Source: Ulota crispa
Lineage: Eukaryota; Streptophyta; Bryopsida; Orthotrichales; Orthotrichaceae
DNA length: 64,000 bases
NCBI GenBank assembly: GCA_963920765.1
Contig: OY987243.1
Location: forward strand, 7,998,001 to 8,062,000
Direction of reading: 5' to 3'
Numbering within the stretch: position 1 is the stretch's first letter; every line of letters begins with the position of its first letter. Below are positions 1 to 64,000 of this stretch, piece by piece. Position numbers and translations under genes: made by a program. The notes beneath the pieces were generated by a model. That model worked only from the letters and a program-made list of their open reading frames with translations. It was not told where the DNA came from and made no database searches.

Positions 1-687
1 TTGCAACTAAGCAGTGTTTACCAAAGTTTAATATGTTGTTTTGCATGTGTGTCATTTGACTTAGGAAATATCCATTATAGTAAACCCATGATGTGAGAAA
101 CTATTAAAATCTGATGCTCTAAAAACCGGAAATTGACCTTTGATTGAAATCTGTATATTCATTTGTTATAAGTGTAATAATACTTGGAATTTCACTGACA
201 TTCTTGCAATTGACATAAAGTTGACACTAAACCAAGAAAGAAAGCTGAGATGACATAGACATAGGAAAGAATTGACACAAACTTGTGTAACAGATGGAAA
301 TTGACGAGATGGAAGGAATAAACCGCAGGTCACGTCAACTCGGACATTGTTGTCTCAATTTTGTGTCAATTAGGACAGGTTTCTCCTGGAGTGTAACAGC
401 AAGGAGCCAAAAGAAATGAATTGGCCTTCAATTTTTGAAGATCCTAATCTTTGAAATTAGGATGTGTTGGATGCTGTTTTTTGAGCATTATGTTCTAAAG
501 TTATGCTCTTGAGCCACTACTAAATTATAAAAGGTTGGGCTAATTTCAAAAATTTAATTAGTGAAAACTACGTAGGAATTGGGACCTTCTTGGGCTCCAT
601 TATTTCTATTTGAGGCCGTACAACTCACAATTGTTTTTAAATTTTGCAATTTTTTTTGCCTAAAGAATATGCATGTTATAAAAAACA

Positions 688-1002
688 GGGAAAATTTCAT
701 GGATACCCTTGAAGTTTGCAATATTTGCATGCATGCTTTTTCAAAAATTACACAAATGCGCTTGGATCAAAAATTTCAAGCATTTGTTTTGTTGTGCATG
801 TCACTTCCCTTTTTCCTTTATGTACACATAGCTTCTTTTTAGTTTCATAATATTCCCTTCTTCAACATTGGTCATGAAGGAAATACAAGCACAACAAACA
901 AATGCCTGAAAATTTTGGTCCAAGGGTACTTGTGTAGTTTCTAAAAAAGCAAGGATACCTATGAAAATATTGCAAACTTCAAGGTATCCATGAAATTTTC
1001 CC
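688..1002. mobile_element. Foldback MITE, GGGAAAATTTSATGG family, copy A
   Basis: The left end begins GGGAAAATTTCATGGATACC and runs into GAAGTTTGCAATATTTGCAT. The right end, read on the other strand, repeats the same order of motifs. The interior has no transposase-sized frame. Relatives lie at 54048-54368 and 63024-63342. Short frames inside the copies look alike only because the DNA is repeated. No target-site duplication was determined. The superfamily is unknown. Confidence 0.75.
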
Positions 1003-1587
1003 TTAAGAAAAAATTGGACACATCATAAATGTCATATTTGAAAGTTTATCACACTTAAGACGTCCCCAATCTAGTCAAAACCGAGGCTCCAAAAAAGCTG
1101 TCAAACAATGCTTGACCACGTGCTAGTTCTAGAGCAGGGCCATTTCCTAGCTTTCCGACCCCCAATGCACACACTTTATGGCACTCATTAAACACAGTTT
1201 TTTAATTATTTATGTCTTTTTAAGTATTTAGGTGAAGAGATTCATGTTAGAAACATCTGAAATTGTGTCAAGTCAAAGAATTAGACACTTTGAAGTGGTA
1301 TGCAGGACTCTCCAAATAGTACAAATATGCAGGGGAGGGGCTCTTATGTGGGAGCTTAGAAAATTGCAATTGCAAGTAACTGCTGCATTAGAGCCCATGT
1401 TTATACTAAAACCCAATTTAACACTTTGTACAAGCTTTTGCCTGCCTGTGTTATGATTGGATTGGGGATGCTCTTACCAATGTTTGTAGTCAATGTATGG
1501 GGAGTACCGGCATTTAGTTACAAGCTAGCCGGTTGATTTTGAGAATTGCCAAATTGAATTTTGAAGTTTAGGAAAAAAGCCGACCAT

Positions 1588-2541
1588 TTAACCCCTAAAG
1601 GCCCAATCCTTATTTTTGTGAAAGTCATTGAAAACTGCCACTTTTGGGGGAATAAGTAGAAAGGTAGGATTTTTTTTCTCAAAAATCCAACCATAAGATC
1701 TTGCCTTTGACTATGGGAGGTACTTGTGGGAAAAAAATCAGCTCATTTTAGATGTTGAAGAGTGAGATATTAACATCTGAAATGAAAGAAAAAGTTCTTT
1801 CCTTGCTGCCCAAAAACTTCAAAAGCCTTTGACCACTCCTATATCAAAATAATTGCTCTACGCAAAAATGAGGGTTTTTTTTCCCATGTAGACAACCAAG
1901 TTAGGTATGTGTGAGAGAGTTTTCAAATGAATTGGAGGTGTGAATCATACTTTGTAAAATCTTGCAATGCTCTAAGGTCATAAAATTTGCATATATACTA
2001 GGTAAGACTGGAGGATTTATGTAAAATTAAGAAATTTGAATTAATTTGATCCAAATGGTGAAAACCAAGGAATCTTAATCTACTACAACTTGGGAAAAAA
2101 AATTCAAAAAACAAATACGTAAAGAGGTCAAAAAAGTAAAGCACCAAAGTTTACAAGGGGCAAAAGGAATGGACCGGGTTTGGGAGTCCCATATCTACTT
2201 GCAAACTAAATCTTCTCATAATTTTCACCTCATCAATCAAAATTGAATGATTCAAAGCTTCCCACATACGCAAAAAACTAGAAAACCAATTTCAAGTTTT
2301 TTATTTAAAAAAAACACAATTTTTTATTTGGGCTGCTTGCTTCTTCCTTGTTTTTTAATTATTCATGCATAACTTCTTCAATAAATGTTGGAATGAAGAA
2401 AAAATTAGATGCCCACATAGATCTTTGAAATCCCCACCTTCACTAAAAGTTTAAAAAAACCACACAAGTTAGTTTAGCTGTAGGAACATGCCCAAAACCC
2501 CACTTGGCCCCCGAGGGACCACTTGAGCCTTTAGAGGTTAA
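1588..2541. mobile_element. TTAA-flanked foldback element a (~950 bp)
   Basis: The tips are TTAACCCCTAAAGGCCC on the left and a CCTTTAGAGGTTAA-type end on the right, with TTAA at both edges. The right half is homologous to the right arm of the hairpin at 2639-3354, but the left half is not, so the two ends belong to different subfamilies. A relative of the whole element lies at 47935-48960 and an inverted relative at 51195-52090. No coding capacity is visible. Confidence 0.7.
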
Positions 2542-2638
2542 GAGGAAAAAAAAAGAATGTTCTTTCATTTCCATAGGCTTAGCTAGGAGTATATTCTAGA
2601 CAACTGGTTGGCCCAAGAGAATGTAGGATATTGGCGGG

Positions 2639-3354
2639 TCAACCCCTAAAGGACCAAGTGTCCCCTCGGGGGACAAATGGGATTTTGGGCATGTACCTAT
2701 GGCTAAATTACTTTGTGTGATTTTTTGAAACTTTTATGGAAGATGGGGAATTCAAAGATTTGTGTTGGCATCTAATTATTTTCTTGTTTCAATATTTATT
2801 GAAGAAGTTAATAATGAATTTATGAGAATTTTTGTTCGACGGGCAGCCTAAAAACTATTTCAAAAATTGTATTTAAAAAAAATAAAAACTTGAGGTTAGT
2901 TCTTTAGACTTATGTATATGTGGGAAACTTTGAATCATTCAAGTCTAATTGATGTGATAAAAGTTATGAGAAGTTTTAGTTTGCGGGTATGTGTGGAAAA
3001 TCTCAAAACTATGCCTATCCGCATACTAAAACTTCTCATAACTTTTATCTCATTAATTAGAATTGAATGATTCAAAGCTTCCCACACATACGTAAGCCTA
3101 AAGAACTAACCTAAAGTTTTTTGTTTTAAAAATGTGCAGTTTTTAAAAAAGTTTTTGGGCTACCCGCCGAACATAAATTCTCATAAATTCATTTTTAAAT
3201 GTCAAAATGAGGAAAAAATTAGATGACCACTCAAATATTTGAATTCTCCATCTTCCATAAAAGTTTGAAAAAATTACACAAAATAATTTAGCCATAAATA
3301 CATACCCAAAATCCCATTTGTCCCAGCAGGGATAAGTGGTCCTTTAGGGGTTAA
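2639..3354. mobile_element. TTAA-type long hairpin element b (~715 bp)
   Basis: This is two inverted arms of about 350 bp meeting near position 3000. The left tip is TCAA-CCCCTAAAGGACC and the right tip ends CCTTTAGGGG-TTAA. The arms share a 'GGACAAATGGGATTTTGGGC' segment and its complement. It is close in sequence to the hairpins at 27923-28652 and 52086-53597. No protein is encoded. Confidence 0.75.
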
Positions 3355-3748
3355 GCTCAGAAAAACTTCCCGGACTGTGTTTGTTTGTAGTAACTAGAGC
3401 TCATTAATAAGGTCACATTTAAGACCGCTAATCCAAATGTAAAGTGGTCCTCATAAAAGAAGTTTGGTTTGATTCAGTAAATGTATCAAGCGGGGTTGAT
3501 CTAACTTACCGTAAAAGGGATGAGTTCACGACGTCCAAGAAGCAATTCCCTCTGACAGATTCCATCCAGTTCACGTTCATCTAAACCCATGATCTGATCC
3601 AAATCTTGTTCATCCAATTCACGTTCATCCGAACCGTTTCCCCGACTACCCGACCCTCGCCCGTAACCACATTCACCACTGTCAGAAGTCCTCAGTCGCC
3701 CTGCGGCACAGCAATACTGTAGCAGCTGCAGCGCGCGCACTACGCAGC

Positions 3749-3758
3749 GTTTATAAGG
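3749..3758 (+). promoter_or_regulatory. Possible TATA box of the pectate lyase gene
   Basis: A TTTATAAGG motif lies about 250 bp upstream of the pectate lyase ATG, in a locally GC-rich stretch. The distance would imply a 5' UTR of roughly 220 bases. The call rests only on motif and position. Confidence 0.3.
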
Positions 3759-4011
3759 CTTCAGTGGCGCCTCAGAGATTGTCGCTGCCTCCACTCACGT
3801 CGAAGTCACCATATTGTTGTTCGCACTCCCGCTTCCCCGCCATCGCTACCACCTGCAGAGGGGTACTAGTACTGCCAAGGAGTAGTACCAGCACTACTAA
3901 GCTTGCCAGTTCCTTTAGAAAATGCAGCGCCGCCACCTGCTGTGACTAGATACAATTAGCTACTCGGTTCTGACGATTAGACTGTCATTTGTTGCTAATC
4001 GATCGATCGAG

Positions 4012-5885
4012 ATGGGAAGCTCGCAACAAGTCTTGGCGTTCGTTCTAGTGGCAGCCATGCTGCATTCGTGCTCAGCTTTTCGGCCATTGAGCTCATTCTG
4101 GCAAGCCCAACTGCCAGAGGAGAGTGTTCCTGTTGCAGCCGAGAGCCATGACGATGCTGCTGATAACAGTACCCTCACTGAGATCAGGTACTTGCTCTCG
4201 AGATTGTTTAATAGTTTTCGCTATAACTGCTTTGCAAATCTCACGGATGGAAAAGTGCAACTTAGAACGGCAATGGATTAGCATTAGACCTATGTTGTAA
4301 TAATGCACTGAAACACCGTTTAGTGATGTAGTTACAGCGACATTTTTACCCGCATTTTTATGTCGTTTCAATGCATTGTATAACGATGTGGCGAGAAATA
4401 CTACGAGGCCATCATAAGCATTTGCTATCCCTTGTGCTTAGTGTTGAACCTAATAGTACTGGAATGGTATTGGAAATTCGATAGTGGCAGCTCGGGTGTT
4501 CAGACGCGACGCGAGTTGGGAGGATGCGGCACTGGCAACCCAGTGGACGACTGCTGGCGCTGCGATAGCAACTGGGAGAGTAATCGCCAAGGGCTGGCGG
4601 ATTGCGCCATAGGGTTTGGCAAGAACGCCATTGGCGGGAAGAACGGGCGTATCTACGTCGTGACGGACCCCAGCGACGACGACGTCGTGGACCCCGCTCC
4701 AGGAACGCTGCGATGGGGCGTCATCCAGCAGGAGCCTCTGTGGATCGTGTTCAGAGGCAACATGAACATCAAGCTCAAGCGCGAGCTCATCATGAACAGC
4801 TTCAAGACTATCGACGGGCGGGGTAACAACGTGCACATCGCGGGCGGTGCGTGCCTCACGATGCAGTTCGTCAACAATATAATCATCCACGGCGTGCACA
4901 TCCACGACTGCAAGGCTGCTGGCCCGGGCGACGTGCGGAGCACGCCCGACCATGCGGGCCACCGAGGCAAGACCGATGGCGATGGCGTCAACGTGTTCGG
5001 CTCTCGCGACATCTGGATTGATCATTGCTACTTCTCCAGCTGCGCTGATGGGCTTGTGGATGTTATTGAAGGCTCCAACAGTGTGACCATCTCGAACAAC
5101 TACTTCGAGAATCACGACAAGGTGATGCTTTTGGGCGCTCACGACAGTGACTCCGAGGACCGGAACATGCACGTCACGGTGGCGTTCAACCACTTCGGTC
5201 AAAACCTCGTTGAGCGCATGCCCAGGTACTCAAAATGGGGCGGTGCTGGGGGCTTGATTTAGCTAAAATTGTTTATTATGTATTCATCTCCTTGTTTGGA
5301 CCAACGGGATTGAATTCATGGCTATGGCGTCTGTTACATGCAGATGTCGGAACGGCGTGTTTCACGTTGTTAACAACAACTACGAGGGGTGGGGCATGTA
5401 CGCCATTGGAGGCAGTGCTAATCCTGTCATCAACAGCGAAGGCAATCGCTTCACTGCTCCCAATTCAGCTAACATGAAGGAGGTTTAGTATAGTCTCTCA
5501 CCTTTCATGCAGAGCCCTCAATTCTTCTTTCCGATATTGCAATAGCTGTTGTATCCAAGGTAACAGTATATACTAAGTTTAGTAGTTCAAAAATCCTTGT
5601 GGTGTGTTTGATGTGATTAGTACCGTATCTCTGAAGCCTACTTCTTCCATTGTGCTTGAGATGTATTGCATGGGATTCTTTTGTGGCCCTCAACAGGTGA
5701 CGAAGCGGCTTGACGACGGAGGAGACAATTGGAGATCATCGGGCGACATATTTGTGAACGGCGCATTCTTCACTGCATCTGGGGCTTTGAAGTCCAATTT
5801 CTACGCCAAGGCCACCAGCGTCAGCGCTCGCCCGGCGGCCATGGTACCCTCCATGACGAACGACGCAGGGCCGCTTCGTCTCTGA
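4012..5885 (+). CDS. Pectate lyase, polysaccharide lyase family 1 (secreted)
   Basis: Four exons: 4012-4187, 4491-5225, 5344-5482 and 5697-5885. All introns are GT..AG and phases match, giving 412 residues. Residues 1-22 form a hydrophobic signal peptide, so the enzyme should act in the cell wall, where the family cleaves de-esterified homogalacturonan by Ca2+-dependent beta-elimination. Visible family motifs are the Cys-rich start [13 protein letters not shown] (about residue 71), DGDGVNVFG (221), WIDHC (234), [10 protein letters not shown] (245), the [14 protein letters not shown] stretch (to about 273) and ERMPR (300-304) with the expected catalytic arginine region. Aspartates in the DGD and DGLVDV segments are the usual Ca2+ site. 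Length is normal for plant members and no key residue is missing. A 250-codon open frame on the opposite strand is only a shadow. The gene converges on the pectin methylesterase gene at 10.2-15.3 kb. Confidence 0.95.
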
Positions 5886-8800
5886 CCCTGAAGGATCGCT
5901 CAGTACTATACAAAACCTTTGTGCAATAGATATAATTATATACATATATAGTAAGCAGGGCATTCCTTGTATTTGCGATGTGCAGTGCTGGCCACCGTAG
6001 GTCGGCCTAGCTTAGAATGCAATAAGATCCACAGTACTTCTTAGTAGCAATAACAACTAGAAACATGAGAGGTGAAGATTGATTTCCTAGAATCATCTAA
6101 CTGTTTAGTTGCTTGAGTACCGTATTTGCTTTTGATTTGACGAATCATGCCGAGCTAGCTATGATTGTGCACCCTGACAATCTATATACATATTTGTAGG
6201 CATAGGTCGGAGGAAGTACAGGAAGGAGATGGCATCTTCATTGTTTGGTAACGTATTTTATGAAGTGTATCGCTTTTGTAATTCTTAACCAGAGCAACAA
6301 CTCTTTCTAGTTTCTGCCATCCTTATAGTGTCCTTGTATGCTCTGAGGTAAAATGTTCATTGTGTTGGAACGTTTCCGATTACCAGTAACAAGATGTGCT
6401 AAAACTAGTTCACACATTCTAGTACTTCGGCACTCGAAGCTTGTTCCAAGCTACAGAACTAGGTTACTCTGGTAAGATATGTCCTCAACCTGAACTGCTA
6501 AAGTGGGTATGAATCAAAGTTTTGTATACATAGTGGAACAAGGACAACAATTTATTAGAAATTGTCTTGTTTGGAAGTCAGTTCATGCATCTCGTGGGTG
6601 GTGGTTAATAACCACCGAGTTGTTGTATTTTGTTTCTTTCCAGTGAATGTTCTTTGGTTTGAGACACAAAAAAACAAATAAATGTAAAGAAATAGAGAAA
6701 GAAGGGAACCCCGAGGGATCCAAGGCAATCATTCAAACCCTTCTGAAGTTGTACCGACGAGGGTCAGCAAGCCAAGCATGTGAAATGTCAGGGCGCAGCC
6801 ATCCGGACACGCGGCCTCATCAGTGCAGCTGCAGGACCTTGGCTGTCCGAAACGTTGCAACAAGGCGAATTTAGCTCTGGCGTCATCAGGCATCACCTCG
6901 TAGTCCCGCTTTGGAATCTCTCGCATGACTAACTTATGTAAGTTAACCCTTAAATGACCGAAAGGCCTTTTGTGACCAGTACAATACGGGGTATTTTTCT
7001 TGCATTTGGAATGGATCCACACCTCTACTACATTTGAGATCAACAAAAAAGTTGGAGAATAGATCAATGCAGTTCTAGTGAGCTACTTGAGATCCCAAAT
7101 TAAAATTTCTTATTGGTAGAAAATGACAATTATACGTCAGCATATATAATATTCCCTATGGTCGTTGAAGGGTTAAAGCTACTCTAAGCGGTTAAGCTTA
7201 TACACTCTTGCTGTTGCTGTAGCTGCAAGCAAGCTATGTGTGCCAGCAGGTAACTACGCTGCCGCGTGCTGCAAGTAAGTTAGTAATACCATCTCCTCCA
7301 GCCCGGTCTGGAACAATAGTCACACCAATGAAGTCCAGTTACATGCCCACGGTATACTCTCAAATGTTCAGAAGTCGAATATTTTAAGAGTATTGTGAGC
7401 ATAGGGGAAACCCATTGACAGTCACCAGTGCAATCTCCTTTCGTTCCACTTGAGTAAGTTAAGTCACAAAGGAAAAACATTAAATTTCATACTGGACTTA
7501 ACAACTCCGCCACCTTGTTTGTGGAGCCAGAGTGGAAAAGTTCTGATCTATGGTTCTTCAGTGAAAACAGGATCTATGAATCAAAATTTGAATTGAAAGA
7601 TCCCATAATTCAATTTCTTGATGGTAAATTTTCCAAGTGTTACATTTTCTGGCATGTGAAAAAGCGGAGCATCTTCACCCTGGCCTTACAAACAAGGAGT
7701 CAGAGTCTTCAAGTTCAGCGTGGGATTTAGTAATCTCCCTCACAGCTTGTGTTTCCCGTCAACTACCCTGTGCGGGAGTAATTAACATCTGACAGGGCCA
7801 TTTCTGACAGTCAGAAACGGGGGAAATTTTCCCTCTTCCTAACGTCACCGCAGTAAGCTTACCAGAGGCACTGCAGGTGCTTCAGTTAATGCTGAACTTC
7901 CTCCAGAAAATGTCATTACTGGCTGGCCCTGTTCATCTCAATCTCATCTCTGTTGTAACAGTGTGGACGCCAGCACTGGTCCAGTAGCCTGTAAGGTAGT
8001 GCGCTCGTAAACCGTTCATCTAAGGGCTGAAACTGAATTTTGGGGAGGTGAAACTTTTTGAAATAATTTTCAGTAAATTTTCCTTGAATTGACATCTATC
8101 CCGAGTGTTTTCATATTTCATGGAGCTTTGTGGAATTAGTTATGAAATTTTGAAGTAGAAAGGTCATAGGTGCTCTAAAACCACCCACCTCTCATAAGAC
8201 ATGTACCAGAAGGGTACATTTGGGAAAGTGAGCGGTTTTAGAGCATGAGCGGAGTATGAGCAGAATACCTTACTTCTGTTTCGTGGTCTTAATGGCAAAC
8301 AGTTCGAATTTGTAAGCAGAGAGTTACAGCTATTGATGAGCTGATGTATTTCAAATTCTGAGTGGATGCACAAAATCTGCTAAGTAGGCTTTTCTTAGCA
8401 CCAAAGTAGCTACTGCAGGGCCTGCAGCTAATGGTCATGTTCAAGTTGCCAGTAAGCTTAACTCCAAAACGTAGTACAAAAACGTTCAAAGATGTAGTAG
8501 AGCTCTTGTCACTAGGGTTGTTGTAGATCAGAGGTTTTGATTGGGCCTCAAAAATAGCACCCACTTTACTGAAGTTTACCATTTATCATGAGGTCAACTG
8601 TGAAAAAAAACTAAAATCCATGCTGGAAGAAGAATCAGCAGAGAACATGGATATTTTTAATGCTTTCACTATGCATTTTCAATGGGAAATCTTCCCATCA
8701 CCATGTCATTTGTACCTATTTTTCTATATACATTAGTGCAAAAGATCTCATTTCCAGGAATAGGGGGACGACAAAACCACCAATTTTATAGGTGCAATTA

Positions 8801-10168
8801 ACGTTGTGGAGGCAATCCACACACAGGAAGTACGTAGTGCCGAATTCCCTGCAGTTTTTGGGTTTGGAGCAATCGGCTGACTCAGATTGTCAGTGTCATT
8901 TCTAGTTTATTTCCCACAGTCAAGGCTAGAAAATAAAACTCCATTAGAGTAGCCGATGCACTCAGGATCACAACCCAATAAGCGTTGTTGTAAATAGGTT
9001 CTAGATCAGTTAGTTCATTTAGTCCCACTTGGACTGCTCGAGGATCAGTATTCTTTGATCCAGGTTATGCAAACAGCATAGTCTGTGACTGGAATAATCT
9101 ATTGTTCAACGTTGTTAAGTGGAGCTGGAGCAGTGGAAACTACGGCCTTGTTTGTTCGGTACCACAAATCAGAAACTCTTACTAAATTAGATTAACGCTC
9201 CATACTCAGCTTTATTCAATATAGTTATTTTGAAGTGTCTAAATACCAACCTTTTCACTACAAGGGCATAACTTGAGCAAAGGTACTCCGTTGCTTGCAA
9301 TCATATTAAGACAAATTTCTGTGATGCCTAACAAAATACGCATTACAAATGATAACCAGAGTTTATGTCGCTCTTCCACATTACCCTCGTTGGCGTGCAG
9401 ACCTAGCTAAAGACAAAAAAGTTCGACATTTTTTCAAAAACTCACTTGATGCACTGCAGTAGAGAAGTGCAGGGCTGCAGGCTCATTGACGAAATCAAAT
9501 GAATTTTTTCACAAATCAACTCGTTCTTTCTACGGGATCCAGTGAAAAAATGGATGAAAAAGGGATCAGCAGTAAATGGAAAGAATTTGAATAGTCTCCA
9601 ACTCTCCATGATCAGAACTAGTCCCCCCATTCGTACTGGCATTTCAGTCACATGACGCTCAAGTGCTCACAGTGCTCAGCTCAGAGGAAACCAGATTGCC
9701 TCGCTCGGAACTAAATTCAGGCTTTTGCAGAAAACTACTCCAACACCGGCTACTCACATGATTATGTTCCGACCAACTGATCTGAATACCTACGTAGTGC
9801 TCATATTATCCTGAAATAATTAGTGCTGTAAATGGCGTAGAGTAGACCTCATATCTAGTGCGAATGATGCACCTGCCAGATGGAAACACCAAATACACGA
9901 ATAACATAAACTTTTTGTATTACTGGTCTGGACATAGCCTTAAAACTAACAGAAAACTTTGAGAGCATTACCAAATCAATTATATCGAAGAACAGTACAT
10001 ACATTGATTGCTCCTGCATACATAAATTCTACCAAGACTGGTTGCATTTCAAATCTATGCTACTTGCAGCTTCTTATGTTCAAAATTTGAAAACTCATGT
10101 GCTGCAAATGCGTCAGTTTCTGGCCTTTGATGGGTAGGGTGATTGGGCACAAGTGGCGGCCTTGTCTG
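5886..10168. other. Intergenic region between the pectate lyase and pectin methylesterase genes
   Basis: This stretch contains the 3' flank of the pectate lyase gene and the downstream flank of the pectin methylesterase gene. Apart from the small TTAA-type element at 6943-7176, I see no coding exon with family motifs and convincing splice sites. The open frames present are all under about 115 codons and lack recognisable features. Confidence 0.5.
6943..7176. mobile_element. TTAA-flanked small MITE c
   Basis: The ends are TTAACCCTTAAATGACC and, on the opposite strand, TTAACCCTTCAACGACC, each with TTAA. At about 234 bp it is non-coding. The tips match the element group described at 1588-3354 and especially the pair at 57587-58501. 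Confidence 0.65.
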
Positions 10169-13100
10169 TCAAGGTGTGACCCATTCGTCTCCATCGACGA
10201 ATGAAAGACTAAGAAACGGACGTGCTTCGGTATCTGTGAGCTCGCGTGACCATGGAACGCGGCCAGTTCGTCTTGCTCCTGGGCCATAGCATTTGTATTG
10301 CCCAAATACCACCGTTCTGCACATCGGTTTTGGCAACAGACCACCATGTTTGCTCTCAGCTTTAGTTACCAAAGTATTCAAACAAGCAGCCAGATCTCTT
10401 TAATGTCACAGCACCTAAAATGCACATGATTGCTTTGTTACATGGTGCTTTGTCACATTGTGAAAATTAGAGAGCGTTGCAAGGGAAAAGCTCTGAAATT
10501 GGAGAATTCCTTGAATGGGGTTGCATGAGTGATTTAAAATCTGTTTCAGTGATGTCAAAAATACACCGTTTTTGGCTTTAGCAAACCACTTCTAGTTTTT
10601 TTGAAAGGTTCGCAATTTTTTTTCTCAGCGACTAGTTTTTTTTATGCTGAAGGACGGTTGAGAAGAGGTAAAGGTTTTGTAAACAACGTCAGGGCTTGAA
10701 AACGTATAGCAAATTGCAAGAATATCGACTGTTGTTTCAATGTTGTTTCAATGTTGTCAAAATGTTTTTTTCACCTTATTTCCATGAGAAAAGGGCCTAC
10801 AAAACCAACATTAAGGTATAGGGAATAGACAATATATAGGTTCCATTTTGAAACTTATTGAATTTTAGAGATATTATGGCCTTGGAAATTTTCTTTTGCA
10901 CTATGCTCTAGTCAGTATATTTTATACAATGCAATGATGTACAGTTTATAGTCTAGGGGATCTAATATTTTACCCTAAATAGTATGCAATTTGACCAAAG
11001 TAATTTCAAAAGATTTAAACATTATTAAATCCTTTAGCAATACAATTCTATGGGGCCCTGTTTTTAACGTAGCAAAGCTATGGGATATGGAACTGCAAAT
11101 ACAACCACAAACCGCATATGCAGCCGCAAATCATATATTCCCATTTTATTTTGCAAACCTTGCAAAAGCAACATCTGAGTAGTTGTTAAATTGGTAGCAA
11201 TCTTGTAACCACGTTAAAAGCTGTATTCTTTAAAGACAATGGGTATCTTCTTTAGTGTTAAAAGCAACATCTGTGAAGTTACCGAACCCTCAAAACCCTA
11301 TAGTGCAAGACACCTTGAATCAACAAACTTTTTGACAAAAATGTCAAATAGCTGCCAACTTTGAATTTCAAATTTTTTTACAAGAGATAGTTTCAATTTT
11401 TTTTTTGTAACTTTTATCCTAATACATTCTTGCTTATAGTTACAATGAGTTTCAACTATGAACAGCTCACATAATTGTTAGAACTTTGTTGCTTTATGCT
11501 GTCTTGCACCGTAGAAGTGTAGTCGTATACAACCTCTTCTGCCATAGCAGAGGATCATGGTGATATTTAACCGTTAAGTACCAAAATGACCCTCTTTTTT
11601 CGCTCTTACATCTACACAAGTTAAACAAAATTATTCTAGAGGCTTTCTATGGAATCAAAATGAAAAAAACAGAAAAATATTGTATTCTAGAAATTGGGGT
11701 AAGACTAAGAACTGAGGATCATGAGGGCTTCAAGGAGCGTGATATGAAAGAGGATTTGGTGAGTATATAGAGTTGTGGGCTGCTTACTGATTTCGCTGAG
11801 GATCATTCCAGTTGGACCAGCCCACAGGAAGGATGACGTTGTCCATGTAGGTGAAGGCGTACACCACGCGGGCATAGGACCCCCAAGCTCGTCCCAAGTA
11901 GAGCAGCCCTGACCCGGTGATCCTACAGTTCAAAAAGGAAAAGCCCGTGTCTTCCGAACGCTTCTCTCGCTTGTGCGCGGCCACAGAGCCATATGTCGTT
12001 TGCGGTATGGCGTGCAGGTTACAACTCTGGTTCAAAACAAAAAGTATTGTCAACACATCACATACAACTTTCTAATCTAGCATGCATAACGACGAAGGTA
12101 TAATTTAATCCTACACTAAGACTCCATGTGGTGGATCCTGGGATTGAGAAATATTTACAAGAAAAAATTTGAAACTTATTCCGTTTTGTCTATCCTACAA
12201 TGATATACTCCAAGAATGCTTTAATCAAAAATCGCTTTTCTTATAACGTCTTTGGCTTATAAAGCAGGAGTAAGCCCAGTTACAGCCTACAGGACAGCAT
12301 CATCCAATACCTTAACACAAGAAACTGGTGTTCTGGATACTCAGATGTACTCACAATTATTGATAATGACAAATGCAGCAAGGTAGTGCTAGACTGCTAG
12401 TACCTTTGAAACACTTGATAGTTGCAATAAAATCATAATATATGATCTTTGATTCGAAATTTTAGTATCCATCTTCCCAAGTGGCCTAGTTCGGTAGATT
12501 GGAGCAATAATCCAAAAGTTGTATTGTGGAATTTTGAAAATGGTTTGAAAGTAGTGATTGTATTTCTTGCCGATTTCTTGCAATCATGGTTTTGAGGAAT
12601 ACAGGGCGGATATATACCTCGTAGAGGGAGAGGCCATCGCCGAAGACGAAGTCAATGGAGCCCTCGATGAGGCAGTCTTTGAAGTAGTGCCGGCCCGAGT
12701 GGTCATACACTGTATCCTGGCCGCTCACAAACCGGCACCCATAGAACGCCGCCGTGTCTCCCGTGATCCGGAGCGCCACTGCTTGCTTCCCTACTGCTCC
12801 TGCTGCCGCCACGACTGCCGTATTCTGCACACACGATCACACAATCCACTCCTTGGTCAGTCAGACATGCCCGGTAGCGCGACCAGCTGATCACGAGCTC
12901 ACTCGCTACGCTTTTGATTGTCTTATTTTCGTTTAAAGCATAGAATGTCATCCACTATGGCGAGGTGCCGAGGACATGGAATGTGCATAATGCCTGGCAT
13001 GGGCTTCCCACCGAATCGCATTACCACGGTCCCCTCCTGATTGGGGAACCTCGTAATCAACTCACACTTGATATAAATCTACTTTGACTTGCCATAGCAG

Positions 13101-15288
13101 TTTAAACCCGGGTTGTTTTTTGGGCAATTTAAGCCCAATTGGCTCAAAAAAAAAAACGTGAGCTTCAAGCCTCTAGAAAAAGAGGTGAGCTTCAAGCCTC
13201 TAGAAAAAAAGGTGAGCTTCAAGCCTATAGAAAAAAAGGGAAAAACAAACTCAAAAGATGCCGGATTGCAAAAAAGAAAATTGCATTGTAGCCTAGGCTT
13301 TCACAAATTTCTTGTCAAATTGAGTCTTATGCTATCATTTTATGATGAGACAGATCCAAAAGCTGTGTCAAAAAAGTTGATTGTGCCAATTTCTCCATAA
13401 TTTCCTTGTTAACAGCCATGATGTTGCAAAAATCCATGCATACGGGCCACCTTTAACTCTAACCAAATATAGGATGAAGCCAGCAAGTTACAAACCATTT
13501 TCAAAGAATGCCACACAGCCACTGTTCAAAAAACCAAAAAAAAACTCTGGTTCAAACTGCAGCATAGCAACGTTCAAATGTTTTTTACACTATCCAAAGT
13601 GAAAACTACATTACATTATGACTAAGCATCTTAAGAGATTTCTTACGAAGTTGACAAACATTGGTTAAAATGACAATTGTGCCTATTAACTTGCGCGTCT
13701 GTTCCTGTCGTAGAACACTGCTTAGACAATCAGAAACTTGCTAATGTAATTGAGAATTGCTATTCTTACTAGATAGTCGTCCGAGAGTGGCAATCGGTGT
13801 ATGGAGAGTCAGTTACTTTAGAAAACTTGAGATCTTGTGAAGGTGGAAGTTTTCTAAAATCACCTTGAAGGTAATGTTGCGAGTGATAAAATAATTGGCT
13901 TCGACTGTTACAGAAGCGCTCCAGTAAGTTCCCAGCGCTACACCGTTCCTTCCCATAGTGTCTGCAGTGTCATTCCATTGCAGAATTGTGTTGGCCCATC
14001 CTCCGCCCAGGATTGTGATGTATGGTTTTGACGATGGCACAAATATCTTTTCCCTGCAGTAGTGATCGATAGGACCAACCAACCGCTTAGAACACTATAT
14101 TCGTTAAAAGGGGAAAACCATCAGTCCCATTTGTTTTTCACCTGAATCCAGAAAGCCCCCCTTAATTGAATTAAGCAGGTCACCTGAAACCTGCTTAATG
14201 GAACTTCTGTCCAAAATTCTAGACTTTCTGTTCAAAAAGAGCGTATTTTTGGATGATATATCTCATTTCTTTGGAAAATAATTAACGGATACCAAATTCA
14301 ATGAATATGGCGTTCTCAGAAAAAAAAAACCAAAAGTGCCACTTTGTAAGAGTTGTACCCTTTTAACGAATATAGCTAATATCTATGAATCCTAACAACT
14401 AATTAGCAGCACGCAGTTCAAAACGTTCATTCTAGTCACAACTGCATCTATCCAGTGTCACCCATGATTTCATGTACCCATCTAATTAGCATCCGATTGA
14501 GCAAATAAGCATTTGTTTGGGGTCAAATTGTGTACCTTCAGTGGATGGTCGCTTAATCAACAAGCGGCCAACACAACGTTCAGGTGTTTCAATCATACCC
14601 ATTGCTCGGTGAGCTAATACACAACGAACTCTTTTCGATCTCTCTGTACTAGGGATTTACATATGATTTCCTTGTGTAATATACAAAACGTAGAGAAAAT
14701 ATGTTGTATCAGGGAAATGTGACAGAGGGAAATATTATGGAAGAAATAGACAGAAATGTTTAACAATTTCTTTGAAGTGAACATTAAGCACGCTGGGAAA
14801 ACAACAAATTCGTGAATACTCAAAGGGATAATGTGAAGAATTCCTGAAACTAACAGAGGGAAATTCACAAAAGTTTGCTGTGATACATAGTCTTTGAATA
14901 CGTGCTAATTCATTAACGGGGGAAAGGTTATGGATCCTTACTTGTAGATTCCTGGAGCAACGACGATGTGCACGCGATGGTCGTTGTTCTCAGGCACATG
15001 ATCAACGGCAGCTTGCACCGTAGCGAAATGTCCAAATCCTGGTCGATGATCGACGTGAATAGTTGCCACAGGAACGATTCGATTCTTTGCTCCATCGAAT
15101 ACCGAGTGATCCAGTGTGCCGATCCACTTCACCCACAGAAGGAGCTCATTCTCCAATTGCACTATTCCACTGGAATGATTGGTTTCACTCTCACCCTGTA
15201 AGTTTGCTCCGGCTGCCGAGCTACAGGTGGTGCAATTCAACACGAGAGTCACCAGAACTAGAAAACTGAAATAACGTTGATTTGCCAT
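10169..15288 (-). CDS. Pectin methylesterase (pectinesterase, CE8), secreted, no PMEI pro-domain
   Basis: Five exons on the minus strand: 15288-14942, 14053-13864, 12824-12618, 12026-11788 and 10316-10169, 376 residues, phases consistent. It removes methyl esters from homogalacturonan in the wall. A signal peptide covers roughly residues 1-26. The catalytic domain starts near residue 80 without an inhibitor-type pro-region, as in the short plant forms. Catalytic elements are Q193 (GKQAVAL), Q215 and D216 (SGQDTVYD), D237 (EGSIDFVFG), and R294 and W296 (LYLGRAW). The C-terminus contains the usual CYGPGA and ends VDGDEWVTP. All key residues are present, so the product should be active. Introns are 0.6-1.5 kb. 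Intron 1 holds a MITE and intron 2 a 27 bp tandem repeat. A clean TATAAATA lies 115 bp upstream of the ATG. Confidence 0.95.
13157..13240. repeat. 27 bp tandem repeat, three units, in PME intron 2
   Basis: Three consecutive copies of a unit beginning GTGAGCTTCAAGCCTCTAG and ending in an A-rich run. The third copy differs at one position (CTATAG). It makes a repetitive open frame on the plus strand that should not be taken for a gene. Confidence 0.85.
14091..14376. mobile_element. MITE of the ATATTCGTTAA family in PME intron 1
   Basis: Inverted ends read AACACTATATTCGTTAAAAG on the left and the complement of GCTATATTCGTTAAAAGG on the right. It is about 286 bp and non-coding. It sits wholly in intron 1, clear of both splice sites. 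Relatives are at 16008, 17701, 57181 and 59463. Confidence 0.75.
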
Positions 15289-15401
15289 GTCAGCTATGAA
15301 TCGAGCTAGAGCTAGAGTTTCTAGTAGACTGAAGCTGGTGCATGCGGGACGTTCAAGGGGTACTCCGATCAGCGTCGGTGGTCATGCTATGCAGGTAGCT
15401 T

Positions 15402-15409
15402 TATTTATA
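15402..15409 (-). promoter_or_regulatory. TATA box of the pectin methylesterase gene
   Basis: On the minus strand the sequence reads TATAAATA, about 115 bp upstream of the start codon at 15288. Motif and spacing are canonical for a plant core promoter and predict a 5' UTR of about 80-90 bases. Confidence 0.6.
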
Positions 15410-16007
15410 CTTTTCTGTGATCGATCACAAAGTTTAAGAGTCTGGCTACTCCGTGATTGTACGGCCTTGGTTGTGGATCCTCCTCTCCAGTCAACGTTAT
15501 GGCGTGATCAACTTAGACAAACATGTGATCGAATCAGAAAAGTGAACTGCGAGGCCTGACATGGAGAAGCAAATCCACTAAATTACCCAAAAAAACACCT
15601 TTTTTCCTAAAAGCATGGAAATAAATTGTTGGCCATAGCAACACATCTGTTTCCTACTTGCGAATTTTAGCATTCCAGTTACGGTCAATTTCGTTGAATT
15701 ATCGGTATTCATAAGCCATAAATTGTGACATATTTTTCAGAAAGGTTTCATCTGAGTCCACACATTAAGAACAGAGTAGATTTTGTGCAGCTTGGACCAC
15801 TCTAAAGCAATCATGGCATGTTGCCAATTTAACTAAATTGGCATCATATTGCAAGTATCATTACGCTTCTCAAACATAGCATGTGGTAAAAAATGTTGTT
15901 AACCTCCCATTTTCTAGTTGAGGATTTCAGTGCTAATATGATTAATTCTGATTTCTAATGACCACATATTTTTAATTTAGATTGTCCAAAGTTCAAAAAT
16001 TATTGAT

Positions 16008-16899
16008 AACGCCATATTCGTTAAATTGGGAAAACCAGATTCCCAAATTGAACTTCACCTTAAATCCAAAAAGTTGCCCTTAACCCCAAAAGGACCCCGA
16101 GGACAGAATGTGTCCTCGACCAAAACCATACCAAATTACAAGTTTTAGTAGTTTATTTTTTAGGACAATTATTTTTGAAGTTTAGTTTTAGCTCCAACTA
16201 TTTGATTTTGGAAATGATTGATCATGATTTTTCTATTCAAGATTTTGTGCACGGGTGTCCATTGCAATCTTGACTTTATGTAGTGTTAAGAGCTCTTGGG
16301 AAAGAGCCTCAAATACACTAAATCTTTGAGAAAAAATCACATTAGGAATTCATTTAAAAGGATTGTAGAGTAGATTTTGAGGAGTCATAAATTGATTGGG
16401 GTTATGCATGTTAGGCCCTTTAACCTCATATTTTTTTGGAGACCAACTTTTTAAGTTTGACATGTGAAAAGAAGATTGAAAGACTTCAAATCACTTTCAC
16501 AATTTACCACCCTCATGTTCAAACATTATAATCTTTCAATCCATAAGAGATATTGTTGTGTTTTATTTTCTAATCATATGATCTCTAACATGTCTAATTT
16601 GATTTTGTACGGTTACAATTCAAAAAAATTGATACAACTGTTGACTTTTTGTTCAAATTAGAGCAAATTCCTAGAAGCTTAAGAACTTCCAAGGTCATTT
16701 TGGGGTTAAACCAGATTTGAAGGTATCAGATTTAGTTTGAGCCACTAAGATTTTTTCCCTAACAAATTTCTCCTCTCAGGTGAGGGCACGTGTACCAAAA
16801 AAACGTTGCTGAGACCTAAAGCTGGGTTTAAGGTGATCACCTTAAACCTTTAGAAGTCCCAAATTTAAACATAGTTCCCAAATTAACGAATATGGCGTT
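16008..16899. mobile_element. Larger ATATTCGTTAA-family element (~890 bp)
   Basis: The ends are AACGCCATATTCGTTAA on the left and its complement on the right, each followed inward by a TTGGGAA tract. Sub-terminal sequence around 16700-16860 is shared with the 278 bp element at 59463-59740, which looks like an internally deleted relative. No transposase motif was recognised. Confidence 0.75.
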
Positions 16900-17700
16900 T
16901 GATTCAAATTCTTTTTGAAGATGTGTGCAAAGCAGCAAGAGGTCTCCTGATGTTTTACGTAGTCCAGGAATTACAGGTTCAGATTTAGTTTAACACATCA
17001 TATCTGGTTACCTCATTTCAACATTCAGTTTCAAATTCTAAGTCAGTTGATGATTTTGTTATACTCATCTCAGAGCATCCAATGCCATTTTTAGATAATG
17101 CATTCGTTTAGAAAGTTCTACACAACAGTGAGCAGTGGAGTTCCACAAGCTGGGAAATGCCAATATGTAAGCTCCTGTCCGGATGATTCACCACTGACAC
17201 AACGTTAAGGTTTGTTGAAACGTTACGGGCCAGTTCACGGGGTACATTGCTGTGCATGGGTTGAATGAGTCCCATTGCCGATTGCTTCTGGCAAAACAAG
17301 CTGATGTTACATTCAACCAACTTCTCGCAGACGTTGTAGAGGACATACAGACTACGTAACCTCTCTAGATTTACCCTGCTTGTCAGAAGGAATTTCCCCA
17401 CGGTGAATAGAGATGTAAAAAAAAGTACCACAAAGCAGGATCATCATCTGTGATTGATTCAACCAGAAATCTAACTTGTGAAGCATCATGCTTTGAAACA
17501 GGGTTGGTAACCTCAACAAGACGTCAAAGAAGCTTATTGGGACGAGTTTGTTAATAGAGTCAACATCTTTACTCTCCACCACAATTGCTATCATCATTGT
17601 TTATGTTTTTTCTATTTAACAAAAGAGATCTTAGTTGAACAATTCACAGATTCATAAGCAACCATGTACCTGCACAACGCTATCATAGAATGTGTGTATT

Positions 17701-17956
17701 ACACCATATTTGTAATAATGAGAGTTTTCTAGTGAAATGAGAGTAATTTAGAGGAACTACAACCTGAAATTAAAAAATTTTAGGGCAATTTGACGAAAGG
17801 TTTTAGGTCAATTGAGCTGAATTGACATAAAATATTTCAGATTTGACCTGAAATTGGAAGGTATTAGGTCAATTCAGCTCAATCTAAGCTAAAAACTCTC
17901 ATTTTGATGTTTATTTTGAGACGTCCCCATTCTCTCATTATAACGAATATGGTGTT
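17701..17956. mobile_element. MITE of the ATATTCGTTAA family (divergent)
   Basis: The left end ACACCATATTTGTAATAATG pairs with a right end containing CATTATAACGAATATGGTGT. The interior has a second-order inverted pattern around AGGTCAATT motifs. It is about 256 bp and non-coding. Confidence 0.65.
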
Positions 17957-20324
17957 GGACTAACACTTTACATTCACCTTGAATTTGAATGCTAATACTT
18001 GCAAAATTTGAGATCTTGTCCCAATACACTAAGTACGGTGTTTGCTTGAAGGATTTATGTGTAACAGGGCTACCTCATGTCACTTCTTGAGAAAGCACAT
18101 GCATTCTTTAAAGAATGGAGGACTACGTCTAGACAAGTATAAGTGTAGTGTTTGAAGTTTTAGGTTTGGAATGTAGGTCCTAACTATGACAGCATGGTTA
18201 TTACAACACTTTGACATCTACCATCAAATGCAACTTTGAGTTCAAAAAATGTCAAAGATGACAATTCTATTTGAAAAGGTCCAATTTGATTGATCATGTT
18301 GTGAAATGTGTTTTTTTGAATTTTACCAAAACCTATACCTTCAGAATTACTGGAAAACATGTCCTCGTTCATCAGATAATATTAAAACAAAATTGCGTAA
18401 TAGAAAGGTACGCATGTAAAAAACTTTCCTGAAAAAAAGCCTGAAAAGAAAACGTGAGGCTCGTGGGAGTCCTCTCCGGGTCAGTCTTTTCACGAGTAGA
18501 TGGCATCAGCTCAGAGTTTGAAGCATCTACTGAGTTTTGGATTCACAGATGTCCATAGCTGACCAGAGGCGACAAGCTGTGGTTCAGCCGTCGTCTTCGT
18601 CCTTGTGCTTCGGCAGCGAGTGCACGAGAAGCCATAGCCTCATCACGAGTCACCAATGGCTGCATCCGTGAGCCTGATTTTGCCGATCCGACGGTGTCTG
18701 CCACATTGTTGATATGCATCTATCTAGCTGCAAAAATGTTCACTCAGGACTTTGCAATCAACCGCGACATCAACAAGGGCAGTGCCAGCAAAGCCTTCCA
18801 TCGCTTGCGAAGAATCGTCCTGAAATTTTCTCAGTAAACCATAACATCAATTTTGTTAAAATGGCATTTTACCATTGAAAGGGCTAGAAGTGAATGTTAA
18901 AAAAATGCTAAGATTGTTGAGGCGGGAAGGAATGTTGAAGTGGAAATAGTAAACAATGGTGCATGTTTACTCAAACCGCCTACATAACTTACCCTACAAA
19001 TCAGCACTGTACTCCTCTTCTGTTCTCTCTTTTTCTGCCCATGTGAAAACTGCGCAGAAATACTGCCGTTTTAACTAAACTGATGTTTCGTTGTCGGAGG
19101 ACACAGGACCTGGCGATCATTTGCGGATCGAAACAAAAAACAATGTCGAGGAGCTGCAAACAATTCCAGCAAAAACATGTTTTGGGTCGTGTTTGTAGTT
19201 TCTTGATGCTGTGGTGTATTGGTTCGAGTCCTTTCGGTCCTCTGTTGATCATCGTGGAGATCGGACTTCTTGCTGCGACGGAGACACGTGCTCGCATCGA
19301 GCTGGTTCCTTGCAAATCGCCGAGCTTCGGGCAGCATTAAGACACTGAACCCAGTAACTGAAAAAGTCGGCAACTGGATTTCATGTTCTTATACTTGAAA
19401 TAGCCTGAATTTCCAATTTTAAATCAAGTTCTCCAATTTGGCTGTCAATATATCCAAACAGTTATCCAACCAAATTGGAGAATCAAAATAAACTTTTCTT
19501 CAAATTGCTAATTGTGTTGGTATGTAAAACTTAGAACTCTTCAACTCCTCATTTTATAAATCCGCTTTACCATTGTATGGGAGTAATTCTTCTCTTTCTC
19601 ATTTCTCCACACATCGTTCAAACAATCATACTTGCGCTTACACTCAACCCTTCTGCAATTTTGCACTCTATAACTGCAAATTACCTCAAAAATCCCCAAA
19701 ATCTGTCACGTTGTGATTGAAAAACTTCCTCAGGTCAAAATGAGTTTAAGTGCATTAATAAGCCCATTGGAGTAAGCTACGCTAAGCAAATCAGGTTGCA
19801 AGCTTATTGCCAAACTGAGTTTCATGATGTACACTACAGAACAGGAGTACATGACATTCAAACAATCAAAGTAGAGTGTAGGAAAAGCGACTTCACACTG
19901 CTGAAACCTCAACCCAAGACTGGTATAACAACAGTTCACGCTACCGACAATTATATGCCCTGCAAATTACATTCCTTAGGAACAAATAACACAAACATAC
20001 AGATTATTAGATTGACATACGGCATATGCCTTCATCCATTATTGACTTTATTACGTGTCAAGAGTAAATCAAGGCTTCATTTTGAGCTTGAAATTTGGAT
20101 GTAAGTTCACGATCTCTTAGATTTCTACATGTTTTTGTTCTCAAAGCAGTCAACTTGATTTCCAGGAACTCGAGAATGTCAGCGCTTACTTGGCGGTTGC
20201 ACGGCCATTCAAAATTACCAGGTACGTCTTGCCATCTTACAATATTCACGTAAAACAAATAGCTCTTCAGAAAATTATAAAGTTAGGTGAAAGTAGACGT
20301 TGTAGAAAATACATAAGAAATAGG

Positions 20325-23300
20325 TTACATAGGACCCCAATCCTTCATGAGTAACAAAACATAAAAACTGAAATTTAGAGTTGCTAATACCACAATCGGA
20401 CCCAGAGTCTGGAGTGCTTTAGCTGAGATTCGGCTTGTCCTTGTTCTCACCCTGCGCATGAAGACGTTTGTGGATTGTTCCGGAGGACTTGAAACTGTCG
20501 GTGCTTTTACAACTGTGCCGGTGAATACATCATGACCTGTACCGGCTGTACGCCTTGCAATATTCCCTCTGCATTGCAACAGCCCTCACAGAAGTTATAA
20601 TACGAAAACAGCCATACTTCGCCACCCAAATCCCAGATATGTTAACTGGGAAACACCTAGTTCTTTGCACTAACGAGTTTAACTACAATGAAACAGGGTT
20701 TTCACAGGTATTTCAGTAAAATTAACCATTTCAGTGATCATGGGACATCAACCATGGGGACATCTGAAATGACAAGATAGTCATTAAGCAGGTCAATCAT
20801 GGGGAGACATCCTTTTTCGCGTCATTGAAATGGTAAGAAAGTTATGACCTAAATATTCTGTAAAACGATATAGAAGACATTCTACGTAGATACAAGCAGA
20901 GTGATTATAAGAAAGCCTCCAATACATAATGCGAGATGTCCTCGGAAATTACACCTTGACTTCCCATGATCAATCTCCAGATGATGTTTTCAAAAAAACT
21001 AAAACAACAAAATGTAACTAAAAGCATATTAGAATGTTGAAGAATACTGAAATTCGTGTTTTTTGCTCTACAAAAGGTGATGTTGTAATAGATAACTCAC
21101 TAACTTACCTCTTTCCAGGAGCGGATGTAGAATCGACCAACGAGGGCACAACTTTAGGACCTTTGTTGAGCAAATGCATCCCACCCTCTGCATCCCAGAC
21201 CATCTCCCAATCTGCATCTTCATCCTTCACCTTCACCTTCTGAGATGCGAAGAGCTCGGCTGCAACCGACTTTGCTTGCGCAAAAAACCAGTTGCTTGCT
21301 ATCCCTTGTGATGGCCAGAACATTACGGAAAGTAATGTGATAGCCAGTAGTACCCCATACCTGATTTACACATGCAATTAACGAACCAATAAGAACACTG
21401 AATAAATACAGTGCATGTCCCAAGAAAAGTCCCTTTCTCGATAAATATACAAGTGTCGAGTTCTGTGATTGATGTGGACAGAAGAAAATGCTAATTCTTC
21501 CAATCTATGGTTTTGAGAGGCCAAGAGGCGTCACAGAATTTAATGTTACTGTCCCTGGAAGGAATTGTCACTTTGAGAAAGCTTTACCTGACGAATGCGC
21601 ATACATATCCTTGACAGCTTTTATTGCTGTTTAAAATGAAACAAAGCCATAATAAGTGCAGTATATTCACCAGATATATATAGCAATTTGTACTGGAAGC
21701 CAGCACAGCTTAGAAGCCACCACATCCACATCTTCCAGGCTTGGCACTCTTGAGGTATTCAAGCTTACTGAAAGCAACATAAAAGAGGGAAAATGGTTGC
21801 CCTGTTGCCAGCTGAAGGTGCCTACAGTGTGCTGAACCGAAAAACAAGTATAACAGTTCAAATCTCAATAAGAAAAATGATCATGGAGCCAATAGCGGCA
21901 GCTGACCCTTACAATGGCCAGATTTTACAAGGATTGCAGAAATTGTAATGAAAGGAATTATCTATTTTGGTAAGAAATTAAAAAGAGAAAAGATGTTCAG
22001 AATACCTCGGGAATATAGCCCGTTTTAGACTTATGAAGAACGAAACACTGATCATGGTCGTGGCCTGACAGCACCATGACCTGGCAAAATCCACTCCAAT
22101 AAAGTTGAGATCAAACCGATCATCTAACGAAATTCTGCTTATTTTAGGAACAACGAGAATCAGAAAATGTCCAACAAAACAACACGTCACTCTCACTTAA
22201 CCGTTTCCAGGTGTATACCATTCCAATAACAAGAACTGCTGCGATTTTAAAACTTGGAGAGTAAATGCTCAAGAAGGACCTGAAGTCGCAATTACTGAAA
22301 TATAGCCGAGCATATTTTACACACTCACAGTTCAAATTTGCAACTCAAGGGTGATGACTTACAGGTTTCAAAGAATTTAAAAGCCTTGAGGATGATTTCT
22401 CTGTCACGTAGTTTTGGTACCTGCACAGCAAGGCAAGCATATGATCAAACATCAATTCAGGATTCATAGAAGAAATTAATGCCGTTTGTGGTTGGCCACA
22501 ATTCAACCTTTCTTCAATATTATGCAAGAATGAAAAAATCGAAAATCTAGAGATTATAACGTAATAGAGGAAAAAAGCATAATACCTCACCTTGAGATTA
22601 CTCTATAAATCTATCCCTCTAGGTTGTATTTTAGTTTGCAACTTCTCGAATAATACCCATCACGTTTAGCACTATTCTCGAAACCTCTTCCTAGTCAAGA
22701 GGTTGATTCAAAGACTTACTCATGGGACCACAATAAACACCGACAAACTCAAAAAATGCTTACGTAATATGGTATGGTTGATAAGGTTGGCTATTCATCC
22801 TCTGCATCCAAAACGATAAGAGCTTAGTAAGATCTAGTATCAATGTTACATTAAGAGTGGTTATTGCACAGAGATACACATCACCATACAAAAATTATAG
22901 CATAGCGCAATTGTACTAAGCTGCAGCATTTTTCACAAGCTAGAATCATGAGCAAAGAAGCGAAATCAGGATATATTAACAAGTAGGTGTTTTTATGGCA
23001 TACATCAAGTTTGCACACACAGGTTCTCACCTGATTGATAATTGGAGACGCACGACTGCTGCCGCAAGGTGTGTCGTCAGGTCGGAAGAGTGGGATATGT
23101 GTTACCAAAACCCTTACATAATTGTTCCTTTCTGTGCAATTACAGAAGGTAAGAACAAAATTGCAATATCCAGAACATTGTGAAAACAATGTGCACAAAA
23201 CTAAGGTGACATCACTGTCTCCTCAAGGATGCATCAATACTTTGATCAAACAAACTAAGAAATAAACGTTCAAAAACTTTCCTATCAGCAAACAAACCCA

Positions 23301-26300
23301 CAAATTCAGACATTCCATTACCTTTCGCCTTCTTTTTTACAAAACTCCATGCCCTAGCAGCAACATCTCCTGACCCTGCAGCATTTAGGAAACTGATTTT
23401 ACTGCTATTAGATAATTCTATTGCCACATCATTAACACCAACAAATTCAATCAATGCTTTACAAACTGTGTGTAATGAGGTATTTAAAAAACGACAGGAT
23501 ACACACACGAGCCAAGATTACCAAGACGTTAATTGGTACATCCATAATGGGAACAAAAACACCAGGGATGCATATAAGATTATCAAGTACAGAACTTAGA
23601 ATGTATAAATGGATATCTCACAGAGGGAAATGTAAACACAATTCATTCAAACAATAAAAGGCAATCAGATGAAAACTTTACTGATAAAAATTCGAAGGTA
23701 GAGGAGGTAGTCTTTACCATCAAGAGCTTGAGCATCCACAAACACAAACTCGGCACCTCCAATAGTGACATTATGCTCCAATGGACCAAAAACTTTTCGA
23801 TAACGATCCACCGCCTGCATCCAACGTCTGTGAAGTCAAAAAAGAAAACGGATTCCAGAGGTTTACAAGGTTTCAAGGTGCAATGAATGAAGCAGAGAAG
23901 TGACTGCACCAAGTGACTTACAGAAACATCAAAGTACCTCTGTATTCGCAGACTCCATAGCTTCATAACCTAAATCATGATTACCCGGAAGAGTGTAGGT
24001 AGGGATCCGTGGCGCTTGCCTTCCTGGTTCAACTCCACCCTCCGACTGGTCAAAAATGTGTTCAAACCGTTTCAACGATTCTTGCCACCTGCATTCACCA
24101 GCACATCATCATGATTACCGTGGGGTGTTAGAACAAGCCGGATTATGTGATCCCAAAACTGCCTTCCCAAGAGCAAGTGTAAGCTCCTTTTGTTCAATTT
24201 TGACCAACCCATGCATTGTTCTTAGCTGATCGAGGTGATTTCGAGTTTGAAACTGCCTGAATTATATTATTCACAATAAGATCAATCACCACTGGCCATT
24301 TATTAACCATAAAATCTGGATCGTTCAAAAGTTAAAAGGAAGGCAATCTCCTCATGAAGACAATATAAAAAGGGAGGAAGAACTTACTCCTCTGACCCTA
24401 GAATTGGACCTCCATCCAAAAGGTCACCAAGAAATATAATGTGATCTGGCTTTTTGCTGAGCACAGAAGACCGGAAGGCGCGGCGCATGTAGATATCAGA
24501 ATAAAATTGCGTCAAACGAAGAGCCAAGGAGCCTGGTTTTTGATTGTACGACGTGCGATCTGTCAGCTGCATGGCCAAAAAATACATGAGAGCGGAAATG
24601 CACTTGGAATACTGCTACACGAGTAAATTCTAATTGTTTCATGAATGGTAGCCATTTTACTTCCCAATCGCTCTTCATCTATATAAACCATTTATTAGCA
24701 CCATAAATAATCTCAACAGTGCTACCGTGTCACTATATCAATGTTGCTACTTAACACAGATTATGAAAATTTGTCTTATTTGTACTTTGACACTGCTAGT
24801 CATATGATCTTGATCTAATTAAGAGAACTACTCACGGTCCAAAACCTCTCATATTGGAGCTTAGGAAGAATGGAATTCCATTGTAGGCTACTCATCTGTG
24901 GTATGAAACACCACAGAAAAGCATGAGCACAGGAGACAAAACAACAAGAATGACCACAAAAAATAGGCTTTGAAACACGTCCAGCGAGCACGACGTGGAA
25001 AAGCTTAAGAGAAAAAAGCAGTTTACCTGGGGATCTGCAATCACTGCAACTCGAATCACGTTTGTGAATGCACCACCAACTTCAGATGTGCTCTGACATT
25101 CAATTACAAAAACAATCACACCATCAGGAAAGCGACGCAAATCTAACGACTAGCACGTTTGTGTTTAATCTGATAAGACTTTCTCAGCTTCACGTCACAC
25201 CATAACATCAAGCACTTGTCAATATGCTACTATTTGACGATCATCCTGAGTTCTTAGGCATAGCTCGCACCAGCCAAGTAATGCCAATTAGCTAGTTCAG
25301 GCATTAAGGTCCATCAGCTTATCAATAGTTAACTAAGATATTCTATTCCCGCAGTTGCAGAGGTAACTAATGGGGGGTTTTAGCTTACTACTGCTACTTG
25401 GTGCAAGTGGACTTAGCACTTCAAACCATTGATAAAGGCACAATTAGTTCTCTTCTTCAAAATCACAACGTTAACCCCCTGAAAGCCCAGATGGTCAAAA
25501 TTAGCCACTCTCACATCTACAAAGGAAGCATAAAGGCAATTAAGAAAATATAACACTAAATCACATTTTTAAAGATAGAGATATATTTTGGACCATCACT
25601 TGATCAACTGTCAGCTTCTAATGTGGATTTTCCAACTTCTAGCGAGGGTATTGGAAGGCTTAGGTTAACTAGTAAATGAAACTATTGCTAATGGAAAAAT
25701 TTGAGCAATCTCCATTAGCTAAGTAGCACTACTTGGTTGGTGCAGCCAGGGCTTTAGTTACTTTTGGTGCTAATATATTAAATAAACCATGGCCCGTGTC
25801 ACACTACACTGAATGTTGCATTTAGGTTGCCTTGACAATTAGGTTGCCTTACCCTAGAAAATTAGCTCATGACCCATCACTTGGCCACTTGGAGGTGCAT
25901 GCAACTCTCTAAAAACTTGGGTTTCACATGGTTTGTAATCGGGAAGCCGCTATTTTGTTGTTCTGGAGCTTTGTTGTTGTTGCTAGAGCTTTTTAAATTT
26001 ATTTCTTGCAATAATTATTGATGAAGATTACTGTAGCAGCAGTAAATGTAAAATGTCCAGAAATTAGTGTGGGGCAACCTAAACGCAATATTCAGTGTAG
26101 CTCAAACGCATTAATGTGGACTCAACAATAGGTGTTGCCCTAATTAGGGCAACGATGTTCCAGGAGAAACGAAACGAAGCAAAGAAAGCAGAAAGGGTTG
26201 GTCGTCTTACGGATGAAACCGAAGGCCAAGTGCAAGCAAAAACGGGAACCCAGAATGAGAGCACCTCGCCATACATGAGCGTCGCTGTCCACACACACCC

Positions 26301-26333
26301 CATCACCGCTGCCACTTTCCATCGCTTCTGCAT
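20325..26333 (-). CDS. Cdc1/Ted1/MPPE1-family metallophosphoesterase, membrane protein
   Basis: Thirteen exons (minus): 26333-26211, 25092-25027, 24566-24388, 24088-23938, 23814-23718, 23375-23322, 23131-23031, 22801-22764, 22420-22363, 22080-22006, 21831-21671, 21360-21109 and 20568-20325. Every junction is GT..AG and in phase, giving 532 residues. An N-terminal membrane segment (about 8-36, ending ACTWP) precedes the calcineurin-like core: ADPQ (60-63), GDLLDGG (110-116), GNHD (158-161), THIPLFRPDD (234-243) and SGHDHDQC (294-301), the metal-binding blocks of the family. Two hydrophobic stretches follow, near 356-385 and 505-528. Yeast and animal relatives remodel GPI anchors by removing ethanolamine phosphate at the ER; the same job in this plant is inference. 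The fourth-exon/fifth-exon junction uses the acceptor at 23815, because the nearer-looking upstream AG breaks frame. Intron 1 carries a foldback MITE. Confidence 0.93.
25804..26100. mobile_element. Foldback MITE in intron 1 of the metallophosphoesterase gene
   Basis: The left end CTACACTGAATGTTGC continues into a GGTTGCC motif and is mirrored at the right end (GGCAACC ... ATTCAGTGTAG). It is about 297 bp, non-coding and lies between the first two exons. The left GGTTGCC motif is locally duplicated. Confidence 0.7.
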
Positions 26334-27570
26334 CTTCAATCGCTACAACCCCCTCGCAACTCTCTCAAATCGGTGATGCTTCCAAGCTCACACGATAACG
26401 TCCAATACAGCGCACTAATTGAGGCATTTGCAATAATGATCTTGTCCTTCGCTGGGCATCCAAATCTCGCCTCACCAGAATTGGTGACGGTTTCGTGAAT
26501 TCGGCCAAAAATCGAAAATGGCAACCGGAATCTGAAGGGCTTCGATCCTGGCACGCAATATGCGTGGAAATAAAGGTCGAGCAGATTAGGGTTGCAAAGA
26601 GAGCTCTATGTCTGTCACGTACCTCAAGTCCGTTTCAGTAAAAATCGGTTCCAGCACTATCAAGTCACGGAGAAGCAGCCAAGCAATGGCAGGCAGCTTG
26701 AGCAAGGTTAAGTTAAGGTTACTCTGTTCTTCGTCACCCGGGCAACACAGTTCTGCAGGTTTGCTCGCAAGCTTGCGATGTCCCACGACAGCTTTACTGT
26801 AGCTCACACGACAACTGTTCACTGCGGAGAATTCACCCGCGCGGTGACATTTGCCCTAAATTTAGCAATTGTTTGAACAATGACGCCCAGTCTGTGGATC
26901 CACTTCTCCCTCTGGTAAGTTAGCTGCAAGACCCTCTTGTGTACAGTACAGTCTACACGACAGATGGGAAGCAGGTTTTTTTTTTTTCATTTTTTGAGAA
27001 GTGCCAAAATGGCAATTTAAAATGTTATAGTGGTGCTCCATCCACATATTGGATAGAAAATATCACATTAGCACGTGCCTATAATTTGGTTTTCATTCAC
27101 AATTTGGCAATTTCATTCAAGTTTTTTCTAAACTTTGAAGCTTTTTGGCAATTTCATCCAAGTAATTGTGTTTTTCCACCATAGTTTTTGCTAAATCCAC
27201 CACATAGCACAATATTTAGGAGTTTCACAAAAAAAGGAGTAAATATCATATTTATTGAATGATTATTTAATGATGATGACAAACTTACTCAAATCTTGAC
27301 TTGTTTTTTCTTTTTATTGTCCATTATACTTTTTCTTCTTTCTTTTCTTTGCCCACTCTTCTATTTCTTTTTCTTCTTATCCACGTTTCCCTTTCTTCTT
27401 TCTTTTACTTGGCTTATCTTTCATATCTTTGAGCATATATAATATTGGAAAGTAAGTTTGCCTTCATCATTAAATGGTCATCTTATAAATATGGAATTTT
27501 CCCTTCTTTTGATATTGGACTACTTCTAAATATGTTACAATGCACAATTATTTTTCCATTTTACAAGGAA

Positions 27571-28663
27571 CACAATATTCATTAAATTGGGAAAAAATAA
27601 ACATTTTGGGAATTCTAGCCATTTTTTGTCAAGTGTGCACTTGACTATTTTCCAATGAAATGAGATATGAATCTTCCAAAAATACGCTCTTTATTACCCA
27701 AAATGCTAAAAATCTTCCAAACATACGCTCTATATTACCAAAAAATCAAGAACAAGACCTATTTGTTCCACAAAATAACAATATTTCTGAAATTTTGGAC
27801 ACAAAGTTCATTAACTATGTGTAAGTTGACCTTCTTAAACATTTAAGTTGACCTCCTTAAACGTTTCAGTTGACCTGAGAGGTTTTAGGTGAAATATAGT
27901 TTGGAAATTCATTTTTCCCAATTTAACCCCTAAAGGACTGGCTGTCCGTTCGAGGGACAAATGGGATTTTGGGCAGGTACCTACGGCTAACCTACTTTGT
28001 GTGATTTTTTGAAACTTTTATGGAAGATGGGGAATTCAAAGATCTGTGTGTCCATCAATTCCTTTTTCATTTTGACATTTTTTGAAGTAGTAAAAAATGA
28101 AATTTCTGAATTGTTTTGGAGATGGGGCAGTTCAAGCAGCCCAAAAACTTTTTTAAAATTTACATTTAAAAAAAATAAAAATCTGAAATTGGTTCTTTGA
28201 ATTTATATATACATGGGAAACTTTAAATCATTTCCAATAAAGGAGGTGAAAGTCATGAGGACTTTTAGTTATTTGGTAGATATGGGTCCATATCTACCAG
28301 ATAACTAAAAGTCCTCATGACTTTCACCTCCTTTATTGGAAATGAGTGATTTAAAGTTTCCCATGTATATATAAATTCAAAGAACCAATTTCAGATTTTT
28401 ATTTTTTTTAAATGTAAATTTTAAAAAAGTTTTTGGGCTGCCCAAATTGCCCCATCTCTAAAACAATTTTGAAATTCATTTTTTACTACTTCAAAAAATG
28501 TCAAAATGAAAAAAGAAAATTGATGGGCACACAGATCTTCAAATTCCCCATCTTCCATAAAAGTTTCAAAAAATCACACAAAGTAGGTTAGCCGTAGGTA
28601 CTTGCCCAAAATCCCATTTGTCCCCTAAACGGACAGTTAGTCCTTTAGGGGTGAATATCATGT
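27571..28663. mobile_element. ATATTCGTTAA-family element split by a hairpin insertion
   Basis: The left end CACAATATTCATTAAATTGGG is typical of the family. Its expected right end (CCCAATTTAA ... GAATATCATGT) is present but interrupted at 27923-28652 by the TTAA-type hairpin d. The host copy is therefore older than the insertion. Confidence 0.7.
27923..28652. mobile_element. TTAA-type near-perfect hairpin element d (~730 bp)
   Basis: The arms run from TTAACCCCTAAAGGAC to the centre near 28288 and back to CCTTTAGGGG, with very few mismatches seen by eye; the centre reads ATATGGGTCCATATC. It sits in the TTAA of another element's terminus, and the right flank appears to have lost a few bases. 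Transcribed, it would fold into a long double-stranded RNA. Confidence 0.85.
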
Positions 28664-31398
28664 CAACCTCTAAAGGCCCAAGAAGCCCACTTTGGGCTTT
28701 ATGAGAACTTGGGCAGGCTCTATTGATTTCACAATTTGGAATTTTTTCATGAATTTTTCAGGATGGATGCTACTCATCATAATCTACATGTGAAGCTTTA
28801 TTTCATGTCATTCCAATAAGTAATGCAAAAGTTATAAGGTTTTTTCAATTTCAATGTCAAATCAAGCATCAAAAAATAATTTTTTTAATTTTAATTTTAA
28901 TTTTTATATAATTGTATAGATTGATACGTACTCAAAAAAATTGAATCTCTCAATTCCAAATAATGAGGTAAGAGTTAAATAGAGTTTTATTTTGCAGGCA
29001 ATGAAGGTAGGAAGAGGGTAGAAAAAACATATAAAGTTATATTTTACTCTCAATTTTGAAAATTTTCAAATGAAAATGAAAATGAAAGTTACTAATGTCT
29101 TTTAGAGCATTCTCACCATTGGAATTAACAATTTTCAAATTCCTCCAAAACTTATTAGCATATTAGTTAGATCTTTCATTCATCAACACCCTTCACTTTA
29201 CAATTTTTTAAAAAACGAATCCAAAGTTTTTTTTGGTTTAATTTTTTTGCATATGCTTTCAACCCATTTTCCAACATATTACAAAAATTGCACAAGAAAT
29301 ACAACATACGTGTTTTTCTCTAAAAAGTTTGAAAAACAAAACTTCACCTTTTGGAAGGACTAGAAAAGCCTAAATTTTGAAGTTTAGGCACATTGATCTT
29401 GCAATTGGTGGGGATTTTCATTCTGAATTTTGGGACAATGTATTTGTGCAAGTCAACTAAAGGATCCTACGGTTGGATTTGTGAAAAAGTAGGTTTCAAT
29501 GAAGATTTTGACCCTAGATTGGGGACTAATATTTTGAAGCAGTTTTGGGCCTCTAAACACGAAAGAATTTTATGGGTTAAGGGTAAAACTTGCATTCAAC
29601 AATGCAAGCAAGCAATGAAAAAATGGATATAATTAGATAGAATGGTTGACATGTGGATGTTCATGCATAAATTGTACTAATATTAGTAAAATTCATCAAA
29701 AATCTGGCAAATTTGGTGTGGCTTGGAGAAGGATTTGGAGATTTCATCCAATTTTCCATCGTATTATTTCAGTGTCACAGTAGCTGGTGGGCACTCAGTG
29801 ACCATCTGATCTGAGGTAAGATTTAGGCAAATTTTCCTCAGAAAAAAAAACCCTAATTTACAATGTGGTGGATTTAGCAAAAGTTGTGGAACATTTAGCA
29901 AAAGCTGTGGTAGATTAAGCAATTCCTGAAGTTTAGCACAACCCAATCTATAAAAGCCGATTTCCCTTGCATCAAAGTAGGAAAAGGAGGATATTCAGGC
30001 GGCGGCATGCTTAATTTGGAAGTTTACATTAATCACTTCCACTTCCCCACTTCAAAAAGGAAAGATCTTTCCGGCTTTAAAAACGTGATCATTCAATGAC
30101 AGGAAGTGCAAACAATAAAGCGCCAAGTAAGGTGCTGCAGGGTTAGAAATCTATAACTTAGTACAGAAGATTTTGCACTCCCTTCCATTCTCGTAGCAGC
30201 TCCTCACTATCGACTATCGTTCTGCAGCGCTTCTTCAGTTCATAATCTACGACCTTCATTGCAAAATCCTTTGCTTTGTGTGCAGGGACGGAGACATATT
30301 CTTGCGTTGCTCGTCTTAAACTGCCTGGGAGCAAGAAGAAGCAATTTTTGGTTTCTGCTAAACCGATTTCTCCCCTCATACAGGTGCACTTCTTTGAACC
30401 TCATTGTTTGTTTCGGAAATTGAATGCTTCAGCTGCAATCATGAAGGATTTCTTTTCCACCGTAAAGGCCAAGGATGAGTGTGTTTAGTCATCGTCACTT
30501 GCTTGTCTTTGGACTAAGGGTAATTAAATGCGTATGGATGCGCTCCAGTACGACAAAAGATGTGCAATGTCATATCTAACTGGGTTTTTTTTCTCCAAAA
30601 TTATAACCGGTCGTTCTTATGAAGTGCTCCAACAGTAGTTCTGGTAGGGCATGTGAAAGCTTGATTGTTACGGTCTTAACATTACTAGCACGTAGAATGC
30701 ATGAGGTGTTTGGGTCACTGCAAATTTGCAGCATGTTTTGGCAGAAGGTAGGTGAACATTTATATGCCATTCCGGATGTAATTATACTGAGAATTTGCTT
30801 GCGACTTTTCCTTATTTTGTGCATGTAAAATGCTATTACTTGGCAGATTGTATTGAAAGTATGGCGGTGTAGTAAGTGTTCGTGTCTTACTGGAAAACAC
30901 TTTCTGCACTGTTCGCACAGATATTTACCCGTGGATTGCAAGTGTTCTCTGTTGGACTTGAGCTTGTTACTGCCCGTAGCGAAGTAACAGTCCTCACTCC
31001 CGGATTAGCAAGTGCACCCACTTTAAAATTCCAAGGTATGTATGCATTTTTCCATTGATTTTAGTCCCAGTGCTTGCAATGTCAGAAACTGTGTTCAGAC
31101 AATTAGAAACGGGATGGCGAACCTGACGTTGAAGGAATGTTGGCGCAGGCCAATGTTTAGTACATTGTGGGTTAAAATTGAGTAACTGGTACGCTTGTAC
31201 TGCACATATTTTAGAGAATGCGCAATGGCATCGTCTATAGCCTCTGTACAATATGTCATTCCATAGGCCATTGTACACAAAGTGCCATGAAACAGAATGT
31301 ACGATACGATAGTAATGAAGAGATGAAGTTATGAAAAGTCCATTTTTCAAAACACAAAAGCACTTACATGTTTTGATGTATGATGGTCAAATTAGAGA

Positions 31399-33925
31399 AT
31401 GAGGCCCGAGATGAGCCCCGAGAGGAGGCCGTATGGACTGCAATTCTTGGGAGAGTCATACCTGGGAGAGGCATACCTCATGGAGAGGACGATAGCAGAC
31501 CGAAGTGAAATAGATTTCTATCCATGTGCATGCAAGAGATGTCATGGCGACAAGGACCATACACCAGAGACCGTGCAACGACACCACCACAAGTATGGTC
31601 GAGATGTTAAGCTGCAAGATGAGCCTATGATTGTAAGTCACCGATCAAAATTCCAGAAACATCAAGTTATAATTCTTAATGACGGACAGCAAATTCTTCG
31701 TTTATCTTTTGTGTAGTGTTTAACGTTTGGCTTGTTTGCATTACCATGGATGGGGAAGGAAATAATGCGTGACATTTTAATTAAAGCCGAATAGGTGAAT
31801 GGGAATACTTTACCACTGCTGTTTTAATATTGAGGTGAAACATACGCATTACATCTTGTTTCAGGTTGACATGTTCTAGACATTTTTTATGAATATACGT
31901 GTACCGTATACTAAATACTATTGACTCAAGTGGGATAAAATTTCAATAAGTAGTCAAAAACATGACTCTTCACTCAATGACAATACCTATGGGATATTCC
32001 AAAGTATATTCATCACGACATAGTCATCAGTCTTTAGCGTATACCACTAGACTCTACACTCTACAGCAGTAGTCTTCGTGCTCACTTTTGTGATAGCATT
32101 GACAAAATAGACTGAATCTATAAACTGCTGCACTGTGTTATACAATTAATGAAATAGTGACGGGAATGCCTTAATCTGCACATGTAATTCTTTGCATGCA
32201 ATGTAGGAAAATGATTAATTAAACATTTTCCACAGAGGCATATGTCTTTCACGATGATGGATGTACTTTAGCAAATTATAATGTTCTGTAATTTGGAAGC
32301 GGTATTTCTTGTGTAACACAACATAGCAGGTCATAAGAAGCATGCGTCCTCCTTTATACAAGGTGATGGCACTTAAATATAAATTTCATTTATTGAATAA
32401 CTGTGCCTCACGAGTTCCCTTCTGTTGTGAACTGCAGAGGCCTTCGGGCTGGAGGCCTGGGGGCCGTTCACTGCCGAGTCTTGGGCCCAATGGAATGCGG
32501 AGGGCTGTGAATTATGCAATGCCGAATCTTGGGGGCCATGGACCGCAGAGGCCTGTGGGCCATGTTAACCACCCCGTGGAGCAAGTGCGAGAAGAACCTC
32601 CGCAGGCAAAAGTACGCCTGCGATAAACCCTGCTTTACATTCTCAATTAAATTGTGATTATATGAGTGTTGCAAGAATTCATTTGAAAAAAAAAAAAAAA
32701 TCACCCGGATTGCAGGTTTTGTTAGAGAAAGATTTGGCGAGACATCCAGTTATATTGCAGATGATGCGAAGATTGGAGGCTCTAGAGGCCATGCAGAAAT
32801 TGGAGAGACATCCAGTTATATTGCAGATAGTGGAAAGATTGGATGCTGTAGAGTCCTGGATACAAGAAACGTTTGCAGCGGATGGAAGACCGCTATGTCA
32901 AATTGTTGAGAATGATCTCACAGAAGGTGTAATACAAGGAGATGAATCACCGGCGGCTCCGAAGGTCGTCACAACTGTCCCGGAAGCTGAAGTGCAGGCT
33001 GTGCATCAAGAAGCGGTATCTATCTCTCTAGAAGTTCGAACTACAATCTTAGAAGCAGAAGTCGAAGCATTATCTTATGGAGATGCATCGGTGGCTCTTG
33101 AGACTGAAATAGTCATATCGGAGCCTGTAGTGGCACCGGCATGTCTTCATAAATACACTCATGTCATGCAGAGCTTTTCACAATGGGATCTTTTATGATC
33201 ATTTTTTCAAAAACTTTACATGTTAAGTCACAGCATCAAACTTACGAGAATGTGCTACAAACTGAATATTGAGGTAGTCATCTTAGGCGCGTAGTAATCC
33301 TGGTTTTAAAATTGTTGTGCAGGTGAAGGAACTGGAGCCCATGCGACCTCGGCAAATGCGAGGGCAAATTACGGTATGAGATCGTGAAGTGCGAGTGAAC
33401 TGCTTTCAAATGGAGTTGTCGTATGTCATTAAAATGTTACTAGTGTGATTGGAAAAGACATAGCATGTTCTAATGAGCCGTGCACGACAATTTGGGAAGT
33501 GTGGTAATGAAGCAGAGAAATGAGACCGTAAAGTGTGAATGACTTGCTGTTTTATGAGGTCGTCGAATGTCATTCAATTGTTGCTACTATGATGGGAAAA
33601 GGCAGGGCGTGTTTTAATGATTTATGCACAAGTTTTCACAAGGTAATAATGAAACAAAAAAATGTGTGGACAAACATCCAATTTTGGAGGTGAGTTTTCT
33701 TCAAAAATGAGAGCCATCTCTGAACTATACATGTTGTCATGCAAACAAGTTATCACAATGACCTCTAGCATGGACTACCCCATAATGATGCTAATCCTTG
33801 GATTACATGATCAGAAACTGTGTATGATGTATCTTATGTAGAATACAAGAGCTGGTGTGGCACATCAAACAAGATCCGCAGTTCAAAATCCAGGACAAGC
33901 GAAGAAGAGAGCAAGGCGGAATTGA
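31399..33925 (+). CDS. Probable gene of unknown family with Cys/His cluster and 22-residue repeat
   Basis: A five-exon model fits splice sites and phase (all phase 0): 31399-31632, 32438-32611, 32716-33126, 33323-33373 and 33842-33925, 317 residues. Exon 1 encodes CACKRCHGDKDH followed by HHHKYGRD, a compact Cys/His cluster that loosely resembles the start of plant transposase-associated proteins. Exon 2 is Pro/Gly/Arg-rich. Exon 3 begins with two copies of a 22-residue unit starting RHPVILQ (66 bp tandem repeat at 32739 and 32805), likely helical, then an acidic Glu/Val-rich stretch. Exon 5 ends in a basic QAKKRARRN tail that could be a nuclear signal. Start codon, donor of exon 3 and the last two exons are uncertain; exon 3 could instead run to a stop at 33198. 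Further 5' exons may exist. The function is unknown; it may be a domesticated or decayed transposon protein. Confidence 0.4.
32739..32870 (+). repeat. 66 bp in-frame tandem duplication
   Basis: Two copies starting GAGACATCCAGTTATATTGC at 32739 and 32805 encode successive 22-residue units with a leucine/isoleucine periodicity. The copies keep the frame, which argues for translation. Confidence 0.7.
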
Positions 33926-35165
33926 GTGTACAATGTGCTTTAGAAACATGTTTGTGAAACTGGACACGGTAGGTTTTGCTGCTGGTAATGTTCAAGAGTA
34001 GATTCAGCAGACGATCTACCGAAGGAGTTGTGAAAATATCACCAATCCCATCGGCAGATTTCTCAGACTTGTGGTGCAGGAGGAAGGCATTTACAAACAT
34101 AGTGACTTCCGAGTGTTGCTTGTCATATATATTTGTAGGATTGGAAGTATAGCGTGCGATTGTGTATTCATGCTTGCTATAAGTTTTTGTGCAGCATGTT
34201 ATGAATTTTTGTGCGGCATGTAAGTGTATGAACATAAACACCGGTGCATGTGTATGCACCCAAAGTTGTGCCACACATCCTGGTATTGTAATTCAAAAAC
34301 ATTGAGAAGCGATATATATATATATATATATGTTCGTGTTATCTCTTTAAATGGCTCAAATCTATCAAACCATAATTGCAAAACTAGATTTACATTCATG
34401 AGCATTTCCACGATACCGCTTCTTGAGTACCACATGTCTCTAAAATGAGAGGATGTTCCTACAAAGCTCCAACATATGGAGGCTCTGCAATGACGGTGGA
34501 GCCTCTCAGAATTGAATTGAACGAGCCTTCAATCACAGATACGCCCTCGACATCTGATTTTCGCAGCTCGCTGTTGCGAGGCTGGGTGTGCATGCTCTTA
34601 GAGCATCATGTTCGCAACACCAACTCTGCGATTGTTACCGCCAATTTGGTCAACCACTTTCAACGCTCATCCTGTCATTCCTGTGTACCCTCAGCGATCC
34701 CTTGCAGCAGCAGCAACACCAGTGTTGTCCTGAATGACAGTGACACCGTCCTCACACAATCCAGCAACACCTAAGCTCCGGGCTCTTCGACTACTTCGGT
34801 GCACAGACGTCACTCCAAAGGGACGAAACTCGAAACACCGACAGAAAGGATAGCTTAGCTTAGCTTTGCCGACAACGAGATGACGAACGAACGAGATAAT
34901 TGAGACTGGTGAATTCTAGTCAACACCAGGATGAATTTTGGTTTCTCATCCGGTTAGACCCGCGATAGCCCGCTTGGCAACACCAAGGATTTTCGGTGAG
35001 AAACAGTGTGACGTTGCTGGAATCCGAGCAATGGCAGAATTCGCAATCGCCCTTGGGAATTGGTGTATGGAAGGGATAGAATTCTGTGCTTGCAGTTTAC
35101 TTTAGAATTTTGAGACTGTCTATGGTCAACAGATTGTTCTCAATCATGCTCTAGGTGCAGAAAGG
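33926..35165. other. Gap between the unknown gene and the FAD oxidoreductase gene
   Basis: It holds an (AT)n microsatellite at 34312-34331 and a 109-codon plus-strand frame at 34445-34774 that is Ser/Thr-rich and has no recognised motif. The stretch 34800-35160 is probably promoter and 5' leader of the oxidoreductase gene. No other gene is visible. Confidence 0.4.
34312..34331. repeat. (AT)n microsatellite
   Basis: About ten uninterrupted AT units. Confidence 0.9.
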
Positions 35166-37123
35166 ATGACATCTATGGCGACCTTGGCCAGCGCCCCAGT
35201 TTCTTCCCCAGTTAGACTGCCCACGCAATGTCTCTCGCCACGCAGGTGCTCTCATCACCTCTGCTTTCAGAACAGTCGAATTGCTGCTATTATAGGCGAC
35301 TTACGGTGCATGGCACTTATAACCAACAACTCCCAATTCAAGTGGCTAGCCTAAGGCTTTGTCAAAAAAAAATGTTATCAAAATTTGAGACCACCAAGAT
35401 GAAGCTTAAGATTTGTCTCGCTTGGTGATGAAATTACTTTTGATGATGAAATTACTTTTGAGCTAATGGGTATATGTGTTGTGCTTTAGTATTTCTTGCT
35501 GGAGCAATAGTTGTTGGTTTTAAGTGTCATGCACTATAGTTCTTTCGTCTTTGTGGCTACAAAAACCGGGGGCCCTGTTGACGTTGCAGACCTCGTTGGT
35601 TCTCCTAGGTTTGCCGTACTTGGAGCTGGATTTGCTGGCGTTTCCGTGGCATGGCACTTGCTTCAGGTGTGCACTTGTAACGTCTTCTAAATGCTGGACT
35701 CTGAGGCTCCAAATTAGGGTTCACAGTTTTCTTAGCGCTTTTGAGAAGATCGCATAGGGACTTCCTTTTGAACAATGGTGATGTAAAAACTGGCATTATA
35801 TCGTTCACGATATGATCAATGAAGTTGGTCATTGTCAAACCTTGAATCCTTGGAAACCATGGATCATCTCGTTCCGGTTTTGCGGTGGTATACTGACCAA
35901 GGAAGATGCAATGCGAATTGCAGCACACATCCAGTGCAGGACCCGTCTCCGTGGACTTATTCGATGGGACTGGAATCGGCGGAGGTGCGTCGGGCGTGTC
36001 AGGCGGCTTACTGCACCCTTACACTCCGAAAGGAAAGCTTCTTTGGAAGGGGAACGAAGGTTGGCAAGCAGCACTGGCTTTGTTATCCGCTGCTGAAGAT
36101 GCTGATGTGCACACGGAGCCCATAGCATGGCGGAGGGGCATCTTGCGGCCCCTGGTAGCGGAGAAGCACATCAAGGACGCCAGAAAGCTGGTAAAAGGGA
36201 ATGGCATTCGATGCTTGGAGCGGCATGTGGCGCAGGCGATGGTCAATGGTCTCGAACTTCCTGAATTAGGGTTAGGGTTGTACATTCCAGAAGGCATCAA
36301 CCTCCACCCTCGTCGGTATCTCGACGCTCTTTGGCTAGCTTGCACAAACTTCGCATATACCGCCTGTGCGGGAACACGGGCGACTCTTGTGAACCAGCAC
36401 GTGAGCTCACTTAGCGAGCTTGCACGCGAAGGATACGAAGCTGTCGTGGTGTGCACGGGATCCAAGGCGGTTCTGCTGCCAGAGCTTGCAGGAAAGCTGC
36501 CTCTTGCAATGTGTCGTGGCGTTGTGGCGCACTTGGAGCTGCCGGATGATTTCGAAGAGTATGATTCTCAGGCACCGAATTTGCTTTCCCAGACTTGGCT
36601 TGCTGTTCAAGAAGCACGAAGGATGGTGTTGGGAGCCACCAAGGATTGGAATTCAGGGCCTGAATGTGGAGGTGTGTCTGCGGAGGAGGAATCCTTGGTG
36701 CAAGATGATCTTCGGCAAAGAGCAGCTCAGTTCTATCCTCTTATCAAGCAGTGGGACTTGAAAAGCTTACAGGCTGGCGTGCGTGCCATGCCACCACGGA
36801 CCTCCTTGGGGGCGTTGCCTCTAGCAGGTCTGATTTAATTTTCTGATTTTTTCGTTTCTGGGAGATTATGCTCACAAGCATTGTGTTCTGGACTTCACTA
36901 CCTTTTATGTATTCCAGTTTTCTGAGTAATTGTGTTATTGCCAGGCTGTGTGAACAAGCTGGTGCAGCCTCTGCAGTCTGAGACCCAGTGGTGGCTGATC
37001 GGTGGGCTTGGGTCGAGAGGGCTGATCTATCATGGCTGGCTCGGTGAACGTGTTGCTGCTGCCGTGATAGCCAGAGATGCTTCGCTCGTTCCTCAAGAGC
37101 TTCACCAGTTTTGTGCAGTATAA
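35166..37123 (+). CDS. FAD-dependent oxidoreductase, DAO family
   Basis: Four exons: 35166-35245, 35540-35666, 35924-36827 and 36945-37123, in phase, 429 residues. The dinucleotide-binding start is clear: FAVLGAGFAGVSVAWHLL at 51-68, with the G-x-G-x-x-G at 55-60. It is followed by the IGGGASGVSGGLLHPYTPKG block that is strongly conserved in this plant family, and near the C-terminus by WWLIGGLGSRGLIYHGWLGE, the second FAD contact. Related proteins include the oxidase half of bacterial MnmC; the substrate of the plant members is not known to me. The Ser/Pro/Arg-rich first ~45 residues look like an organelle transit peptide, probably plastid. Exon 1 is the least certain part: translation could instead start at the ATG at 35529, inside the predicted intron, giving MHYSSFV. 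The gene is convergent with the Josephin gene, about 0.9 kb away. Confidence 0.88.
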
Positions 37124-38041
37124 ATGCAGAATATGCACCCTTGTTATTTCAGGCCAGGAAGAACCCATCTGAAAATCAAACACCATTCTTTGAACCTCGG
37201 CTATGCTCCGATGATATATTCTCGTCAAATGTAGCTGCCAAATTCTTGGGGCGAGAGATGGGGCTGACAGACCCTGCAGAAGTGAGAAAAACTTGCTTAC
37301 TATGAGCGAGATGCAGACCCAGTTTTTGGAACTTTGATTCCGACATGGTCCTTGAGGATGAGCGGTCTGTGAACAAGAATTGTGAACTCTTGCAGGCTCT
37401 GGCAATTACTGCTGGACATATTGCTGGCATCATCAGCAAACTGTATCGTGAATTTCCTTCCTGGCACATTTTGCAATTTTTTCTGTTGTTAGAAGGCAAC
37501 AGTTTGAGTGTATTCAGTATCCACACGGTGTTTAATGGAATCATTCTCAGAGGAACATTAGCAATCTTGTATTGTAGCAGAGTTCCAAAAACATGGAGTA
37601 GATATCTAGCTATGTTTCGGCTTGACACTGAGGTTGTTGAATACCAAAGTTCTTCCATAGACTTTCATTACTCTACCCTCTTTCTCGTATCATCAGTTCA
37701 TCATTTCACCTATACATAATCATGATTATTGTTTTTATGAAAATTTTCTGTAGGAATTCCTCAATTTTTCTTGCCGTTCTTCTACTTAGTAGCCATATGC
37801 TCTAATAAACCAGTGACTTCGTTGCGTTTTCTCTAGTTTGTTCGTTTGGTAAGGGCTTAGTTAGTACCCTCACGCTGAAACATCACTCCAAGCATCGATT
37901 TAGCAGGAACGGGCATGCTTGACGCTCAGGTTGCCCACCATGAAGTATGCTCACTGCGGGTACACGCTCAACGTCCCATAAATCTCAAAAAGGGAAGGAT
38001 AAGAGCCTACACTATCTCTTCGACTTTGTGGTGAAAGCAGT
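37124..38041. other. 3' flanks between convergent genes
   Basis: The stretch lies between the stop of the oxidoreductase and the stop of the Josephin gene and should contain both 3' UTRs. Frames of up to 160 codons overlap on both strands but show no family signature and no splice support. Confidence 0.45.
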
Positions 38042-40213
38042 TTACCCAAACAACCAAAATTTCCAGTATTCAACATCTGTCCATGACGGAGGCGGTTTCT
38101 CAGCCAGCATGATGGGGTTCACAGGACGTGGTTTCCGGACTGCCACTATCAAACCGCCGTCGTCAACAACCTTGTGGAGGAACATGTGCACACTGTGAGC
38201 GCCATCACAGAAGAGCAGAGGGGTGGCCTTGGTGCTGTCGAAGTCGTACCAGAGGCCGTGGTAGTGGCGTACTGCAATCCAGAGCCGTCTCTTCAGGTGC
38301 AAAAGGAAGCCCAGCAGGCGGTCCCCACGCAAGTCCAGGAGGTCAATTTCCCTGTCGAGGCGTTCCACGCTGTCAATGAAGTACACAGTCCTCCCTCGCG
38401 ATGCAGCCATTGCCTGTATCACTTCGGCATTGAAGATTTCTGTATCGTGATCATGCTTGTTGAAACTGGAGTCCGTTGTAACGTGCTTCTCTGCTACGTA
38501 GTCCTTTTCCTCTTTCGTAATCCTATTCTTCCCCTGCATCAATCAAAACTCTTCTGAGTACATGTACAAAAAACATGTTTCAACATTGTTTGGCATGGTA
38601 CTCCAATTGTTAGGCTGACTGCAGTAGCGTTTCTGAGATTTGCCATGAATAAGTTTTTAAGGTCAGATCGAGGCTTTTACATGTTTACACACTTTTGCAG
38701 ACTACTTGCCTTCAAAGTAACCGTACATTCGTAGATATTTTTCTCATCTTTTTGAGAATCACCATTATTCGTCTCTAGAGTTGTAGAGTGAATAATGAGT
38801 TTCTTCGTATGTATCAATCATCTTTACTTACTGGTTCGCTTTAAAACTTCCAACTTACAGGCTCAGTTCCTCAAAGAGCATGTCAGATTGACTTACCCTA
38901 GAAATGTACCTCATAAGGTTCCGTCATTTTCCTCTCAGCCACATAAGATCGACTCAGAAAATTTTGTATTTTCAGTTCGGTTGCAACTGCTTCGCCAGTC
39001 ATGATAACTGTTACTAGCTGTATTTGCGGAATGGCTTCTTTCTCGTAGAGGCAGCTTTCATGCGAACCTCACAACACAGGAATGCAAATTCGCAAAACGA
39101 TTTCCTATGAAAAAATCATAGATGTTCCAAGAATGCTTTCAAGTTACTACATTGTATACACCATATACTATAGAACAAATAACAATTACGAGATGCCGCA
39201 GGTATAATTTCCTCCAATTTCGGGTGATGCTTTTCACCACCCCTGAAACGGAAAAGTAAGCGTAAAACCTCCCAGGAAGAATAACTGCGGGCCAAATAGT
39301 TTTACCGTTTCATAGCATGTGGTGTATTTAGGGTTACCAAAACTGCAGTGACTCAACGATGGGAGAAAACTTCAATGCCAGGAGAGGAAATTAAATGGAG
39401 CAGGGGATATTCTCGGAGCCTGACATTGACGAGGCATTGCAAGAGAGAGAGGATAGATCAGGGCTCTTTAATTTACGTTTTTTCATAAATTAACAAATTA
39501 GCCTAATTTATGCACATCATGAAAGTCAATTTGTGTATTGTCATAAATTAACAAGCTTGTTTTTTATATTTGCATACTTGATATCATATTAACTGCAACA
39601 AAGCATTAAATTGCTTGCATTGTCACACCCCTCAAGTGAGAGGTTAGTTAGTAATTTACAATGCTCAACTTTTGAAAGTTTAAGAATAAGGAAGTCAAAT
39701 TCAACTCTGACCATGCTAAAGAATATGGTGACCTTGCCGCCACAAAAATTGCACAATGGGCTTAAATTGTGCACGTCGTCAAGGGTTAATTTGTACAATA
39801 ATTTTTAGAAAACGTAAATTAAAGACGCCTGGAATAGACAGAACCTAGACCTGCATGAGATTGTTGAGAGCATGCATGAGGTCCAACGGACTGGTCTGCT
39901 TCTCATGGAACAAGCGCGGACAGACGTGCGGGTGAGAGGAAGCGAGTCTCCTCTCGGCAGGTTCAGGTTCCGCCTCATCATCGTCGTCACTGGCGTCACC
40001 GCCGCCGCGGCTGCCCGCATGCTCGAGGTGCTGTAATCCTCCGTCGCCGTCGCGATACTTGCGCACCGTGCCGTCGCCGACCAAGCAGAGACGACAACTG
40101 GCCGCTGCCTCGCGTCGCTGGCTAACTGCAAAGACGAGCAGCAGGACCGCCACGGCGGTGCCGAAGAGCACGCACTTCAAGCTCGAGGTTGGTCTGTAGG
40201 GACAATCGAGCAT
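38042..40213 (-). CDS. Membrane-anchored Josephin-domain protein lacking catalytic residues
   Basis: Two exons on the minus strand, 40213-39851 and 38533-38042, joined by a phase-0 GT..AG intron of 1317 bp; 284 residues. Residues 14-30 are a hydrophobic anchor, followed by an acidic DDDDEAEPEP linker. The Josephin fold is recognisable: LFHEKQ ... HALNNLMQ (102-121, family: HERQ..CAVHALNNLLQ), the ITKEE segment (126-130), the DLRGDRLLGFLLHL segment and RRLWIAVR ... LWYDFDS (203-221, family: RRHWVALR ... YYNLDS). Active Josephins are Cys proteases that cut ubiquitin, using Cys, His and Asn/Asp. Here the Cys position is D111, the His position L205 and the Asn position D218. Both frames are open, and the splice sites and core motifs are preserved, so this looks like a maintained pseudoenzyme rather than a decayed gene. 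Catalysis is not expected; ubiquitin binding is possible. Confidence 0.8.
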
Positions 40214-40533
40214 GAGCGCATGGTAATGGTGCGAGGGGGGAGGGCGATCCTGCAGCAGTGGTGCGGCGCTTCCGTAACGCCATTGCTGGCCATGTGGGCT
40301 TCAAACCCTCGCAATCCTCGTTAGTGCATGGTTCATCCATGTCCTCCCTTGGTGTGTAAGCTTCACGTACGATCGCTATGTCGGCATGGACATCATTATG
40401 GTATACATACGGTACGAGTACAGTATGAATGTGGAATATATTATGTGTATACGATGTAGACACCTTGCTAAAATAGATCCACTCCTCAATCAGGCATTCA
40501 GGACCTTCTCATACAGTTGTTTCCTCTCCAATG

Positions 40534-40684
40534 TTAATCCTTAAATGTCCCAAATGCCCTCTGTGGTCGTATGTCCACTGTATACTAATATGGCAAGACG
40601 CGTTGTTCAAGTAGTTTGATTGCGAGGGTATTTTCAAAAAATATGGTCCCGTAACTTGACTCCCAAGGGCCGTTCAAGGGTTAA
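40534..40684. mobile_element. TTAA-flanked small MITE e (~150 bp)
   Basis: The ends are TTAATCCTTAAATGTCCC on the left and GGCCGTTCAAGGGTTAA on the right, with TTAA at both edges. It is the shortest member of the group in this window and lies just upstream of the Josephin gene. Confidence 0.65.
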
Positions 40685-41294
40685 CGGGGATTGAATCTAA
40701 GACAAATAGAGAGTTTTGTATAGGTATTTTCATATGGAAAATATAGGTTTCTCATGAAAAATTGGATTTTTTCACAAGAAAACTAAAATGGTTTGTGCAC
40801 CTAGTAACTTAAGTATAGGGCAATGCCCAAGGAGGAAGGGATTGTGGGAAAAAAATGCTGACGAGGAGGGTGGAGCTCAACAAGGAGGCACTTTTATTTC
40901 TTGCAATCCCTGACGACAAAGGCATAGTCCAACATAAATCACAAGCAGAAAAGGATGAGAAATCAAGGATGAGATTTGAATCTAGATGAAAAATCTGTAA
41001 TGCCCGATTATGCAAGAAACTTGCAAAATCAAGCATTACGCTACAAAAGCCTCCCAAGAATTGAACAAGTAGTTTCTTGGGAGTGGTTTACGTCATGTTA
41101 AAGTGTATGCACAAGCTTTCTTGTGCAAAAAGTTGAGGGTAAAGATAAAAAAGCAGCCTTGAAATCACAATGAGAAAGGAGAATTTTTCTCATGTAAAAA
41201 TAGGCAAACTAAAAAATAAATCTTGGGGGTAAATCTACAAAGTCTTGAAACTCATGTTCTAAAATCTTGGAAAGGAGATAAATAGTATTAGAGT

Positions 41295-41526
41295 TTAACC
41301 CCTAAATGCCAAGGCATCAAATTTTGGTGTTTTATACACCAACATTTTAGTTGAGGCATCCAGCTTTCATCCTGCATTGGGGTTTCTGGGTTTTTCCCCT
41401 TCTAAGGGATTTTTCATGTATCTTGCTTTTTACTACAACACCCGACGTCTCTAGACGACCCGGTTTTTTCCCCGCAAGGGGCTTTTTCTATACACCAAAA
41501 TTTGATACCTTGCATTTAGGGGTTAA
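41295..41526. mobile_element. TTAA-flanked small MITE f
   Basis: The inverted ends TTAACCCCTAAATGCC and GGCATTTAGGGGTTAA-like (one base off) continue inward as CAAATTTTGGTGT and complement. It is about 232 bp and non-coding. Confidence 0.75.
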
Positions 41527-41634
41527 GGTGTATGGAGAAGATTGAGTGATAGTAGTTTTTTATATTGGTTGAAAAAGCACAATCTGTTGTAGTGAAGTCT
41601 CTCAAAGTCAATATTGACTTTGTAAAAATTGTGT

Positions 41635-41750
41635 TGAAGACAACATAAACTACATGATGTCTTTTTGGTTCTAACGTAGAATTTTGCATTGAACAATGTA
41701 AAATTCTACGTTAGAAGCAAAAAAACAGCATATAGTTTATGTTGACTTCA
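41635..41750. repeat. Compact imperfect hairpin, ~55 bp arms
   Basis: Arms with the core TTCTAACGTAGAATTTTGCA and its complement flank a loop of about 4-8 bases near 41692. The outer parts (ACATAAACTA / TAGTTTATGT) also pair, with a few bulges. Shape and size suit either a tiny MITE or a microRNA-like precursor. No flanking duplication was found. Confidence 0.6.
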
Positions 41751-43180
41751 ATAAAGTTTTCTTCTAGTTAAACAAGTACACCACCAACTTACCACCAATC
41801 TACCGCCAATAAATTTTCAATCTATAAGAAGCTCACTTGAGTTGAGGTATTTCAAGTTCTAAATAGTCACTTTAAGACAAAAACATTGATGAGCATGGCA
41901 TGCTCACTTGGAGATGTAGGTGCAAAATTGCTCTTGGTGAGAGTTGCAAGTATGGCGGAGTGATACTCTATGATTCTATAACTAAAATCTTAATACATTT
42001 TATTCTCTTTTTCTTAGCTCGTGCACTTACTTTTAGATTTTATGAGGAAGTAATTGTGGAAAAGGGTCAAAGTGAGGATTGGACTTTTTTTGCTAAATCT
42101 CTACATTGTGTTCAATTTGGAAGATTTCAAAAGATTGCTATGAATACTTTAGTTGTTTGAAGGGAGTTTATATCCAACTTTTCAAGTTTTTTTTAATATT
42201 ATTTAACCGCTTTTTAGCATATATATATTTTTTATCATAGTACAAATTGTGATCCAATTTTGGATGCATAGTGATAAGATGAGTTGCACCATCTCATTGA
42301 CCTTTAGTAATTGAATGTCTTCAAAGAATCATCCATCCAAGCCGATCAGTTGAATATTGATTTTATTTTTATTTTTATTTAATAAATCATGCTTGAAGTT
42401 CTAAGAGAGGAGATAATCCTTGTGAATTACACCTCAAATTCAAGGTATCATCTAAGACTAACACACTCTTGCACCTCGTACTAATCGATTCATTTACTAT
42501 TGAATAAAGAATCAAATTTTAAGTGAGTAGTGTACCAAGTTTCAAAGTGACTCACAAAATGGAGTATGTCATAGTAGGTGCTTTTCGGTTCCAATGATTG
42601 TGTCGATTTCACGCATAAATATTTCCATGAATATAAATATGAATATTACTTGCAAATAATATAAAATTATAAAAATAAAACTTAAAAACACTTGTTGTCA
42701 ACACTATTCAATATCCAAGTTCTTTTAAAAAGTAAGGTTCAACAAATGTCAAAATCACAATCATCATGCAATATATCTTTTTCTCCCACACAAAAACTAT
42801 TTTATTGAAAAGGTAAAAACAACTTCTAATTTGTGAGTGATTTTCTTGCAGATTCTGCCCTTGGGTACGGTAAGTTACTGGATTTCGAAGTTGACCCATT
42901 CCAATATTTAATTTTGTAGTCATTTTGGCTGTGAGGTGTTGAGCGCACGTGCGAGCGTACCCGATGGGAGCAGGGAACGCCGGGAACAACCCTAACGCTC
43001 AAACTTCGGACCCCGTCGTCTCTTTTCCTCAACACGATCTCCCTGAAACCTTTCCTCTGCTCGTGTTGTTTCGCGCTCTCTCTCTCCCCTTTTGCTTCTT
43101 TTCTCGTCACTGCATTTGAACATCAAGCTCTTCCTCCTCTGTCAGCGGCCTTCATTCTATCTTCTGCACCTCCCGCAGTC

Positions 43181-46100
43181 ATGGTGCGTCTCCCCCTTCT
43201 GTTGCGATAAAAAAAATTCGTAGGTGTCGGTGCGGCTGGTTTTTTTTTTGTTGAAACCCTTAGCGTAGTTTTACCGATGCCGCTTATAGAGATGCCCTAG
43301 GCAGAAAGTCACACTCACTACGTGACTTAATACTCGCAGCGCCTTGTTGAATCTCGTTCCTTAGAGTAGTTCGTGTCTGTGCTCTGCGTGTGTTGCAAGT
43401 AGGTTTTGACGTTCTGGTATATTGTGCTTAGTTCCTGTTTTATTTTTTCCGCTTACACATGTGCTTGTTTGTGCTGTCGAGGAGTGTTTCTACGGCTAGT
43501 GGATGTGTTTCTGCTTTTTCTAGGGTTTGATATTTTCACGCTTATGTCCATCTATTATGAGCAACGACTACGATTTCATGCTATCTGAAAGCTGCAGTCT
43601 TGTAGTTGTATGTGCGGCTTTTTATGATGAGTATCTTAAGAGTGTGAAAACAGAGTTGATGTTACTGTTAAGTCCTGTCATAGGCAAGCGCGAACACTCT
43701 GAATGTTCGTGCTTTGTAATCCCTTGTCTTCCTCGGATTTGATGTTCTTACTGAATGTGTGTTGTGTTTTTGTTTTTGTCTTAGGGTGACACTCCTCCTC
43801 CACGCCACAGGGACAGGTATTCATCCTGCCTGCTCGATATCTGAATCCTGTCTATAGAGATACTGGTAGTAGCTCATGGAGTAGGCTACGGCGTTGAAGT
43901 GTAATGTTAGAAGTATGCTGCAGAAGTCTTGATCATGGCTTGCTGTACAAGTTTGTGTCAGGAGCCCTTCATTCGGAGTTGGTTGTCTTGTTTTGTATAT
44001 TATTACCTCTCTGTCACCTTTTCAATGAAGGTTTGGCTGTAGTACCTGCGTGTTTACGATTCAGCGGTTGTTTGTCGACAAGATCGTGTTTGGATGTTAT
44101 TGTTGGTCTAGTATTATGCCTGCTCTAAGGGAGAGTAATATATGAAGAAATGTTTGTACGTTGCGTTGGATTCTTCAGGTACTCAAGTTCACTGTCTCCA
44201 AGGCAGAGGGATAGACACGAGCGCTCACGGTCACGTAGTCCTCCACGACGGTTAGTATCTGAGTCACGGTAAAACCTCCGTACGTAGCATATTCAGGTCT
44301 GTTTTAAAACATAGCTTTTACTGTAACTATGTCAGCATTCTAATGTGTCTCATGTGCTGCCCTTTTGCTTTGGTGCCGACAGTGCAAAGTCTGGGCCTAT
44401 AAATGAGGAGCCGGATCGCTCGAGGTCGCTAACGCCTCCTCGTCGGTAAGTCCTTCGGATCTTTTGTCGATAACTATTTTTCTCTCGAACTTAACCAGTT
44501 GTATTAAGTTTTTGTTGGTCCTGAACATCTGTTGTTGCTGTTGCTTCTCTATTATGTCAAACTCTTATTATTTCGCGCCTTGTGTGTTGTATGACTTGAA
44601 CAGCGTTAAGCCTGGGATGGTTGATGATGGACCGGATCGTTCGAGGTCTCGGACGCCTCCTCGTCGGTTTGTCTTTAAACCGCTTTTTGCTGTCCTTTTT
44701 GACTTGGCATCTGTGAAGAACTTCATTTCGACGCACTCGTTGCTAGTAGTTTCTGTTTGCAGTGAAATCTTACGTGTGTGTATTCTTCGGGTTTACTCAG
44801 GCTCATTGTAGTGATTACTGATTGGAGTTTGCTAGTGTTTTTGCAGAGGTAGAAGAGAACCTGATGCGTTGAACCCAGGGAACAATCTCTATGTCACGGG
44901 TTTATCTACTCGCGTGAATGAGAAAGATCTGCAAGAACATTTTTCACGGGAGGGCAAGGTGCGTTTTTGGACACTGTCAAGTGGACTTCTTTTTCTCCCC
45001 CCGGTGTAATCTCAAACTGCTGGATGCTTTGTCTCTAAGGCCACGGTATCTGACTGAGCTCATCCTTGAAGTTTTTTTCTATCTACATTTTCGACAATGA
45101 CATTTCTTTATTTTTTGGCAGGTCTTGGAATGTCGATTGGTGCTTGATCCTAGAACTCGCGAATCGCGTGGTTTTGGATTTGTTACCATGGATCATTTAG
45201 ACGATGCTGAGCGATGCATCAAATACCTTAACCGCTCCACCCTGGAAGGACGAATGATCACTGTTGAAAAGGTAAGTATCCATGTGGTATTAGTTTTCAG
45301 GATATTATGTTTATCAACCAGTCTTAGTTTTCTTAAATGATATTAGTGCAGTTTCTGTTGAGCCACACTTTGCTGATGGTATCTTCTTTTTGACCTTTTG
45401 GTCATCCAGAATGACGGCCCCTCCCTGCTTCCACAATTTTCCCTCCCATTTAGTCTCTTCTACAACAACATTAAAGATAGCAAGTACCAGCCCATGTTGG
45501 GTCCATGCGTATCAGCTTTTTGCAGGAGATGGAATCCCCAGATTCTGCAGCTCTCGTAATGTGTGAGGGCCTAGGGTACCATCTTCGCTTCTTCAGCTGC
45601 TGTCGAAGCCGAACTAAAACTCAGCATGTAATTGCCTAACCGGTTGGCTCAACTCGACCAGCAGTAATCAAATCTCGATAATCTAATCCAAATCAATGGC
45701 AGTGGTGGCAAGACGAAGAGACTGGCTCTAGTCAAATCAGTAGTCTAATCAATCCAAAGGAGCTTGACCGCCGCCAGTCAACTAGAGCACCATTTGTCCA
45801 TTACGGCTGGCAAGATGCAATGATACCATTTGAATGCCAGTAGTCATGTTCAATGAAGTGTTCCTGCGACCAACTCAGTGGGCTGTATCAAACAATTTTC
45901 TTCGTCTACTCGGACTTCTCCCAACCGTTTGCATCACTAGTGTCCAATCGTGACCAGCGTCTTCTTAAGTCTCCGACCTCCATTGCATGTGGGAGCCGAG
46001 GGAGCAAGAGTTCCGCTTTGCAGAGACGCTATTGATTCCTATCGGTGGCTTCTTGATACTAACTGCTCCGGGCTCCCTGTCTATTTATCGTATTTATTTA

Positions 46101-46892
46101 TCGAAATGGCTGTAAGTTCCATGATTGACCCTGGTAGCTGAATCATGGTTGTGTGCAATTTTTCCTTCCACCTTTTATAGACCTAAATCTTATTTAGTTT
46201 CCCGAGTAATGGTTGTAGGCTTTTCATGTGATGAAGTTTAAGCTCCACCTTTTATGTTATTCAAGTGTTTCTAGTATGCTCCTGTTTCAAGTGTGCTTAG
46301 CAAGGATAAAGTTAACTTGAAGCTTCTAAGAATACCTTCAAAATATACAGAAAGTCCTAATTAAGTTTGCGATGACAGTTTTATTTTGTCTGTGTGCGCA
46401 GGCCAAGCGCAAACGAGCCCGTACTCCTACTCCTGGAGAGTATCTGGGTGTTAGAGGTACACAAATCATTACTTGGCTCACGCTTGATTATTTATACCTG
46501 GTGATTACTGTGTAGCCTCTGATGCAGAATTGAAAGGTACAAGTGCATTCCTGTTTTAGCTGCTTGTCTTCTGCAATCTACTTGTATTTTCTGGGCTGAC
46601 CTATTATATATTTAGAACCGGATGTATTAAGGACAGATAAGTGACATTGTTTGTAGTTGATGATGAATCAATAGCCATGCAAGCAAATCGACGGGGTGGT
46701 GGTGGAGGTAGAGGCGGGGGAAGTTATTCTCGTGATGGCAGGAACATGAGACACTCGCCTGAGTATGCGCCTTATCAAGGTGGTGGCCGGGATAGAGACA
46801 GGGACAGAGGTCGGTCACCTCGTTATTCGCCATACCGCAGTCATGCACGAGACCGCTCAATGTCTCCCCAATATGGATCATATCGTCGTTGA
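43181..46892 (+). CDS. SR45a/Tra2-like splicing factor (RS-RRM-RS)
   Basis: Nine coding exons: 43181-43183 (only the ATG), 43785-43816, 44179-44250, 44383-44445, 44604-44666, 44847-44958, 45122-45271, 46402-46456 and 46657-46892, in phase, 261 residues. The protein binds RNA in the nucleus and steers splice-site choice. Residues 1-80 form an N-terminal RS region with PDRSRSxTPPRR twice. The RRM spans about 90-165 with RNP2 LYVTGL (92-97) and RNP1 RGFGFVTM (131-138). The following KRKRARTPTPGEYLG linker (167-181) is the Tra2/SR45a signature. The tail is Gly/Arg/Ser/Tyr-rich and ends in the stop at 46890. Exons 4 and 5 are a tandem duplication of 63 bp. Intron 7 (1130 bp) splits the RRM from the linker and could host regulated splicing. 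A 9-nt microexon at 46528-46536 (ELK insertion) would keep the frame. At least one 3' UTR intron seems likely. Confidence 0.92.
46528..46536 (+). other. Candidate 9-nt microexon of the SR gene
   Basis: The sequence AATTGAAAG is preceded by GATGCAG and followed by GTACAAG. Joining it between exon 46402-46456 and exon 46657-46892 preserves frame and would insert three residues. It could equally be chance intron sequence. Confidence 0.2.
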
Positions 46893-47934
46893 AAATCCAG
46901 GTATAGTCAATGGACTTTGGATGCTCTTGGTATGGGTTTATTCAACTGTCATCAATTGTTGGTGTATTTGTCTGTCTTCCTGGCTTTGAGTCTAGTGATT
47001 GATGATTTTCCCTGGTTGCATCAGGAACCGCATATGATTCACTTCACGTGAAGTCGCAGGAGCGCAACTTCTGTTTGTTATTTGGGATGAAGGACTTGTT
47101 ATTGTCATGTGGTAACTAGTTAGAAGGTTAGAGCTTTAAGCAGTCGATTTTTAGGCTACTTTTTCCAGGATTTTGCAGTTACCTTGCGATGTTTTTTGTG
47201 GTTGCCTTGCTTTAGGTTTTGTAGGTGTTTGGGGGATTTATGGCTCCTGCTTTAGCTGCAGCAGAATATTTCATGGTTCATCATTGCAATTGTGTTGTAC
47301 GTATTACATAATTAGTCATGCTATTTTATTCGATTGTTTTGCTATGTGCCTGTTCGCCAAATCTCCTTCGTCTTTTGGTCATGGTAGGAAACTACGGTAC
47401 CTACGGAACTTCCCTCACGTCGGCACCGACCCTGAAAATAAGTAAGGTAGCAGCACCCATGCTCACGAGGTCTCCACGGGCGTTAACTACTCCTGTGTGA
47501 GTCTCGGTGCCTGAAAAGTACATACAAAAAAATAGGTTATGGGTGATTAAGTGATGGGTTTCGATGACCGGCATGACGGTTTTGGGTGTCCCGTCTCACT
47601 GCTTATGAACTCCTCAAGTTAGTATTGCGAGCGTATGAGCACACTATATACATCTTCTATGTATAACTATACATTTTTAGTGATTTAGGACTTTGAAAAA
47701 ACTATGTGAACAAATGTTCATAGTTAGGAACTTAACTATGTGAACAAATGTTCATAGTTAGGAACTTTCAAATTGATGTCAATATTTTTTATTTCCTCTT
47801 CCTAACTTGACTCTATTCTTTTCAAAGTTCATCAACTGAATTTCCTACCCCAGAACCTTTAGTTTTATGTTTACGGATGCTTCCACCTTAGAGCAAAAAC
47901 CTTCAGCAAGTGCCAGTCATGAAGAGGGTAAGCA

Positions 47935-48960
47935 TTAACCCCTAAATGCCCAAGCCCTTTTTTCTATGAAAGTCACTAAAAACTGCTGCATTTGGAGGAA
48001 TGATTTGGAGGAATGAGTAGAAACGTAAGAACAATTATTTTTTTTAGAATTACACCATAAAATCTTGCCCAAGACTAATGGGGGGTACTTGTGGGAAAAA
48101 ATCAACTCATTCTAGATAAAGAGGAGTGAGATATTGACATCTAAAGTCGAACAAAAAGTTTTTTTCCATGTTGCCCAAAAATTTTAGGGCCTTTTGATTG
48201 CTTCTATGTCACAAAAATTGCTATGCAAAGTTGACATTTAATTTTTCCATATAGAAGATGAAGTTATGTAAGCATGGGAGAATTTTCAAATGAATTGGAG
48301 GTGTGAATCATACTTTTGTAAAATCTTGCAATGTCGTTACGCCATAAAGTTTGCATATACATGGAAAAATTGGAGGATTTATGTAAAATTCAGAAATTTG
48401 AATTATTTTGATCCAAATCGTAAAAACCAAGGATTCTTAGTCTATTACAACTTGGAAAAAAAAGAGTAAAAAAACAAGTACACAAAGAGCTCAAAAAGTA
48501 TTTCACCAAATTTTACAAGGGGCAAAAAGAATGGAGGTTTGGGAGTCCCATACCTACATGCAAACTAAAACTTCTCACTCATCAATCAAAATCGAATGAT
48601 TTAAAGCTTCAATCTCACATGTATATAAATCTAAAGAACCAATTTTAGAATCTATTTTTTAAAAAGCAAATTTTACACTACAGGGAAACCATGGTCAAAT
48701 CGACAAAAAAATGTGATCTAATCTATAGTTATTATAGATTAGGTCACTTTTTTTTGTCAATTCGACCATGGTTTCCCCGTAGTGTTAAAATAGATTTTGG
48801 GTTGCTTGCCCTCCGTTTTTCAGAAAATCATGCATAACTTCTTTAATAAATGTTAGAATGAAGAAAATATTAGATGCCCATGCAAATTTTTGATTTCCCC
48901 ATCTTCAACAAAATCTCAAGCGTCCCTCAAAATGACAATTGTTGGGTCTTTAGGGGTTAA
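47935..48960. mobile_element. TTAA-flanked foldback element g (~1 kb)
   Basis: The ends are TTAACCCCTAAATGCCC on the left and GGTCTTTAGGGGTTAA on the right. It is homologous along most of its length to element a at 1588-2541. A 109 bp CACTA-type element is inserted at 48676-48784. No coding capacity is visible. Confidence 0.75.
48676..48784. mobile_element. 109 bp CACTA-type MITE with TTA target duplication
   Basis: It starts CACTACAGGGAAACCATGG and ends with CCATGGTTTCCCCGTAGTG, so both arms begin with the 5'-CACTA hallmark of En/Spm elements. TTA lies directly on each side (48673-48675 and 48785-48787), the expected 3 bp duplication. The whole element is a near-perfect palindrome about ATAGTTATTAT. 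Confidence 0.85.
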
Positions 48961-48970
48961 CTAAGGAATA

Positions 48971-49376
48971 AGAGCATCTCCTATCATTTGAGCCCCGCGC
49001 TCTTTAGCCATAACGGCTTCGTCGTTTTAAGTCTCCAACATCACTCTACTCCTTATGCAGATGCAAGGCCTCACGGTGAGAGCCCTTTCCCCTCAAATTT
49101 GAGCTTTCTCCAAACCTCCTTCATAGTCCCCATCAGGTACTATTCACGCATTGTTCATGCTACAACGCCAACTATACCAATACAATTTGTTGTAATGCAA
49201 CTATAGGTTCTAAAACCTTTTGGGCTACAGGGGAACTTCACGCCTTGTCGCCTTACTTGTTGCTCTTATCCCCTCCAAACCTAGTTCCTAAGGGCTCCCT
49301 CCAAACCTAGTTCCTAAGGGCTCCCTCCAAACCTAGTTTTTAGGGGCTTTATTTGACTAGTGGCAGGAGATGATCT
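48971..49376. mobile_element. AGAGCATCTC-family element
   Basis: The left tip AGAGCATCTCC is matched by GGAGATGATCT at the right. The interior shares AAGTCTCCAAC and AACCTAGTT/CTAGGGGCT-type motifs with 56425-56788. It contains the 26 bp tandem repeat at 49271-49348. Confidence 0.65.
49271..49348. repeat. 26 bp tandem repeat, three units
   Basis: Three head-to-tail copies of a unit beginning CCCTCCAAACCTAGTTCC. The first two are identical and the third carries a few substitutions. Confidence 0.9.
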
Positions 49377-50278
49377 AAGGAGTTATGAAAAATGCCGTCA
49401 TTTGTTGTAGTCGTGCTCATAATGACCCTCCTCTTGCAGTACTTTGAGCAATTGTGGCTATTGCACTACATCATCACTACTTTGACGCATCAAAATATTG
49501 TACACAGTACACTACAGAGTACCCCGACCACGTCCGGCCAAATCAGTGTATGGAATCTTTTATTTCAACGGCAAGCCATATACTGTGTATCATATTCATA
49601 CATGTAAACATTACCTCGGTCAAGGAATATTCGTTATGTTTCCGGGAACTGAGCGACACACACCCTAAAATGGATGCAGGCAGGAAAATAACATTGGGCC
49701 AATTTTTTTTGCCAGATTCTTAGAATATTACCTCATTCTAGCACTACTGGATACCTTAATGCTAAAAAGGTTGGGTGGAAAAATGGAGCAAATTGCCAAA
49801 TCCCTCTCCGAAAACATCAGATGTGCCCAAAATTTGGACAAAAAGAGAGTCAGTATCAGCTGATTTTATGGGTGAACAAGCACAAACGGGTGGTTCTATC
49901 CATTTGTTCCGTACCTGCAAGAAATCTAGAGTGCCTTCTCAATTGATCAGTTTAAAACAATTTTCTTTTCCTACTTTACGTAACTTAAGAAAAATATACA
50001 TCGAACAATCCATGGAGTACTTTCATCTATAAAATAAGGTATCATTAGTAACTTTCATTCAAATACTGGCTACCCTTATGATTCTTTCTTCGAGGAAGAT
50101 TTGGCAGTTATTTAGTCCTTCACCCGAATCACGAGTAGAAACCGAAGATCCTGGGCCACCAAGTTTTAGTGTCAAAATATGGTTCTCCAAGCCCACAGGG
50201 GTTTAGGGCATTAAGTTTTGACATTGTAGCTTGGTGAACTCGGACCTTATTCCTACTAGTGAATCTTATAATGCTAGT

Positions 50279-50526
50279 ACTAACCAGTGAGCGTCTAGCA
50301 CAAGTTCACTCAAATTCAAATTCTTTGGAACTCATTCCAATTAAGCTATTGCTAAAAAGAGATTCACAAAAATTGACCGTACTAATTGATAGTGAACATA
50401 GGCCCGGAGCTCCAAAAAAAGAACACTTCCTTTCACCGTACCATTGAAAAGATTATAATGGTCAAACAAGGAAATTTTTCAAAACCGAGAGGCCATATTT
50501 TGACCCCTTGGGCGCTCAAGGGTTAA
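50279..50526. mobile_element. TTAA-type MITE n (GAGCG subfamily)
   Basis: The left tip contains CTAACCAGTGAGCGTC and the right tip GGGCGCTCAAGGGTTAA. It is clearly homologous to 55680-55913 and shares tips with 50961-51198. A 62-codon frame inside resembles one in the other copy only because the repeats are related. Confidence 0.6.
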
Positions 50527-50960
50527 GGTAGCTACAAACAAATTGAAGAATAATACCTAAAAAAGTTCATCCTAAGAAATGTGCAACAAAAACAAGCTTG
50601 CATCATAGTCATGAAAAAATGGAAAGAAATCAATGTTGTGCTTGCATTGAAGAGTACAAAGATATAAGTGTGTCACTTGTCACCCAACCATAAAAGAGAT
50701 GTCAAGTGCTATAAAAGCTAAATTGTATCTCTTTTATCCACCAAGATTTACCATATATACTACCTAGATATCTCCTTAGAGAACTCATGCACTTACCAAA
50801 TAGTATAATGTTATGACCTTCCACTTTCCAATGTTCTATACTAGAGTGCTCTACCGTCCTCAAAGTCAATATACTTGCTTTTAATAAGATATATTGCCTA
50901 TTGGTAAGCTTTAAGTTGGAGTCTCTTAGGTCAGCCTTGCCATTCTCTTTTTTTTTCTCT

Positions 50961-51198
50961 TTAACCCCTGAGCGTCCAGAGTTATTTTTGGATTTAGGAG
51001 AAAATGGACGGTTTAATGGCCACTACAGCTTGGAAAATTACATTCAAAAAAAGTGACCGTAGAATTTGAAAAAGGACTATCTTCTGTGCTCATGTGAACT
51101 AGCCATGACTGTTTTCACTGGACAGATTAATAGAAAAAATGAGATAAAGTTGTGGGCCCCAACAACAGGATCTTGTCCCTAGGGCGCTCAAGGGTCAA
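50961..51198. mobile_element. TTAA-type MITE h (GAGCG subfamily)
   Basis: The left tip is TTAACCCCTGAGCGTCC and the right tip GGGCGCTCAAGGGTCAA. It is about 238 bp and non-coding, directly adjoining the next element. Confidence 0.7.
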
Positions 51199-52090
51199 CC
51201 TCTAAAGGACCAACTGTCCCCTTGGGGAACAAATGGACCTTGGGCATGTACCTATGACTAAACTAGTTTTTACAAATTTTTGGAACTTTTGAAGTTGGTG
51301 GGGAATTCAAAAATGTATGTGCACATCTATTTTTTTCTTCATTTTGACATTTATTGAAGAAGTAATGCATGAGCTTATGAAAAACGAGGAGGGCAAGCAA
51401 TCTAGGTAGCCCAAAAAACTTCTTTAAAAATTGCATTTAAAAAAATAAAAATCTGAAATTGACTCTTTAAATTTTTATATATGTGGAAAGCTTTTAGTCA
51501 ATTCTGATTGATGAGTGAGAAGTTTTAGTTTGCGGGCAGGTATGGAACTCCCAAACCTCCATTCCATTTGCCCCGTGTAAAATTTGGTGCTTTAGTTTTA
51601 GTTTTAGTTTTAGTTTTAGTTTTAGTTTTTTTTTTTCCAAGTTGTAGTAGATTAGGATTCCTTGGTTTTCACCATTTGGATCAAAGTAACTCATATTTCT
51701 CAGTTTTACATAAATTCTCCAATCTTACCTAGTGTATATGCAATTTCAAGGCCTTACGACATTGCAGGATTTTACAAAGTATGATCCACACCTCCAATTC
51801 ATTTGAAAATTCTCCCACACATACCTAACTTGGTTTTCAACATGGGAAAATAAACCTCAACTTTGGATAGAGCAACATTTTTGATATTGGAGCAACCAAA
51901 GGCTTTTGAAATTTTTGGGCATCAAGGAAAAAAGCTTTTTTTGCACTTTGGATGTCAATATGTCACTTGTCTACATCTAGAATGAGCTGCTAAACCTTTT
52001 TTGACTAGAGTTTGTTTGAATTTCACTCCTTACAATGGATTTTCATAAATTGGAATGAATAAAAAAAACCTACAAATTTTAGGGTAATTA
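51195..52090. mobile_element. TTAA-type foldback element i (inverted relative of a and g)
   Basis: The left end TCAACCTCTAAAGGACC starts a hairpin-type arm. The right two-thirds match elements a and g in reverse orientation. The right boundary is degraded (TTTTAGGGTAATTA), so the end coordinate is approximate. It contains a TTTTAG tract at 51591-51637. Confidence 0.6.
51591..51637. repeat. TTTTAG tandem tract
   Basis: About seven TTTTAG units followed by a poly-T run. The unit differs from the plant telomere repeat TTTAGGG. It lies in a mobile element and most likely arose by slippage. Confidence 0.85.
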
Positions 52091-53312
52091 CCTCTAAAGG
52101 ACCAACTCTACCTTCAAGGGACACTTGGGATTTTGGGCATGTACTTACAACTAAACTACTTTGTATAATTTCCTTGAATTTTTATGGAAGATGGGAAATT
52201 CAATGATCTACGTGGTATCTCATTTTTCCTTCATTTTGACATTTATTGAAGAAGTTAAAAATGAATTTTTGGAAAATGGAGGAAGGTGGGCATCCCAAAA
52301 ACTTTTTTAAAAATTGCATTTTTTAAAATTAAAATATGAAATAGGCTCTTTAGACTTATATATACGGGAGGAGCTTTGAATCATTCAATTTTGATTGATG
52401 AGGGAAAAGTTATGAGAAGTTTTAGTTTGCGGGTAGGTATGGAGTTTCTCAAAAACAGACATACCTGCAAACTAAGACTTCTCATAACTTTCATCTCATC
52501 ACTCAAAATTGAATGATTCAAAGCCCCCCATGTATATAAGTCTTAAAGAATCTATTTTATATTTTCATTTTATAAAAATGCATTTATTAAAGAAATTTTT
52601 GGGTTGCCTGCCCTCCCCTATTTTACAGAAACTCATGCATAACTTATTCAAAAAATGTTGGAATGAAGAAAAAATTAGATGCCCATAGAGATTTTTGAAT
52701 TTTTTGTTTTACATAAAAATTCCAAAAAATCACACAAAGTAGTTTAGTTGTAAGTACATGCCCAAAATCCCAACTGTCCCATCAATCCCTTGATGGGACA
52801 GTTGGTCCTCTAGAGTATCTCCATTGGTTGAGTCAAGCAGACCAATTGGCTTGGGAGGAGATTAAATTTCTTGTTGCCTAGGGCTTGTCAAACTCTCTCA
52901 TGACCCAGCCATAAACTGCTCCAGGGACGGTGACCTCCCGAGATTCAGAAATGTCATACTGCGCTTAGATTTTTGGTGGTTTATGGGTCCCAGCCTCCAA
53001 CGTGCCTACGTGGCAGCATGTCCAACTTTGGAGCTCCCTACGCAAAGTGCACCTTCATCAAAACCCAAATTATTCTCTAAGGTAGAAATACCATAAATGG
53101 TTACTGCCTGGTAAGGGTTTTGTAGAGTGTCCTTAAACCAACAAGAGCTGGTTTTGAAAAAGATTTCAGAAAAATGCTCTTTCCTCGCATTTGATTGGTT
53201 CAAATTTATTTTGGAACAGGATACTAGAGGTAGCTGTTTAAGGTACACCTATGAAACTGCAAACGGTCCAAACCCTACATCCACATTTATATTGCATAAA
53301 ATATTCATTTTT

Positions 53313-53343
<31 letters not shown>

Positions 53344-53597
53344 CACTCTTCCTTATCCTTATTTCTCCACAACTTGAACTTAATTTCTCAAGAAATTCCC
53401 CATATCTTCAGGCTAAAGTGCCTTATTTTAACCGTTTACGGTATTTCTAGCTCAGTTATTCTTGTACAAAGTTCATTCTTGAGCTAGCCGGTGGAGATTG
53501 CACCCTCTGGCTTGAAAATTTGCTTCAAAGTCCTCTGCAAAACTGCTTTATTGAGTCAGTGGTTGGCGGGACCGGTGGAGATGCTCTCAGGGGTTAA
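52086..53597. mobile_element. TTAA-type long hairpin j, interrupted near its right tip
   Basis: The left arm starts CCTCTAAAGGACC and the centre is near 52455. The right arm runs to GACAGTTGGTCCTCT at 52811, then is broken by an AGAGCATCTC-type element and resumes with CAGGGGTTAA at 53588-53597. It matches the hairpins at 2639 and 27923. Confidence 0.7.
52812..53587. mobile_element. AGAGCATCTC-family element inserted in hairpin j (~775 bp)
   Basis: The left tip AGAGTATCTCCATTGG is mirrored by CCGGTGGAGATGCTCT on the right. It contains a 28-base poly-T run (53316-53343). Two 107- and 80-codon frames span the poly-T and are not convincing genes. Confidence 0.65.
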
Positions 53598-53840
53598 GTT
53601 ATTCTTGAGTCACTGTATTCCAGCCCACACCATCTTGATTCTTGAGAAAGTACGTACCAAAACAATAATAAACGAAAATGGAAAGAGTTGAAACAGCACG
53701 TCGACAAGATTCCAACCACATGTGCTCATTTCCAGTACAACCACTCCATAGAAAATAGATCAAATCTGCAACTCCTAGAGTCCCAGTCTCCCATTGGCTG
53801 CATCACCGCAATGGCGAGTCCACCCGTGCAAAGTGGCTGC

Positions 53841-53971
53841 TGCAACCAGGGTTTAAATTGCTGGCGAATTTTGACAGAATTCGTCCATAGGTTTTGCTTC
53901 CCTCCGGATTTTCTCCAATATCGAGGGGATAGAGCAGCACGCATTCGCCAGAATTTTAAACCTTGGCTGCA
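53841..53971. repeat. Short inverted repeat (small MITE-like)
   Basis: The left arm TGCAACCAGGGTTTAAATTG pairs with a right arm ending AAACCTTGGCTGCA; both continue into GGCGAAT. The frames read through it on both strands are mirror-related and not genes. Confidence 0.65.
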
Positions 53972-54047
53972 ACTCCTTGCAAGGGTTGAATGTCGCATGA
54001 ATGTGCCGAAACTTGATAACTTTCAAAGATAATGATTTTTCTAACCA

Positions 54048-54368
54048 GGGAAAATTTGATGGATATCCCTAAAGTTTGCGATATTGGTATAGATACACTG
54101 TTTTTTCAAAAATTGCACAAATACCTTGAACCATAATTTTTTTGGGCATTTATTTTGTTGTGTATGACACTTCTTTCTTCCTTTGTGCACAAGTTACTTT
54201 TTTCTTTTCCTATTGCACCCCCTTTTTCAACATTGGTTATGAAGGAAGTGATGAGCACAACAAGTAAATGCCTAGAAATTATGATCCAAGGGTATTTGTA
54301 CAATTTCTAAAAACCAAGGGTATCCATATAAATATTGCAAACTTCAAGGACATCCCCTCAAATTTCCC
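54048..54368. mobile_element. GGGAAAATTTSATGG family, copy B
   Basis: The left end GGGAAAATTTGATGGATATCC and the mirrored right end (CCTCAAATTTCCCC) match copies A and C. It is non-coding. Confidence 0.7.
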
Positions 54369-55679
54369 CTTTTGATTACAATAGGGGCTTCTATGATTTA
54401 GCCTAGGGCCCAAGTTGATGCCATGGCCACACGTGCCAAAAAAGCCGGTTTGAAACGGATGAAGACGTAACTTGTATGTTTGGAAAACTAGGAGATTGTC
54501 ACCTTTTCAAGGTTTTGTCAACTGTTTTACTAAAGATAACCTCTGCACCATTCTAGGGCAAGAGGTTTGAGATGTCAATTTGTGAACTCTCAAAAACGTC
54601 AATTTTGAATAGACCAAAAAAGTAATTGTAAAAAATCAAAGAAACTACTTTTACACGAAGCAATAAACTTTGCCAACTGTTTTTCACAAAACAACATTTT
54701 GAAGTGCCAATTTCGGTTTGTATGGTCCGGCCTTAATGCCAAGGCCACACATGCCCAGAATCGGTAATTTAAAACGGATGAAGAATAACTTGTATTTTTG
54801 AACAACTAGGAGACAATCACTTTTCCAAATTTTTATTTATTATTCCCCTAAAGATAACTCCTCTCCACCATTCTAGGGTAAAAATTTTGAAACGTTGGTT
54901 TGTGAACTCTTAAAACTGACAGTTGAAATAGATCAGAAAAATGAACCCTAAAAAGTCAAAGAATCTGTTTTTACACACAGAACTAATAGCAGCCTCTGCC
55001 GGTTTGAAACGCAGGTTTCGTTTGGTGTGGCCCGGCATTGGGCAGGCAGAATTTCAAATCAGAATATTCGTGTGTGCAGGTGATGGGACCAGGATTGCAG
55101 GAGCTTTCTGACACGGCGGATCGCAACACAACACTGTGTGTAACAACACAGCACTGATTCGTTTCTGCGTTCCTGAAGGGGCAATGTTTGTTGGGGAATA
55201 TGCTGTTCTGATGCGTGTCGATGATTGTTTTTCTGATCAGACGAGCTCGAGAGCAGGGTTTGGGGAGAGCCGGCGGTTAGTGTAGTGGCAGTCAGTTGAA
55301 ATTGCAAAAAATCTAATTGAAACTTGAAATCATTAACTAAGAAATTGGTTCATTTTTCAAAAATTTAAATTTAGTTTTTTTACAATAAAAATTTAGAAAT
55401 TTTACAGAAAATAACCGGTTCATGTTAGTGAAAATCCGGTTGAAACTGGACATTATTGGATTTCAAAAGGTGAAGCTAAAATTTCTCCCCAAACCCTGCT
55501 CGAGAGCCTCCAAATTGGAAGCTTGTTGTTGGGACCTGTGCTTGGACAATCATAGTAAGTTGATGTTTTTTGCTTGAACTTAGGTGGAAAAGGATTCTTT
55601 GTGCTTTCATCAATCGGTTGGTCGATGGAGGGCAGCATTCGGAGCGACAAAGTTCGGGACAACGTGTGGGAATCCGACA

Positions 55680-55913
55680 TTAATCCATGAGCGCCCAACA
55701 CAAGTTTGCTCAAATCCAAACCCTTTGCCTATCAAACTTAAAAGAAATCCACGTAAATTGATTGTACCGATTGGCAAGGAACATATGCTTGGAGTTCCAC
55801 AAAAAGGGACATGTCCTTACACCATACCATTGAAAAGATTATACGGGTCAAAACCTTGAAATTTTTCAAAACTGAGAGGCCATATTTTGGCCCCTTGGGA
55901 GCTTAGGGGTAAA
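55680..55913. mobile_element. TTAA-type MITE o (GAGCG subfamily)
   Basis: The left tip is TTAATCCATGAGCGCCC and the right tip is TTGGGAGCTTAGGGGTAAA. It is homologous throughout to the element at 50279-50526 and abuts element k. Confidence 0.65.
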
Positions 55914-56141
55914 CCCTCAAAGGGCCCAAACACCTTTTGCAACCGTATGTATGATTGTATATACAGATGTATTTGAGTTGCTCTGAGGGCTTTTCAAAAA
56001 AAATTATGCACCCACCATTATACAACCCTTCAATATGTATGGTTGTAACACTTATATTCCAACTAATTCAAACTTTTGAATATTGGTGGCGACCGTATAT
56101 GGTACAATAGCTCCAGAGCCCAAGGGCCCTTCAGGGGTTAA
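55910..56141. mobile_element. TTAA-type MITE k
   Basis: The ends are TAAACCCTCAAAGGGCCC and GGGCCCTTCAGGGGTTAA, inverted to each other. The interior has CAACCGTATGTATG and its near-complement. It is about 232 bp and non-coding. Confidence 0.7.
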
Positions 56142-56424
56142 TGTCCAATTAGCCAAGTGAAATTAGTAGATTATTGTTTGTTAAATAACTAAACAAAAAA
56201 ACTAAGAGCATGAGTAATGAATTGCTTATGAAAAAAGGAATGACAGTTTTTCATCCTTTCTTCATCAAAATCAAGTAAATCTTGACTGCTCCTCACAAGC
56301 TCTTGGCAATTCCAAACTCAATAGCTCGAAGACATGGCCGCTTATAACTGGTTCTCATATTCAAGTTTGAGTTTTGGGTTTGTATATGGGTTAGGGTAGC
56401 TGTCATAGGATTTAGGTGCTGCTA

Positions 56425-56788
56425 AGAGCATCTCTTGTCAACCAGCTAGATGAGCCTCGTTGCTGGTTCAACTAGCAACAGCTTCTTCATTTCAAGTCTC
56501 CAACAATATTGTACTTGTTATTGTGCAAGCACTTTTTAGATTGAGCCTCACTCACAACAAGTTTCAGCTTTGTATCGGACTCCTTCACAGCCCCTTGCAT
56601 GTGCGCTTTGAGTACTTGAAGTCCACATGTTCAATTTCCAACTCTCACTTTGAGTTGTAAGGGACTTGCAAGGGACTTCATGTTATGTTGCAAGGTAATT
56701 TTAGGCCCCGCCTCACTACTTCTTATTTCCATCCCCTCAAAACCTTGTTTCTAGGGGCTTCTCCAAGCGGGTGGCAAAGAGATGCTCT
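56425..56788. mobile_element. AGAGCATCTC-family MITE (364 bp)
   Basis: AGAGCATCTCTTG on the left and GAGATGCTCT on the right are inverted. It is related to 48971-49376 through the shared AAGTCTCCAAC and AACCTTGTTTCTAGGGGCT-like segments. Confidence 0.75.
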
Positions 56789-57180
56789 AATGACATGATT
56801 GCGTTGCAGCCATTCCCTGTTCAAGTTCCATCCATCCATTTTTCACATTATCAATGGGATTTCTTTGACTGACAAATTTTACTGACAATGAGCTGCCCGA
56901 CGTTGAGTTTCAAAGTCTACCGTGAATCAGTGGCAAAAAGGCAAAAGAGTAATGTACCCGTGAAAGAAGTCCACGTACACTTGTACAGTCAATTTGTCAA
57001 AGGAGACTGCCACATGAGATTGGGAGTTCACTCGGCTTGGAAGTGGCTTCTGCATTTTCAAAAGCGAATCCGACGCTTGGCTCATCACTTCTCCACCTCT
57101 AGCTTGTCTGCCTTCCGGATCCACCAAAGGACTTGAACAAGCAACACCACCTGTGCAGAGTAGTACGTATTTCTGTCCAA

Positions 57181-57430
57181 AATACCATACTCGTTAATTT
57201 GGGAAAAACGGTACATTTTGGGATTTTCAAATTTTGATATGAAGGTTTTAGGTGGTCTCCTAAAACTTATACGTGTCCTTACTTGAGAGGAGGAATTTTT
57301 GAGGGAAAAAATCTTACTGACTCAAACTGAATTTGATACCTTTGAATCTAATTTAAAGTAACTTTTTAGGTTTAAGGTGGAGTACAAAGTGGGACACCTA
57401 TTTTTCCCAAATTAACAAATATGGTGTTTT
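57181..57430. mobile_element. ATATTCGTTAA-family MITE (250 bp)
   Basis: The left end ATACCATACTCGTTAATTTGGG is mirrored by CCCAAATTAACAAATATGGTGT. The interior is in reverse orientation to the elements at 16008 and 59463. Confidence 0.75.
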
Positions 57431-57586
57431 AAAATTTGCAACAGACCAGCATCATCTCATGGGAGAGAGTGGAGGAAATTCTGGAGCATATTTCTTTAAA
57501 TTTTTGCTCTTTTCCATTGCTCTTTGTGGCTTTGGTTGAGCAATGGGAAGAGAATTGCAATGCATGGAGCTAGAACAGCACTTAGC

Positions 57587-58501
57587 TTAACCCTTTAACA
57601 ACCACGCCCATTTTCACAAAATCCATTGAAAACAGGGGCTGTAAGCTTGGATTTGGAATTGTCTCAAATATGGACCCATTTTCAATAATCCAACCGTACT
57701 AATGGGAAGTACACCTTGTTTATTGTAAAGCACCAAAATTTTAGCTAGATCTACCATTGGAGGTGAAATATTATAATGATTGAGTGAGCCGTATGTGGAA
57801 AATCTCTTGTGTTTCATTCTTGTATAGTTTTGAATGTTAACCTTCCATGCAAGCTTCAATTGAGAAGAGCCTTACATTTCTAGAAAGCAAGGTTTCCCAC
57901 CTTTCCAACAAGACTAGTTTCACACAAAATAAACAAAAATAGCAATCACAAGGTGTAGCTAAGTGGACAAAAAGGGTAAAAAAACCCACTTTCTTTGCTA
58001 CCTTGAAACGGTTCTACAAGAAATTTGATAATTATCCTAGAAAATCCAACTGGTGAAAACAATCAAGAATTGGCCTTAAATGTTAAATGACAAATTTTAA
58101 AACCAAACTGACAACAACATTTCAGTAGATTTTCAAATATTACAATTATACTACTACTGTATAGGAAAACAATACAAGCGTATTTCTTAAGCAATTTGAA
58201 TTTTTTTAGAATTGTGCAATTGAAATTTGACATTCTTCTTGCATACTTGATGTATTGTGTTGTTGCTTTGATCCATCTTTGACCAAAATTGAATACGTAT
58301 TTTGAAGCCATGCTGTATAAACACCAATATTTGTCAACTCACATTCCCAATTGCATTGTTATTTTTTTAGATGGATGCAAAATTCTTGCGATCACATGCA
58401 TACTTCAAGACCAAATTCCAAATTACTAAGCAATTTCAATTTACTGGCCGAAAACCACACCCAACGACCAAAATATGGTCGCGTGGTCCTTAAAGGGTTA
58501 A
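57587..58501. mobile_element. TTAA-flanked element l (~915 bp)
   Basis: The ends are TTAACCCTTTAACAACCACG and, on the other strand, TTAACCCTTTAAGGACCACG, each edged by TTAA. The interior has no transposase-sized frame. Its right TTAA is shared with the following element. Confidence 0.65.
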
Positions 58502-58730
58502 CCCCTGAATATTCCATGGGGATAGTAGATTTGTTATATAGTTTTCATTTGCTACCAATAAGAAATTTTCATTTGGGATCTCAAATAACCCACTAAAATT
58601 GTATTAATCTATATTCCAAATTGATCTCAAATGTAATAACTGTGTGAATTCATTCCAAATAAAAGAAAAATACCTTGTATTTTATTAGCCACAAAAACAC
58701 TTTCAGACGTTTAGGGGGTTTAGGGGTCAA
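58498..58730. mobile_element. TTAA-type element m
   Basis: The left tip is TTAACCCCTGAATATTCC and the right tip ends GGGTTTAGGGGTCAA. The ends are only moderately inverted, so this member is less certain. Confidence 0.45.
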
Positions 58731-59462
58731 AGCCAATGCATCACTGAAAAGAGATTGATATAACACCAGAGATAAGAAGAAATAGTGTGGCTTGCATGAG
58801 ATGTCAGTCTTGTGTATTTTCGAAACAGAGTGATGTATAAGGATTTATCCTCTTAATATTTCATGTCAGGGTTAAAATTACATGGGGAGTTTCCAAATAC
58901 AAGCATGACATCACATATTACTTGCAAATAGGGGCATGATTAAAATATAAATACCAATATTTAGGGCATACCCACAAATGCCACAGTACCGCCATTCTCC
59001 TTCCTTTCTTCATTGCTTTTCATGTGCCACATATTTTTTTGTGTCACATATTTTTATGTGGCAACAGTTTGTCATCACCTCCCAACCTATCAAATTAAAC
59101 ATTAAATCAAGAACTCACCATACATGTGCATTCATTGTGTCCCTTGCCATTGCACTTTCCGCCGCATGACCTTGAGGTTGCACTTTCCGCAACACACTTG
59201 ATGGTACTCTCCATTTCCTCAACATTTCCTCAACAAATTCATATACAGAATTCTTCAATTTTGCTCCTATGCCAATTGCCAAACACTGACAAAGTAGCTT
59301 TTTCTGTGCAACTTCAACCGCGAACCTTCTTTGGCTTGCTTGCATGCCAATGAATCAGATAATGGTTCTTTTGTGGTTGTGAGCACTTGTAATTAGTTTG
59401 TGAATAAGGTTCACTTATTTGTAAAACCCACCCTATCACATAAAAATGTATTGAACTACATA

Positions 59463-59740
59463 AAACGCCATATTCGTAAAATTGGGAAAATACGATTCCC
59501 AAATTGCACTTCACCTTAAACTCAAAAAGTTACCTTAAATTGTTTAAATGTCAGATTTGAAGGTATTTGATTAAGTTTGAGTCACTAAGCTTTTGTCCCT
59601 CACAAATTCCTCCTCTCGGGTGAGGGCATGTATACCAAAAAAACTCTCTTTAAACCTAGAGCTTGCTTTAAGATGATTACCTTAAACCTAGTTGAGTCCC
59701 AAAATGAGTGTTTAGTTCCAGATTAACGACCATGGCATTA
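59463..59740. mobile_element. ATATTCGTTAA-family MITE (278 bp), deletion form of 16008 element
   Basis: The left end AAACGCCATATTCGTAAAATTGGG pairs with a right end containing GATTAACGACCATGGC. The interior matches the sub-terminal parts of the 890 bp element at 16008-16899 in the same order. Confidence 0.75.
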
Positions 59741-60365
59741 TAAACATGAGTGTTAATGTTAAACATACTTTTGATATACCATCTTGACAATACCCCAACA
59801 AAACAGCAGTGCACAAGAGGTCCAGCCTTTAAATTTGGTTTCTTTTTGCTGGTCGCGTGATAGTCACCCAATGATGCAAGCAGGTAAGGAAAATTTGGAT
59901 AGAAATGGATAGATTTTACAAATTTTTTATGTTCATCTGTAGAGTATGCTATTTTTAGTAGATTTCATCCAAATTTTGAGAAACCTTGTGTTTGCTTGGG
60001 AGGGACTTGGCAATTTCATCCATTTTTTCACTTAATTTTCCTAGTGTTGTGGTAGCCAGTCACAAATCCAGGTAAGATTTAGGCAAAAATTAGCCAGAAA
60101 TTTAAAGGCTGGGGAGGTCTGGACGGTTCCTACTGAAACACTGATTAATCGGAGTATCATTAAAAAGGCAAGCTGGTACCGGACCTGACTAATCCATTAA
60201 TCATATAAAATATGACCCATGTCGCGGAGTGATGACATGCTGTCCCTCCTGCCGTCCTTGCTCGTGAAAACCATCACTCGCATCGTCCTCAAGCAGCCTC
60301 CAACCGTGACTTCTTTGACACGTCCGGTAGCTCACAGCGTGACAGTCACTTTCAACATCCCACCC

Positions 60366-60371
60366 ATATAA
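60366..60371 (+). promoter_or_regulatory. Possible TATA box of the K+ channel gene
   Basis: TATAAG lies in a moderately GC-rich stretch after the last repeat. The ATG is 1.6 kb away, so the assignment needs an intron in the 5' UTR. Confidence 0.2.
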
Positions 60372-62003
60372 GCTTATGTAAAAAAAGAGCCTACACGATC
60401 ATCACTCCCTCATTCCTTCTCATGGCCAGCAGCACCTTTACTACACATCACCTTTGCAACAGCTGCAGCAGCACCTTCACATAAATGATGTGCTCACCGT
60501 GCATCATTCTCTCAGAGTAGGCAAATTAGTAATCAAGCTAATTCATAGTTGCCAAAGATTGCTATCTGGGGCACTTGAGTTGACTGAATTCGATATATCC
60601 AAGGTGGTGCTAGCTAGCTGCCGGCCATTGCTCGAATTGTGCCTTTCAAATCCCTGGCGCTTTGGCAACAACTGGAGGTTGTGGCATCAGAGTTTCTGAA
60701 TCCAGGTCTTTTTTTCTATTTCTTATGCTTTCTGTATTCTCGAGCTCATTGATCATCTTATGCGCGTCGGTACCTGAGTCAGTATTTGCTGCTGTGATCA
60801 ATCCTAGTGATATCGGATTTTTCGAAGGGACGATGCTAATTGATTTAGCTGGTTCACTTGATGGTTGCCGTGTGATGTGAATTGGTTGACTGATTTTAGA
60901 TTCGATCTTTGCAAGCGGCTATTGAATTCATTGACTCTTTTTTCTGATACTGTCGCAATTGTGTCTTGGGCTACCTGATCAGTTTTGTAACTCCAATTTC
61001 AGTTTTATTCTTCCTTGTCGAATTTTTATGTGAGTGGTCGTGAGCCATGCTGCACGTTGGCTCACGCTGCTCTGGTTCTGCTGCTGGCACTGGTGCTGTG
61101 AACCATTGTTTTTAGAGGACGCAAATCGAGCTGGTTACTGCAAGCAAGTGACGCTTGTGATTCTGGCGTTTGGTGCTAGCTACTACTCGCGTCGATTGTA
61201 TTCAGACATTAAGGTATAATTTTTTCTAGGCCTGGTTATAGCTTGCTTTTGAATTAGTCTTTTTCGATATTTTGCGCTTTCAGGACTGATCTCCGGGGGC
61301 TGGCGAGTGTGGCTCCGGTGCATCCGATTCTGGGTTCTGCTTTTTGGGTCTACTTTCTAGTCTTAAGCCGCGTGAAATCTGCTGATTGACTCCGTATTGT
61401 TCGGTTTCGAGTACAGGTTTTGCTTGTGGGCCTGTTGGCGATAGTGGTTTGATTTAAAAGCACACTTGGACAACGACTTGCGAGCGTCGTCTTTTGCTTT
61501 TCAGCGACCCAAGCTTTTGGCTCAGATTTCGGTTGAGCTGAACACGACTGACTGTTTTCTAATCGGCGTGTCTGTGGTAGTTCACTATTTTCTAGTTCCA
61601 AGCGTCCAAATCGGTTGGATTTCTTTCCACGACGTATTGGTTCTCCTTCTCCTGAGAGCTGGAATTGCAACTGTTGCAATGAGTTTTATATGGAACAAGC
61701 TAGCTTGAATTGGTTTCATATAAGAGTTGCTGACAAATTAAACTCCGAGAGTTTTAGTGTCTCACCAAGACTAGTGAGCCCAATTGTTCACCCAAGATGT
61801 TACATTTATATACAAGAGCCAGCTGTTCTCTTTGTTCTCTGACGGCTGAGGAATCCATAGCCGTGAAAATCTCGACGATGAGAAAAATTTATGGCCACCA
61901 ACACCAGGCCATCTTTGCAGACCGAACGCTACTCCCAAGACGGATTGTGCTGCACAGTTGCAGAATTTGAATTCTAGGTTGACTGACAGCCTAGGGATTC
62001 AAA

Positions 62004-64000
62004 ATGAAGAGCTTCACGATGGTGCGAGAGGTTCTGGTGGCGATGGGTGTGATGAAGCCGCGCTTGAAACGTAAGGCGTCCGCCTCCAGCAGCTCGATGC
62101 AGCTCAGCCACGCTTACAGCAGCGGCATCTTGCCTGCTCTCGGGAGTCGAGCCAGCATTAGCAGCCGCAACGTGGTCCTCAACAAACGTGTCATTCATCC
62201 TCACAACCATCACTACAGGTGCGTCCATTGCTTTAAATCAACTGGTAGCTCACTCAAATCTCACAGACGTTGGTTTGCAAGGTCGTATCTTTGTACTAAA
62301 GACCATGGTTTGAGAATTTCTGAAACCACAGAATTTGTAAAAAAATTCTTACTGAAAAGCGAGAACTAAGTCACTAAGTGTAACTTCTTATCAAATCAAG
62401 TGGTTTCTGCACAAAAACGGTCATCGAAATACGGGACAGAGGTTGGATGATTGATAACATTATTAACGAACTGATGTGTTAAAAAAAGTCAATCTTGTTT
62501 CACTTGCGGAATTCACGACATTGACACATTTACAAAGGGGCATCTGGAAACCTTCAATGTTTATTTCAGTGCTAGTTCTTAGAGCATTGTGCTTTTGAAG
62601 GTCACGGTTGTGTAATTAAGAGAAAGGATACAAAATGGAAAGAAACAGATCAAGGTTAGGTTGGCTTTGTTCACTAACTTTTCACAGTTTTGGTGCTAAT
62701 CTTGCTTTTGCAATTGGCTTCAGGTTGTGGTGTAATTGGTTGATAATTCTTGTTTTCTACTCGGCATGGGTTTCACCGTTCGAGTTTGGGTTCATCGAGA
62801 ATCCACGAGGAACCCTTCTCGCAGCGGACATGGTTGTAAATGGCTTCTTTGGGGTGGATATCATTCTGACCTTCTTCGTAGCTTACCTCGACCAAGCCAC
62901 ATTCTTAATGGTGGACAATCTCAAGAAAATCGCCAAACGGTAACCACCGAATTAGCCTTTCATTTGAAATTATCTCACAGATCAATTAGACTGCTTTTTT
63001 TTATTCCTTAGCCTCTTCGTTAAGGGAAAATTTGATGGATACCCCTGAAGTTTGCCATATTTGCATAGATACCCCTGCTTTTTTAGAAATTGCACAATTA
63101 CCCTTGGACCATACTTTTAGGCATTTTTTTGCTGTGCTTGTACTTCCTTCATGACAAATGTTGAAGAAGGGGACGCATTGAAGCAAAAAAGAAGCAACTT
63201 GCGCACAAAGGAAGAAGGGAAGTGGCATGCACAACACAGCAAACGCCTGATAATCTTGGTCCAAGTGTATTTGTGCAATTTCTGAAAAAGCAGGGGTATC
63301 TATGCAAATGGCAAACTTCAGGGGTATCCATCAAGTTTTCTCTTTCTTAAATTAGGGTTCAAAATCATGAGATTTTAAAGGATTGATGTGTGGTCGTATG
63401 TACTTCGCATGTGAACTTCTGTTGAAATTGTTGGGTGTGGGTACTATTGTGGCAGTTACTTCACGAGTATAGGGCTCGTCCTGGACGTGGCGTCTACGGT
63501 ACCCTTTGGAGTATTCTCGCTCATATTCACGGGGAAATATGGAACAGGCTTCGCCTACAGTCTCATCAATATGCTCCGACTCTGGCGTTTGCGCCGCGTC
63601 AGTGCCATGTTTTCCAGGTTAGTATCAATCTAAACGACCTATACCAGACTATTTTATTTGCGACCAGATTCTAGACTTAAGAGTTATCCTAAATATTTCT
63701 CCATTTTCATCTCCACCTAAGTATTTATGATACAATGGAAAACCAACCTACCGGATTTGTAAAAGTTGTGAACGGTAGCGACAAAGTGACAGAGGTCCCA
63801 CGAGTTGTATTCTTGCAAACACTAGGCTAGACTTGAACTGTGTGTTCTGTAAAGTTATAATTTTGAATTCTTTTCAAATGAGGATTCTGAGGTTTCTTTG
63901 TATGAAGCTAGAAGTGTTTTCTACTGCAGGTTTGAGAAGGATGTGCGGTTCAATTATTTCTGGACTCGCTGCATCAAACTCTTCCTGGTGTGTCTCTGTA
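62004..64000 (+). CDS. Plant voltage-gated K+ channel, AKT/KAT type (5' part)
   Basis: Four exons are visible: 62004-62218, 62724-62939, 63456-63617 and 63930 to the window edge, in phase. It encodes the N-terminus and voltage sensor of a plasma-membrane Shaker-type K+ channel. The cytosolic N-terminus (1-72) is Ser-rich and basic. S1 contains WVSPFEFGF, which is diagnostic of the plant family. S2 is around 100-120 and is followed by FFVAYLD. The S3 region is YFTSIGLVLDVASTVPF. S4 reads NMLRLWRLRRVSAMF (182-196) with the expected spacing of arginines, then FEKDVRFNYFWTRC leads into S5. Pore, cyclic-nucleotide-binding and ankyrin parts lie outside the window, so inward versus outward class cannot be decided. 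Intron 2, between S2 and S3, carries a foldback MITE. Confidence 0.92.
63024..63342. mobile_element. GGGAAAATTTSATGG family, copy C, in K+ channel intron 2
   Basis: GGGAAAATTTGATGGATACC at the left is mirrored at the right by GGTATCCATCAAGTTTTCTC. At about 319 bp it fills most of the 516 bp intron, lying 84 bp from the donor and 113 bp from the acceptor. Confidence 0.85.

Follow-up and report, generated by a model that had tools for sequence, protein, structure and literature searches.

A gene for a predicted membrane-anchored pseudo-deubiquitinase of the Josephin family in the moss Ulota crispa

The stretch of the Ulota crispa genome analysed here (64,000 nucleotides; assembly GCA_963920765.1, contig OY987243.1, positions 7,998,001 to 8,062,000; hereafter the window, to which all coordinates refer) contained on its minus strand a Josephin gene composed of two exons (40213-39851 plus 38533-38042) and coding for a 284-aa protein (hereafter the window protein). 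Also recognized in the window were a pectate lyase frame (4384-5259, plus strand), a pectinesterase exon (12489-12836, minus strand), and an FAD-dependent oxidoreductase frame (35897-36838, plus strand; Pfam DAO, 76.8 bits), the last being convergent with the Josephin gene. The Josephin gene displayed the following features:

39851..40213, minus strand: exon 1 (codons 1-121, 363 nt, open, ending CAG/GT), carrying the start Met, an N-terminal hydrophobic helix, an acidic linker, and the start of the Josephin domain with the site once occupied by the catalytic Cys
40124..40174, minus strand: hydrophobic segment CVLFGTAVAVLLLVFAV (residues 14-30), a predicted signal-anchor helix with a Kyte-Doolittle 19-mer value of 2.55
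39896..39898, minus strand: codon 106, CAG (Gln), the oxyanion-hole Gln kept (ATXN3 Q9)
39881..39883, minus strand: codon 111, GAC (Asp), which the alignments place at the catalytic Cys of ATXN3 (C14) and JOSD2 (C24)
38534..39850, minus strand: intron of 1317 nt, GT-AG, phase 0, matching the JOSL intron of this genome in position and phase
38042..38533, minus strand: exon 2 (codons 122-284 plus stop, 163 aa), carrying the remaining Josephin domain and a C-terminal tail of about 30 residues
38282..38284, minus strand: codon 205, CTC (Leu), where ATXN3 (H119) and JOSD2 (H125) have the catalytic His; the gatekeeper W206, which is kept, comes next
38237..38239, minus strand: codon 220, GAC (Asp), at the true third-triad position, the same residue as JOSD2 Asp-140 and D151 of the JOSL protein of this genome

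The gene is a real two-exon gene of the minus strand, in agreement with a preliminary description of the locus that had spoken of two clean exons with a Josephin domain: the joined product matched Pfam Josephin (PF02099) with 49.6 bits (cut-off 26) across profile positions 2-157 of 157, and the GT-AG intron lay in phase 0. The frame of exon 2 alone, begun three codons upstream, gave 42.5 bits across profile positions 31-157, and thus homology, beside the splice signals, backed the joining of the two exons. The frame of exon 1 was open upstream as far as an in-frame TGA at 40301 and contained no earlier Met; M1 was the first Met in frame and M113 the next, so that any product containing the HEKQ motif has to begin at M1, barring an unseen 5' exon. 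The intron harbored a 373-bp element (39459-39831) that had CAGG/CCTG ends, carried terminal inverted repeats of 30 bp (83%), and was flanked by imperfect 8-bp repeats (6/8), and one end of the element was located about 20 nt from the splice donor; at least 40 further places in the genome matched it over about 290 bp or more, and the best match reached 94% over 300 bp (40 of 259 candidates scored in both cases). By appearance, this element would be a hAT-like MITE.

The Josephin family search of the 274.8-Mb genome gave four matches in three genes: (i) an ATXN3-like gene (C2, 25.07 Mb; two exon matches) with the intact triad C31/H136/N151, (ii) a JOSL-like gene (C1, 26.78 Mb; JOSL below) with the intact triad C22/H136/D151, and (iii) the window gene. 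A search for an active Josephin paralog, which had been proposed as a check, thus returned two genes that would be active by their intact triads. The nearest kin of the window protein were plant JOSL (Arabidopsis At2g29640) and human JOSD1/JOSD2 (Pfam PF02099; MEROPS C86), with the likeness being measured on the JOSL of this genome and human JOSD2, not on the Arabidopsis sequence. The shared properties were the Josephin domain, the third-triad Asp, the oxyanion Gln, and the gatekeeper Trp, plus the intron position in the case of JOSL; unlike JOSL and JOSD2, the window protein had no catalytic Cys, no catalytic His, no insertion before the His strand, and a changed ubiquitin groove block, while it possessed an N-terminal anchor, an acidic linker, and the C-terminal tail. 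With ataxin-3/ATXN3L, it shared the Josephin domain and (with ATXN3) a short beta2-beta3 loop, but it carried no UIMs and had Asp rather than Asn at the third position; moreover, it had no intron in common with the ATXN3-like gene of the genome.

Identity of the window protein was 35% (54/156) to JOSL, 33% (46/140) to human JOSD2, 31% (46/150) to human ataxin-3, and 24% (36/153) to the ATXN3-like protein of the genome, compared with 44% (67/152) between JOSL and JOSD2, and the window protein scored 75.4 bits with a JOSD-type profile versus 27.7 bits with an ATXN3-type one. The exon junctions LMQ/GKN (window gene) and LLQ/GEN (JOSL) were both in phase 0, and the ATXN3-like gene had no intron there. 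In a five-taxon tree, the window protein was placed next to JOSL with 58% ultrafast bootstrap and a branch of 1.54 versus 0.32 for JOSL. Because intron position and phase are held in common with JOSL, the window gene is most likely a fast-diverged JOSL paralog as judged from these comparisons; this kinship was not clean, since identity to ataxin-3 was about that to JOSD2, the insertion found before the His strand of JOSD2 (and in part of JOSL) was missing, and the bootstrap value was low. A large deletion of the ubiquitin-clamping arm was considered for the large gap relative to JOSL, and it was dropped because human JOSD2 has an arm of equal length (hand count on the alignment). Queried against its own genome, exon 1 matched only itself (1/1 match), with no further copy, and exon 2 matched itself and JOSL (2/2 matches); no confirmed relative was found in the scanned contig collections, which hold prokaryotes and viruses, so that absence there says little, and the NCBIfam search gave nothing relevant (one chance-level match). 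Outside the Josephin family, 13 exon matches to the ARF family (PF06507) were grouped into seven loci of the genome; ARF sets of few members are typical of seedless plants, and the count thus points to a seedless plant as the likely source. At1g07300 and At2g29640 of Arabidopsis are presumably recent duplicates of one another, and if so, the poplar and Arabidopsis gene lists, as given in the source passages, would contain no third lineage of the window-gene kind. These lists comprise four MJD genes in poplar, one of them of only 112 aa, and three in Arabidopsis (PMC8281628).

The catalytic positions were assigned by aligning the Josephin domain with the JOSL-like and ATXN3-like proteins of the genome, human JOSD2 (6PGV), and human ataxin-3 (PDB), and a second placement was made by alignment to a profile of those four references with the window protein left out. 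The known triads are C14/H119/N134 in ataxin-3, where Q9 has been proposed for the oxyanion role (PMC4428445), and Cys-24/His-125/Asp-140 in JOSD2 (PMC7337049), and the aromatic gatekeeper Trp touches Gly-75 of ubiquitin (PMC7391069). Both placements matched D111 with the catalytic Cys (ATXN3 C14, JOSD2 Cys-24) and L205 with the catalytic His (ATXN3 H119, JOSD2 His-125), which bears out two of the three replacements that had been claimed. The third was not upheld: the third triad residue lies 15 positions past the His and is D220 in the window protein, Asp being normal there in the Josephin-1/2 lineage as in JOSD2 (PMC7337049), while D218, which had been taken for the lost residue, aligned with ATXN3 N132 and replaced a neighbouring Asn that is common to 4/4 reference Josephins and is no member of the triad. 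Compared to an active Josephin enzyme, the window protein hence had D111 in place of the Cys, L205 in place of the His, and an accepted residue (Asn/Asp) at the third position, and a loss of all three catalytic residues was ruled out.

Substitutes for the lost residues were ruled out by alignment: the closest preceding Cys, C98, lies upstream of the HEKQ motif, and H211 and H213 lie past the strand starting at L205. A sequencing error behind D111 is unlikely because its GAC codon is at least two changes from any Cys codon; the L205 codon CTC is one change from CAC. In JOSD1, mutation of either C36 or H139 singly abolishes activity on Ub-Thr-TAMRA (PMC7848729), and cleavage by a protein that has lost both residues is therefore very unlikely. 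The window protein is almost certainly catalytically dead as far as its aligned residues indicate, and we infer that it would be unable to cleave ubiquitin; counting against the dead-enzyme reading, USP53 and USP54 were annotated as pseudoenzymes and turned out to be active (PMC12037411). An AlphaFold model of exon 2 alone, made without an alignment, had a pLDDT of 38.4, too low to inform on the fold.

The hydrophobic segment at residues 14-30 was the sole strongly hydrophobic stretch of the window protein (2.55 versus a best 19-mer value of 1.09 from residue 41 on), and its 17 residues are predicted to be long enough to span a membrane in a single pass. The window has 95 frames that begin with ATG and reach at least 60 aa, and no other of them contained a 19-mer of at least 2.2 in its first 45 residues (control run at thresholds 2.2 and 2.5). 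The charges flanking the segment do not decide topology. JOSL as modelled started 13 residues ahead of its HERQ motif and had no hydrophobic segment, and thus the anchor and the acidic linker were missing from the nearest paralog. The window protein is probably inserted in a membrane, and residues 14-30, which had been proposed as a membrane tether, would be its anchor.

The preliminary description had further suggested a ubiquitin-binding adaptor, and this is not favoured by the residues expected to contact ubiquitin. In ATXN3L, the C-terminus of ubiquitin is threaded between the F74 and E118 backbones, and S76, I77, Q78, and S81 of ataxin-3 are part of ubiquitin site 1 (PMC4428445). ATXN3 G73-Q78 aligned with the GNYDVN block of JOSD2 (66-71) and JOSL, beside the ubiquitin groove; the window protein was changed at 6/6 positions of this block, with the Gly that is invariant in 4/4 references becoming E153. 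Given that 27/63 columns common to JOSL and JOSD2 were kept overall, a loss of all six neighbours by chance would be a roughly 3% event, which is suggestive, not conclusive, and the complete change of the block weakens the adaptor idea. JOSD2 Gln-78, the side chain of which contacts ubiquitin, was replaced by A165, and the JOSD2 aromatic pair 86/87, of which Trp-86 contacts ubiquitin via its backbone (PMC7337049), aligned with F173 and I174; ataxin-3 site 2 (Tyr-27, Phe-28, and Trp-87) corresponded to R125, I126, and R167, though JOSD2 itself is also described as having no site 2 in the passage concerned (PMC7337049). Taken at the level of aligned residues, this suggests that the canonical ways of holding ubiquitin are poorly preserved, which makes a ubiquitin-binding adaptor less likely than a scaffold for another partner. 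JOSD2 is active yet holds ubiquitin loosely (PMC7337049), and so the window protein might still bind ubiquitin weakly.

The best working analogy that suggests itself is human OTULINL/FAM105A, in which Asp139 stands in place of the Cys and a membrane-localisation motif is predicted; it has about 33% identity to OTULIN and is reported in the same source passages as unable to interact with ubiquitin (PMC7862380). Like OTULINL, the window protein would be a pseudo-deubiquitinase with Asp for the catalytic Cys, a predicted N-terminal membrane motif, and about one third identity to an active paralog; unlike the window protein, OTULINL belongs to the OTU family and keeps His350 at the catalytic His position. 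The resemblance is one of working principle, not of homology.

The sequence shows the family, both losses, the kept Asp/Gln/Trp, JOSL as the nearest kin, the hydrophobic stretch, and a frame that is open although the gene has diverged strongly, and the combination of a DUB fold with lost catalytic residues is that of a pseudo-deubiquitinase. With the cutting residues lost and an anchor probable, the window protein probably acts by binding partners, not as an enzyme, and since this OTULINL-like combination would recur here in a DUB family unrelated to that of OTULINL, the reading chosen was that of a non-catalytic binding domain displayed at a membrane (probability roughly 60%). A plant JOSL (Josephin-1/2-type) gene would have been duplicated; in the duplicate, D111 would have replaced the nucleophile Cys and L205 the general-base His, and an N-terminal membrane anchor plus an acidic linker would have been acquired, with the Josephin domain being retained. 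This domain would be displayed on a membrane surface, where it may act, like OTULINL, as a protein-binding scaffold or receptor independent of the C-terminal tail of ubiquitin; by analogy, the odds that it is a scaffold without canonical ubiquitin-tail binding are put at about even. From the earlier pseudo-deubiquitinase interpretation, a putatively dead and probably membrane-tethered Josephin domain is retained, but the number of lost residues is lowered and the adaptor role is set aside.

Other readings overlap in part with a membrane-displayed binding domain, and their probabilities and that of the main reading do not sum to 1. The main rival, which we regard as rather unlikely, would be an adaptor or decoy in which the dead domain holds ubiquitin or ubiquitinated cargo at the membrane and shields it from active DUBs. 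A DUB without its Cys commonly becomes a trap, the window protein kept the gatekeeper W206, the oxyanion Q106, and D220, and 33 residues separated the Gln after helix 1 from the groove, as in human JOSD2 (44 in JOSL; hand count); but, beside the fully changed GNYDVN block (whose Gly, now E153, is kept in the ATXN3 type too), A165 in place of JOSD2 Gln-78, and the replaced ataxin-3 site 2 (which JOSD2 also does without), the Pfam search at E up to 1 found no UIM or other ubiquitin-binding domain. A young or partly decayed pseudogene, in which catalysis was lost as the gene stopped mattering and the frame stayed open by luck, is a clearly minor prospect: the long branch, the disappearance of Cys and His along with several core residues, and the putative MITE of the intron with its terminus close to the splice donor would all fit it, but the 284-codon frame was open, the splice sites were GT-AG, and 13/23 columns identical in the four active references were kept (a count without one further column, which stems from the expression tag in the ATXN3 construct). 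The 10 lost invariant columns included the Cys, the His, and the ubiquitin-groove Gly, several others being conservative changes, and both Josephin parts showed a drop in GC at the second codon position (0.19 and 0.34). In simulations of neutral drift (2000 runs each), a stop-free frame was left in only 8.65% of runs at 0.1 substitutions/site and in 0.35% at 0.3, percentages that count stops before any frameshift. The rarity of a stop-free frame argues against a long-decayed pseudogene and leaves room for a recent loss, which keeps the frame open anyway, the argument presuming that much of the long branch postdates the loss of catalysis. On these sequence properties, the gene is very probably working, not decaying.

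The N-terminal stretch could instead be a signal peptide that is cleaved off, leaving a secreted or luminal Josephin domain with a role unrelated to cytosolic ubiquitin. A short n-region containing a single Arg and a single Lys, the 17-residue hydrophobic core, an A-A-A ahead of S39 as a possible cleavage site, and the loss of ubiquitin-groove residues would agree with this; R33-R34-E35, however, directly followed the core, and eight residues separated the core from the end of the AAA, both of which are atypical for signal-peptidase cleavage, and with the flanking charges undecided as to topology we consider this outcome as improbable as that of a pseudogene. By far the least credible reading is an altered rather than a dead enzyme, with D111 and D220 forming a new active site (a carboxylate pair or a metal site) for other chemistry: the two Asp and the conserved H114 could be close together, as far as the alignment shows, provided that the Josephin fold is preserved, but the general base is Leu, the substrate groove is changed, and no such case was found in the source passages.

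A membrane-displayed pseudo-Josephin would be new for its family, as far as the sources extend. The claim that such a protein has not been described in plants held in a search of open-access full text on inactive/pseudo and plant/moss Josephins, which gave no dead Josephin among the matches listed, and the passage concerned in a 2024 review, apparently on human DUBs, gives the UCH and MJD (Josephin) families as having no pseudoenzyme (PMC10919355). That DUB paralogs can lose catalysis is well known, for example from the OTUD4 homologues CG3251 and Otu (PMC4654579). Plant Josephins have barely been studied, with the function of the three Arabidopsis members described as still to be elucidated in a 2014 review (PMC3928566). 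If true, retention of a dead Josephin would bring the Josephin (MJD) family into the range of pseudo-deubiquitinases and, together with OTULINL, make two independent cases of Cys to Asp plus a membrane anchor, which would give a testable idea of the role of dead DUB folds at membranes; the interest would be greater if orthologs prove conserved. A bolder and rather doubtful proposal is that a membrane-anchored pseudo-Josephin lineage is conserved in seedless plants, arrived convergently at the design of OTULINL (Asp for Cys, an N-terminal anchor, and loss of the ubiquitin groove), and serves as membrane scaffolds, maybe at membrane contact sites; these would be the first pseudoenzymes of the Machado-Joseph family.

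Minor observations were made at both ends of the coding region. An upstream out-of-frame ATG (ACCATGC, within 40205-40225) started 8 nt 5' of the start codon, and the short reading frame from it overlapped the Josephin start codon, so that Josephin translation may be lowered. The C-terminal tail (38045-38134) ended in the aromatic stretch WTDVEYWKFWLFG, which was not present in the JOSL of this genome and might be a second motif for touching membranes or binding proteins.
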